DNA of 64,000 nt from Hysterangium stoloniferum (taxonomy: Eukaryota > Basidiomycota > Agaricomycetes > Hysterangiales > Hysterangiaceae): NCBI GenBank assembly GCA_015178975.1, contig WHVD01000003.1, positions 1,116,001 through 1,180,000 on the forward strand, read 5' to 3'. This document shows, in pieces, positions 1 to 64,000 of the stretch. Made by a program: the position numbers and the translations under genes. Numbering within the stretch: position 1 is the stretch's first letter; each line of letters starts with the position of its first letter. The notes below the pieces were generated by a model. That model was not told the DNA's origin and ran no database searches. It saw only the letters and a program-made list of their open reading frames with translations.

Positions 1-1073
1 CGTATTTGAATAGAGAACAGTGGACTGAAAGGCAGAACGGACTCATTTGTGCAACTCCGACCAATCCCAACACAGAAGAGACAGTCACCTAACCGGAGGA
101 TTTTAGAAAGATATATTCATGACAATTTTAACATACCACGTGTCCGGCCTTTTCCTTAATCATCTGCGGAAGGAAGGCCTTGAGGATCCAAAAATGTGAT
201 AAGACATTGGTACCAAACGTCCTGGGCCAATCATGGTAAGTCGACGGTAAGTGCAGGGGACGATACTCACTGGTTGACATCAGCAGCTGATAGATCTAGG
301 ATTAATTTTCCTTGCACAACCCCGGCATTATTGATAAGGATCGTAGGGTGTCCCACCTGTCTCAGAACAATCAGCTGTGCTTGGAAGTGAATCAATGCCT
401 ATACCTCTTCTGTGATTTTCTTTGAGACAGCTTCGACTTCCTCCCACTTTGATACGTCGCATTTATAATAATGTATGTTATCTATTTCAAGGTGAATGTG
501 ATGAAGAATGAATACCACGTAAGTAATTACAGTTTTCAGTGTCAACTGAATTGACATCGAGCACAACCACGGTGACGTTGCGTACGGCGAGAGTTCTGGC
601 TAGTAGCAATCCAATCCCGGATGCGCCTACGGGGAAAAGGTGCATCACATTGAAAAGATCACAAGAATATAAGAAGAGGCTTACCGCCGGTTACCAGCAC
701 AATTTGCTCACCCCAATCAAACCTTCGTGGCTTAAGGCTGCTCAAGCCATTTCTCCATAGCCCAGATAGAGATTTCAAAGTCCCTAATGTACATCATAAA
801 TCGCGACAACTAGAAAACCAGAAAAATACTCACAAAAGCAGCACAAAAATACAAAATAGGCGAGCGATGCTGTCACAGTAGGGGCATCCCATGGTGCCCC
901 TTGGGAACGGTAAAACATTGGGATCCAAAAAATGAAAAATGGGCCTGAGATTTTATAAGTTGAGAACAATCCTGGATATGCCGTCTTGACTAACTAAAGA
1001 CCGTGTTTGACAACACTTTGATCACTAAATCGACATCAAGCGAGTCAAAGAGAGGACTGCCGACATCATCCAT
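1..1073 (-). CDS. Short-chain dehydrogenase/reductase, N-terminal part (gene runs off the left edge)
   Basis: NAD(P)-dependent oxidoreductase of the classical SDR family, resembling membrane-anchored retinol/17-beta-hydroxysteroid-type dehydrogenases. Reading from the ATG at 1073, spliced exons give a hydrophobic N-terminus (FSPFFIFWIP, then a SLAYFVFLCCF stretch), the nucleotide-binding loop VTGGASGIG, an acidic end to strand 2 (VVLDVN), a CDVS segment, and ILINNAGVVQGK, followed by TFGTNVLSHFWILKAFLPQM and VTVSSVLGLVGVAQM. At least six short introns are visible. The catalytic YxxxK lies beyond the edge: a likely donor (GTCCGT) at about position 46 opens an intron that leaves the window. The start was chosen because the first intron (994 down to 945) joins it in frame to the hydrophobic segment. 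Substrate cannot be assigned. Confidence 0.85.
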
Positions 1074-2901
1074 GGTGACTGAGATAGAGGGAAGTAGGAG
1101 ACAAGCCGTGCTCAGTACTATGGCAGATCTTGCAATGAGTGACAAATGCTTACTTGATGATCGGTTGGAACTTAAACAATGGTTTCAGTATACAATATCT
1201 ACGAATTCAGCTCCTAGATCAGGTAAGTAGATTCGTAACCTGTTGTACCATATGCCCTACCTGGCTGCACTAGAAAGTTAAATTAGTCTGATGAATGCTT
1301 GGGATGGTTGTGGACAATTGTAGGCGGTGTGGTTCTTTCAAAGAGGCAATGCTCCTCGTTACATAACTCACCTCACTTGGTGGTTTTCAAGGATGCAATT
1401 GGGCACGGCCTATGGTGTAATGGCTGTCTCATTCGAAAATGAGGAAACAAGCAACCGAAGATTGCTGGTTTTCACGCAGATGCACGCTTGAGCTGATTGG
1501 ACATATTATTACCTTTACCTGGTGTCCAATTATCTTTCAAACTTGAGCTACTTTTTCTGACAACCATGAAGGAACTTTCAGGACAAGTACTACCGCGCAT
1601 CCTGATAATGCAGATTCAACTCGCTCGCGAGCTTCCAGGAAATGCCGCTCTATCCAGATATATTAGGTATACTGTGCATCTTTTGGAACTGAAATGACTT
1701 CCGGTTTGCAAATCTAATAGGCATGGAGTCGACACTGCTGAAAGCATGGGGTATCTAGTCGAGACGTTGTGGCAGAGAAGACGCATCCATCTTTATAACC
1801 TTTTCATGAATTTATACCAAACTATTTCTTTTGTTCTCGGAGTCGTTATGCCTACCAACAGGAAAAGCCCTCAATCGTCTCTCCAACTTCAGCTTGGAGC
1901 TTCGAGAGCTCCAGGTTAAGTTCAAGCCTTACGTCCGTAAATGTCGGTGGACTCGATATTGCGGTACCCATCATTGTTCAAGATCGCCGCTCTCTAGTAT
2001 ACATGTTACGACGTAGATCTGGTCTCCGCCACTAAGCGCTCTCTGTCGAAATCATTCAGAGACAAAACGCGAAGTAGAAGGGATGGCTATTGATGAGAAT
2101 ATGGGCTGTCTGATCTCCCAACTTCCTCCCCGATGTCGGGTTTATTACAGAACGAAATACGCTAAGGATCCACACCCCGGCCTGAAAAACACGAATCTGA
2201 TGAGAAGACACAGGCTCAGATGCATCCTGTATATTTTCCTTCTCTTCAACAACTTTAACTTCCCTGAAATTTCTGAATGTAAACTCTCAAGGCGCTCACG
2301 ACGATGTCGCTAGGCTTAAAGACATCCGATTAGGGCCGAAGGGATAAACCCGTACGCCTGGATGAAGTCTTTTGCTAATCAGATACAACTGTTGATGTAG
2401 ATTCATTTTCTTGGACCTCGAGCTGTGCCTTGGAATATGACGACTGACTCCTCAGCAACGACTCAGGTAGAATCGCTATGTATCAGCGACATCTAGACTA
2501 GTATTCCGCAAGATGTCAGTTGATGTTGATTTTTTTCATTGCTGCACGGGTTTCATCTAGAGTATTGTTCCTACGATCATTCTTGCTGAAGTATCATAAA
2601 TACCACTAGCTAGTAGCCTCAAATTATCAATGTGTACCGCTTTTTCAATATTAGATCCATACATGCTAGTAGTCAATGCGTTTTGATTTGCCAATTTAAA
2701 CATTCCTAGTTCACGTACTATGCAGCCATTCCTGAAAATATATTTATTCCTAACTCACAACCCTCATTCAAGTATCAGAGATGTTCGAACTGTTTCGTGA
2801 ACATATATATATATACGTGCCAGAATTACAAGACTTCGTTCCTTCTGCGTCCATTGGCTCGAGCAAGACATTGTGACACTACGCATTCTCCGCGTTGTCA
2901 C
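1074..2901. other. 1.8 kb divergent intergenic region, no supported gene
   Basis: This stretch lies between the outward-facing starts of the dehydrogenase and the Tti2-like gene. Only short open frames occur on either strand, none with a recognisable domain or a consistent exon chain. A minus-strand run near 1850-2000 (containing LNLELSKLQAEV) looks coil-like but could not be extended. It could hold promoters, an unrecognised fast-evolving gene, or a dead gene. Confidence 0.5.
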
Positions 2902-4494
2902 ATGTCATTCACTTTTCAAAACATCATAATACCACCGCTATACTGCAGCATCCAAACCGGTTCTGATGATCCTAGGATCCTCGAATGGAAATCGAATGCC
3001 CATTCCACGCTATCGGAATTGAAAGTTTGGGTAGCTAAGACCGATGTTGCCTCTTTAGAACACGAAGACCTCGCGAGTATTGCGGCCATAGCGGTGTCTC
3101 TGAATAACGAAAGCGACTTAGTGAGTCATGACCTGCGTAGAATTTCTCTTGGTGAGATAAGTTCTATCAACGTATTGCGCGACGTGGTCTAATTGGAGCC
3201 ACCCGGACAGATATTATGGCACAATTACCTAGTCCAACACTCGAAGTTATCACATGTGTCCTTTCTAAGCATGTAAAACCATGTTTTTCAAAGACGCCTC
3301 ACTCTCTCCTCAATCCTAGCACTGGCCGTAAACGTTCGCGACCAGCAGGTGGACCCTCCGCTATACTCGATTTTTACGAAAACCAGGAATGGAAAGCGTA
3401 CCCAGGCATTGCAGCCCTGCTGTTGTGGTGTCTTAATTGCACCGAGGTGCTGTGATCTTCATCTGAGTTTAGTATGCCTGGTTCGTACTCACCCTAATGA
3501 AAGGGCCGGGAATACGAATACATTTGGCATTTGGTTATTCCGCCGATCATGACACTACTTGACGACTATGAAAGTTACTATAAATTAGACGGCGTGAAGG
3601 TCGTCTGCGAACTGCTTAACCATGCCCCCCCAGAACTTCTGAAAAGAACGGGAGTGGACGGTCTCTTGATGACAGTTAGTGATCGTTCGTAGCAGATGCC
3701 CGATGTACTAACCCATTGAAAGTCTTTAAAAACGGCTCTATTGCATCTACATTCACCTTTAACCCCCCAGATTATATTAGCCGCCGTTCCCGCACATTTA
3801 CAGCTAATTAACCTCACAACTGCTAGCGGATCCAAGGTTAGATTCGACCAGCTCTGTACTCTATTGGGAGAGGGAATTATAGGTGGCATTTGGATGTATG
3901 CCTATCAAGAATGGGAAACGCTTGAAGCCTCAATGGTTGCAGCACGAGATGTGGTACGAAATCTGGGGGTCGGAACCACTCGCTACCTGAAGGTTCGTCT
4001 TAGTTGTGGCGACAAATATTTTATTCCATCTACCATCAATACAGGCTCTTGTTTCTCAATTGATGCTTAATATCGCTAGTTTATCTCAACAGCACCAGTT
4101 GTCAATGCAACTCGCATCCCTCGGCTTATTGGAAGTTATTATTTGCGTCTGTAAATCGAGGATAGATAATTGGACAGGCCTAATCTTGGGGGGAGTTGCT
4201 CGTCTTTGGGTCAACTTAGAAGACAGCGATTTCGTGAATAAACAAGGTAAGTAAAATGTCTAGTTGAGTTTCTTAGCCTTCTTAACTATATACTCAATAG
4301 ACGTGCAACGTGCTATACAGAAAGTGACCTATGTACTGGGAGAAGCATGTCCATCTGTAGTGCTTGTACGTCATAGTCTCCTAACATCGATCTAGATTGA
4401 TATCCACATTCACCAGAACGAGTACGACCGTTTGCTGACATGCGATTCATCCATGTTCCAAGGATTACTGGTTACAGAACTTGTCGCTAACTGA
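2902..4494 (+). CDS. TTI2: Tti2-like protein, subunit of the TTT (Tel2-Tti1-Tti2) complex
   Basis: The family works with Tel2 and Tti1 as an HSP90 co-chaperone complex needed for stability of PIKK kinases (TOR, ATM/ATR relatives). The spliced product is an all-helical HEAT-like protein. Hallmarks are EWKAYPGIAALLLWCLN, then EYEYIWHLVIPPIMTLLDDY, KLDGVKVVCELLNHAPPELL and RTGVDGLLM, which match the conserved core of the DUF2454/Tti2 family. The C-terminus ends TELVAN. I count about seven exons; one possible intron (48 nt after PSPTLE) has a length divisible by three and contains no stop, so its removal is uncertain. An in-frame ATG exists upstream at 2797, but the segment it adds is low in family character, so 2902 was preferred. 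It converges on the Pex14-like gene with 121 bp between stops. Confidence 0.8.
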
Positions 4495-4615
4495 ACCAGC
4501 CATCTCCTGGGTTGTTACTAATTATTATAGGCCTGCTCTGGTGCAATGGCGCTTTAGGATTTCATGAAGACAAGGCCCGAAGCAGTACACTCGTGTCTCA
4601 CGCTATAATCCTACA

Positions 4616-5950
4616 TCATGATTGAGTTGGCTGCGTAATCGCGGAATGGGATGCTGTCCGATTCGGCGAGGGTACGAACGAACGTCTATACTCAGATGAG
4701 AACTCTGAATAATAGCTACCAAATGACACGTACCTATTCAGAACTAAACCTTTCAGGGCGCGTATTTCCCTTCTAACATCTTCCTGTGCGGGAGATAAAT
4801 TGCGTGCACCGGAGAATGCATGTCGGAAGCCAAGGCTATTGCCATATAAATCAAACGTCTCTTTGGAAAGAAAAGCGGTAAAGTCGGTGAGAGATTTAAA
4901 GGTGTGCTGATACGTCTCGCCGACTTCGACCCCTCGCGCAATTGCACTACGAAGAGCCTCTAGAATGGATGTCGAAGACACCACAGGGATAGACTTTGAG
5001 TTTGTGTCTACATTAAGGGTCCAGTGTTCAAGTTCACCCTCGGGTATTTTGAAAAACAAGCCAGATCGTGAGAGTTGACGGGATATGGCACGCTTCAAGG
5101 ATGTTTATGTCTTTGTGAGAATTGAAAGTTTTGGTAAAAAGCCTACCTTGAATTCCCCTTCATTATCGTCTCCCAATGCAGGAAACAATCTCAGTAAGCG
5201 GGTATGGAGTTCATCGACAGTGTACTTCTGACCAGGTTCTCCGAGGAATGCGGCACGAAGAAGGGTTCCCAATGGTTGTGAAGGTATTCCATCAGCATCA
5301 ACTGAAATACCTTCCAGACTTTTAATGTCTGGGGGAAACACATCTGGTTGCGGAGGAGGCAGAGCGTCAAAAGTGTCTTGTTGTGTATTTTTGAATGCTT
5401 CAAGACGAATTTTAAATCGGGAAAGAAGCCCAATTTGGTGAAGCTTCAGGTTATGTCGGGCCGTTAGGCTTCGAGTTACGCGCGGGAGAAGATATCTCTG
5501 TTTCGCCATATAATTGGACCTGTACGGAAACGATATGTCGAGGCACGCACGTGGTAAATAAGAATAAGTACCCCTGACACTCCCACACCCCATGTGAATA
5601 TTCGAAGTAAGGAAACGAGCAGGTACGGCAGATTAGATGGGGGGGCGAGTGGATAGGTTCGGGGAGGTATCGGTGGAGACTGACGAGACTGTTCGCACAA
5701 TTATTTACACATAAATATTTTGACAATAATCACTCACTGCCTCTTGCAGAAGATTATCAATTTCAGTAGCATTCAGGCCTTTGTCTGCCAAAAACTGTCG
5801 TTTGGCAGCTTCATTCTCGCTACGGACAGTCGGTGTTTGTAGGAATGCTCGCGCCTTTATCATTAAGTCACGACGATCATCATAAGGCGCAAAGTCTGAA
5901 ATATGTGTTGGAGTCGTTTGAAAAGGTGGAGGCGACTCATCGGAAGACAT
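4616..5950 (-). CDS. PEX14: Pex14-like peroxisomal membrane anchor protein
   Basis: Pex14 family proteins form the docking site for the Pex5 cargo receptor at the peroxisomal membrane. The N-terminus carries the conserved receptor-binding helix region (RRDLMIKARAFLQTPTV, FLADKGLNATEIDNLL), followed by a proline-rich linker (PPIPPRTYPLAPP) and one hydrophobic segment (LLRIFTWGVGVSGVLILIY). A long hydrophilic, partly helical C-terminal half follows, with an REIRALKGLVLNR segment. Five exons are inferred, with introns of about 50-54 nt; the product is about 375 residues, usual for the family. The fourth intron (51 nt) keeps frame if retained. The hydrophobic segment is joined to the following helix by an intron ending GAAACAG. 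The gene converges with the Tti2-like gene. Pex14/Pex17-type fusions are an alternative within the same family. Confidence 0.8.
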
Positions 5951-6423
5951 TAGATAGAGTGGAAGAGTGCAACTTTCAGTAGTGCACCAAAAGGTATCAC
6001 GTGAATTCCAGCCAATTTAGTGTTGAATCCAATTTCCTGTGTAGACCAACATCTTTCTTACAGGACAATAACATGTAACTAAATATCACTTAGTATAACA
6101 ATACAATGGAACAAACTCTGGTAGGTCATTTTGATTTAGATAAGAGTGCGGGAGGATGAGTCTAGTCCATATGTTAGGATAGATGAGAAACAGAATAGAT
6201 GCACTGTCCGCTAACACCAAGAAAGGAGAATAAAAATAAAAATATAGTCCTTTTGTGACATAATGCCAAATATTTGTGGTCCATAGTATTGTTCTGTGCA
6301 TAGCGTGAGTTAATAAGCTTCGCCTGCCTGATGGATAATGCCATCCCGTATTGATGAATTCATAGATTGAGGGCTTATTCGGGAATGTTCGCCCGGTGGA
6401 TGCCTCGTTGAGAGATCGTAAGA
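5951..6423. other. Intergenic region upstream of the Pex14-like gene
   Basis: AT-rich spacer holding the promoter side of the Pex14-like gene and the 3' end of the next minus-strand gene. A 71-codon minus-strand open frame here has no recognisable features and probably is 3' untranslated sequence of the neighbour. Confidence 0.5.
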
Positions 6424-7396
6424 TCAGTCTCTGCTCCTGGTGTTCTCTATAAATGGAACGACTTCTCGTTGGCTGGAGCCAAGATATTGTTCATACTCCG
6501 AATAGTCCGCATAGTCATCCGAGTAGGCGTACGCTATGCTCTGCGGCTGATATGGATCAAACTCCCCAGGTTCCGCGCGATACTGCGGGGAGATATTAGC
6601 CGGCATCTGACCCTCGGTTGTGTCAGGAGCAGGAGATGACACAGCGTGAACAAGAGCCTGTGTGACATCAGGAGTAGGGCGACGTTCCATCGAGTGGTTG
6701 AACTCCCTGTATTGGTCATTAAAATAATCTTGCTTCCGCTGTCTTCGACGATACTTGCGGGCGACCCATAAAAAGAGGCAAAAGAAAAACATAGTTGCAA
6801 AAAGACCAATCACTACGAAAGCAGCGGCCACAGCGCCGACATTGGAAAAAAATCTGTAGAAATTCGATGAGCGATATGCCGGTGACTACCCAAATGGATA
6901 CTAACCCTTGTTTTGGATTACTTATGGGAGGAGGCCCTGTGACACCTGTTGGGTTAGCGACCATTTGAGTGACTGTGAAACTTGGGTCATTTGAGCCACT
7001 GGATGCAACAGGGAATGTAGCTGAAGAAGTAGAGGAAGAAATGCTGGTTGATACAGATGATGCAGGTATGAATGAAGAAGTGGTAATTTCTGATATAGGG
7101 GTCGACAGAGATGTGCTCTGTGCTGGTGAAATGGGGTCCGTGGTACTAATTGAAGTCGGAATTGAATCCGGTGTAGATGATGTAAGTATGGTCGATGTAG
7201 GAGTCGATGTAGATGGTAGACTAGTTGTTGTGGTTTCGGATGTTGACTCGGAACCAGTTAATGTAGTTGAGGTGGAAATGGATGGGTCGGTAGTTGACGA
7301 ATCAAATTGTGGGCGAGGAGCACGACGATTGATTGAATATTCATGACTGCTCAGTACTGTACCCTGGGATATGACAAGACCCAAGGGGATTCTCAT
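6424..7396 (-). CDS. Ser/Thr-rich single-pass membrane protein
   Basis: Function unknown. The predicted product (about 306 residues) begins with a short moderately hydrophobic leader, then has about 115 residues that are mostly Ser, Thr and Pro (many SST/TST runs), expected to be heavily O-mannosylated and to face the wall. One hydrophobic segment follows (VGAVAAAFVVIGLFATMFFFCLFLWV), then a basic stop-transfer patch (RKYRRRQRKQ) and a cytosolic tail rich in Tyr and acidic residues. One 51-nt intron separates the extracellular part from the membrane segment. The layout is like fungal wall-stress sensors (Mid2/Wsc-type) but there is no WSC cysteine domain. A cryptic upstream exon supplying a better signal peptide is possible, because the frame before the ATG encodes ASALLAWAST. 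Confidence 0.65.
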
Positions 7397-8121
7397 CGTT
7401 GAAGCCCACGCAAGAAGCGCCGAAGCTTAGGTAAGTGACTACCAGAAATCAATACATACTCTTATATACCCAACCTACTCGTGTCTCCGCCCCGCCATAC
7501 CTCGACATGCCACTACGGATGCCAATGGCCAAATAACAACGCACTTTGGCGTATATATTTCTCAGATTAGCGCGGTTCCCAAAGGTTATTAACAGTTGTG
7601 CCTGGCAGTATCCAACCGCAGCCCTATCTCAGTAGCCTTAATTAAGCACGGGAGATATCGCCGAATCACAATCCAATGCTCTGTAGTTGTTGTCAGACCT
7701 GTCAGGCATAATCTCTCACTAGGACATCTCATCCATTGTCCCGGGCTTATTTTAAATGGCACTCCCAACGACACCAGCATTTTTTCTTTTGTTTTCCGTT
7801 TCGCCTTTTCACAGTTTTTTGGACTTTTGACGACGGAGGCTGATGCCCGTTGCCTCTCCACCTGCTCCCTCGCTTTGATCCAACGGACTATTGCCTAACC
7901 ACTATCTATGATTTACTGCAGGGATAGCGCAGATCCGACTCTACCCAGTCCCGTGATGTCTAATCCCAAGGATAAAAAGGCGTGTGATGGCCGGTTTTAG
8001 ATTTTAATCTCCCAGCATCAGGCATCACCCAGGCACACAACACACAACGCTGGACTGTGGGGAGATTAAAAGTTCATCCAACCACGACAACTCGAGAAAT
8101 TGCCCATTGCACCTCCCAACC
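7397..8121. other. Divergent promoter region, no gene seen
   Basis: Lies between the start of the minus-strand membrane-protein gene and the start of the plus-strand transporter. Open frames of 90-100 codons overlap each other on both strands at about 7,590-7,900, but neither has a recognisable domain or a strong start. TATA-like runs occur near 7,460 and 7,550. Confidence 0.5.
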
Positions 8122-10588
8122 ATGGCCAACGGGTACGAGACGAACACTGAAACAAACCCTGCTGAAAAGGCAGAGCGTGCAATGACACGCAGAGTTCTTT
8201 GGAAGCTTGACATACACACTCTACCTGCCTTGGCACTTCTTTGGCTAGCCAATTTCCTGGATAGGTTAGTTTATAGGAAGTAGTCAAGTATCGTGAAATA
8301 CTGACCTATCCACACCTTAATCCAGGACTAATATTGGAAATGCGGGGTAAATTAATTATTTCATGATGTACGACACATGTCGTTAACTCCTTGTGGTCAG
8401 AATTGCGGGGCTTAGAGTGGATCTACACCTACGGGGAAACCAGTTTAATACCGCTCTGGCCGTTTTCTACGTTACCTATATTCTATCTGAGTTACCCTCC
8501 AATTGGGTCCTCAAACGAGTGCATGCAAACAGATGGCTGCCATTCATCGTTTTTGCCTGGGGAACCGTGACGACACTCAGTGGATTCATGAAGAACTTTG
8601 GTGGACTAATCGCAGTTCGACTCTTCCTCGGACTGTGTGAGGGCGGTCTACTCCCAGGCATGGTCTTGTATCTCAGCTCTATTTATAAGCGTAACGAATT
8701 GCAACTGAGGTATGGCACTTTCAATGACCGGTTTTTGGTTCTAACCAGACCGGCAGAATCGGTATTTTTTATGCTTCTGCCTCCCTATCCGGAGCCTTTG
8801 GAGGTGTGTTCAAAGTCACGATACTCTGTCGCTCATAGTCACTTATAATATTATAACTCGGAAAAGGCTTATTGGCGTTCGGTATCACGAAGATGGATGG
8901 TGTTAGAGGTATAGAAGGCTGGCGATGGATATTCATCATTGAAGTATGGGATTGTTTTACGCTCTCAAGTACTCTCCCTCACGTCTATTTACAGGGAATC
9001 GCGACAATCGTCGTCGCAATTATTTCAGCCATGTTACTCCCTCGTGGTATTCGGACCGCTAGTTTCCTTACAGAGGAGGAGAGAGCATTTGCCTGTCAGT
9101 CGATACGTTGGAAAACCGAGTCAGCTATTTATTGACTATTTCCAGTAAATCGTCTTCGCGTCTCCAATTTTGCTGCGTCACAAACTGCAGCCAAGGCAGC
9201 TCTTTCACCCGTTTCTGAAATACAAGAGAAGGAGGAGGCTCTGGGCCTCGAGGCCGTTCCAGCAGGATCGATGTTGATGGATGAAGAAGAAGCCTTTGAA
9301 TGGGGTGAGGTCCGTCGTGGTGAGTGTAGTTGGTTTTCAGTCCCTGCTGAATGCTAATGCGATATAGGCTTGTTGGACGTACAGGCATGGCTGACCGGCT
9401 TCGCCTACGCCTGCTTTATTGTTAGCTTATACTCATATTCGTTGTTCCTGTGTGTTACCTCTATTTGAGCACGCGTTATCTCAGCTTACGGTTTCTAGTC
9501 CAACAATCATTGCTGGCCTCGGATTCTCTGGAGGCCAAGCTCAACTACACACAGGTTAGTGTATCATTCACGTTGTTATGTGAGTGAATGCCGACGGACT
9601 TGTTCAGTGCCACCCTATGTCCCTGCAGTCGTCTTCACGCGTACGTAGTTCGTTAAGCCGTCTCTGTGCGTCATTTCACATATCCATATGGACAGTGGTC
9701 GTTGCCCTACTTTCTGATAGGTGGGGCTGGAGGTAATATATAATTCTTTTTCATTTATACGGAACTTTTTTTTGACTATGGTGTCTCCAGAGGACCTTTT
9801 ATTCTAATGTGCCTACCTATGACAATTGCCGGTACGTTGAAAACGGATTCAGAGACACATTACTTAGCTCGCTGGGTTGCCAGGGTATATCCTTGCCATA
9901 GCTGCTAAAACGAACAGTGCACGTTATGCCGCGGTATTCTTGATGGCAGCTGGAGTGTATGTATCAGACAAAGTTTCCTTTGGCTGACTCGCCCTCTCAT
10001 CTCATCTTTTACCACGCAGCTACCCATGTGGGCCCTGTATACTGGCCATCATATCGAACAATTCTAGCGGGCATTATAAACGGGTGAGCCGCCTATAGAC
10101 GTGTTTTTTTAACTATCTGCTTAACGATGTTTCAGGCCACCACCGGAGCTTTGCAATTAATGCTTGGGTAAATGCTTTTGGAGGGAACATCTTTAGCCCT
10201 TTCTGAACGATTTTCTAGAAATTGTGGTGGCTTCATCGCAACTTTCATCTATACCGCCGGTAAGACTTCGTCTTCATTTCTTCTACCTTAGCGTTATTTA
10301 CCTCATTGCTTCAGATCAAGCGCCACGGTATAAACGAGGCCACACCATCACGCTGTGCTTTGTGATTCTTTCATGGTTGCTCATTGCAGGCAATGTGTAC
10401 GTCAGAGAATGGTTTAATCTTCCACCAACTCACATTCCATTAACAGTTCCTATTGTCTTTGGGAAAACAAGGCTCGCCGTGAAGGACGCAGAGCAGAGAA
10501 TTGGACCAAATATGAAAAACTTTGGGAATCGGGCAAAACACGCGCACCAATTGGCGATCGCAGCCCAGACTTTATGTTTACCTTGTAA
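8122..10588 (+). CDS. MFS transporter, allantoate permease (Dal5-like) family
   Basis: Twelve-helix plasma-membrane permease of the anion:cation symporter family, which takes up organic anions such as allantoate, nicotinate or related vitamins; the substrate is not readable here. Diagnostic segments in order: RRVLWKLDIHTLPALALLWLANFLDR, TNIGNA, LPSNWVLKRVHANRWLP with AWGTVTTLSGFMKN, RLFLGLCEGGLLPGM, GWRWIFIIEG, then after a hydrophilic loop the second half (LLDVQAWLTGFAYACF, VVALLSDRWGWRGPF, YPCGPCILAIISNN) and the tail ENKARREGRR. The gene is split into some 14-15 small exons, one of about 20 nt carrying TNIGNAG. The stop was placed by following the last exon into its FMFTL end. It converges on the IQGAP gene with about 290 bp between stops. 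Confidence 0.85.
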
Positions 10589-10875
10589 TGTCATACGTCG
10601 TCACTATATAACTCGAATGTGAAGATTAGATGCAATTAATGCTAGCCACCACAGTTGTAGTTATTACATATAATGAACACTTTCATGGCGTAATCATTAC
10701 TGCTTTCAAGATATTTGAAATTGATTCTGTTAATACAATGAATGTTAACGCTTATACAGGCACGTACTAAGCCGCGCCAATATGAAAATGCACACAAGGA
10801 ATGTTCGTGATAGTCAGAGGAATGATAATAAATCGAAACACTACGGAGCTCGTTGGGATCACTGTCGGGAGTATC

Positions 10876-13800
10876 TCAAACATAAAACCTGTTATGCAAT
10901 TATAAATAGAGACGAGGGGTGTCAGGACGTGGAAGACGTACTTCTTGTTTATCTGGTATAAAAGCAAGTTCAAATTAAATTTAGCCATGCCCTTGAAAAG
11001 CGGTAGTGACACCCGACTCTCAAATTGCGCCTGTAGGAGATCCTCCATTCGAATGTTGGCAGATGTGATTAGGGTTGACACGCCGGAATGACTGTTGTAT
11101 ACTTCCATTGCAAACAAGCCAACTTCATTCGAAGAAATGACGATATCGATACGGTCAAATTGCCGAGGTGAGAACTGATCAATAGAAAGCAATATGCCTT
11201 TCGCATACAACTCTTGTGCGCTGTATCTGTATGAGCCAAATTGCGGGTTTTTTCCGGATTTCTGAAGCTCCCGCAAGTGGAAATACTGCTTTGTGAAGGG
11301 TATTACGAATCGTTTCTTGCTGTATTGAGTTGTAACATGAGCATTTGCATGATACGATGTATTATATAAACCCACCCTTTACCGCGTTGCATGGTATTCA
11401 TAGCCGTTTGAACATAGCTATGGTAACTGCCAATCTGCTCCTCAAAGTATTTCTTCCGTTCAACAAGATGACTTCGCGCTTCTTGCATGCTTTGAATCTC
11501 ATTCTGACGTTCGAGTCGCTTGCGATGTTTGCTCCTAACGTCACTTGCAATGGCATTTAGGATGCCTTGGTAGCCATCAGAGCGTGTAATTTTGCCCTTC
11601 TTCTCGAGCTGTAGGAGATAGGTAATAGCATTCGCTTTGACATCTCGGAAAGATAGCCTATGGCAATCAAATCAAAAACTGTTGCAAGGATTTAGTTTGA
11701 AATAACTGACGCTCGTATGTCCTCCAGACGGTAAGCCGATTCAGGACCAGTAGTCGAAGGCATACGCCGTTTACGTCTGCGATCGGTCACCAATTCGTGA
11801 TGAACAATGTCTTCCCATATAAATTCATGTTCTTCTTCCACCTCTTGAAAAAGAGACTCGAGCAGATCCTTCGCTGGCTGTACACGTAAGATCGCTAGCA
11901 CCCCTCGTTTGCATTGAACCCAGAGAGCTTTCTCATCGGCCAACGGATCTGTGTGAATGAAATTCGTTATGACAAACAATCCAATCGAGCCACTACATGC
12001 TTGTCAGTACCTTTCACAAGTGCAAATCGATTTGTCAGCTCTAAAGTGATGGCGCGGTCCCTCGCGTCATTTAATTCTTCAGTTCCTAGGTTAGGCACGC
12101 CATCGAGCTCAGTCAGAACAACACGTAAAGGATCATCGTGCCCCGAAACCTGTTGACAGCGTTAACTTAAGTCAATATTCAGAACGTGAATCTTTTAGTA
12201 CCAATTTATCCAAATGCTGCGCTAAGAGCAAATGCATAGAGTAAACTTCGTTGGGAGAGATGTACACGGGTTTTGGCTGAACTGTAACGTCCAAAAATTC
12301 GTGCGCATGGAATTGGGTTTCTGCATCAGGGACATTGGCAACTGTGGAAACATACATTAGCGTGTCGTCTGTTGATAAACTCGATCGTTGTCCACGCACT
12401 TTCAAGAAACCAGCGAGACATTTGGCTAATAGCTGATTCAACAAATCCGTTGATGGGTGTAAGGCAAGGATCATCGTCGCCAAAGAGTTGTCCAGACGAG
12501 ATCTGGGTCAATATTTTTGAAATTTCGGCAAGATTCTTGCGAGAAGCTCCATCAACAGTAGAAGAAACAATGTCAAATGTTTCGGGGGTTCTACAATTTC
12601 TTAGCATTCAAAACATAAAACCAATAACAAGACTTACACGATAGCCGGATTGATGAAACGGTAAAAAATTACACGTCCTATGCAAGCTCCGTACTGCTCC
12701 TCGCCTGCATTGGGGAATCGAGCCTACCAGGTATGAGATACGACGCGACTGGAATAACGCTAGCACATACTCGTAACTCCTGCAAAATCTCACGGGCAAT
12801 GCATTGCATTCCATAAGGCATCTTCTTGGTCGAGTTTAAGATGGCGTCAACAAAGCCACGAGCAAGCGCCTGTAGAACTTGCAAATCTAAAAAGAAGAGT
12901 ACAGATTAGTAAAGGACGGTAAATGTTATGATTGGCATGCCGTACGTCGAATGAACTCCGCCCTGGTATCAGGATCACCGACAGCTTCATGGTATGTCAA
13001 ATCTTTGCGTTTGTTACTCATTTTCCCTGACCGTATTTCCTCTACCTCAATCCGTGCCCGATATATCTGATATTATTTAATACTGGTAAATGACAATGCT
13101 GGCATAAACGCATACGTACCATCGCAGGATCAGTTTCGAGGTCGAGATCTTTCTGATCGATGACTTCCCGTATAACCGTTTGAAGAGTCTCTCGAACATA
13201 GGTGACCTGTTTCGGTCGGACATAGCGAACCGCGATAGCCATATACATGGGGTGACTGTGAATTACCTCTTCTATGCTTTGTGCCGCTTTGATTTCCTTA
13301 CGGATGCAGATCTGAGAGAGAAAAGTCAGCATAGTCAACGTACATAACACATAAAATTTGATGGTAATTACTTGTAAAAGTTTCAACAGTAAGTATTCCT
13401 CCCGTCGATCCTGCCCATAGCCGAACAGCGTGAGCACACCATGCTCTGCAGAACGTTTACTTTTCTCCGGTACGTCCGACCGAGAAAGGTGGAAGAACAA
13501 ACGAGCAAGGTATTCACCTTTGCTCTGAAGCAAATAGAAAAGCTGTTTATAGAACTCAAGCTTCCGTTTGGAAGCATGGTCAAGAGTAGTGGAAGTAGCG
13601 AAAGGATCGCCATGTGCTGCGAGAACAGAAGCACGAGTAGCATGAGCGGCGGCACTATCTGCACCATGACGCCGCCGGGCTTTGATGAGCTCCTCGGAAC
13701 TCTTCACATTTTGAACAACAAGGGCAATCTTTACATCGAGTTCGTTCAACTCAGTCTCCAGTTGCTGATTCTCCCGGATGCTTTCTACCACATGTTTTCG

Positions 13801-16800
13801 TAATTGCTCCAGTTCTATCTCGTCTTCGAAATCCGCTTCAGAATCATCCAATAAGTGGACAAAGTTCTTGATAGTGCCGACATTGACATTCTTGCCTAAA
13901 GTAAGTTGCCGATATTGTTCACGGGTCTCTTTGGCTCTGAATAAAGATTGGATCTTTACGACTTTGCCGAGATTGGCACGGTAGTACTCCATTTTGGCTC
14001 TGAATTTTCTTCGTTCCATCAAGCCTCGGAACAAAGATTGTAGATGAACTGCAGCCGGGTGGCTTTGATGAAGATGGTCACGCCAAGCTAAGAAATCGCT
14101 GCGCACTAATGCGCCTCTCGCTGCTGCCTGAAATTGCACCACGTCTGGCTCAACAAAGTCAAGTTGCTTTTGTTGCTCACGATGACGGTTTCGCGTTAAG
14201 GCAGCCCGAGCGAGAGCCTGGAATCCCCCAACAGCAGTAGCGACTTGAACCTTTCCTAGGGCTTTGTTTATCTCAGCGCGAGCATACCTGGCCAGCTTCG
14301 CCCGGGCCAACGCTTGCATCCCCACGATAGCAGGGGTAGCCTTACGTAGACCACGGATGAGATTCAAAAGCTGTTTACGAGCTAAGTATGCACGTGAGGC
14401 AGCTTGAATCCGCAAGACAATATCCGACGCGTCATCTAAGCTGGCAAGCTGATTGCGAATACGCCGACGCATTAAAACTGCTCTGATATGCGCTTGCATA
14501 CCAACCACATGTGCTTCGACCCGTCTCAAGGCTTGAAGCTGTCGTGTAATACGTCTTCGTTCTAAAGCACCCCGGGCAGCTGCTTGAAGCAAAGCAATGC
14601 TTTGGAAGACAACTGGTGAATGCAATACCTTCTCAATCTCCTTATGGTGCCTTTTCACAATTCTAGCTCTAGCAAAGCTTTGTAATTTTACGACGCAAAG
14701 CTTGCTTCCTCTCAAGGCTGTCTTGAGCTTTGATAAACGACGTCGTGCCAACACACCCCGCACCTGAGCCTGTAACTTGACTGTTACTGTAGTTACTCGG
14801 CGGATCTCAGCGAGACGTTTTCTCCAGCGTCTTCGTGAGACAACCCCTCGAGCTGTAGCCTGCAAGGCGATAACCCATGGCACGAGGTATCGGCGTTGTT
14901 CGCGTTCGTGGCTGAGACGACGTCGCTCTAAAACACCACGACATCGTGCCTGAGTACTGATAACATGACGCTCTCCGAGGCGTAAACGAGCTCGTTGGTT
15001 CATTTGTGTCTTGCGCAAAAGAAAACCTCGGGCCATAGACTGGAGGGCAAGAATAGAACTTTCGCATTCCAACAGAAGCCTGTCGCGACCTACCACACAA
15101 GAAATAAAGTCAGTCCTCTAAAAAGACAACAAAGGTGGGCCAAAACACACGCTCGTCTTCTGTCTCTATCTCCTCTTCAAGCTCGTCTGGCTCCTCGTTT
15201 ATTTCCTTTGCAAGCTCCAAACGCACATTGCCAAAGTTGGGCATTGCCACGCCTGCGTCCTTCAAACCCTTCTGGGTTTGCTGCAGTTGATCATCAGAAA
15301 ATTTGAGTCGGCCAACTAGGTTACCTATTCGTTGAGCAACACCCCGTCGCGCGAGCAAATGACTAGAAGGCCTCAGAAAAGGATATCATGGCACATGTCC
15401 CCACTCACCTTAAAGCATGTATGCAATAAATGACTTTTGGAAGGTTCTTCTTGTTATATAAATCTGTCAACTCAAAAATGAATCCCTATAATTGGTAATC
15501 AGAGAAAGGTCTATAGACTATCAACTAGCTTACTTCCGGCAAACCAACTCGTCGTACGTAGTCAAAGAAGCAATTGATGTTATCCGAATGCCGGTAATCC
15601 AGTTTAGGTGCCTGGACTTAATATATCTATATTCAGTGGATATAAAGCAATTTAAAGAACATTACCTCGTATATCCTGCGTACAACGGCGTTACCCTCGA
15701 AAGACCTCACCAGTTTCGCCAAGACTACCCCATTACGCAAACCTTCTTCCATCTCCACTACACCAAAACCAAGCTCCTCCATAAGACAGCCTTCAATCCA
15801 CTGCTGTGCTTCTCCGACATGACATAAATACTCATAGGCTTGTAGTAAGTGCCGTTGAACATCAGCCCACAAGCCAGATCCTAGTTTCGCGGATGGCAAT
15901 GGTTTAGCAAAACCGGGAGAAGTAGGTGTGCCGGACTTTGCAAGCCGAATCCTGCCACGCATGCCTTGTACATCATCCGCACCTGTGATTCCGGGAATGA
16001 CCAGCTCCGTATCGGGCTGAGTCTCTTTAGTTGGTGACATGTTAAACTCCACCGCATCCCGACCATGTTCAAGATTCCACTTCCGTCGTCGTTCTCGCCT
16101 CGCTTGCAAACGTCGCTCCTCTTCTTCCTCACCTGCGTCTCTGTCTTTAGCATGATTAGGTATTTCATCGTGGTCATTCCCATCGCCACTGGCAATTCTG
16201 GGTAAATGTCTCCCTAACTTACGACCAACGACCATTGAACTTCCATACGTAGCAGCTTTCTTGCCCGCCATATACGAACTTCGGTAAGGCGTAGGGGTCA
16301 TTACTGAAGAAAGCGGACGAGATTCCGCGGAAGATGAGCGTGATGATCGAGACAATGACGATGCTCGGAATAGAGGACGTGGTGTCTCATTAGTGGTAGT
16401 GTCTTCAGCACGATTATATTGAGAATAACGAGTTGATGGGGTCGGTGTGTCTGGAACGGGAAATGGTGACGTATCCTCAATGCTAGCTTTCAGGGGCATA
16501 AAGGGAGCACTAGACGGGGAAGCGATTCTATCGGAAGATGGCAATTGTACAGGCGTCACCACAGCATAATCTGACAAGTGTTTGACAGCTGAAATAGAGG
16601 ATGTTTCCAGATTCACGGATGCTGGAACACGAATGCGGTTGGGGGCAGGCGTTGCAAAGGAAGGTGATGATCCAGATGCATCAGGCGAAAGTGGGAGACT
16701 AATAGGGGTAGGGAGAGTATGTCGCTTCAACCGTGGTGGTGTCGGTGAATGGACGGACGTTGTGGGACCAGAATCCAAATTCTCTGCTCGTTGTAGGATT

Positions 16801-17225
16801 GGAGGACGTTCTGAAGATCTAAAGCGTCGAGAACCACTGTTCTCCGATGTCGAACTAGCTCGCTGTGGAGTTGGCGTAAACACGTCTGACTCCCCCAATT
16901 TTGGTACACTTATCCGTTCGTCGTTGGACGATGTTTCAGCCACAGGCTCAGCTCTAGCTGCCCTCTCTTCCCATTTACTCCTGATCGTATCGACGCTACG
17001 ACCCACATGGTGAGTAGGAATCCACCGTCTGGTAGGCTGTGGAGTTGTGGAATTTGCAGGGGAAGGGAATCGACTTGAAACCGAGTTGGATCTAGAAAGC
17101 GAAGAGGTACGCTCCAACAAACGTGTTTGGTATGCAAATGGATTTGAGGATGCTGTAGATCGGGTATTATTGGAATTGGAATTGGAGGATGTATCTGAAG
17201 TGGATGCTGAATTCGAACGGTCCAT
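10876..17225 (-). CDS. IQGAP/Rng2-type Ras-GAP-like scaffold protein
   Basis: IQGAP proteins organise actin, myosin light chains/calmodulin and formins at the cytokinetic ring and cell tips. The order is classical: about 450 Ser/Pro-rich disordered residues; a calponin-homology domain (WADVQRHLLQAYEYLCHVG, NGVVLAKLVRSFEG, then DNINCFFDYVRRVGLPE); at least 13 tandem IQ-like repeats with consensus LQAxARGxLxRRR (about 13,900-15,090); a coiled-coil; a Ras-GAP domain (FGYGQDRREEYLLLKL, ALARGFVDAILNST, FYRFINPAIVTPETF); and the RasGAP C-terminal domain ending DLLQAQFE, GMAKFNLNLL and INKKFYV. The last intron joins INKK to FYV and fixes the stop. Estimated length is about 1,800 residues. An in-frame ATG at 17321 precedes the chosen start, but the extra segment looks like leader. 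It is divergent from the F-box gene. Confidence 0.92.
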
Positions 17226-17740
17226 TGTAGTCGTGAGGTCGTAGAGTGTCGTTAATTTGGTATTGATGCCTTCAAGGCAAAGATATGAGGTGATATAGGA
17301 AGTGAAAGCACGTAGACTCAAGAGTCAAGAGTGCCGGAAGTTCGGAGTTCAGAAGTCTAATATAACACTACTTCCTTGGAAATGCGATTTAACAAGTTGT
17401 TTGGAACACTTGGACTGAAGTTATTTGCTCTATGGTATGCAAGAAATTTCTCCTTTAATACACGGGGTGCACGGACAATCAAACAATAAATCAGGAGTCA
17501 TGTTCGTTTCGGCCGGTGGATCCTGAACGTATCTGAACGTATCTAAAGGGGGGTGGCACTTGTTAAATCATGATTTTAATCATACCCATTCTCGTATAGA
17601 TAATTTAGTGTGTTTGCCCTGCAGCTTTAACACGAATTGCGACTATATAGGTACCTAGAATAAATACTTCGTCAACATTAGCCTTCGTCCGTTGCACGTG
17701 ACTGCTTTCGATCTCTCCTCACTCCTCTCAAGGTATTTCA
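17226..17740. other. Divergent promoter region between the IQGAP and F-box genes
   Basis: About 515 bp without a coding frame. It contains a short direct repeat (TATCTGAACG twice near 17,530-17,545) and several A/T-rich runs. No specific operator can be named. Confidence 0.5.
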
Positions 17741-19501
17741 ATGACACCCCCCCGCGTTCTGCAAATACAGGTACATATACTCAAACAAGGCTTGTTATAG
17801 AGCTGACACTTCTCTAGGAAATCCTTGCCCTTATTTTTCAGTCATGCTCGCTTCTCACAAACGCCACCTGTGCTCGTGTCTGTCGTGCATGGTCGGACCC
17901 GGCTTTAGATGCATTATGGCGTGAAGTCAAAGACATTCGCCACCTTTTAAGGCTCATGCCCCCATTCTATGAGGACCGTGTAAGAACTTGTCCTTATTAT
18001 TAGTGTGATGTGACTTATATTCACCCTACAGTTCGAACGCGACCTCGCCCCTCCAGATTGGACTCGTTTTCTGCTACACGCGAGACGCGTTCGCTCATTG
18101 GAACACAGTGATCGTAGAGTGTCACTGCAGACGAGCGTATTCACATCATTGGGGATTTCACGACCGGTTTTTGACCTACTTCCCAATCTACGCTTCTTAC
18201 GATGGTCTGCCCACGGAGACAATGCGTTAGCCCATGCTGTCCTTTTTATGCCTCCATCTCTCTCGTCCTTCGAGGTCTTTGCACTCACATTTACACCGCG
18301 GACGATTCGGACATTTTTCCAAACCCTCCAAGAACGCAGTCCACACCTCCGATTCTTCTATCTTCATGCCACTGGGTTGGTTGGACTAGTGGAAGCTTTT
18401 CTAGCAGAATTTCTTCGATCATTATCTTATCTGGAAGTCATTCAACTACCGTGTTACTGGCAGACAAAAGCCGTAGTCCATGCGCTATCCTCACTCAAAC
18501 ACCTCCGATCCGTACGAACACATGTGCCATCCAGGACAATCTACAAAGGGAATCAACGGGAGGTGGAGGACGTTGGATCAATAAACTTTACAGATGGCTC
18601 ATTCTCTGCGTTGAAGACATTTTATATCGATAGTCGTCGACTGTCGGACGTTGAAATTCTGTTAAGAAAACCTCATGCACCCAGATATTTAACAACTCTC
18701 ACTGTTATGTCCTTGCACATAGAAAGTCCGAACACTCTCCATGATTTTATCAAAGGCCTCACTGAAATCTGCCCCCTGTTACGCCATATTGTTTTTGCCC
18801 TATACGTCTCAGAAACATTACATCTACCCTCAGCTATCACTTTTGATACATTACGGCCTCTCCTCGATTTTCAACGTCTCGTTGGGTTTAAGATAACTCA
18901 CAAAGAGCCGCTGCATATCACTGAGGAGGATATCGAAGAACTAGCAATGTCCTGGCCAACTTTAGAGACACTACACCTCTGCCATGACCCTCATATAACG
19001 GAGGATTCTTCAGTGGATGGTGGCCTTTCACCACGGAGTCTTTTACCTTTTGCGGAGCACTGTACCAATCTTAAAGAACTCGGATTATTCATCAACGCAA
19101 CAAAATGGAATCAAGTCGCAGAGATCCCCCCTGCCTCTCGCACTTTTAATCGCTTGCAGAGGCTGCATGTGGGTGTATCGCGCGTTAGTAACCCAAACGT
19201 CATAGCGCGGTTTCTTTGTGAAGTCTGCCCTAGGCCGTTGGCGATTTTCACTGATTCTTGTTGGGAATCGGCTGCTGTACGGGAATCGGCACCAGCATGT
19301 CAACCGAGGAGAGATATGTGGCAGCAAGTAGCCAACTTTCATCGCGACTTGGTGGAAGTTCGACTCATCGAGAGGCGGCGAGGTCAAGAAGAAAGACGAG
19401 CTATGGAAGCCGAGATGGCCATGTTACGGGAGAGTGAAAGAACCTTAAAACGTAAAGCTTCAATGCATAGTGATGTTGGTGATACAACATTTGACGGATA
19501 A
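17741..19501 (+). CDS. F-box protein
   Basis: Probable substrate receptor of an SCF ubiquitin ligase. The first about 45 residues form an F-box (PRVLQIQEILALIFQSC, then CARVCRAWSDPALDALWREV), which binds Skp1. The rest (about 500 residues) has leucine-rich, weakly repetitive segments such as LPNLRFLRWS, LSYLEVIQLP, LSSLKHLRSV and WPTLETLHLC, typical of the large lineage-expanded F-box families of mushrooms. It ends in a charged helical tail (ERRRGQEERRAMEAEMAML). Two introns were placed: one after the tenth codon and one at about 17,981-18,032. The target is unknown. Confidence 0.85.
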
Positions 19502-19670
19502 TTCCCAATAGTTGGAATGACTTCTCTTTACTCTTTTTGCACTTTTGTTTAGGATTTTTGATATGTAACCAATGTGTAAACATAGTTTATTGATACCGTC
19601 ATTGGCGCGTCAACACGCACAAACAACGCCTTCCCCGTTAACGCGTCTTGGATCTCGGTGGGGTTGAGTC

Positions 19671-22600
19671 ATGCCATCGATTGAAAGCTCGTTGGTCAAC
19701 CTTGTGCAGCTTCTCGTCCCTCGCGCCAGAACTGATAAACACGTTAACCTCGAGTTAGCAGAGCATTGTCAAGAGATCATTGGAAGGTATGTGAGAATGT
19801 CGCAGCTCATCTAGTATGCATGAACTAAGCATAACTCTTCTCAGCCATTTAGGTCGAATAAGGGAGCCCGATATTAAACATATTATTGATTCAATCAAAC
19901 GACAATGTAGGCCTCATTTTTCTTCTCAGAATGTACCGCCTCGAAACATCGGTATATAGCAGCTCAAAAGCCTGCAAATCACACGACATCCTTGAGGCTT
20001 TCAAACCTTCTGGCACGCTTGCTCAGTCAGGTAGGACGCTCTCGGCTACTATCTTCTTATCTGAAGGCCAATCGCTCTCATCCAGCCAACGCTATCTCGC
20101 AAGCATGCCATTCTACTTTTTCTGTATTCGCTATCATCATCCCCCTCCAACTATCCTTCACTTCTTCCCAGTATGGTTGCGCCGCTTGCATCTCCTCCAC
20201 CTCTTCGAGGCTCAAACACGAACGATAAAGTGTCAACAACTTTGCATTCCCCTTCTAAAGGCAAAACAAAGGCAGAAATCCTTGAGGACTATCGAGCAAG
20301 GACAGGTAAGCTGTTACTTTCCCTATTTAACATAGCTCCTCATTATCTTGGGCAGACAAACGGCATCTGCCGGAACAGATACTTTTACGGGATGCCTTGT
20401 ACCTTCTTCAAGGTATATCAGGGAAATTCGTTCGTTTCTCAAATTCAGAGGATTCTTGCGAGGATGAAACGCAGCTTTATTTTGTGGAAGATGCCGTGGG
20501 TACTTTTAACTTCAATGTTTACTCTCTTCTAATTCTTATACAGAAATACATCATTTCCCAACAAACGAAGTCGCTGATTCACCACATTGCCGAACTGGGT
20601 CATTTGTACTCCAGGGTATCTCGTTTTGTACAATCAAAGGAAGGCCAACCGAACATTGGAACGATTGAACAGAGCCTTTCACATCATCTCCAGACTCAGC
20701 TCACGGAGTATTACCGCATGGTGGCCGTTCTTGAATCACACATGGCCGTGAGTGCCGGCACACCAGGCGAAACAGACGACACCGGAAGCGAGCCAAATAT
20801 CAGATCACAAGAAACCGGCCTAACACTTCGGCGTTTGGAGGTGTGGATCGATGAATGGCGGCTCCGAATGCGCATGATGAGTGTTTGCGTGGAAGGAGCT
20901 AGGAGTGCGTATCTATTTCAACAGTCTTGGATGCTTGTTATAAACCATGACTAAGAGCAACTGAAGATGTGCACGGCGGTGCATTGGTTAGCCTCATCCA
21001 TGGCTATACAGACAATGGCGATCCCTTTATTCGAAATTTCACAGATCAGTTACTAGAAGAGGTGGGAGGGGGGTTGTTGTCAATTATGCTCACTAGTAAT
21101 TCCCTCAATCCTCCAGGTGTCGAGACCCTTCTTTTCGATGTTACAGAAGTGGCTCTTTTCAGGCGAATTGCAAGATCCATTCTCTGAGTTCTTTGTTGCT
21201 GTCAATCCAGACCTGGCACATGTGGAGTATCTGCGTCCATCATCTGGGGAGAACGCATCACTTACCGCAGATGGCGGTTTTGGTGGATTGACCAGTGAGG
21301 ACAGTGGAACTGACAATGCGGTAACGTCCGGTATGCGCCTTTGGGAGTCAAAATACCAATTTAAGAAGGCAATGCTTCCGAGATTCGTTGCAGAAGCCTT
21401 TGGGAAAAAGGTTTGTAAAATCCCCCCTCCCCTTGACGAAAGGGTACACCTGATACGCTATGAAGATATTCTCAACAGGAAAGAGTCTCAATTTCATCAA
21501 ATACAGTTGTCATGATAGTGATTGGGTAACTACACGCAATAAACTAACTAGCGCAGGAAGATGTGTGTCCGTTCTCTTATGCAGCTGTACCAAACTGACT
21601 TGTAAACCAGCATTGAAGTACAGTGATATCGGTGGTCTGGAAAGATCCATTGACACGGCATATCAAATAGCAAGTCGTCGGTTATTTGAAGTATTCTTCG
21701 ATAAATTCAAATTGCTGGACCACTTCACCGCGCTCAAAAATTATCTGATGCTCGGCCATGGCGACTTTGCAGATAATCTAATGGAAGCAATTGGGTGAGG
21801 CTCCATTGAACAGTTGGCAATACCTTGATTCACCCTTCTGTTCTGTTTCCAGCCCAAGTCTCTCCCGCCCTGCAAATACACTGTATAGGCACAATCTCAC
21901 TGCCATCTTGGAATCGTCTATCAGCTCGTCGAACGCGCAAAATGACTCTCTTGATGTTTTACGAAGACTGGATGCTCGAATGCTTGAGTATTCTCACGGA
22001 GAAATGGGGTGGGACGTCTTCACATTGGAGTACAGGATCGATGCACCAATCGACACTGTGATCACTCCCGACGGAATGATCAACTACATGAAACTTTTTA
22101 GTCACATATGGAAGATGAGAAGGGTGGAGACTTCTTTGGCTAAATCTTGGATGCGAATTGCTGGTGGTGCGAGAACTTTCCTGAAGCTCCCAGGTAAGGT
22201 TACTTTCTCCGAAAGTCATCTGTCTCTGAAACATTGCCGTAGAACTTGAATATTATTGGCATCAAATCCGCCTTACCATGGCGGAGATGATTCATGTGAT
22301 ACGCCAGATGCAGATGTACACACATATAGAAGTCATCGCTGTGCGATGGAAGAACCTCCTCGCATTTGTGAATAAAGGTGAAGGGGATCTTGACTCCCTC
22401 ATAGCAGCCCATAAAACGTATTTGGATGAACTGGTAAATAAAACTTTAATGATCAACAACAAACAAGGGAAAGAGGTAATTTTACCGCATGACCCTGTCA
22501 TATTTTGCTTTATACCAATTCTTGCGACAACAGGATTTTGTTCTTGATCGAGTCAGGAAGTCTCTTCAAATCATTTTGCAGTTTCTTGAAGCCACGGTAA

Positions 22601-23012
22601 TGCTTTTCTAATACTCGTGGTGTTATAGTCAACGTTGAGTCATCTTACAGGATGATCTCTATAACTTTTCGTTAGCGGAAGCTGCACGAAAAGATCAATT
22701 ACACGATGAAGGCCGGGTGAGCAACGCTTTAGCTACAGCAACTTATCTACATACTCACATTTTCTTCAGGGAATATACAGTGGTTTACAGTCTGCACACT
22801 CACCCTCAAACGACATTGAGCTGAAAAGAATCGTAGCACGTACCAGAGAGTATGCAACCACTTTTTCAGAAGCTGTGCAGACTATCGCACACGCACTCCA
22901 GAGTCATACCGATAGTGATTGCAAGGATCTGGCAGCGCGTCTCAATTTTAACCGCCAGTATTCTCAGACCAACTTGAAGGACAAGGACCAACCACAGAGA
23001 CAAAACATCTAA
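19671..23012 (+). CDS. Gamma-tubulin complex component 3 (Spc98/Alp6 family)
   Basis: Subunit of the gamma-tubulin ring complex that nucleates microtubules at the spindle pole body. The product has the GRIP1 half (LRDALYLLQGISGKFVRFS, YRMVAVLESHM, LRRLEVWIDEWRLRMRMM, HGGALVSLIHGYTDNGDPF, VSRPFFSMLQKWLFSGEL with DPFSEFFV) and the gamma-tubulin-binding GRIP2 half (IFSTGKSLNFI, HFTALKNYLMLGHGDF, WDVFTLEYRIDAPIDTVIT, YMKLFSHIWKMRRVE, HVIRQMQMYTHIEVIAVRW), ending in helices LRQQDFVLDRVRKSL and LHDEGRGIYSGLQSA. About a dozen short introns are present. The start at 19671 gives the N-terminal helical region (SSLVNLVQLLVPRA). Its stop is only 50 bp from the stop of the convergent RPAP1 gene. Confidence 0.92.
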
Positions 23013-23062
23013 CATCTTCGAGCCAATTGATGCACTAAATGGATTGCATTCTTACGCATATC

Positions 23063-26000
23063 TTACTGTACGAACAAAGCCCGCAACATCTCTCTCACTC
23101 GGTGATCTTCGACATGCACAAGTTGATCTAACCTGCTCGCTGCCGTACTTCTTCCTTCAAAACATTTTGGAGGAAGGCATGTAGTAGTCTTCGACTGCGT
23201 ATACAAAGCTACGTCTCTGATAGTCTCGTCGTCTCCTTGTGTTGCCAAGGCAGATAGAAGTTTTGTGGCTCTTGGCACATTTGTAGGATGGTCATGATCG
23301 ATATCTGTCCAAATGTTTCCAGCAATGTGATGTAGCGCTAACCAGCGAATAAACCCTTCAACTGATGGGGCTAGAAGTGCCTTTAAGTACCAGCCTAGCA
23401 TGTGTGCATTTGTTTCAATCGGCCAGAGATACCCCCGTAGGTCATTGGAGAAAACCTCATCTGGACGGGTTTTAATTGTCCGCAATACGTGACTATAGTC
23501 TCCAAACAGAAGTTTACGATAATCCATTGCGTAAGTCATGTCAATAGGTGGCAGGAGTAGCCGAGCAAAGAGAGAATGAGAGAATGATATAGCATCATAA
23601 AGCGCCACAAAATCGGTGTAGAACTGAAAAAAGGGAGTTGCACTTCCGAGCAATCCTCTCGAATGATACTCTAACGGTGCATCGGAGATAGGAAGTGATT
23701 GGAGCTGGCCTCGAGGATGACCGAAAGTGAAGGGCAATAGTAGATTATCCATACAGTGGTTAATAAAACTATCACGAAATATCTCTTCACTTGAGTCAAG
23801 CTGCTGCTGACCATTCTCGAGCATGAACACCTCCATACAGGCAAATATGGCCTCTGGTCGAGATATTTGCGATAACAAGGCTCGTCGGGAGTCCTGACGG
23901 CTGTTAATCTCCTGGCATAAGCTTGTAAGTAATAAGGACAACCTCACGACGTCGGATTCAGTGGCGTCCCAGCCGATAGGTAAGTTCTGGAAGGCTGATG
24001 ATGATCCCGAATGTAGAAGATGGTTTAAAGGCCATGTCGGCCAGCTGTTCCGTATTGGCAGGACAAACTTCGTGTCATAGGATTTCCAACTGTCACGTAA
24101 GCATGATAATGAAGGCGGCATTATGGCACTGCACGCTGATATGGACTCCGGCACGGGCCAGAACGATGAGATATATGATCTGTGTTGTTGAGACATGTCA
24201 TTAACATCAGTTGGATGGGGAAAGAGAGTTTCTGTAAAAAATGGAAGTAATGTCTCCATGTTGCACTTCCAATTGTTCGGAGTATCCACAGAATGTAAAA
24301 TATTTTGGATGAAAACGGGATCCGCGACGCTGCATAGACATTCAAGCAGTCTTTTGACAAGCAGTTCTTCTCCAGGTTGAAAAATTGGCAGGACTTGCAG
24401 AGTTTGTGCTGTCCAAGCCTCTTTCCATGAACCTGACTCCCCGAAATTATCATCCATTTCTTTCAAGGTCATGGACCGATGCCATAAAAGGAGTTCCAGA
24501 CCCAACATGATGGATACGGGCCGTACAAATGCGTGAAACTGTTGCGGCATAGTTTCAACGTCTCCGCTGCCTGTTATCGCCTCAAATAATCCAGGGGGTC
24601 CGTCGTCACTTGTGAAATATCGGCAAAGATCACGAATCTCTTTCGAAGGGAGCCCTAGCGGGTATTCACGAGGATGATTAAAGAAGGCGAGAGAGAGCCT
24701 TCCCACTCCGGCCATAAATTTTGCATCAGCGCTCAAGTCAGCAAAAGATTTGAGCAATACGGAGCTACTACCAGCACTGGCAGGGCGCCATTGCTTTAAT
24801 GTTTTTATCGTCAAATCTATACGCGCACCCAGCCCGTCTTCACCTCTAAACACTCGACCAAGCCTGGATAAAACCAAAGCTTTCTCATCCTCACCTCCTC
24901 TGATGCCATTGATAGAAGCGCTTTCTACCCAAGCGGCGATTGCGTGGCATATGGACGCCCACAGACCAGTGGTAAACAAGATCCCCTCATGAGGATGCCT
25001 CGAAGCAGGTGTACCCAGTTTTTCAGAGAGATCAAGAATCCATTCTACCCACGCCCAGCCCTGCACCTGACTCCATAATATATCATGTGGTGGAGTTGTT
25101 CTATGGGGATCTGTGGAGCACACAATCCATGCCTCCAATAATCCGATATATGCCTTCGCAAGAGAAAGTATACTTTGTCCAGGGACGTCAATGAGATTAG
25201 AAGACAGCCAGTCGGCGATCTGAGTAAAGTGACTTTGTGCCGTGGTTGCGACATGTGCGTAAAGTCCATACCGTGCCAAGAGGGTATAAAATGTCAAGGT
25301 TTCTTGGATAAGTGCAAGACCATTTTGCCACTCCGGCACGTCTATTGAGGGAAGCGGTGTCATCACATACTTCAAAAGTACATCAGCCGGACCAAGAAGA
25401 GCCTGGGCGACTTGTCTCCCACTCTGGGCTAGTATCTGTAGAATGCGAATGGATGCTAACATCGCCTGCAGTTCATCCGATTCTGTAGAGGATTGAAAAT
25501 GCGACGTTAGCACTGCATTTATCATGCCGTTTCCAGCCTCCAGATCGACAATCATCCGCGCATGCTTTTCAAAATATGATAAAACGAGAAGAATGTCAAG
25601 AACTTGCATGTGCGTCAACGATACGGGCGATGAGTACAAAATCAAGTGAGTCTGCATGGCGGGTAGCATTCTATCGAGAGGCAAATATGCTAGCACTGCC
25701 ATCGATTGAGAAAGCTCTTCAGAAACAGAAGCTATCTTTGCCAGACCCGACACTGAAGTTGTACGTGGCGGCGGCGTAAAATCTACCGGCGGGAGGTTGT
25801 CCAAATTGTCAATGTTCAATGCAGCCTGCGTATATCCTACCACGGCCTCCCAGAGGACATCTATCGCTCGTTGACCGACTCCCCCCTTCTCACCTAATGC
25901 ATCAATGGCGGCGTCCAGCATGTCTCTTCTCATCGCGTCTAAATTGACAATATTTGATGCAGATTTTGACGAGTCGTCACTGAAGTATTCTTTGTAAGAA

Positions 26001-27154
26001 ATTTTGAGGATTTTTGCGAGGACTCCCAAAATACTAGCTCGCTGTGCTGGAACCGAACTTCTAGCCAAAAGGAGGAGATCTTGTAAAGTGTATCCAGCTG
26101 GTGAATCGGACGACGCTGGTAAAGTGGAAGCATGGTGGTGTAGGCCAAGATGAGTGGGCAGATCGCGTACTTGAGAAAGTGATAGTTTAACCCCAGATAA
26201 TGAATATCTATTCTCGTCCTTTAGGGTTTCGTGGGGGGGCAACGGGTCACTGCCATCACTTAGGCGAGAAAGTGACGACGAAGGGGGAGATGATAACATC
26301 CAAGCAAGAGATGCATTGTTTTCGGCAGGCGCCTCCGAAGGAAAGAATCTACGACGGATATCCTCAGGAGTTCCGTCATCGGGTAGCGTATTTTCATGCG
26401 ACGAAGATCCCGGCACATACTCGCTCGGAGAGGGTGCGACCTTCATATTACCAAGGAATTTTACATCTTCTCGCGGCATTGAGTCGTCGGGGGGAGGTAA
26501 TAATGCCATAACCCGCCTAGGAGATGAGGGTTGTGATTCATAGACGTGAACATCAGCATCTGTCGGATCCACAAAGCGAATCTTGCGGCCTGTGCGTGAC
26601 GGTAACGATGATTCTGAGGTAGATTCTGTGATCGTCGCCTTTGATGCTTCTACGGGCAAAAATGTTAAACAGAATGAATCAATTGCATAGAATCTCTGAC
26701 CGGTGGCAGGCTTATCGATCGTTCTTTTCTCCCTTGCTTTTCTCACCTTTTGCATCAGACCCCCCACATCTGTTCCAAAATGGTCAAATATTTCCTGGCG
26801 TTCTCGAAGGCGTTGGTCTTCTGACATATTCTCCAGTATTTCAGCGTTCGACCGGGAGATCTCTGACATCAACTCTTCCAACGTGTGAGCTTTCTTATTG
26901 GAGCCCTGGGAGATTTTAGAATGATCATCATAGTGTGATTCTCTCGCCATTTTATCTCGAGAGACATTTAAGCCTGCTTGCACGCGTTCATCTTGCCGAG
27001 AGCGTTTGAATGCACTTGTATGTTTTGAGCGATGCTCAACAACCGGAAAGCCAGATACCGATGAAACATTAGGGTTGACAACAATCTTGGATTGCAAAGG
27101 CGACGAAGCTGAGTTACTCTGCCTCTCCACAACGTCCCGGACAATACTACGCAT
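23063..27154 (-). CDS. RPAP1: RPAP1-like RNA polymerase II-associated protein (Rba50 family)
   Basis: RPAP1/Rba50 proteins help assemble and import RNA polymerase II. The frame encodes up to 1,363 residues. The N-terminal family signature is visible: KKAHTLEELMSEISRSNAEI followed by MSEDQRLRERQEIFDHFG, then a low-complexity stretch and the conserved short C-terminal-domain motif GTPEDIRRRFFPSE at about residue 275. The remaining about 1,050 residues are helical armadillo-like repeats. A likely 51-nt intron (bounded by GTCAGA and CCCGTAG, about 26,635-26,690) lies inside the open frame; its removal gives ATEASKA and a protein about 17 residues shorter. The start is 110 bp from that of the divergent FTS-like gene, so they probably share a promoter. 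Confidence 0.85.
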   Translation of the reverse strand: MRSIVRDVVERQSNSASSPLQSKIVVNPNVSSVSGFPVVEHRSKHTSAFKRSRQDERVQAGLNVSRDKMARESHYDDHSKISQGSNKKAHTLEELMSEISRSNAEILENMSEDQRLRERQEIFDHFGTDVGGLMQKVRKAREKRTIDKPATGQRFYAIDSFCLTFLPVEASKATITESTSESSLPSRTGRKIRFVDPTDADVHVYESQPSSPRRVMALLPPPDDSMPREDVKFLGNMKVAPSPSEYVPGSSSHENTLPDDGTPEDIRRRFFPSEAPAENNASLAWMLSSPPSSSLSRLSDGSDPLPPHETLKDENRYSLSGVKLSLSQVRDLPTHLGLHHHASTLPASSDSPAGYTLQDLLLLARSSVPAQRASILGVLAKILKISYKEYFSDDSSKSASNIVNLDAMRRDMLDAAIDALGEKGGVGQRAIDVLWEAVVGYTQAALNIDNLDNLPPVDFTPPPRTTSVSGLAKIASVSEELSQSMAVLAYLPLDRMLPAMQTHLILYSSPVSLTHMQVLDILLVLSYFEKHARMIVDLEAGNGMINAVLTSHFQSSTESDELQAMLASIRILQILAQSGRQVAQALLGPADVLLKYVMTPLPSIDVPEWQNGLALIQETLTFYTLLARYGLYAHVATTAQSHFTQIADWLSSNLIDVPGQSILSLAKAYIGLLEAWIVCSTDPHRTTPPHDILWSQVQGWAWVEWILDLSEKLGTPASRHPHEGILFTTGLWASICHAIAAWVESASINGIRGGEDEKALVLSRLGRVFRGEDGLGARIDLTIKTLKQWRPASAGSSSVLLKSFADLSADAKFMAGVGRLSLAFFNHPREYPLGLPSKEIRDLCRYFTSDDGPPGLFEAITGSGDVETMPQQFHAFVRPVSIMLGLELLLWHRSMTLKEMDDNFGESGSWKEAWTAQTLQVLPIFQPGEELLVKRLLECLCSVADPVFIQNILHSVDTPNNWKCNMETLLPFFTETLFPHPTDVNDMSQQHRSYISSFWPVPESISACSAIMPPSLSCLRDSWKSYDTKFVLPIRNSWPTWPLNHLLHSGSSSAFQNLPIGWDATESDVVRLSLLLTSLCQEINSRQDSRRALLSQISRPEAIFACMEVFMLENGQQQLDSSEEIFRDSFINHCMDNLLLPFTFGHPRGQLQSLPISDAPLEYHSRGLLGSATPFFQFYTDFVALYDAISFSHSLFARLLLPPIDMTYAMDYRKLLFGDYSHVLRTIKTRPDEVFSNDLRGYLWPIETNAHMLGWYLKALLAPSVEGFIRWLALHHIAGNIWTDIDHDHPTNVPRATKLLSALATQGDDETIRDVALYTQSKTTTCLPPKCFEGRSTAASRLDQLVHVEDHRVREMLRALFVQ

Positions 27155-27264
27155 CTCGAAAGCTAAAGAAATGGAAATGGCTTATGTTATGTAAGCGCTG
27201 GGTGCCACTGTACTGTAGTGGCTTTCATGCTTTCGAACAAATGGGTGTAAGGTCAACCCTCGCA

Positions 27265-28145
27265 ATGAGTATTCCGACTACTTCAAACAATTCTGGAACT
27301 TCTACAGCGATGCTTACACTTGCAATGGAATAGTCAGTACTATTACTAGGGAAATATTGGTGCTTGATTTGAACAGCACATAGTGCTAATCTACGTTCTG
27401 GTGCAAACCATTGTCCCCTCGGCATCTATGTTGTCCCTTTAACTTCAATGTTTGAGTGGGATGGCGTCCTGTTCATTCATCAAGGCGCGTAAAGTATCAG
27501 TTACTTCTGAACCCTGGACTGACCTTTCAATTTTACAGGTTACTACGCAGATTCAATACTGAAGTTCCGCTTGAGCTTTCCCCGAACGTTTCCTGAACAT
27601 GCACCGAACCTTCACTTTGTGACGGACGTGTTTCATCCACTGGTGTCGCTGAAAGACGGCCAATTCAATCTCTCGTCACATTTTGGAACGTGGAAGTATG
27701 AAATGTCGCCGTTTCTATTCTTATGACTGATAAACTGGTCCAGCTCAAAGACACATGTCTTTGAAATCCTTCATTATATTAAAGCCGCTTTCAAACGTGA
27801 ACAACTGGATCTACTACAAGAGAAAGACTGTTTCAACATGGACGCATTCAGGTGGCTCGTTTTTATACCTGTCTAGATCTGTGAAGTTGATGTCATTTCA
27901 GATTGTATCGCGATGCGACGCCCTCTTTTGCTGCTCTTGCTGCTCAAACATCTGCTCTCTCGAATTCAAAATCGGCATTATTTGATCGAGACCATCCTTC
28001 GATGGCTGCTCAAAGCAATCATGGCATACCGTTTTATGAAGTCAGTCCAGATAATCTGGAGCGTCTGAGAGTTAAACTTGGGTTACGCGAATGGGATATT
28101 GAGGACGAACTCGAGAGTGTCGTCGCTCATACTCAGTTATTTTGA
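27265..28145 (+). CDS. FTS/AKTIP-like ubiquitin-conjugating enzyme variant (inactive E2)
   Basis: UEV-fold protein; in animals FTS works with Hook proteins as a dynein-cargo adaptor. The spliced product reads LAMEYANL, CPLGIYVVP, FEWDGVLFIHQG, then GYYADSILKFRLSFPRTFP, FVTDVFHPLVSLKDGQFNL and HVFEILHYIKAAFKRE. In place of the catalytic-cysteine region of active E2s it has QFNLSSHFGTWNS, which contains no cysteine, so it should not carry ubiquitin. A C-terminal helical part ends VVAHTQLF. The second intron must start at GCGCGT to keep frame (CATCAA-G then G-GTTACTAC), i.e. a GC-AG intron. The start ATG at 27265 was chosen because it is in frame with the first UEV helix through the first intron. 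Confidence 0.78.
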
Positions 28146-28608
28146 TTTAACATTTCTGGAGATTCAACATTTTCACCGAATGGAGTAAGTAGGCTGGCCA
28201 CACAGTACGAGTAATATTACACATCCAAATTCGCTCTAACCCAGCGCTATATGCACGTTGAGAGTCATAGAGGATCACTTCCCTGTCAATGGAATCGAAC
28301 AGTCGGAGTTCGAGGGTTTTGCACCAGCGACATCTAATCTTCAATATGATCTTATTCATACTTGTATATAACAGGCTGGAGTTTCTAGGCTGATCATGAC
28401 TCATTCACAAATATATCGGCGCAAACACTCAAGGCTATGGTTGATTTCAACATGGATATCTTCTTTTTATTTATTTATTGGAATAAATTCCTGTAACTTA
28501 TCGACGTGATTATATAATAGCTGGTGGTTTCTTATTAGGGCTGGTATAGATTCCAGTACAAACTACTGCCCTTTACCTTCTTACTTGTTCAAATAACGTA
28601 GATTTACC
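28146..28608. other. Intergenic region upstream of the BIRC6-type E2 gene
   Basis: AT-rich spacer between two plus-strand genes, including T-rich and A/T runs at about 28,460-28,500. The 85-codon minus-strand frame at its start shows no domain. Nothing else seen. Confidence 0.5.
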
Positions 28609-31600
28609 ATGGAAAAGGAGGTACAACAACTCCTGGAGATGGTATAATATTGTGCTATTCTAGACATGTTGCTTAAAGCTGAATCTATACACCCCCGGAT
28701 AGGGTGCCACAGTCACTCAGGCGCGAGCAGCTCTGCGGCAATACAGGGATGTGATGGAGGCAGCAGAAAAGATATTTGAAGGACAGTTTGACGATATAAT
28801 AGATGATGAAACGCCAGCGGTCAATGGTACTGCGGCTCCAGAGATTCCCAAGGCCACCAGAATGGTCGTGAGCCACTTTGTCATATTCCGCTCCTTGTGT
28901 AATCTGACTGTTTTACCACAGACTCCAGATGAAGAGCAAGACGCCGAACTTGACGACGATGACGAAGGAAGTGGTGAGCTATATTATTTTCTCTTTCTTT
29001 TGAGCTCATTGCGACACACCGTCAGGGGACGAGTTCCTGGATTACGATTCGGACTATGATGAGAAGGTGGATGCAAGTCGTGGAGTACCAGACGTGGACC
29101 CTTACGCGGGTAAGTAGCGCTTTCTGATGATCTGTTTTGTGTTCCCAGACCATTCGCTACAGGTATATTCTTCTCGAAAGATCGTCGAGAAGAAGTAATT
29201 GAGGTGGAGGAGGATCCTGAGATCATTAAGTTAGCGGGAGTTAATATAAACATCAAAACTATGACGCAAGGTCAATGGATGAAAGGCTGCCCTGAAGGTG
29301 GTGAACAGAGTTTCTTGTTCAGCTTGTATGATCAACTTTCTAGTGGCGAATGTCCTTGTCCAGAATGCAAGCAGCCATATCGTCGGAAGAAGAGTGACTT
29401 CTTTGCTCTCTATGTGAGTCTTCCCATACTAGTTATAATTCATTCATTGACTTTACTTAAGCCGGAATTTTCTCAATATATTGACCATCTTCGCAACATC
29501 GTCCGTATCCGATGTTCGAAATGTTCAAGCTGCTTTTGTCTGGCTTGCAATGAACCCATATCGGCGGACAAGACGCGTCGTCCCAATGCTGCGACTGATG
29601 ACAACCCCCTGTTCCACTGCTCTAACTTACAAGGTGTCATTCTGGGGGTCGGTCTTTCTATGCTCGAGCAACTCCATACGGAACAGTCACAGGATGTACA
29701 GAAAGATCTCTCCCTTCCTACTGACAGGACTAATAAGAAGCGGAAAGTGCCCGATATTGCAATATCAGAAGACATGGATGAGGATGAGGATCCCTATTAC
29801 AGTACACTGGCAGGTCGAGGGAAAAAAGCCAAAGGAGGAACCGGATATGCAGGTGTAGCCAAGGAAGACGTAAGTGTAGCCAGGTGGCGTCTCAACGTGT
29901 GTTCTAATTCTACCTGCTTTCCTCCAGACCACTGGCCAAGCAGAAGCACTGGCAGTGCAACGGATAAAAGACGAGAAGATGGCAATGTTACTAAGTGCTA
30001 TACGCGTGTATCTTCCATCTTGCCAGCGTAAAGGTGGTGGACAGACCAGTGACTATTTAGTCCACCCGACCACCCTCGCGCATCTGAGACGACGGTTTAA
30101 CTTTGTTAGCAGTTCTTTGCTGAGAAATGATTCTTTGACAGACATGTCGGATCGTGCCGTATTGTATTTCGAACTCTTTGAATGGCTCGAGGTTGGTTTA
30201 CACATATGCATATGTCCGGAATCAGAACGAGTTAACTAATTCTAACAGACAATATCAAATCACGAGGCACTAGCTAGCATGATGGCGATGCCAATCATGG
30301 TCCCGGTCTCTTTCAAATACATTACGAGTAAGAAAGCAGTTGGATCGACTCGCGGATCTTCGACTCGTGGTGTTCGAGAGCGTACCGTCATATATGAGGG
30401 GAGCTCAGGACCTCGCGAACTGATGGAGGCTATCGTAATACAATCACAGGCTGCATTGAAGGGTCTAGAAGGTGCTAGGTTAGCACACACCACCGTGGAA
30501 GAGATGACAGAGGAGCAGAAGCGGATGACTACTGACGACAAAGGCAAGGGCAAGGAAAAAGAGCCTGTCCAATCACCGGAGAACCTCAAGCTCTCGCAAT
30601 TCTGGTCCGTCTTTTTTTTGTCATCATGAGTCATGTTTTTACATGGACGATATACATAGTCAACGGATTCTCTCGACGGCTAAGGCCATTGATCGGTCAT
30701 TACGTGAGACTAAAGGAGATGCCTTTGTTGAACGTTTACATGCTTCGATATCTTCGACATCCTCGACATCCAACGAGATTGTCTCCGCTGGAAATACTGA
30801 GGAAGAAACTCGGAAGGCGTACTTGCGGTGGGCCACAGGAGCGCGCTTCCAGTATTGTGACCTTTCTCTACCGGTACCAAGCTTCGTAAACATAAAGAGT
30901 CCGGATGATCAGACGCCAAATTATAAGTTCTATTATAATACTGAGGCTAGGTTGCTCGCCAATGCAGACATCCCGAAAAGAAGCCTGGCTATTGCAAAGG
31001 AGGTATGAACACATGTTTTTGTTCATCAAATTGTCTAAAGTGGTTGCAGCTGGCTGTTTTGACTACCAATTTGCCTGTTGCGTGGGATTCATCGGTCTTC
31101 CTTCGCGTTGACGAGACAAGGGTGGACATCATCAAATGCCTTGTGAGCCCCTCTTAGGATTATTGAATGGAAATCGGCTGATGTTGATGTCTTGTAGATC
31201 ACGGGACCAGAAGGGACACCGTAAGAGGACTAAGTTATCTTGTTTGAGACCGCTTCATCGCACTCCGATTTACAGGTATTACAATGGATGGTATGTAGGT
31301 TTCACGAGTTTAAGTGCTGGATAACTTACGTTGTCGTTTTCTTAAAGCTATTTGTTCGATATATTTTTAGGGCCTAGTTATAATCAGACTCCCCCAAGTG
31401 TGAAATATATGACAGTGAGTGGCGATACAAAAGCCATGTTAGAGCATTGACTGAATCGTGATTCAGACTGCGGGTGGGAAGTATAGGTTTAATCCAAATC
31501 TTTATGCGGTATGCGTAATGTCATGCTCTTTCTATGACACACTCATCAGTATTCAGGATGGAAAAGTCTGTCTATCTCTGTTAGGGACATGGGCGGGACC

Positions 31601-32169
31601 TGGTTGGATATCCGGCAAGTCCACGCTTTTACAGGTATAATAAATTCTGTTAAACCGTTGATTCCACTAATGATTTTTTGTAATTCATAGGTTCTTATCT
31701 CCATTCAGTCGATGATTCTATGCGAGGAGCCGTACCTTAATGAACCTGGGTGGGCGAATTCTGCGGGAACTCCTCAATCTATTGCATGTGAGTTACAATC
31801 GTACCCCTTCTGTCTTCACTAAATATCGAGTCAGACTCGGCCAATATCCGTCGAATGGTCGTAAATACGGCCATGTTGGGAATGCTTAAAAACCCTCCCG
31901 AACCGTTTGGAGACGTGATTCGCACCCATTTCCGTTTGAAGTCTCGTTCAATCAGGGACCAACTGGATTGTTGGCTGGGGCAGGATGATGGAAAGCCAAC
32001 ATCAAGCGACGGTGGCGGTTACAGCCCTTCTCCCAAAAAGGACTTGGAGGCAAACCAGAGCGGCAGCCTTAGCCCGTTCGCCAAAGATATCGCCGAGCTA
32101 AAGACACTACTGGAAGATCTGGAACGAGGAGGTTTGAAAGATTCTGAGTCGATGGATGTCGATAGTTGA
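28609..32169 (+). CDS. BIRC6-type ubiquitin-conjugating enzyme with N-terminal UBA and IBR-like zinc cluster
   Basis: Large E2 of about 930 residues. N-terminus: a UBA-like three-helix segment (KEVQQLLEMGATVTQARAAL), then acidic linkers. A cysteine cluster follows (CPCPECKQPYRRK at about 29,355, then CSKCSSCFCLACNEPI at about 29,515), spaced like an in-between-RING finger, so the protein may have some ligase-like or ubiquitin-binding function. The C-terminal third is a UBC domain closest in pattern to BIRC6: [57 protein letters not shown] (catalytic Cys in KVCLS, about 31,567) and EEPYLNEPGW. The tail is acidic and ends ESMDVDS. More than ten short introns. The start exon is only 33 nt (MEKEVQQLLEM). 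Confidence 0.85.
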
Positions 32170-32343
32170 AAGGCGTCGAACGACATCTGCATTTAGCCAC
32201 ATATTTCTTAAGCGTGTACTGCACAATACTTTGTTTAACAGTTGTTCGTTGTTTCATAACACATTACATGATATAATGCAAAGAGGACAATCAGTCAACG
32301 TGATATACAGCTAAGTCGCAGGTGCGTGATATAGTAATGATGT

Positions 32344-32887
32344 TTAGCATAAGTACATAACATAAATACCGATGGACAATATAACGGTATTCAGACTGAG
32401 CATGTACTGGGTGAGGGCAGATGATGATGATGATGACGGGCTCGGTGAAGTAGTAGTTTGACTACCGGCAGAAGATAACGAGGAGCTGGTGGCAATACTC
32501 GTTGCAGTACTGTTGCTCGTCGTGGTGCTGCCACCCGTCGTGGTACTATCACCCGTCGTGGTACTATCACCCGTCGTGGTACTATCACCCGTCGTGGTGG
32601 TATCCGTGCCTGGTATCGTCAAACTCGAGGGAATCGGGTGGGTCGATAACGGAAGGGTCGGGGTGACGCTGGCTCTGTTCGTCCTCTAAGCACTCGAACA
32701 GGCTACAATGCACAAGGGAAAACACGCACATACTGCCGGCTGTCGAGAACTGTGATTCGGTGCTTGTGGGATTGGGGAAGGTCGGTGGAGAATTGGACGT
32801 CGTTATGGGAGGCGGCGGGTTCACCTGCGCCAGTGCATGGCAAACTAGTGCAAGACATACGACTACGCTCAACCCTGGTCTCATCAT
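32344..32887 (-). CDS. Small Ser/Thr-rich GPI-anchored protein
   Basis: Predicted wall or plasma-membrane surface protein of about 165 residues. It starts with a clear signal peptide (MMRPGLSVVVCLALVCHALA), continues with Pro/Ser/Thr-rich sequence, a tandem block of DSTTTG repeats, a Ser-rich stretch, and a C-terminal hydrophobic tail (MLSLNTVILSIGIYVMYLC) after small residues, as expected for GPI attachment. One 49-nt intron (donor GTATGTG, acceptor GCTTAG) joins FSTAG to RTNRASVTP; without its removal the frame ends early. No enzymatic domain. It converges with the E2 gene. Confidence 0.7.
32526..32602 (-). repeat. 18-bp coding minisatellite (DSTTTG repeats)
   Basis: About four tandem copies of an 18-bp unit (CACCCGTCGTGGTACTAT on the plus strand) inside the GPI-protein gene. 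They encode DSTTTG on the minus strand. The copies are nearly identical at DNA level, so copy number is likely to vary between strains. Confidence 0.9.
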
Positions 32888-33459
32888 GCTGTTGGTCAAG
32901 ATCAGGTGCAAGTTGGTACTTGGGAACTGCGTGTAGGAGCGGTCTTTCACACACCACAGGTCATTGACATCATGCAGTGAACTCCCTCAAATATTTAGCA
33001 ATGCCTTGGTTAATTTTTTCGTGGCATGATATATACTTGTTTTATATACCGCAATTTTTTCATAATATTTGGTCAAGCCGCCGAAGCTGGGTAAACATTG
33101 TTACAGGCGTAGAATAATAATAGCGCCAAATTACAGTGCGGATGGGAAGTCGAATTGGGTTGGTTTGTCACGATATTTGTAAATTTAGCGTGACATGAAT
33201 CGCGCGACCGCACCCACGCTAGCGCTTCTCTTCGGAACTTGGAGAATTGGTTTTGTCAATGTTTCAACTCTTAAAGCCAACAGACCACATCAGCCTTGTT
33301 GGCAATAAGCAAGCCAAAAACATCTACCACCAGTTGCTGTTTCGTATGCCCTTCTAATTTATCCTTCGCAAGCAAGTCGCCTTCATAGAAAAGGGTCGTA
33401 GAACTTGGTAGGAACTGACGTAATCCAGTAAAACCCCACGCTACTTTTCAAGTCACGAG
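32888..33459. other. Divergent promoter region between the GPI-protein and prefoldin genes
   Basis: About 570 bp, with A/T-rich blocks at 33,000-33,070. No coding frame or RNA gene recognised. Confidence 0.5.
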
Positions 33460-34041
33460 ATGTCAACTATATCGTCGCTCGATGCTCGTCTGCAGGTAGC
33501 AACATCTGAGTACCAGAAGATAGAAACGGAGCTGTCTAACGCTGTAGAAGTGAGACAGCAGTTGGATGCACAGTTGTCAGAAAATGAGCAAGTCAAGAAG
33601 GTCTTTCCGTACCGAATTAGGTCACAATGAGCGTACTGACCTTTTTATTTAATTTTTCAGGAATTTTCCCAATTGGATCCATCTAATACTATCTATAAGT
33701 TGATCGGACCTGTCTTGGTGCAGCAGGACCAGGCGGATGCAAAGTCCAATGTCGAAACGCGGTTGGAATATATTCGGAGTGAAATGTGAGTCTATTACAC
33801 TTTGAATACCTCACGGGCTAGATTAATGAAAACTTGCAAAAAAAGAAAACGCGTTGAGGCCGTATTGAAAGATTTGGGAACCAAATCAGAGAAAAAGAAA
33901 AGCGAAGTAAGCTAGTATTCCTTCCATTGTCCCCGGGCATTACTCACGATCTTCCTCAAGATCGTTGCGTTACAGACCGCCTATCAAAAGCAGCAACAAA
34001 ATGACAGTGGTTCGGCGACCCCCGCCCCCGTCTCTGCATAG
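33460..34041 (+). CDS. Prefoldin subunit 6
   Basis: Beta-type prefoldin subunit; the hexamer hands nascent actin and tubulin to the CCT chaperonin. Four exons give a short two-coiled-coil protein of about 130 residues: N-terminal helix LDARLQVATSEYQKIETEL through VRQQLDAQLSENEQVKK, the central hairpin EFSQLDPSNTIYKLIGPVLV, and a C-terminal helix KRVEAVLKDLGTKSEKKKSE with IVALQTAYQKQQQ, ending PAPVSA. Length and the YKLIGPVLV motif fit the family closely. Introns are about 55-65 nt with canonical ends. Confidence 0.9.
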
Positions 34042-34720
34042 CATGTATCCATACTCGACCCACTTTGTATTTTGCTATACCCTAACTATCTGACTAAGTG
34101 AAGTGCCTCAGACCACTTTATGCATGGAAACATGTTATTTTTCTGGGATTGTATATAGGTTCCTTGCTCTGGATATTACATGAGAAGCATAAAGCGGTTA
34201 TAATTGAAGATTGGAGGGAGCGCATGCTTTTGGTCAATTTACTCTTGTGCGATGTCGAAGACTTAGCCCGCTTGGTTTACTTCCAAAGAAATCGCACAAA
34301 ATTACACCTCGGAGGTAAATTTGACACCCCACCCCAGGTCCCGGGAACGGCTGTAAGGTCAGCGTGGGGAAATATTATAACCAGGGCAAGATATAGTAGC
34401 GAAGGTCACCCTGCTCATGTTTTCCGCCCTTAGAACCATTGAGGGTATCATTTTCGATGCTGCTCTAAATTGATATTACATGTTCTATGTTGAATGAATT
34501 ACCCGTATGTGAGCGATCATGACCCCAGACAAACGATCAAAGACTCTTGGGCCTTAGTGCTATTCAGTATATCTACGGTGTATTTTGTAGATCACAAAAT
34601 AAGCTTTGGTTAACGCCGCTTGCCGGCTACAAACGAGTCTTGCAATTGATACACTGGTCAGAGTGAACGCTTATACGGGCGCTTATCGTGCTCTCAGCTC
34701 TCACTTATTCAGACGTCACC
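34042..34720. other. Intergenic region between prefoldin 6 and uS17m
   Basis: About 680 bp. A plus-strand frame at 34,098-34,433 (111 codons) contains a hydrophobic run (VIFLGLYIGSLLWIL) but has no recognisable family and no splice partners; it may be chance or a small orphan protein. No RNA gene recognised. Confidence 0.45.
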
Positions 34721-35301
34721 ATGCCTCCCCTGACCTTCACCGGGGTCGTAACAAAAGTGGGATGCATGCAAAAAACAGCCACAGTGACTGTAAGCAGATA
34801 TTTGGTTCATCGAAAAACACACAAAGTGCGTTAGAGATCGTCCTGTAACTTTTTTCCGGAACGCTTACCGTGGTTTTTACATAGCGAATAGAACGTAGCA
34901 AAAAGTACCTGACACATGATCCAGAAAACTGTAGGATTTCACTACATTTCTGGATATATTTCACTTATATATACGACATAGCTCTCAAATTTGGTGACAC
35001 AGTTCTCATAAAACATTGTCGGCCTATATCTGCACGGAAGCGTTTCACACTCGATACCATCCTTAAAAGTCCGGAAACAGAATGGCAGAAAACGCATGGG
35101 ACAGGAGGGTCATCCTCGTCGGCGTCCGCTTCCGCCTCTTTAGGTGCAGAAGGAGAACCCCAAGGGCCACCGGATGTGTCTGCTGGTGGAAGCGTTCTGG
35201 GGGCGTTGCGGGAGGCAAAGCAGACGTCACCCTCGAAAATGGCTCAGGAGGGTATGGCGGGTGTTCTTGGTGGAACAGGTACTCCATCTTTACCATCATA
35301 A
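34721..35301 (+). CDS. Mitochondrial small-subunit ribosomal protein uS17m
   Basis: S17-family OB-fold protein of the mitochondrial ribosome. Three exons: MPPLTFTGVVTKVGCMQKTA with TVTVSRYLVHRKTHK; RIERSKKYLTHDPEN; and KFGDTVLIKHCRPISARKRF, followed by TLDTILKSP. These match the S17 signature (G-V-V, K-M-Q-K-T, R-x-K-K-Y, G-D-x-V, CRPxSxxKRF). The about 65 residues after the core are Ala/Ser/Gly-rich with no similarity I recognise, a lineage-specific tail. Introns of 59 and 51 nt. The 3' end overlaps the remains of the minus-strand transporter. Confidence 0.88.
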
Positions 35302-36242
35302 TAATATCCGGTTCTACTTCAAAGAGTCGCACGAAGGACCGCAAATGGTTACACGATCCCGCAATCGCGCGACTGGAAATGAAATGTAGGAGCAAGATGT
35401 CCATTGGACCTAGGACGGAAAAGATACACTTGATACCAAAATCCCAACGGAAATTGACACCTGTTAAGACGCCTCCTATATATGATTCGATGCTGAGGCC
35501 GATTGCGTATAGGATGACCATCATAAGCTTGGAAATTGCTGGAATCCGGGGATGTTGAATCTGCGGGAATCACCCGTACCACCTAGAAAGTGAATAAATC
35601 CGGCATTCAATATCATGCGAGCCTAGGAGTAGGACAACACACTGTCAGAAGTTCTGCGGCTCCAATACTTGCTATGCCACATCCAGCAAGCATCATCTGC
35701 ATATTCTATGATTCAAAATAATGTCAGGTTTCAAGTGTTCTGAATACTTACCCACCGCCTGTGCTCAAGGCGCATTCGATAAAGAACATGATTAATAACA
35801 ATTGCATAGCCCAATAACGGCGAAATATGTCTGACAATGAAGCGAAAATTGGAAGAAACACTATTGAGGTAAAAACGTAAGCAGTTCCTAGAACTAGAGT
35901 GGCTTAACATACTGACCTTTGCAGGTCAAGGCGGTTGAAGGCAAACTAGATCGGAAATTCATATTTAATACGTCACAGTGTATACAAGAATGAGACTCAC
36001 TGTAATAATGTATGGTTGTGCGATTAGAGAGTATTTGCAACCACTTGATTTTTTTCCATCGATGAATCGTCCAAGGTTTCTAAGAAAACTGGGAAAAATA
36101 GTGTTATCCCGAGCTCAGCACGGCAAACCCACATTGCACGCCGTTCATGTCGCAAATTTGAAGCAGGTTCGACTGGGGTGTCAACGATCGGTCCTACTTG
36201 TACGGTAAGCTGAAAGTCCGCCAACATGTGATTTACTCCCAT
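35260..36242 (-). pseudogene. Remnant of an MFS drug:H+ antiporter-like transporter
   Basis: Minus-strand pieces resemble helices 2-6 of a DHA2-type MFS permease: YSLIAQPYIIT, FLPIFASLSDIFRRYWAMQL, LLLIMFFIECALSTGG, QMMLAGCGIASIGAAELLT, then GLSIESYIGGVLTGVNFRW, matching family landmarks such as the GKLSDIFGRK loop and the GPLLGG segment. Introns of normal length join some pieces, but between ELLT and the IESYIGG exon the expected motif-A/C region is missing. No C-terminal half is present, and the tail overlaps the uS17m coding region. I read it as a truncated, decaying copy; a short expressed protein cannot be excluded. Confidence 0.45.
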
Positions 36243-36312
36243 TCAGCGTGTTACCGCATCTCTGTAATATTTACCATAGGACACGATACGTACTTTGTTG
36301 TCTTCAACTATC

Positions 36313-37601
36313 ATGTCTTCAATCATACATGCAGCTGCAGGCGCAGCGGGGGGAATAGTAGCTATGACAGCGACCTAGTGAGCATAAAAATCCCTGATGC
36401 TCTCAACGCCATTGTGGCTAAATGTTCCTATAGCCCTCTCATTTTCATCAGCACTCGCGCTGCTGTTGAAACAAAGAAGGAGCATAAAGTAGGTGCTCCA
36501 ACTTCGTCGTCCTGAAATTCTTAATGTTTCACGCGTTAGACAGCAGTCCAAGCTGTTGTTGACATCATACAACGCGAAGGCCTAGTAGGCTTGTATGCAG
36601 GTTTGTCTTCGTCCCTGTTGGGTATCGCTGTCACCAATGGGTATGTGGCATAACCGGGTCGCATTTTCTACACTGGTTTGATGTTAGCATAGGGTTTACT
36701 ACTACTTCTACGAGCGAACCCGGGAGGCAATTCTAGCAGCACCTGCTCGGGCAAACAGATCCAAAGCACTTACTACTCTAGAGAGTATGCTCTCTGGACT
36801 GATTGCAGGTAGTGATTCTTCATGCCTCTTCATGTGCTTGATCTCAGAGTATTTGTCTAGGTACTGCAACCACTCTTATATCTAATCCGGTGTGGGTCGT
36901 GCAAGTTACCCAAGCGACACAGACCATGCCGTCCGAAAGCACAGAGTCTTCGATACAAGCTCCTAAACCCCGAAAACTCAACATATTTCAGACGATTAAA
37001 TTTATAATGCGAAAAGATGGCATTTCTGCCTTCTGGCGGGGCATTGGGCCTGCTTTGGTCCTGGTCATCAATCCGATTTTACAAGTGAGTGGTCTTCCCT
37101 AAAAGCGGTTGTTTTCTGAAAAGATGTGCCATGTAGTATACTGTATTCGAACAGTTGAAAAATGCCGTGGTCAAGAGTCGCACAGCGAAATTAAGGACAG
37201 TCGGAGGTGCGGCTACAACTGTGGCTATTCTCAGCGACTTGGATTTTTTCTGGCTGGGGGCCATATCCAAGCTTGGTATGTGATCGACTTGCTCCCCATT
37301 CACACGATTGGTTTTAAATCGAATTTTTATTCATGATGTAGTCGCTACAACCCTAACATACCCCTACATCGTGGTCAAGTCCCGCCTCCAGGCTAATTCC
37401 GCGCAATCACGGATGTACACCTCTTCATTGAACGGACTCCAGAGGATTTTGAAAGAAGAAGGGCTGGCAGGCCTGTACAAGGGGATGGGAAGCAAGCTGG
37501 TTCAGTCCGTGTTGACTGCAGCGATCCTATTTGCTGGACAGCGACGGATTTACGAGTTGGTGAAAGCGGCAACAGAACCTGTACGGACCAAGAGCGCATA
37601 A
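36313..37601 (+). CDS. Peroxisomal adenine nucleotide carrier (PMP47/Ant1-like, SLC25 family)
   Basis: Mitochondrial-carrier-fold protein that imports ATP into peroxisomes for fatty-acid activation. Three carrier repeats are present: IIHAAAGAAGGIVAMTATYP, REGLVGLYAGLSSSLLGIAV and VYYYFYERTR; SGLIAGTATTLISNPVWVVQ with RKDGISAFWRGIGPALVLVI; and FFWLGAISKLVATTLTYPY with VVKSRLQAN, EEGLAGLYKGMGSKLVQSV. The NPVWVV signature of repeat 2 and the YPY variant of repeat 3 fit PMP47/SLC25A17. About seven exons; the first intron splits the Y of the first TYP motif. The start at 36313 gives the usual short N-terminus. It is divergent from the transporter remnant with about 70 bp between them. Confidence 0.9.
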
Positions 37602-37865
37602 CAAGCAAGATAAAATGTATTGTTGAACAATATATCTGAGTGTTCTAGACTCCGTATAAATTACCTAGGAGCCGTGAAAATGATTTCGCAAGAATTGGGG
37701 GTGACAAATGAGGGTGCTGATTCGATTGGAAGTCCGCCACTCCGCCCGGTCATCCATCCGTGCTTCACTTGACTTTGCCTTGGGTTCTGAGCTCACCTTT
37801 CAAAGTATTATTTCCCCACTTTCACGGATCCGACCCCATTCACACTCGTTTTCATTATCTTTGGT

Positions 37866-39860
37866 ATGCAACTAACGTCTCTTTTTGAACGGGATGGGTG
37901 TCCCGCATTGGCTTCATGTCCCACAGTTTCCTGTCCGGGTTCTTGCAACCTCAAAACCCAGTCATGTTCAATAATTGCGCAGTGTGTTATGATACTGGTT
38001 TTCTTTTTGTCTCTGGTTGGTCTAACACGTTTCAGGTCATGTCCCTCCACTTGTGCAAAGATTGTTTGCGACGCACTTCCAAGTCAGTCCTCAGGCGGGT
38101 CCGGTACCAGCCCAGGTGCGCTCGCCGGTGCCGTTATTGGGGCGCTTTTGTTCCTTTCGTTTATAGTTCTTGGCTATTTATATTATCGTCGACGAGAAGC
38201 GGCTAAAGAGGCGGCTGCGAAAGAGAAAGCAACCGTGGACGTCAAGCCCGACATTCCCGCCCGTGCAGATGCTGTACTCTCTCGACCCGATCCTCACTTG
38301 GCTGCACGGTCTTCCAAGGGGAACGGAACTGAGAAATCATCCCCAGCGAGTGCAGAGCTAGGTACGGTTAGGCTGTACAGTAACCAGTCGAATACCACCA
38401 TCAATCTCGATCCTTCGCAAGGTGTTCAATCGAGCGCCGTTTCTACTCGTTCGAATCCCTTCGCAGACGGCGCGTCGATCCAGACCGCGTCTGGGCGCTC
38501 GCAATCCACCAACGTCATCCCTATCGCGTTGGTGCCGCCTGGCAGCCACCAAGGTCACTCTGGAACACCTCTCCGGGCGCCGGAGGTTGTTTTGAACGGG
38601 AACGGGAACATGAATCTCGAACATATCGACGCAGAGGGCGATGGACTGCGCGTGCCGTATGCCTCGTCTGCCCGATCAGGCATATCAGGCAAATCATTTA
38701 TGACCACCTCTTCCATTGCTACAGACCTAGACGAACCCCCTCAAATCATGACACCAAAGGAAGGTGTCGTCCGTCAGGTGTTTGGTGTGTCTCAGGCTCA
38801 AGTCGTCCGCGTTCCTTCGAACGGATCTGCGTCCAAATCTCGTGCGGCGCGTGGAGGCCTTAATAGACATCCCTCGAAGGCCACTATCGGGCGTTCTCCG
38901 TTAGCTCAGCAGTCATTTACTCCAGCTGATATCCCCCTCACTAACCGAGACCCGGTATCGCCGACGACAACGGTCGCAAGCCGGGGCAATCCATTTACTG
39001 ACCCAGTCGTTCCTCGGCGCGATTCATTTGCGGATTCCTCCCGTTCCACAGATACATTCGGTAGTCCTAATGAGTATCACTCGGAGGGACCCTTCACGCC
39101 TCGACCTGGCGCAACATTTGCTGAAAGTCAAAATCAGAGCAATCATCGTGTCAGTGTCGCAAGCACGGTGGATGTTGGTAGCATTCGTGCCGACATTGGG
39201 ACTGCGTCGCGGGTTATCCTCGGAATGCAAAGTCCCTCCTCATTTAGTGGAGGTGCACTATCTCCGGGACTAAGTGTGAGTCAATCGCGTGCTACTAGTA
39301 TGCAGACAAACAGTGGTCGTACCATTGTTTCACTCGACCACGACGACGACGGGTTCAGCGTTCGCCCACATTCGGTTCTTAGCGGAAAGACCACGTCGTC
39401 TCGGGCAGACTCCGTCTTAGCAGGGTTTCCTTTTGTGCCGCCTTCGCCGATTTCTGCGTTGCCCCCACGTTCACCTGGTGCAGCCAGTACATCCAATCCG
39501 GTCGCCAGTCCATCTTCCGTTGGTTCCATGTTCGCAAGGCAGCAGGCATTGTCGACTCCGTTGAATCAAAATGGACCTCCTTCATCGCCCACGTCTACTA
39601 CTACTACTCTTACCCAGAACGATACCACCGCGCCACGTGGGCTCAGAGGGCGTGTCCCTCCCCCCGAATCTCGTTCGATCTCCGCGTCGTCGTCCGGACT
39701 AGAGACGTACCCGTTCCAGTTTGAGGATCAGCCAGCTACGCCTAATCCACCAGAGCCTATGACAAACCGAGCTAGTCTAGACACAATCGCGCTGACACGC
39801 GATCTTACAGCATTCCCGCTGGAGTATGAGGGTTATGATGACAACAACACAAAGGAATAG
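37866..39860 (+). CDS. Opy2-like membrane anchor protein
   Basis: Opy2 anchors Ste50 at the plasma membrane in the osmostress and mating MAPK pathways; basidiomycete members share the cysteine-rich extracellular head. Here CPALASCPTVSCPGSCNLKT and CSIIAQ, then SCPSTCAKIVC, precede a single membrane helix (ALAGAVIGALLFLSFIVLGYLYY) and a basic RRREAAKE stop-transfer. About 540 cytosolic residues are Ser/Pro/Thr-rich and disordered, with short repeats such as RSNPFAD and RGNPFTD. A 54-nt intron (donor GTGTGT, acceptor TTTCAG) within the cysteine domain keeps frame if retained; spliced length is about 646 residues. Its sequence has higher GC and CGN arginine use than the AT-rich elements next to it. 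Confidence 0.78.
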   Translation: MQLTSLFERDGCPALASCPTVSCPGSCNLKTQSCSIIAQCVMILVFFLSLVGLTRFRSCPSTCAKIVCDALPSQSSGGSGTSPGALAGAVIGALLFLSFIVLGYLYYRRREAAKEAAAKEKATVDVKPDIPARADAVLSRPDPHLAARSSKGNGTEKSSPASAELGTVRLYSNQSNTTINLDPSQGVQSSAVSTRSNPFADGASIQTASGRSQSTNVIPIALVPPGSHQGHSGTPLRAPEVVLNGNGNMNLEHIDAEGDGLRVPYASSARSGISGKSFMTTSSIATDLDEPPQIMTPKEGVVRQVFGVSQAQVVRVPSNGSASKSRAARGGLNRHPSKATIGRSPLAQQSFTPADIPLTNRDPVSPTTTVASRGNPFTDPVVPRRDSFADSSRSTDTFGSPNEYHSEGPFTPRPGATFAESQNQSNHRVSVASTVDVGSIRADIGTASRVILGMQSPSSFSGGALSPGLSVSQSRATSMQTNSGRTIVSLDHDDDGFSVRPHSVLSGKTTSSRADSVLAGFPFVPPSPISALPPRSPGAASTSNPVASPSSVGSMFARQQALSTPLNQNGPPSSPTSTTTTLTQNDTTAPRGLRGRVPPPESRSISASSSGLETYPFQFEDQPATPNPPEPMTNRASLDTIALTRDLTAFPLEYEGYDDNNTKE

Positions 39861-40901
39861 GATCCGGGTCATGGAGCATGTCATGGTCTATAGATGTGGA
39901 ATTGTATTCCAAAGCAGGGCAAGATCGATCGCTTACTCGTACAATATTAAATATGATGGACGTTGTACATCATGTCAGTTGCTTTTTGTCTATACCCCGA
40001 TAGGTTGTTCCTTGGTTCTCAGGTTGTTCAGGTTGTTCTTTTTTCTTTAAGTTTTACAGAATTCCTTTATCCTTAGTTATGCTCTTGTTTCATTCTCAGG
40101 TTCACACTACCTCTTGTGTGTTTTTATGGCCTGTGTGCCCCTCTCCTTGCAGCTATCTGTCTCTTTTTTTTATACAATTATCTACCTGTGTTGTCCTTTT
40201 ACAGAAACTGATGTTGTGAATATTGACCGAATGAACACCATAAAGATGATTGATGCGAGCCCTCTCCTAAGGTGATAGATACCAGAATAATATTGTTTTG
40301 TTTTATTTACACGGGAGATGTTCTATATACCCCACTCCTACAACTACAGCATTCAAGGCACCTCTTATCCACTCTTGCCCTTTGCGCCACACACATTGGT
40401 ACCCCATGCCTTCACGATCAACGATGCCTGGACCAACCAGTCACTTACACCTTGTGCCTCGTCATCGCCCGAGTCTATATAGCCTTGTTGCAATAGATTA
40501 TATCCGATGAACTCTGAGAGGTCCGATCGAAGCACGGTCATTGTAGCACAAGTCGGTGGATAATTGACCATTAGACGAATGTTCGAGGCATAAACCGCTG
40601 GCCAGGGGTACATATATTGATGGGTGTGTTGGTGGCCCCTTTTCAAGCTGAGAGGGAAAGAGAAGAAAATGACAGGATGAAGAACCATGTGCTGAACAGA
40701 GGAGGGCATTGTCCAGCAAGTGACCTGGTAAAAATGATTCTTTGATTGAAAATTGCCTGTTGCCACCAGAACACATTCCAAGGGGGTGTCACAAATGTAC
40801 AAGCTCAAATTCCAATAAATATTCAATTCAACTTTCCTTTGACATTCCTTTGACTTTTCAACTTGATTTCCAACTTGACTTCCAACTTGACTATTTTTCA
40901 A
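39861..40901. other. Intergenic region between the Opy2-like gene and the transposon nest
   Basis: About 1 kb. A minus-strand frame of 179 codons (40,365-40,904) lacks any recognised domain, and its N-terminal part is derived from short repeats (SQVGNQVEKSK). Short direct repeats of the type CAACTTGACTTC (40,840-40,890) lead into the 19-bp minisatellite. Confidence 0.5.
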
Positions 40902-41034
40902 CAATCTTGAATATCTTTGACAATCTCAAATATCTTTGACAATCTCAAATATCTTTGACAATCTCAAATATTTTTGACAATCTCAAATATCTTTGACAAT
41001 CTCAAATATCTTTGACAATCTTGAATATCTTTGA
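40902..41034. repeat. 19-bp minisatellite, seven units
   Basis: Seven head-to-tail units of CAATCTCAAATATCTTTGA, with first and last units reading CAATCTTGAATATCTTTGA. It ends 4 bp before the divergent gypsy LTR begins. Confidence 0.95.
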
Positions 41035-41256
41035 CAATTGTTATGACTGTGTCGCAACCCAAAGATATCTAATGATGCTACCACCTCAAGTTATTGTCAC
41101 GTCATCATATCAGCCACCATCGGAAAACCTGACACTGATGTACACCCTCACAGTGATCAAACCCCACTACAGCCCCTGTCAAATTATATTGTACTATCTG
41201 GTTATACTCTGATATGTCCTTTTATCCTTTGATGATCCATTTATTCTATGTCTCAC

Positions 41257-42163
41257 TGTGAAGAGTTGATAGATTCTGACCGCTCGATGTACGAAGAATA
41301 GTATTTATTCAACTACTATTATTAAGTATTGACCATCCAGTACAATACAGTAGATTACTAGACTGATAGTACTAGTAGAGAGATGCACTACACATCACAA
41401 GAGCAACTGTACAGTTGCTCGTGATGACGAGGACAGGAGAAAAGAAGAGTTGACCTTTACGGTACAACTTGTAGCTAGAAGTAAGAAAGATAGTCAGCGA
41501 AAGACTGAATATCAGAGGTAGAGATATAGCAGCACGAATCGACTATAGTGTCAATGAGCGCAAAGACTTGAGAGTGGGACTCGTATTGAAATAAAATATA
41601 GAAGCTCCGAATGAACTATAAGAGCAGTGTATAAATTCCGTTTGTGCGTATATCTTGTAGTAAGATTAGGCAAACGAATGAGTAAATACATGAACACTAG
41701 GCTACTTATATATGTCTGCTAAACAATAGAATATCAAATGGGGCAACAAAAAGGGATTGAACAATGGGAGTAAAGAAACAAAGAACAAAGAACAAAAGGA
41801 ATATGTGTTACGAACTTATGTAACGCTCGTATTCCAACAACTCGACCTTCGCGGTTCGAGTCCAAAGATTATTAGTATGCAAGAAATCACTACCTTTATA
41901 AGTAGCTGAGACGTTACCCTTGAGACCTCTCGCTATTTGATATCGGGGTCGTTACAAGGTGGTGTCTGCTGGGTAAAAAGTGTCTGAGTTCTAATTGGTG
42001 CTGAGTGCACCCACAAGTATACACAATGCTTTGAACTAATGAAATGATGGAATATTCAAAGAATATAAAAGATAGATAAATATGAATAGAATGTGTAAAA
42101 TATAAATAAAATAAAAGGAGTGTTTTACCACAATGAAACTGTGGTAAAAGCATATTCCTCACA
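41257..42163 (-). mobile_element. Solo LTR, TGTGAAG family, copy A
   Basis: Belongs to an about 645-bp LTR family with ends TGTGAAG/CTTCACA (here TGTGAAG and CCTCACA), shared with copies at 54,819, 57,751 and 60,517. It reads on the minus strand. Flanks are CTCAC and CACAC, a possible 5-bp duplication with one change. Its own length is inflated by a second nested LTR. No internal domain of the parent element remains here. Confidence 0.85.
41584..41839 (-). mobile_element. Nested 256-bp solo LTR, Copia-like termini
   Basis: Inserted into copy A: the same site in the copies at 54,819 and 57,751 is uninterrupted. It is flanked by a perfect 5-bp duplication ACTCG (41,579-41,583 and 41,840-41,844). 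Minus-strand ends are TGTTGGAATA and TATTTCAATA, near-inverted repeats; TGTTGGAATA is the usual start of Copia LTRs. Contains no coding sequence. Confidence 0.85.
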
Positions 42164-42240
42164 CACACCTATGTCATATATACTGTGGACTGTTTCCTTT
42201 TTCATAGTTATCACCTTCAGTTATTCATGGCCTCTGACCT

Positions 42241-44628
42241 TATTTGAACTCCACCTTCCTTGTTTTTCATTTTCTCTTACTTAGTAATTAGAATTCTTCT
42301 GCCCTCCTTCTCCATGATTTTTATCTTTTTTCCTTTGCTCCACCTTCTCTCTCAAAGGCGGCTTTCTGTTTCTTGTTCTTCTCTGTGTTTTCCCAGTACA
42401 GGGAATGCCATTTGTATTTAAGGTTTTGTTTTAGTGTTCTTATCCATGTATCTATAGCCTCTTCTTTTTTCATTGCAGTTTCTCCTATCACTCTTTTGTT
42501 CAAAAATTTCCAGACTAGCCATAGTGTGTGACTTGCTAGGGTTTGGAATTTGTTTGTGAGGTATATCTCTTCTTGAAACTTTATACTCCCCATTCCCATG
42601 AGGCTCATTTCATTTATGTCTATCTATTTTGCTGCATTCTCTTTATTCGTATTTTTCACTATTCTTCCATTAGTGCCTATAGCAAGAGGCTGTGATTCAT
42701 TTTGTATGTTATAAAAGCATGTGTGATGGTTTCTAGTTATCCACATTCCTTGCAGTTCATCCTTTCTTGGTAGTCATTCTTCATTACTGCCCAGTATATT
42801 CCTATCTTTAGTTTTCCATGTATCATTTTCCATAGGAAGTCCTTCATTTTGTTGTTAATATCCATTCACCATAGGTTGATCCAGATTTGATCAGTAGAGT
42901 TTATGACTATCCCTTGGCTTTTTAGTTCATTCGTTATTCTTTCTAGATTACCCATGGCTCTTGTTTTAGAGGGGTTCAGGTTCTTCCATTTCATAATATG
43001 TCTGTATGCTAGGTTTTGGGTCATGGTGCACAATTTGCTTCCTCCTTTTCTCACATAATCTGGGATCTCAGTATCTTTTTTGTTTTTGTTTCATTCAAGG
43101 CCCTTTCATTTGCTAGGCAGTCTGCTTCATCATTCCCTTTATTTTTCAAGTGTCCTTTTACCCAGTATAGCTTTGTTATTTCTGTTTTCGTGTTTAGTTC
43201 ATATAGTATTTTTTGGAACAATTCCGCATTTTCAATGTCTATCCACCCTTGGTCATCCCATTTGCAGTTGTGTTTTAGTATCCCTTTTAATGCATACTCC
43301 AAGTCACTGTGTATTCTTAGATTGTTCCCCTTCGAGGTTATTCATATTGCTTCCAGTATTGCGGCGAGTTCTCCTATTTGGTTACTCTCCCTCTCTCCTG
43401 ACACCCTGATGGCTTTGTTTTTTGTGGGGTCATTCTTAATGTAGACCCTTGCTCCTGTGGCTTCACTTATTGTGCCTGGGTTTATCCAGAAGCCATCCAT
43501 AAATATTGTCCATGACTTCTTTTTACACTCCCCTTTACCCTATATATGTAGGGGCAGTCAGGTGGCTGTTTCTTTTATTTGTTTTCATGGAGTGAAAATC
43601 CTTATTGTCTCTTCCACAGACATTTATTCTGTCACATCCAGGTTATATATGTATGACACCCTTTTTTAGGTTAAATCTTTTTTTCTTTCTTCTTGGGGTA
43701 TGGTCCAGGTTATCTTTGAAAGGGGTCATCTGATACAGATTCCATTTTTCAGGGATTAGTTTTTTTGCCATATTATGGCATTTTTTTGGTGTTTCACACA
43801 TATTGGGTTTTTGTACAATCTCCCATTCTAGGTCTTTCAGTTTCTTAATGTTATGTTCATTGTATAGGCATTTTTCCGACTTTTTGTTCCATAAGTACTG
43901 ATTGGTTTTGTTTATAGTAGAGTGCCATAATAGCAATTCTCCTTTTACATCCTTTGCAACTTTCAGTGCATCAATCTGCACATTATACTTTTCTCCTATT
44001 CTTACCATCTCCCTGAGGCTCTTCCTGTAGCATAGAGTGTTTTCCTTGCCTCGTTCTCCATGATTGTTGTATCCAACTTGTTTGGGATTTTTCATTATAC
44101 ATTTTCTTGGTTGTTTTGGTAACATCTTTATTGATCATAGTGTCGGCAATCCAACACCAGGAGGGTCTCACTCTTTTTTCTTTGAGGTAGGTTTTTAGCC
44201 ACATAACATCTATTGTTTCTAGTCTTGCTTCTATGTTGGGGATGTTTAAGTCCCCTTTTCCTTTTCCAGCAGTTACCTTATTCATAGGTAATAGGCCTCA
44301 TTTTGCCCCATTCCAGAGGAAGTCTTTTATGATGCCGTTCATTTTGGTGAGTATTCTCTTAGGCATTTGGTTCACTGTTGCCAGGTACCATCCCCTGGAT
44401 GTAACCAGGGCTTTTATAATTAGTTCTTTCCCTTTCAGGCTTGGAAAGGAGGCTTTCCATATTTTCATGATGTCTCTACATTTTGATAGTATTTTTTCCC
44501 ATTTATGTATCTTCCCCATTTATTCTGTTTCCTATCCATGCCCTGAGAGTTCTAACGTCTTTACCATCCTTTGCAATTTTAACATTATCCAGGAACTTGT
44601 CTTCTCCCATCATTATATTTGTGATTGT
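42241..44628 (-). mobile_element. 3' part of a Tad-like LINE (post-RT region and RNase H), decayed
   Basis: Minus-strand coding pieces read, 5' to 3': RTLRAWIGNRI, then IIKALVTSRGWYLATVNQMP with IIKDFLWNGAK (post-RT region), GDLNIPNIEARLETIDVMWL, and an RNase H domain with its acidic residues (TIFMDGFW, GELAAILEA, IHSDLEYALKG, KGNDEADCLANERAL). A C-terminal cysteine-containing segment follows. Several stops and frame changes break it. The RT fingers and palm are missing; the left part of the element ends abruptly at the chromovirus 5' LTR. RNase H in a fungal LINE points to the Tad clade. Confidence 0.8.
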
Positions 44629-45352
44629 TGTTACAACCGTGTCGCAACCCTATCGGTCCTGAGGTTATCGCCACTTATCAACATTTTCAAGTCACCACTT
44701 CGGAAACCATCAGCCCCTGAAGCTGACGCATGCTTTCGTGATGATCAAACTCCATTTACGCCCATGTCAAAATACTCATATTGTCTGGTTAAACTTTTAA
44801 TACGTCCCTTTCATTATGTTGATCCGTTCTATCCTATGTTTCACATATGTCTATCTATATTTGTAGTCCTTGAACTATTTCCTTTTATCGTAATTCCGCT
44901 CTCGGTTATCATCGGCCTCCGAACTAATCATAAACTTCCCATTCCTAGTCAAGCTTATTGTTAATACCATTTTCCACCCTTCTCCCTGTTAGTATTTTCT
45001 AGACGCCTGTTACTTGTATATGAACCCGCTGTAGTTGTAGTTACTAGGCAATCAGAATATCGACTTAGAATACCCTCATACGTCTGTAACAGTCTTATAC
45101 TAAGAATCCCCCCATCCGCCTTCGTGTGCGCTCGCCCACTCCCAGCCCCGACCCCTTGGCCGGATGCTCGACTTGTCCTTCGGTCCCGATCGGTATCTCG
45201 CTGAAAGGAACTCTTTAGGATTAGTCTTCGCCCATCCGAAATCTAAGGACACCCTACGGATATTTGTGAGGGTGCAGCACATAAGCTGAAGCCAAGTCCT
45301 TCCAATCGGTCCCTGTCAGCCACCGACATTAGTCAGTTTTCAGTTCTTAACA
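44629..45352 (+). repeat. Chromovirus 5' LTR
   Basis: 724 bp, ends TGTTACAACC and CTTAACA. Compared by eye with the 3' LTR it has roughly 35 differences, only about two of them transversions; many are C/T or G/A changes at CpG. Contains a TATA box and the site complementary to the primer-binding site. Confidence 0.93.
45017..45022 (+). promoter_or_regulatory. LTR TATA box
   Basis: TATATG sits about 33 nt upstream of AATCAGAATAT (45,050-45,060), the predicted 5' end of the element RNA. Both are conserved in the 3' LTR. Confidence 0.55.
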
Positions 45353-45354
45353 GT

Positions 45355-45365
45355 ATATTCTGATT
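45355..45365 (+). other. Self-complementary primer-binding site
   Basis: ATATTCTGATT, starting 2 nt after the 5' LTR, is the exact reverse complement of AATCAGAATAT at 45,050-45,060, just downstream of the LTR TATA box. In Tf1/sushi-type elements an 11-nt match between the RNA 5' end and the primer-binding site allows self-priming instead of tRNA priming. No tRNA 3' end match is apparent. Confidence 0.7.
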
Positions 45366-46730
45366 TCACACTTGCATTTTCCGTCTAATCATGCCTCCGA
45401 GAAAAAATGCCAAGCCAAGCGGCGAAGCAGAATCTTCCACTCTCAAGTCTCCTTTCCTGTATACAGCCTGAGCTACTCAGAGAACCCCGTTACCAGAAAC
45501 TTCCGAAGAATCTCGCTTTGTGGAGATTACTGGCAATGCTGAAGAAGTAACTGAAGCAACCAAACCCGAAGCAACTGAAGAGATTAACAATCAACCAGTT
45601 CCGGAACACGAACCCGAGGATGGCGACCAACCTCAGGATAGTGGTTCCAAGAAGTCTGTGAAAAAGAAACCGGCTCTCGACCCTGAAGAGACATGGGAAT
45701 TGTTCTCAGGTACTCTAGGATCCTTTAATGAATTCCTTAAAAGTAATATCAAGGAAAAGGAACCTGGAGTCAACAAACCTGAACCATTCACTGGCTCAAA
45801 CCCGAAGAAATTGCTGACATTTCTTATGCAATGTTGATTCAACTTTCGGGACCGCCTGGCTGCATTCGCAACGGATGACCGAAAGGTAAATTTCGCACTC
45901 TCATACCTTAAGGATTCCGCAGCAGCCTGGTTTGAACCCACATTCTCTGGCCTCACCTCCGAAGACCCCAATTGGCTTCATGATTGGGATGCCTTTGTTG
46001 AGGAACTCAAACCCAACTTCAGTCCCTACAACCAAACCAGCACTGGAGGCACCCCAAGATTTTTGGATTTGCAAAACCTTCAGAAAATCTTGCTATTTGG
46101 CCAAATTTGCTAAGCATTCTTTGAACTGGAAAAACTGTTTGAAAATCTTGGGTTTTAGTAGGTTTTTCTGAGGACAAAAATTGTATCTGAAAACCCTAAA
46201 AATGGTGATCAGGAAATTCTAAGGAAACATTGTTGGAAATAGCCTATTTTCTGTGGATTTTCTAAATAGGAAAATTCTTAAAAAACCCTGGGTTTTGTTA
46301 GGGATTTTCCACCCAACAGAATTCTATGAAAAATGTAATAATTTGCCTAGAGAAATCAATTGAAAACCACATATTTCTACTCAATTTTTCTGCTCAGGGA
46401 ATTGGGTGAAAACTGTAATTTTTTGCCAGGAAAATCTTGTGCCAAGACAAAGTTTTGTTAATGTTTTGTCAAGGGGAAAACCATAATAAAATTGACAATT
46501 TAATTATATGGGAAATCTTTGAATAATTATAGATTTCAATAAGATTTTCCTTGACCACAAACACTATAGAAATTCAAAAAATGTGTTGGTGAAATCTTGA
46601 AGAAATGAACAATTTCACATGAGTTTCTTAAAGGTTTTTCAAGATGAGAAACCTTGAACTGATTTTTCCTGATTGAGCATGATTCACAATTGTTTGGAAT
46701 GGTACAGTGGGATTCACAAATATTTAAGAG

Positions 46731-47796
46731 GATTGTTTTAGATTCAGGTAGATTCTTTTAGATTCAGATAGATTCTTTTAGATTCAGATAGATTCTTTTA
46801 GATTCAGATAGATTCTTTGAGATTCAGATAGATTCTTTTAGATTCACATAGATTCACATAGATTCAGATAGATTCACATAGATTCAGATAGATTCACATA
46901 GATTCAGATAGATTCTTTTAGATTCTTTTAGATTCACATAGATTCAGATAGATTCTTTTAGATTCTTTTAGATTCACATAGATTCACATAGATTCATTTA
47001 GATTCAGATAGATTCAGATAGATTCAGATAGATTCAGATAGATTCAGATAGATTCAGATAGATTCAGATAGATTCAGATAGATTCAGATAGATTCAGATA
47101 GATTCAGATAGATTCAGATAGATTCAGATAGATTCAGATAGATTCAGATAGATTCAGATAGATTCAGATAGATTCAGATAGATTCAGATAGATTCAGATA
47201 GATTCAGATAGATTCAGATAGATTCAGATAGATTCTTTTAGATTCACATAGATTCAGATAAATTCTTTTAGATTCAGATAGATTCTGTTAGATTCAGATA
47301 GATTCAGATAGATTCAGATAGACTCTTTTAGATTCACATAGATTCAGATAGATTCTTTTAGATTCTTTTAGATTCTTTTAGATTCTTTTAGATTCTTTTA
47401 GATACTTTTAGATACTTTTAGATTCTTTTAGATTCTTTTAGATTCTTTTAGATTCTTTTAGATTCTTTTAGATTCTTTTAGATTCTTTTAGATACTTTTA
47501 GATTCTTTTAGATTCTTTTAGATTCTTTTAGATTCTTTTAGATTCTTTTAGATTCTTTTAGATTCTTTTAGATTCTTTTAGATTCACATAGATTCAGATA
47601 GATTCTTTTAGATTTACATAGATTCAGATAGATTCTTTTAGATTCACATAGATTCAGATAGATTCTTTTAGATTCAGATAGATTCTTTTAGATTCAGATA
47701 GATTCTTTTAGATTCAGATAGATTCTTTTAGATTCAGATAGATTCTTTTAGATTCAGATAGATTCTTTTAGATTCAGATAGATTCTTTTAGATTCA
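46731..47796 (+). repeat. 10-bp repeat array, left arm
   Basis: About 106 units of GATTC followed by AGATA, TTTTA or ACATA, in near-perfect 10-bp register. Includes homogeneous blocks of GATTCAGATA (about 46,990-47,230) and GATTCTTTTA (about 47,350-47,580). Confidence 0.97.
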
Positions 47797-47817
47797 CCCT
47801 AAACCATAAAAAAATCT

Positions 47818-49470
47818 CAGAGAATCTATATATCTGAATCTATGTGAATCTAAAAGGATCTGTGTGAATCTATCTGAATCTATCTAAATCTATCTGAATC
47901 TATTGGAATCTAAAAGAATGTATGTGAATCTAAAAGAATCTATCTGAATCTATGTGAATCTCAAAGAATCTATCTGAATCTATGTAAATCTAAAAGAATC
48001 TATCTGAATCTATGTGAATCTAAAAGAATCTATGTGAATCTAAAAGAGTCTATGTGAATCTAAGAGAATCTATCTGAATCTATCTGAATCTATGTGAATC
48101 TAAAAGAATCTAAAAGAATCTATCTGAACCTATGTGAATCTAAAAGAGTCTATGTGAATCTAAGAGAAACTATCTGAATCTATTTGAATCTATTTGAATC
48201 TATTTGAATCTATCTGAATCTATCTGAATCTATCTGAATCTAAAAGAATCTAAAAGAATCTATCTAAATCTATGTGAATCTAAAAGAATCTATCTGAATC
48301 TATGTGAATCTAAAAGAATCTATGTGAATCTAAAAGAGTCTACATGAATCTATCTGAATCTATCTGAATCTATGTGAATCTAAAAGAATCTAAAAGAATC
48401 TATCTGAATCTATGTGAATCTAAAAGAGTCTATGTGAATCTAAGAGAAACTATCTGAATCTATTTGAATCTATTTGAATCTATTTGAATCTATCTGAATC
48501 TATGTGAATCTATGTGAATCTATGTGAATCTATGTGAATCTATGTGAATCTATGTGAATCTATGTGAATCTATGTGAATCTATGTGAATCTATGTGAATC
48601 TATGTGAATCTAAAAGAATCTATCTGAATCTAAAAGAATCTATCTGAATCTAAAAGAATCTATCTGAATCTATGTGAATCTATCTGAATCTAAAAGAATC
48701 TATGTGAATCTACAAGAATCTACGTGAATCTAAAAGAGTCTATGTGAATCTAAGAGAATCTATCTGAATCTCAAAGAAGCTATCTGAATCTAAAAGAATC
48801 TATTTGAATCTCAAAGAATCTATCTGAATCTAAAAGAATCTATCTAAATCTATGTGAATCTAAAAGAATCTAAAAGAATCTATCTGAATCTATGTAAATC
48901 TAAAAGAATCAATCTGAATCTATGTGAATCCAAAAGAATCTAAAAGAATCTATCTGAATCTATCTGAATCTATCTGAATCTATCTGAATCTATCTGAATC
49001 TATCTGAATCTCTCTGAATCTATCTGAATCTATCTGAATCTAAATGAATCTATGTGAATCTATGTGAATCTATCTGAATCTATGTGAATCTAAAAGAATC
49101 TAAAAGAATCTATCTGAATCTATGTAAATCTAAAAGAATCAATCTGAATCTATGTGAATCCAAAAGAATCTAAAAGAATCTATCTGAATCTATCTGAATC
49201 TATCTGAATCTATCTGAATCTATCTGAATCTCTCTGAATCTATCTGAAGCTATCTGAATCTAAATGAATCTATGTGAATCTATGTGAATCTAAAAGAATC
49301 TAAAAGAATCTATCTGAATCTATGTGAATCTAAAAGAATCTAAAATAATCTATCTGAATCTATATGAATCTATGTGAATCTATGTGAATCTATGTGAATC
49401 TAAAAGAATCTATCTGAATCTCAAAGAATCTATTTGAATCTATTTGAATCTACCTGAATCTAAAACAATC
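47818..49470 (-). repeat. 10-bp repeat array, right arm
   Basis: About 165 units of the reverse-complement forms TATCTGAATC, TAAAAGAATC and TATGTGAATC. The array is longer than the left arm and shows higher-order duplications (for example the segments at about 48,870-49,030 and 49,090-49,260 are near copies), so it has expanded by unequal exchange or slippage. Confidence 0.97.
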
Positions 49471-50803
49471 CTCTTAAATATTTGTGAATCCCACTGTACC
49501 ATTCCAAACAATTGTGAATCATGCTCAATCAGGAAAAATCAGTTCAAGGTTTCTCATCTTGAAAAACCTTTAAGAAACTCATGTGAAATTGTTAATTTCT
49601 TCAAGATTTCACCAACACATTTTTTGAATTTCCATAGTGTTTATGGCCAAGGAAAATCTTATTGAAATCTATAATTATTCAATGATTTCCCATATAATTA
49701 AATTGTCAATTTCATTATGGTTTTCCCCTTGACAAAACATTAACAAAACTTTGTCTTGGCACAAGATTTTCCTCGCAAAAAACTACAGTTTTCACCCAAT
49801 TCCCTGAGCAAAAAAATTGAGTAGAAATATGTGGTTTTCAATTGATTTCTCTAGGCAAATTATTACAGTTTTAATAGAATTCTGTTGGGTGGAAAAACCC
49901 TAACAAAACCCAGGGTTTTTTAAGAATTTTCCTATTTAGAAAATCCACAGAAAATAGGCTATTTCCAACAATGTTTCCTTAGAATGTCCTGATCAACATT
50001 TTTAGGGTTTTCAGATACAATTTTTGTCCTCAGAACAACCTACTAAAACCCAAGATTTTTGAACAGTTTTTCCAGTTCAAAGAATGCTTAGCAAATTTGG
50101 CCAAATAGCAAGATTTTCTGAAGGTTTTGCAACTCCAAAAATCTTGGGGTGCCTCCAGTGCAGTGATGCCGAAACTGTGCTTTCTAATCTCAAAATGAAA
50201 GACACCCAGCGCATCACCGATTACATCGTCCAGTTCAACAACCTCGCCGCATGTTGTGACTGGAATGATTCAGCCCTCCGTTACCAGTTTTACTCCGGCC
50301 TTCCATCTTGCCTCAAAGACGAAGTTTCCAAAGGAGAGACCGGCAAGCCGAAGACCCTCCCTCTCATGCATCTGAAAGCCCAAAACGCAGACGCCCGATA
50401 CTGGGAACGACGCTCAGAAATTAGTTGCAAGAACCCCTCGGACAAGAAATCGTCGGACAATAAGAACACCAACAAGTCTGGTAATCAAAACACCAACAAC
50501 AGTGGCAACTCGACCTCCGACAAGAAGTCCGAAAACAAAGGGTCTAACGACAAAAAAGGCAAGGGAAAACAGTCAAATAAGTCTCAAGACAAAGACAAAC
50601 CCGACTTAACTGGCAAACTCGGCTCCGATGGCAAGCTCCTACCACAGGAAAAGCAATGCCAAATGGACAACAACCTTTGTTTGTTGTGTGCAGATCCCGG
50701 ACACTGAGTCGCTGCATGCCCAAAAGCCACAAAAGCCCGATCGGCCAATACGGCCACGACCTCACAACTGGCCAAGCCGGCTGCCGAGTTGAAAAAAGAT
50801 TAA

Positions 50804-53800
50804 GCAACTCTCTGGATTCTGTGCAGTTGGAGAGTTGCGTTGAATCTCCTTGCACACCAGAAAATTGTCACCTTAACGCATCCACCTTGTATGATCCTAA
50901 TTCCTTGTTCATAAATCTTACTTCGGAACCTCTCGGGAATCTCACTTTTTGAGCCCTCATAGATTCAGGTTCAACCCATTGTTTTATAGATACAAGTTTT
51001 TCCTGAAAAAATCAGTTAAAAACCTATGCAATAGACCCGATTCCGCTCCAACTTTTTGATGGTACCTCAAACTCCATAATCTCGCAAGCCTGCGAACTCT
51101 GACTTCAGTTCTCGTGTGGAACCTTTCAGACAGTTACGCTTTTTGTAACACAGTTGGACCCGAGTTGCTCCGTGGTTCTAGGACATAACTGGCTCACCCA
51201 CTACAATCCGTTGATTGATTGGGTATTGGGCAGTATCCATTTCCGAACCCCATCGGCACCCGATACGACTGGTCCATTTCCGCCTGTTTCAGCAAATATG
51301 GCCTCTACAGCACCTCCGGCCCCCGTGGCAAATCCAAGCTCTCCGCTGCCCATCTCTCTAATAAACGCCGCAGCTTTTATGAGAGCCATCAAGTTGGATG
51401 GCTCCCGAGCATTTACAGTCAATCTTAAAGTTGACGAAGTCACCGGTTACTTTGCATCCCCGGTGGCCGAACTGATCGCAGATTTGGAAGGTGTTCCCGA
51501 AAAATACCATGAATTTGCAGATGTCTTCAGTAAACAAAAAGCCAATTGACTCACCTCTCACAGGCCTTACAATTTGAAAATTGATATTGAAGATGGTTCA
51601 CATCCGCCCCTAGGCCCAGTTTATCCTCTCTCGCAGTCCGAATTATTGGCTATCCGAGATTTCTTGGACGAACATTTGGCTATAGGTTTTATCCGACCCT
51701 CAAAGTCTCCTTATGGAGCCCCTGTCCTATTTGTTCGGAAAAAAGATGGTTCCCTTCGGCTTTGTGTTGACTTTCGAGGACTAAATGCGATCACTCGAAA
51801 AGACAAGTACCCATTACCACTAATCTCCGATTTACTCGATGCCCCTCAGAAGGCCTGAATTTATACAAAGATAGATCTCAAGCATGCCTATCATTTGGTT
51901 CAGATCGCCAAAGGCGACGAATGGAAAACGGCTTTTCGCACTCGCTATGGCTCCTTTGAATGGTTAGTGATACCTTTCGGCCTCACCAACGCTCTGTCGG
52001 TCTTTCAACGTTTTATCAACGACGTCTTTTGCGACCTCCTTGACATCTTTGTCATTGTGTACTTAGACAACATCCTCATATTCTCCGAAGATCCTACACT
52101 TCATCACGAACACGTTCATGAAGTTCTCCGAAGACTCTGAAAACATGGTCTTTTTGTGAATGGTAAAAAATGTTCTTTTGATGTCGACACAGTTGAATAT
52201 TTAGGTTTTATGATGGGACCTGACGGTCTCCGCATGGATGACTCTAAAATTCAAGTCATTCAAGATTGGCCAGAACCCCGAAAGGTTAAGGATATTCAAT
52301 CCTTTTTAGGCTTCGCCAATTTTTATCGTCGTTTCATTCACAACTACTCAAAAATTACCGTTCTGCTCACTCGTCTTACTTGCAAAGACACCCCGTGGAT
52401 TTTCTCCGAAGAATGCTGATCGGCATTCCAGGAATTGAAAAGTGCATTCACATCTGCCCCTATTTTGTCACACTGGAAGCCCAACGTTCAACTCATTGTG
52501 GAAACTGATGCCTCAGACTATGTGCTTGCTGCGATATTGTCCATTCTGGACACTGATGGTGAAGTACACCCAGTAGCTTTTCTGTCTCGCACGTTTTCAG
52601 CGCCCGAACTCAACTATGATGTTCACGATAAGGAACTACTCGCAATATTTGAAGCTTTCAAGACATGGCGACATTATTTGGAAGGCTCGGCCCACCCGGT
52701 AGATGTTATTACAGACCACAAAATTTAGTTTACTTTTCAACCACAAAACTTCTCACCCGTCGACAAGCTCGATGGTCCAAATACCTCTCCGCTTTCAACA
52801 TGGTAATTCGCTTCTGTCCCGGCCACCTTGGTGGAAAACCCAACGCTATGACTAGATGATGGGACGTCTATCCTAAAGAGGGGAGTAGCGACTACGCCAC
52901 AGTTAATCTGCATAATTTCAAGCATATGTTTTCATCGGAACAACTGTCTGCGTCTATCCGAGCCACTTACCTCATTCATCCAGTCTTGTGAAGTGTTATC
53001 CTTATGGATACCGAAAAGTTACATCAAGACATACTATCGGCAATTCCATTAGACCCAGTCACCAAAGCACACCTCGATAACCCGTTTGACCCCGATCAAC
53101 CCCGATGGTCATTAGACCCACAAGGTTTCATTAGATTTGACAATCACATTTATGTACCGGATTCTGACACCCTTCGGCTGCGAATCCTACAACATAAGCA
53201 CGACCACCCAATCTCGGGACATTTCGGCCTCAATAAGACCCTCTCACTCATTAGAAGAGAATATACATGGCCCGGCATCCGAGATTTTGTTAAGCACTAT
53301 TGTAAATCTTGTACTACATGTTTACGCTCTAAATCACAGTGACACAAACCATATGGCCTACTCAAACAATTACCGATACCAGAAAAACCTTGGAACTCGA
53401 TTTCTATGGATTTCATCGAGCACCTACTGGCATCCGAAGGTCACACAGCAATCCTAGTTGTTGTGGATCGGCTCACAAAACAAAGTATTTTCATTCCAAC
53501 ATATGACACAATAACATCTGTACAGTTAGCTGAATTATTTGTCACCCATGTATTTTCCAAGCATGGCGTTCCATCACATGTCACATCTGATCGTGGATCC
53601 GAGTTTGTCTCTCACTTTTTTAGGTCACTCAGGAAAGCACTAGACATGAAGCTACATTTCACTTCGGGCTATCACCTGGAAGGCGATGGCCAAACTGAAC
53701 ACATGAATCAAACCTTGGAACAATACATCCATGTCTATTGCAACTATCAACAAGACAATTGGAAATCACTACTACCGCTAGCTGAATTCGCATATAACAA

Positions 53801-54488
53801 CACTCCTAATGCCACTACTGGCATTTTGCCTTTCTTCGCAAATAAAGGCTACAACCCCAACATCGCAATCCACCCGGAATGCGATCTTGCATCCACCCGT
53901 GCTCAAGACTTTGTTATAAACCTTGACGAGCTACATCAAGAACTTCGTAAAACTATCGCAATGGCTCAAGAACGATACCAATGGTCTGCAGATAAGAACC
54001 GACTTCTGCCTCCTGACTTCAAGATTGGAGACCGAGTTTTCATTAAAGCCGAGTTTTTCTGAACTACTAGACCTTCTAAGAAGCTCTCTGAAAAATATTT
54101 AGGTCCTTTTGAAGTTATAGCACAAGCCGGCACACTTTCATGGATGCTTCAGCTCCCCGACAACATGCGTGCAGTGCACCCAGTATTTCATGTATCTATG
54201 TTAGAACCTTGTGTTGCTAACAGTATACCGGATCACATACAACCACCACCTCCACCCATGATTATTGATGGGGAACCCGAATTCGAGATATCAGAGATCC
54301 TAGACTCAAAAATCGACAATCACCGACACTCATGCAAATTACTTTATTTGGTTAAATGGGCTGGCTATGAAGGTACAGATGAAGAAACTTCATGGATCCT
54401 AGCTACAGAGCTCGGTAATGCCTCGGAAATCATTTTAGGGTTTCACCAAGCTTATCCGAACAAACCCGGTCCTCTCAATTCTTTATAA
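50804..54488 (+). pseudogene. pol: Chromovirus pol (protease, RT, RNase H, integrase, chromodomain)
   Basis: Reads in the -1 frame relative to gag. Protease motif ALIDSGSTHCFID (about 50,953). [36 protein letters not shown], and the active site altered to YLDN (52,060-52,071). RNase H: ETDASDYVLAA. Integrase: HHCC zinc finger (HPISGHFGLNKT to CKSCTTC), catalytic MDFIE, TSDRGSEF and GQTEHMNQTLEQY; then KKLSEKYLGPFEVI. A C-terminal chromodomain (EFEISEILDSKI, LLYLVKWAGYEGTDEETSW) makes it a chromovirus. Eleven in-frame TGA codons plus a 1-nt deletion near 52,724 inactivate it. Confidence 0.92.
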
Positions 54489-54586
54489 GCCTATCACGTG
54501 GTATCCGACCTTTTCCCAACTATGCCTTATGTTATCATGCTATGATTTGTTTGTTTTAAAAAAGAAAACCGATATATTTCTAGTAT

Positions 54587-56219
54587 CTAAGTTTCGTCTT
54601 CTACAACTTCCCCTTCCTCTCCGGCCTCCAAACCTCCCCCTGCACCGACAGCCACCGATACCGCTCCACTGGCCTTTTTCGACACCTCAATCTCATGCCC
54701 AACTCCATCGCAACTCGAGACTTCCAAGTACTGCTCGAGTTGACCTCCAAGGGACTCGATAACGCTGGTCTGCTTCTCCAGCCCGACGCCCAAAAGTCGC
54801 AACTGCTCAGTTATGAGCTGTGAAGGGTATGCATATATACATGATTGGACAGTGGAATAACATGCATATTATAGTACTTTATTATTTAGTTTCTATTCCT
54901 TTTCTTTAATTCTCTATATCCTTCGAGCATACCCGTATTTCTTAGTTCGAAGTCTTGTGTATACCTATGGGCGCTCTCGGCACCAAAAGACGGACACTTT
55001 TTACCCAGCAGACACCACCTCATAAACGACCCAGACGTCGAATAGCGAGAGGTGTCAAGGGTAACATCTCAACTACCTATAAAGGTAGTGTTCTCTCGCA
55101 TACTAACAGACTTTGGACTCAAACCGCGAAGGTCGAGTTCCACTCTAAGGTCTTTGCGCTCATCGACATTATAGTCGACTCGCGCTACTATCTCTTTACT
55201 TTAGATATTCAGCCTCTCATTGATTATCTATCTTACGTCTAGCTACGAGTTGTACCATGAAGGTCAACTCTTTTCATTCTTTCATTCTAGCCATCAAGAG
55301 CAACTGTACAGTTGCTCTTGTGACGCGTTGCATGTCCCCTTGCTAGTACTGCCAGTCTAGTAATCTACGGTATTGTACTGAACGGTCAATACCTGCTAAT
55401 AGTAGTTGAATAAACACTATACTTTGTATATTGAACGGTCAGAATCTATCGACTCTTCACATGAGCCCTTGTTGTCGCAGTGTCTCGTATCGGAACCGAG
55501 TCATCTCCGAGAAATATGTCTGCATAAGGCGGTTTTGCTCTTCTAGAGCATCGGCCTGTCACTCCTGGAACGATCCATCAGCCCCCGGGAAGACACACCC
55601 AAGCTTCTGATCAGCACACTCTTGAGAAGTGCAGCCCCGACCATTGGCCCGAGGATGGCAGGGTCGACCCTGTTTCGTGCACCAATTGCACTTAGGGTCG
55701 TTTTCGGGCCCCGCCTTGGGGGCCTGCTTTTGTTTCTATAGGAAAATTATTTAGAAAAGTTTTTATTTAGGGAAACCGAACCCACCTTGGGGCTTGACGG
55801 CCCCGATGCATCCTCCTCATCCTCCTCTCCCTCTTTGTCATCAGACTCCGAAGGCGTCGCAGCCTTGCACTAAAATATATATGTCAGTAAGGTTCGCAAA
55901 AATACCGGAGCCGACTTACCTTTCCCTCCCGCTTCTTTTTCGCCGCCTCCTCTCGTGCCCAATCAGCCTCCTGCTGCTTGTTCTTCACAAGCACTGCTTC
56001 CCAGTGCTTGCACCTGGTCTCTTCCACCGCCTGTTTCTTCTCCTCAGCCTTGATGGCCACCAACTCCTCCTTCTCCTTCCACTCCTCCTCTTCATGTGCC
56101 TTTCTCTTCTGCTCAAGCACGCGTCGACGATCCTGCACGTTCGCTGGTCCACTCGGGACCGACATGGGCATGACTGTTAACTGAACCGGGAAGGGCTTCG
56201 ACCCTGAACCTATGGTCAT
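54587..56219 (-). pseudogene. Antisense spliced gene in the chromovirus 3' region, Zn2Cys6-like
   Basis: Three exons on the strand opposite gag-pol: 56,219-55,920, 55,869-55,786, and 55,735 onward, separated by two 50-bp GT-AG introns. Exon 1 encodes a highly charged helix (RRRVLEQKRKAHEEEEWKEK), exon 2 an acidic stretch, exon 3 a cysteine cluster C-x2-C-x6-C-x8-C-x4-C-x6-C (KCNWCTKQGRPCHPR onward), close to the fungal Zn2Cys6 spacing C-x2-C-x6-C-x5-12-C-x2-C-x6-8-C. A coiled-coil follows (ADALEEQNRLMQTYFSEM), then an acidic end VVEDET. It is broken by one TGA (CGA expected) and by a solo LTR; ignoring the LTR and one TGAGC restores frame. I do not know this family. Confidence 0.7.
54819..55461 (+). 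mobile_element. Solo LTR, TGTGAAG family, copy C
   Basis: 643 bp, ends TGTGAAG and CTTCACA, flanked by a perfect 5-bp duplication TGAGC (54,814-54,818 and 55,462-55,466). It interrupts the antisense gene inside the chromovirus, so it inserted after the chromovirus. Confidence 0.93.
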
Positions 56220-56379
56220 GGTGGTTAAGGGAAGAGAAGTAGAATTTCAAGCGCCAGAACCCCTCGAATTTTTATATGTAATTTTTTGCCGAGTCACATG
56301 ATGTTTTGACACACCCAACTGTACCTGATGGGTTTTTACGTACAGGGTCTAGATTTTCAGCCTCCTTGGGATTTCGGCC

Positions 56380-56390
56380 AAAAGGGGAGA
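56380..56390 (+). other. Polypurine tract of the chromovirus
   Basis: AAAAGGGGAGA, 3 nt upstream of the 3' LTR; the expected plus-strand primer. Confidence 0.85.
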
Positions 56391-56393
56391 TAC

Positions 56394-57117
56394 TGTTACG
56401 ACCGTGTCGCAACCCTATCGGTCCTGAGGTTATCGCCACTTATCAACATTTTCAAGTCACCACTTCAGAAACCATCGGCCTTTGAAGCTGATGTATGCTT
56501 TCACAATGATCAAACTCCATTTACGCCCACATCAAAATACTCATATTGTCTGGTTAAACTTTTGATACGTCCCTTTCATTATGTTGATCCGTTCTATCCT
56601 ATGTTTCACATATGTCTATCTATATTTGTAGTCCTTGAACTATTTCCTTTTATCATAATTCCGCTCTCAGTTATCATCGGTCTCTGAACTAATCATAAAC
56701 ATCCCATTCCTAGTCAAGCTTATTGTTAATACCGTTTTCCGCCCTTCTCCCTGTTAGTATTTTCTAGACGCCTGTTACTTGTATATGAACCCGCTGTAGT
56801 TGTAGTTACTGGGCAATCAGAATATCGACTTAGAATACCCTCATACGTCTGTAACAGTCTCATACTAAGAATCCCCCCATCCGCCTTCGCGTGCGCTCGC
56901 CCACTCCTGGCCCCGACCCCTTGGCCCGATGCTCGACTTGTCCTTCGGTCCCGATCGGTATCTCGCCGAAAGGAACCCTTTAGGATTAGTCTTCGCCCAT
57001 CTGAAATCTAAGGACACCCTACGGATATTTGTGAGGGCGCAGCACATAAGCTGAAGCCAAGTCCTTCCGATCGGTCCCTGTCGGCCACCGACATTAGTCA
57101 GTTTTCAGTTCTTAACA
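56394..57117 (+). repeat. Chromovirus 3' LTR
   Basis: 724 bp, ends TGTTACGACC and CTTAACA, the same length as the 5' LTR and about 95 percent identical by eye. Confidence 0.93.
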
Positions 57118-57750
57118 CTCTGCTGCTTCATCTCCCATCACGTTGATTATGAAAGTTTGATTATATTAATAAAAATGTATATTCCACATAATGTTTAGCC
57201 AAGCCTGTCCAATAAAATTTCCTTTCTCAGATAAGCTAAACTTTTTGTTGCGCTGTAAAGTTGCCTTAAGGACGATCGTGAGACAAGTGACATTCAGCTA
57301 AATTTGAATCCACATGAAAGATGACTACTCACTCGTTGACTGCAACCACTTTGACATTGTTGTATTGCAGAGTGTTACAGTGTACAATAAGGCCTATCTT
57401 CAGTGCACTTTGGGCTGTACTTGCAAGGGAATGGCTGGTGAAGTATATTCCTGTATCCCCAGGTCATATATTTCCTGTTAGGGTACGTACATGGCAGGTC
57501 TCCGGAGAAACCCGCGGAATATCTGGTAGGACTTGGCTTCAGCTTATAGGCTGCACCCTCGCTAGATCATGTTGTCCAATTTCAGACAGGCGGACGGAAA
57601 TCCTGGGGAGTCTGGGTGGGGGTTGTAGGTCGAGGGGTTGTAGGTCGGAGGTCGTGGGTTGAGAGGTCATGAGTCGAGATAGGTAAGAGAGATAGATGTG
57701 CCAGAGCCCATGGGCTCTGACTAGTGTGAGTGGTGTAATTCAAGTAGGAG
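57118..57750. other. Unassigned sequence between the chromovirus and a solo LTR
   Basis: About 630 bp. A plus-strand frame (57,321-57,662) contains SALWAVLAREWLVKYIPV, faintly like the membrane-proximal part of a basidiomycete DUF6535-type protein, but too short to call. It does not continue the LINE that abuts the 5' LTR. G-rich tandem bits (GTTGTAGGTCGGAGG) occur at 57,620-57,660. Confidence 0.4.
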
Positions 57751-58399
57751 TGTGAAGAGTCGATAGATTCTGACCGCTCGATGTACGAAGAATAGTATTT
57801 ATTCAACTACTATTATTAAGTATTGACCGTCCTGTACAATACTGTAGATTACTAGACTGATAGTACTAGTAAAGAGACGCACTACACATCATAAGAGCAA
57901 CTGTACAGTTGCTCGTGACGAGAGGACAGGAGAAAAGAAGAGTTGACCTTTACGGTACAACTTGTAGCTAGAAGTAAGAAAGATAGTTAGCGAAAGACTG
58001 AATATCCGAGGTAGAGATATACCAGCGTGAATCGACTGGAGTGTTGATGAGCGCAAAGACTTGAGAGTGGGACTCGACCTTCGCGGTTCGAGTCCAAAGA
58101 TTATTAGTATGCAAGAAGTCACTACCTTTATAAGTAGCTGAGACGTTACCCTTGAGACCTCTCGCTATTCGACGTCAGGGTCATTACGAGGTGGTGTCTG
58201 CTGGGTAAAAAGTGTCTGTCTTTTGGCGCCAAGGGCGCCGAGAGCGCCCATAGGTATACACAAGACTTCGAACTAAGAAATATGGGTATGCTCGATAGAT
58301 ATAGAGAATTAAAGAAAAGGAATAGAAACTAGATAATAAAGTACTATAATATGTATATTATTCCACAGTCCAATCATGCATATATGCATACCCTTCACA
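57751..58399 (-). mobile_element. Solo LTR, TGTGAAG family, copy D
   Basis: 649 bp in minus orientation, ends TGTGAAG and CTTCACA, flanked by a perfect 5-bp duplication AGGAG (57,746-57,750 and 58,400-58,404). Confidence 0.93.
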
Positions 58400-59868
58400 A
58401 GGAGTTTAGAGTGGAAAATGTATTAGATTACTGGGGGGAATCTAAGCTGATTTTCTGACTGGATTGTATGTACAACATCTGCCAGTTTAAACAGACCATG
58501 GAGTGAATGTCATACCAAACCCAGTAATGATGAAATGAAACGAGCAAAACATAAAATGGGAATAGTAAACACCAAATTTGGTGTTAGGAACGGGATGGAA
58601 CAGAGCAGAGTCCGAATAGTGACAAATAATAAACCATAATGGGAAACAGAGCGGGAGTGGAGTCCAAATCGTGACAGGTCATTTGACTAAAATGGGACCG
58701 GGGCTCTGTTAGAGGGATGACAGGTTTTACGAGTGGGGTCTGGTGACTGATGCATGGGACGAGGTTGGACATAAACAGGGACGGAGTCTGGTGGGTTTTC
58801 CGGTGACTGAAACACAATGTAATGAAGTTGAATGTAGACAAGTCTGACGCACAGAGTCCAGCGGGAATTCCGGTAAACTGATAATGGGTGCGTATAGGGT
58901 GTGGGTGTGTATAAGTTAGTGCCCAGAGTCCAGCAGGAATTCCAGTCATAACATTTCCTCGTCACAGAAGATCTGAGTCATCTGGTGAAAATGAATTTTA
59001 TTTAATGGTGTGACCAAACAAACACGAAGTGAATGACGCGAATATGTGTTACAAGCATGTGGGTGCTGTCACCTAATGTAATATTCCCACGTCAGAGTGG
59101 GTATTTAGGCTCACCCCTCAGATAATGTTACCTATGTGGTAGCTGACATGTTACCCTGATCACCGCTTGCTGTAAGTTCATTACTAGGAAAAGACCTAAT
59201 AACCTGCATGCAACGGTCAAGTCTTTATGACGGTCACTAACACAGTTGTTCGTGAAACCAGTCTATAACCAAACACACTCAGAGCGAGAGGCTAGAGATT
59301 GGACCTTGGATGATGTAATCAAAGATGATACAAAAGGCTGACGTAAGCCCAATGTCGTAGAATGTAGAACTTCAACAATAAGAGACACTACAGTATCCCT
59401 TACTGGTCGTAGGAGTGAGACTGAGAGTAAGACTTAAGAGATTGTCCTTAAGAATGAGCTTCAAAATGAGATACAATGAAATTGCTTGTTGAATAGTGGG
59501 CAAAAGAGAGGCTTTTATATACATGAGGAAGCACAGGTCAAAACAAACATCTAAAAACAACGACACAATAACGATGCGATATGGTGTGAGTCATCTCTGA
59601 GTCATCACAATAGGAGTGTTAGTAAAGCTGTGAACAATAATAGGGGGAGTGAGTCAGACAATAGGGATGATGGAGTAATAGAAGTGATGGCTGATGAAAC
59701 ATCAATGATATGAGTCAGAAACACTCAAGAATCCCATGATAATGCGTCACCCTCAAATGCTATGCTTGATTTTAAAATCTTGACAATATTACCAATTGAT
59801 GAACCGAGATTGGACGTATTGTGTTCCTAGTTTTGCAGTATAAGGAGGGGACACAATCAATCACCATT
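58400..59868. other. Repeat-derived sequence without a recognisable gene
   Basis: 58,582-58,953 has LTR-like ends on the minus strand (TGTTATGACTGG and GTTCCTAACA) and internal degenerate repeats around GAGTCCAGCGGGAATTCC, but no matching target duplication. 59,040-59,200 shows weak similarity to the middle of the TGTGAAG LTRs (GTAGCTGACATGTTACCCT). The remaining part to 59,868 holds no supported coding sequence. Confidence 0.4.
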
Positions 59869-60345
59869 TTAGAACCAGGTGGTGAGTAGGCTCCTCCACA
59901 ACCATGCAAGGAACACAAAACAATGACGACCTCGACGAGGCTCTACTTGACTTCCCTCTGGAACCGGGGTCCTGAATAACTTGGGTCCTCTGTGATCTCC
60001 TATTGGAGTGAACGTTGCCATGTAACAGATTCCTGATGACGGTGGGGAACAGTCCTGCTGGAACACTTGATCGAATCGATAGTGGAGGATTTTGGAGGAG
60101 CCATCATAGTGTTCTATACGAATGAAGACAGGATCATCTGGAGCATATGGGAGTCAAATACCTTGTCTATGGAGGAAACGATGGTATTTCTTGGAGGAGC
60201 ATGAGTGGGCTGGTAGGGGCTTGGAAATGATGTCTGAGGATGAGGAGAAGCGAGATGTTATTGGCTGGAGTTCTATTTGGGAGTGAAGAGTCAGTTTTGA
60301 GTAGGAACTGAGGGTTACTTTGGAGGATGATGCAGTGTTGAACAT
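59869..60345 (-). pseudogene. Unknown ORF with one in-frame TGA
   Basis: A 158-residue frame from MFNTASSSKVTLSSY to a TAA, broken once by TGA after HRFLHRQGI, where CGA would give an uninterrupted protein. The N-terminal half is Ser-rich; the second half is well ordered (YAPDDPVFIRIEHYDGSSKI, ICYMATFTPIGDHRGPKLF, RTPVPEGSQVEPRRGRHCFV, FLAWLWRSL). I recognise no family. It lies downstream, in the same direction, of the partial TGTGAAG-family LTR, so it may be part of the unknown element that carries those LTRs, or a captured host fragment. Confidence 0.45.
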
Positions 60346-60516
60346 GATGGAGTTTTGGTTGTCTGTTTGATGAAACTGATTTGGCTGTGTAGAAGTCGTC
60401 TTGAGTGCCAAAGTATATATAAGAATTTGTGCTGTGATGTGACTTGAAACTATAGCCATATTAGTCTCTTTCCGATTGAACTCTCTACATCGCTGTAGAC
60501 CTAGTTTGTGTCTTAT

Positions 60517-60724
60517 GAGTGGTGGTGCTTGGGTAAAAGTGTGTCTGAGTTCCATTTGGTGCTGAGTGCACCCACAAGTATACACAGAGCTTCGAACTAA
60601 TGAAATGGTGCAATATTCAAAGAATATAAAGGATAGAAAAATATGAATAAAATGTGTAAAATATAAATAAAATAAAAGGAGTGTTTTACCACAATGAAAC
60701 TGTGGTAAAATCATACTCCTCACA
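60517..60724 (-). mobile_element. Truncated LTR, TGTGAAG family, copy E
   Basis: The first about 208 bp of the LTR (minus orientation, 5' end TGTGAGGAGTATG at 60,724) align closely with copy A, including the ACCACAATGAAACTGTGGT inverted repeat. The rest is absent or too diverged. It abuts the interrupted LINE on its 5' side. Confidence 0.8.
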
Positions 60725-62200
60725 GTAGCTCTATGATGTTTATATCATTTTCTTTCTCATCAACATGTAGTCAGCTCTTCCAGAATTTGTAGGTTATTCC
60801 TGAGTATCCTGGGCTGCTTCCGTTTTCTGCTTTTTTAAGTGCTTCATACACTTCTAGTTCTGTTGTTTTTTGCTTGAGCATGGTCCTTTCTTCTTGTGTT
60901 AGTTTGTTTTTAATTGTGGCTTTCATATCTTATAGCAGTTTTTCTTGTTTCAGACATTGGGGGTTTTCTCTGCAAATCTTCATGATACTTTGTTGTGATT
61001 TCTACCATTTCCTTTGTTGTTTTTCTCAGTGTGTCCTCCTTGTCTCAGAGACCGATTATTATGTTAGCTGGGGGCCTTATCTTGTTCAACCTGAACCAGT
61101 ATTTTGAGCAGGTCTCTCCTAGCTTTAAAAATCTTATCTTGGCTTTTTCCATTTTTTCATCTTGTTGCTTTGTACTAATGGATTTTATTCTTTCCTTTAA
61201 ATTTTGCCATTCCATTTGTATGTCTCCTTGTTCTTTTCTTCTTTCCTTTATCTCACTTTTTGATTTATCCTTGTATTGTTTATCTGTTTTTTCGCACCAT
61301 TTCTTAAACCTTAATATTTCTTTTCATGTTTTATCCTGGAATGTTGTATTTTTGAGGATAGTGTCCTGGATTTTCTGGTTTCCAGGGCCTATGTCTGGTC
61401 TATTTTCTTTTATCAGAGAGTGGTCTGATATGTGGTATATTGCATCTATTTCCCATCTACACGACCAAAGAAGTGCGAGGTCATTCATTAGTATGCAGTC
61501 TATTCTGGCTAGTGCCCCAGACCCTTTTTGTTCAAAGGAGAAGTCCATTTTGTCGGGGTTTTCCAGTCTCCATCCATCCCTTAGGTTTAGCTTTCTGTTT
61601 AGTCTTTTTAACTCTTCTGTTACTTCTTTGCAGTCTTCTCTACTTGAATATCAATCTATTGGGATTTCAATGGAGTTGAAGTCCCCCATAATGCATATCT
61701 TCTCGTCATCATTCACATTTACTTTTTCTCTTAGCATTTTGAGGAATTCTACTTTCTCTTTGGTCTTGTTGGGCACATACACATTAACAAGGGTGATTTC
61801 TTCTTTTTCTGCCCACTGTATTTTGAGGGAGGTGGCTCTGTTTTGTTGGATGGTCTGAAATTCCATCCTCACTTCCTCTTCATTGTTTAGAATAAGTTCT
61901 AGGTTTAAAATGAATGTGGTTCCTTCTTTGGAAGTTGTGTTTCCATTATTCAGTATTTTGATTTTAGGGTTGTTAGACATTATTCTTTCCACTTCTACCT
62001 CGTTGAGCCTTGTTTCTTGTAGGGTAAGGATATCTATTTTATCTCGTCTCATTATTTTAATTATCGAGGGCCATTTGGGTTGTCCATTCCCCCACTCTTT
62101 GCCTCTCACATTCCAAGAGGTGATAGGCCTTCTTTTTTTGACTGGTTACATTTAAATGTTGCGTTAATTTTTTTATATTCCCTTCCAGATCTGGGCCCTT
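60725..62200 (-). pseudogene. LINE ORF2, endonuclease part, truncated
   Basis: Apurinic-like endonuclease domain of a Tad-like LINE: RRPITSWNVRGKEW, KIDILTLQETRLNEVEVERI, ITLVNVYVPNKT, ICIMGDFNSIEIPID and YHISDHSLIKE carry the expected N, E, D/N and DH catalytic motifs. A basic linker follows (FKKWCEKTDKQYKDKSKSE, WFRLNKIRPP). The reverse transcriptase is missing because the sequence is cut at copy E. Several stops, including a TGA after SIEIPID where CGA fits, show decay. Confidence 0.85.
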
Positions 62201-62644
62201 GTGGGGTTCATATTTGGGTTCAGATGATTTGTAGGTTCCCATTATAAGTGCCAGGACTGTTCATTTGACCAGGTAATTGTTTCTCTTTGTTTAATTGTAT
62301 TTGTTTAGTGGCCAGTTTTGTTTTGAGTCTGAACCAAGACTAGCCAGGCTGTTGGTTCCGACTTCCCTGGATAGAACCTTTATGATCTAGGGTCCCCCAG
62401 TTTCTCTTCTCTTATGTTGCAAATGGGTTTTACATCTGATCTGCTTAAGTGAGGGCATTCAGGCTTTGATCTTTTCTTATTTCAGCCTTTCATCGATGTT
62501 TTTAGAGTGATTCATGAATTTCTTGGGTAGTTACTTTTAATTTCAGGGGTTTGGGTCATTGAGGTGATTTTTATTTTGGGTTATTATAAACATTTAGGGT
62601 TCATCATAAGTTTCATAGAAGTCATTATTTTAGGTCTTAAGTTG

Positions 62645-64000
62645 TTACTCTGGTTGGGGGGCCCCTTTCCTCTGACCTCTGGGACCCTCTCCTGACCACA
62701 TAGGTAGACTACTTCTGCCTCTTTTCAATTCTTCGATATACTTCATAATCTTCCATTGGTTTTTATCTTCTGTGGGGCCATCATCTCTCAAAATGTCCAG
62801 CAGTCTTATTTGACATCTCCAAGAGCAGTTGCTGAAGTGGTGTCCGTGTTTGCCACATGCTACACAGAATGGTCCATCATCTAGTACACACCTTGTTCCT
62901 GGCACCTTGACCCTGTTATAGGGTATAAAGACAGGCAACAGAAGTGGTGCTTCGGGGTAGGGAGGGAACTTGATCGTTAGCCACCATTCTTCCATTGCAT
63001 TTTCTTTTTTCAGCCTTATTGTGAGTGGGGCAATGATCTCCCCATTTTTGTCTTTGAATGTGGTCTTGAGTTTTTGTTGCAGCTTTCTGAGGATGTCTTC
63101 TTCCATTAGGAAGAAGTCAACTCTTATAAGCTCCCCACATATTTTCTTTGAATTGTGCCAGGGGTAGGGTAGAAATTCCACCATTCATAGGGCTCTTATT
63201 CCAATGAAGCGTTTGGCTGTAAGTTCGGATGCAAGGTCGATGTGTTCATTTGGGTCATATGGGGACCTGATTTTAGGGAGCATAATTATCATCCAGAGTG
63301 GAGGTTTTGTCCTGTTTTTTTAGAGGGGCCAAGGTTATTTCATCTGTATTGTATTCTTGATTGTCATAATTTTCCACTAAGAAGGTTTTGACTGTACATT
63401 TGAAAAGTATGTGAATTGAATCTTGTTTTCCTTCAATGGCATCAAACTGCCACACTCTATACTTGGGTGATTACCGTAACTTTCTGGAGTGGCCATAGCC
63501 TCACAATCGCCTCTTCCATCATTGTCTTACCTTGTCTTACCAAGGTGGGCATCATGTCTATGTTCTCCATGTTGAATTCTATCTGTAGGTTCATTCAGTC
63601 ATCTGCTAGGGGTCTTTCATTCACTTTCTTTTGAGGGTCGAAGGCCTTTGGTCTCCTGGTATTGAATATCACGTTTGACTTTGGCCCCCAGGGTGGCAGA
63701 TTCTGTATGGAGGTCGTGGTTACAGTAGTTGGAGGGGTCATGGGAATATAGTGTTTGATAAAGGTAATCTCGTCACTATCATCTTTTTGTGTGGCTTCAC
63801 TTTTTTCAATTTCTACTTCGCAGTTGTCTTCTACATTGTCATCCCTCATTTCTGCATCCTCATCATCATCTTCATCATTGATTTCTTCATCATTGCTTTC
63901 ACTTTCACTTGTTTCTTCTTTTTCACATTTACTTCTAACTTTTCTCACTATAGGGGAGTCCTTGTTGTGGCATGGGCTATGGGTCCAGGGGTCATGTTAG
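62645..64000 (-). pseudogene. LINE ORF1 (gag-like), runs off the right edge or starts near it
   Basis: Starts with an acidic segment (KCEKEETSESESNDEEINDE), then a Pro/Thr-rich linker and an RNA-binding-like domain (WQFDAIEGKQDSIHILFKCT, VEFLPYPWHNSKKICGELIR, EEWWLTIKFPPYPEAPLLLP). A CCHC zinc knuckle C-x2-C-x4-H-x4-C (CVACGKHGHHFSNC) lies at about 62,825-62,870, and the end is basic (RGPRGQRKGAPQPE). Broken by TGA stops after ADD and after IRAL, both where CGA fits, and by frame changes. Its order with the endonuclease ORF is that of Tad-type LINEs. Confidence 0.8.

Follow-up and report, generated by a model that had tools for sequence, protein, structure and literature searches.

How does a transposon come to consist mostly of a 10-bp repeat, and does such an array serve transposition or merely travel with the element? 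The question arises from an insertion in the window studied here (the whole stretch analysed, 64,000 nucleotides of the Hysterangium stoloniferum genome), which the initial annotation had described as a 4.1 kb, CACTGG-ended element with a 3-bp duplication, and which does have these limits, with CAG on both sides (Table 1). It runs from CACTGGAGGCACC at 46041 to GGTGCCTCCAGTG at 50160 and has the layout of a fold-back element, in that long inverted arms, containing tandem repeats and joined at a short centre, make up nearly the whole of it. The two arrays comprise 106.6 + 163.2 ten-bp units, i.e., 65.5% of the element, in agreement with the approximately 270 repeats in 10-bp register, inverted between the arms and filling about two-thirds of the element, that had been claimed; of the approximately 700 bp of unique outer sequence also claimed, about 640 bp are indeed non-repetitive, and about 50 bp of transition follow. 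GATTC is present 102 times, always to the left of the centre, and GAATC 147 times, always to the right, compared with a mean of 29 motifs and a maximum of 44 in 200 first-order Markov sequences, and 246 of the 247 gaps between neighbouring motifs (up to 100 bp) are multiples of 10. Over their outer 620 bp the two arms are 97.1% identical, and the longest stop-to-stop frame spans 75 aa.

Table 1. Features of the fold-back element and its surroundings, in window positions.
Feature	Position	Strand	Remarks
Whole fold-back element	46041..50160	.	4,120 bp; from ends, TSD and empty sites
TSD CAG, left copy	46038..46040	.	
TSD CAG, right copy	50161..50163	.	
13-bp terminal repeat CACTGGAGGCACC, left	46041..46053	+	exact genome copies vs control
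13-bp terminal repeat, right, reverse complement	50148..50160	-	exact genome copies vs control
Outer non-repetitive arm, A type	46041..46680	+	identity to other arm; A clade in arm tree
Transition stretch	46681..46730	+	first GATTC motifs, spacing irregular
A-arm array, GATTCNNNTA units	46731..47796	+	~107 units
Centre between arrays	47797..47830	+	starts with CCCTAAACCAT (47797-47807)
B-arm array, inverted	47831..49462	-	~163 units
Outer non-repetitive arm, B type	49521..50160	-	
Left flank, gag-like frame of retroelement hit	45891..46040	+	
Right flank, same gag-like frame as left flank	50164..50313	+	

The window element lies inside a gag-like frame of a retroelement, and its flanks, once joined, read open. 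When 300-bp flanks were joined with one CAG kept, all 40 scored places (out of 412 candidates) matched across the join with 91-93% identity, which corresponds to the empty site expected from exact removal of 46,041-50,163. The further copies that had been anticipated are also there: exact 13-bp ends are found 127 + 123 times genome-wide (250 in total), against 6 + 5 (11) for the reversed control, and a perfect 3-bp TSD of varied sequence flanks 21 of 21 copies, L008 being left out of this count as the same place as L009. The window element is, then, mobile, has precise ends and duplicates 3 bp of its target.

Among the first 100 of the 250 end places, 30 pairs (11 short and 19 long) and 40 unpaired places were found, and 20 of the pairs (3 short, 17 long) were fetched; since two exact 13-bp ends were required, copy counts are biased to intact copies, and the CACTGG..CCAGTG termini of all 21 copies reflect that same selection. 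The short members are MITEs of 364-376 bp, with neither GATTC nor GAATC, whose terminal 175 bp are 77-82% identical to the window arm. The long fold-backs read whole measure 3.0-5.9 kb, and all 18 bear arrays with a 10-bp period. This includes a sister subfamily with identical ends, a different 10-bp unit (GAC type) and GC-rich inserts, in which the register is loose (46-87% of gaps on six strands), compared with 3,903 of 3,954 gaps for the GATTC type (18 large elements). The CCCTAAACCAT centre is found in 14 of 15 GATTC-rich copies, and in the 14 copies compared arm by arm (L025, which has no intact centre, and L014-L016 being excluded) the A and B clades of the outer-arm tree always match the orientation of the centre. 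This common centre, together with the co-inheritance of A and B arms, indicates that the GATTC-type copies moved as whole units. The outer 620 bp of both arms are 95-98% identical within each of these 14 copies, so that the single long hairpin proposed for the whole element would be structurally possible; siRNA arising from such a hairpin, as the initial annotation suggested, is a conjecture.

Array length, for its part, varies widely from copy to copy. Copies whose outer arms differ by less than 1% show up to approximately fourfold variation in motifs per arm: L012, L024 and L026 share the same outer A arm sequence and match in their B arms at 99.35% or more (620 bp compared), with B arm lengths of 3,332, 4,627 and 3,222 bp, and L010 and L019 (outer arms 99.4 and 99.5% identical) have 271 vs 70 B-arm motifs. 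Over seven pairs of copies, 116 of 137 alignment gaps are multiples of 10. As read from these comparisons, most changes to the arrays involve whole 10-bp units and accrue at a pace exceeding outer-arm substitution. Some copies, L020, L023 and L025 among them, contain sequence also found around other copies, probably nested insertions, and in such copies arm length in bp does not reflect array length alone because of the extra sequence inside. As to the GC-rich inserts, the module in L016 has 100 matches (65 candidates, 40 of them scored), several in inverted pairs; no donor gene was identified for it, and a 197-aa reading of a GC-rich insert matched no protein at E 0.001 in a search blind to much longer proteins, which leaves a captured host gene unproven.

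To which superfamily do these elements belong? Fungal EnSpm elements are characterized by CAC..GTG ends and 3-bp TSDs (PMC12730594, consulted in part), and the termini and the TSDs seen here follow that pattern; for EnSpm/CACTA as a whole, TSDs of 2-3 bp are expected. The copies read contain no PF02992 transposase as far as they were searched. In the outer arm of the window element GAAAATC, a motif picked post hoc, appears 6 times against 0.36 expected (0 of 300 shuffles); the top 7-mer counts of the outer arms do not exceed those of shuffles, so there is no clear sign of classic subterminal repeats. The autonomous CACTA transposase with matching ends that the initial annotation had hoped for did not turn up in a partial search of PF02992 and Plavaka loci. 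The genome has 12 PF02992 profile matches, 10 above the curated cut-off; no paired ends lie within 1.5 kb of any of the 12, in the approximately 10 kb around five of them, or at the two Plavaka loci compared out of 68. Single end look-alikes, each with at least two mismatches, do occur near the PF02992 loci. Patterns diverging past the 13-mer matched at 15, 0 and 8 places, and the 12 of those 15 that were cut out were all family members (the reversed control of the pattern gave 10). Among the matches listed (the first 100 of 250 and the first 100 of 145 end places), the largest exact-ended pair, C442, spans 12.0 kb; its central 6 kb contain a retroelement amid GAC-type arrays, with frames that by eye look reverse-transcriptase- and tyrosine-recombinase-like; two further pairs of 7.5 kb (C156) and 6.9 kb (C176) have solid array in the middle. 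The CACTA-like character thus stands as regards a mobile fold-back with CAC..GTG ends, 3-bp TSDs, multiple copies and empty sites; with no autonomous copy found in the partial search, placement is based on ends and TSD, and 'EnSpm-type ends' describes the family better than proven membership of EnSpm/CACTA.

Taken together, it seems probable that these are non-autonomous fold-backs of EnSpm/CACTA type, moved in trans via their ends, whose arrays behave as a fast minisatellite. The family would depend, today or in the past, on a transposase gene located elsewhere, whose product would recognize the 13-bp end and the adjacent subterminal sequence common to MITEs and giants. The array would be a passenger, dispensable for transposition, growing by slippage or unequal exchange within the palindromic arms, and its exact register would be the outcome of duplicating 10-bp units rather than of selection for helical phasing. 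Could some other superfamily with 3-bp TSDs, such as PIF/Harbinger, or Plavaka be the source of the ends? The partial search yielded no transposase gene bearing them, and the genome holds 68 Plavaka vs 12 PF02992 matches, both of which would fit such an origin. Many Harbinger elements, however, prefer TWA target sites, and the 21 TSDs share no fixed sequence. Published Plavaka termini (TGT..ACA or CATCA..TGATG in the part of PMC12730594 seen) differ from CACTGG..CCAGTG, and the one boundary obtained here by comparing two Plavaka copies reads ..TTAACA, not ..CAGTG; the family does not qualify as Plavaka, and a non-EnSpm origin appears quite improbable. It is harder still to credit that the arrays and their length differences are assembly artefacts of collapsed or expanded repeats: short repeats are difficult to assemble, and any one array may still have an incorrect exact length, but the same centre, arm types, register and flanking TSDs turn up at loci independent of one another, and the blocks by which one copy departs from another are spread along the array.

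A more serious challenge to the array as passenger is that it supplies secondary sites to which the transposase, or a protein accessory to it, would bind, more sites giving better competition for limiting transposase. Both array types retain the 10-bp period, strict (GATTC) or loose (GAC), and arrays occur in all 18 large copies, including those with the other unit, as a function of the array would likewise predict. Nonetheless, motif-free MITEs have moved, GATTC and GAATC are absent from the seven outer arms examined (three MITE arms included), and the sister subfamily has a different unit. In the GATTC core, rare variants show no clear deficit relative to the flanking A and T, although shared unit types confound this test. 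This reading is possible, if unlikely; cooperative binding to GATTC on one helix face, as originally put forward, might still occur but finds no support, given the movement of MITEs with related ends, the other unit and the core variants. Alternatively, the arrays might bind a host factor: TTC every 10 bp makes the step-type heat shock element, nTTCn7TTCn7TTC (PMC4894976, seen in part), and Hsf1 would then find in each element a platform or sponge. Of the TTCn7TTCn7TTC matches in the window, 213 fall in the element and 1 in the remaining 60 kb; against this, among random 10-bp units of the same composition 32% have a TTC or GAA and would produce an identical pattern, L014, L015 and L016 have 2, 0 and 0 matches, and the C of TTC accumulates the most rare variants of the ten positions (104.5, in the same confounded test), which makes Hsf1 binding highly improbable. 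The broader idea of hundreds of helically phased protein-binding sites, with competition driving runaway array growth, is doubtful; if true, this would be a hyperparasitic transposon, winning through multiplied sites for transposase, accessory protein or Hsf1.

How does the family of probable passenger arrays compare with known systems? Fold-back transposons with repetitive arms are known mainly from Mutator- and P-type elements. FB (Foldback) of Drosophila, with 10-, 20- and 31-bp repeats, is likewise nearly palindromic with arms of short tandem repeats; unlike the present family, with its CACTG ends and 3-bp TSDs, it is grouped with Mutator-like elements and has long TSDs. The TSDs of approximately 8-10 bp typical of Mutator-type fold-backs (FB, Tetris) are not seen here. 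Tetris of Drosophila virilis (PMC4079207), assigned to Mutator by its authors, is also a non-autonomous fold-back sharing its outer end with a MITE, DAIBAM, with a variable number of tandem repeats in the arms and no autonomous copy found; its unit of approximately 220 bp, TSDs of 8-10 bp and three structurally complete copies differ from the 10-bp units, 3-bp TSDs, CACTGG ends and many complete copies of our family. Galileo (P superfamily, Drosophila) similarly has long arms with internal tandem repeats, but these are 0.5-1.2 kb long with few repeats, and its transposase is known and its binding was shown (PMC3688188, in part). The CAC..GTG ends and 3-bp TSD are shared with fungal EnSpm/CACTA (PMC12730594, same part), and satellite arrays and gene fragments have been reported inside plant CACTA elements (PMC8978399, in part); unlike these, the copies read here are without transposase, and inverted 10-bp arrays are most of the element. 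The family thus presents the repetitive-arm architecture with EnSpm-type ends, in many complete copies, in the genome of an ectomycorrhizal mushroom, where the giants are accompanied by array-free sister MITEs and a sister subfamily whose unit differs but is equally long. Copies with near-identical outer arms but very different arrays offer a natural experiment on the origin and growth of short satellites in palindromes, and make it testable whether transposase binding is what the repeats in transposon arms are for.

The insertion at 46041-50160 belongs to a real and abundant family of non-autonomous fold-back elements with EnSpm-type ends and fast-changing 10-bp arrays. The two arrays make up 65.5% of the window copy, with 102 GATTC motifs, all in the left arm, and 147 GAATC, all in the right one, where first-order Markov control sequences hold a mean of 29 motifs and a maximum of 44 (200 runs). 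Nearly all the gaps of up to 100 bp between these motifs (246/247) are multiples of 10, and the longest stop-to-stop frame of the element is 75 aa.

Features of the window
Feature	Position	Strand	Size or copies	Remarks
Fold-back insertion	46041-50160		4,120 bp	ends CACTGGAGGCACC..GGTGCCTCCAGTG, CAG duplication
Left array	46731-47796		~107 ten-bp units	Tandem Repeats Finder
Right array	47831-49462		~163 ten-bp units	Tandem Repeats Finder
CCCTAAA within the conserved centre	47797-47807		one unit only	
Integrase core match	53343-54059			downstream of the insertion
19-bp tandem repeat (ACAATCTCAAATATCTTTG)	40901-41038		7.3 copies	outside the element
RPAP1-like protein gene	23066-27181	minus		99% identical over 99% of length to an H. 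stoloniferum protein
IQ-motif, RasGAP and RasGAP_C matches	10770-15117	minus		adjacent frames; probably a single intron-containing IQGAP-like gene

The initial annotation proposed a search for further copies with the same ends and 3-bp duplications, and these are present in the 111-Mb genome, which its RPAP1-like protein assigns to Hysterangium stoloniferum or a very close relative. There the exact 13-mer end occurs 127 + 123 times (6 + 5 for the reversed control) and the 19-mer CACTGGAGGCACCCCAAGA 73 + 72 times (control, 0). Twenty copies were fetched, selected for two exact ends, and within this selection, window copy included, 21/21 show a 3-bp duplication that is perfect in each copy and varies in sequence between copies. 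Three of the 21 are MITEs of 364-376 bp without GATTC or GAATC, whose terminal 175 bp share 77-82% identity with the window arm; the other 18, window copy counted, are large (3,039-5,949 bp), 15 of them being GATTC-rich and three (L014, L015 and L016, the GAC-type sister subfamily) carrying another 10-bp unit, of GACTC, GACTT and GACAC types. Over the 18 large copies, 3,903/3,954 GATTC/GAATC gaps (<=100 bp) are multiples of 10, and the GAC-type register is looser, at 78, 81, 82, 73, 87 and 46% for the six strands measured. Three in-register GATTC units are found at 4,253 + 4,598 places genome-wide (54 + 36 in the control) and, since the fetched and window elements hold 2,590 of them, our estimate from these counts suggests about 50 GATTC-type giants; a 23-mer of the GAC-type array occurs 109 + 54 times (control, 0).

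The three GAC-type copies also contain a GC-rich module with a Gly/His-rich reading. It has 100 genome matches (65 candidates, 40 scored), several being inverted pairs, which indicates that many copies have it in their arms; it is possibly a captured gene end, and a search for a donor gene found none. A retroelement, by eye DIRS-like and having reverse-transcriptase- and tyrosine-recombinase-like frames, lies among GAC-type arrays within a 12-kb exact-ended pair (L066, G000:C442:351500-357500).

Excision of the window element together with one CAG leaves a single open frame through the 300-bp join, which by eye looks gag-like, of an LTR-type retroelement. The empty site foreseen by the initial annotation is borne out: 40/40 scored places (from 412 candidates) match the joined flanks across the join, at 91-93% identity.

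Regarding the superfamily, EnSpm elements of fungi combine CAC..GTG termini with a 3-bp TSD, and those of Plavaka end in TGT..ACA or CATCA..TGATG (PMC12730594, in the part of the article consulted). EnSpm is the best match for the family on ends and TSD, not on protein. The genome has 12 PF02992 and 68 Plavaka matches, and a partial search for an autonomous CACTA transposase, as suggested by the initial annotation, yielded no transposase gene with CACTGGAGGCACC ends. The PF02992 locus L041 (2443-9428) is bounded by different ends, CACTGTAG..CTACAGTG, and its flanks permit a 4-bp duplication, TACA, in place of 3 bp. Several Plavaka matches have near-equal scores and long open frames and the two copies fetched (L055 and L056) are 98% identical over 3.4 kb, from which the Plavaka family of this genome may have been recently active.

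The arms are joined by a short conserved centre with CCCTAAACCAT, found in 14/15 GATTC-rich copies and also seen in two more copies, at their middle; its CCCTAAA resembles a telomere-type repeat unit. In a tree built from the outermost 620 bp of each arm of the 18 large elements (36 rows, 34 of them different), the two arm types, A and B (left and right in the window copy), separate inside three GATTC subfamilies. Four of the A/B clades are starred by the tool and one B clade has 92/94; L011, L020 and L023 have B arms that the tree does not place. Centre orientation agrees with arm type in 14/14 centre-bearing copies, which shows that these moved as whole elements and that their arms have not been homogenised since. 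Unlike them, L014 has its own two arms as sisters; the four arms found in L015 and L016 fall into a single clade.

Array length varies independently of this inheritance. Outer A arms are identical in L012, L024 and L026, whose outer B arms agree to at least 99.35% although the full B arms measure 3,332, 4,627 and 3,222 bp, and L010 and L019 (outer arms 99.4 and 99.5% identical) have 271 versus 70 B-arm motifs. The alignments of seven pairs of related copies contain 137 gaps, 116 of them with a length divisible by 10 bp. The longer arm is B in 11/14 copies, nested sequence adding to the length in some, and GATTC-rich copies range from 29 to 321 motifs per strand.

A function of the array was demonstrated by none of the tests run here. 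MITEs have moved without it, GATTC/GAATC is absent from 7/7 outer arms examined (giants and MITEs), and the GAC-type sister subfamily carries a different unit; on the side of a function count the 10-bp-period arrays of all 18/18 large copies. The core G, A, T, T and C have 102, 62, 7, 83 and 104.5 rare variants, the A and T next to the core 98 and 92, and the three variable positions 68.5, 34.5 and 10.5; at these last, a single change often produces another common unit and so goes unseen. That T>C gives a common unit explains only partly the low 7 at the first core T. Also on the side of a function, arm repeats can bind transposase in Galileo (PMC3688188, part consulted). The array matches the step-type heat shock element as well (PMC4894976, part consulted), 213 times in the window element versus 1 elsewhere in the window, but so would 32% of random 10-bp units having this composition, and L014, L015 and L016 have 2, 0 and 0 matches.

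No published description of the family was found in the titles and abstract openings of mostly open-access literature, nor any paper on Hysterangium and transposons other than the genome paper (PMC7550596), from whose main text 'CACTA', 'EnSpm' and 'MITE' are absent. In architecture the family is like Tetris and Galileo, going by the portions of their descriptions consulted. The FB elements have a similar architecture. Relative to FB, Tetris and Galileo, the family is new in its ends, host and unit size and in how many complete copies it has.
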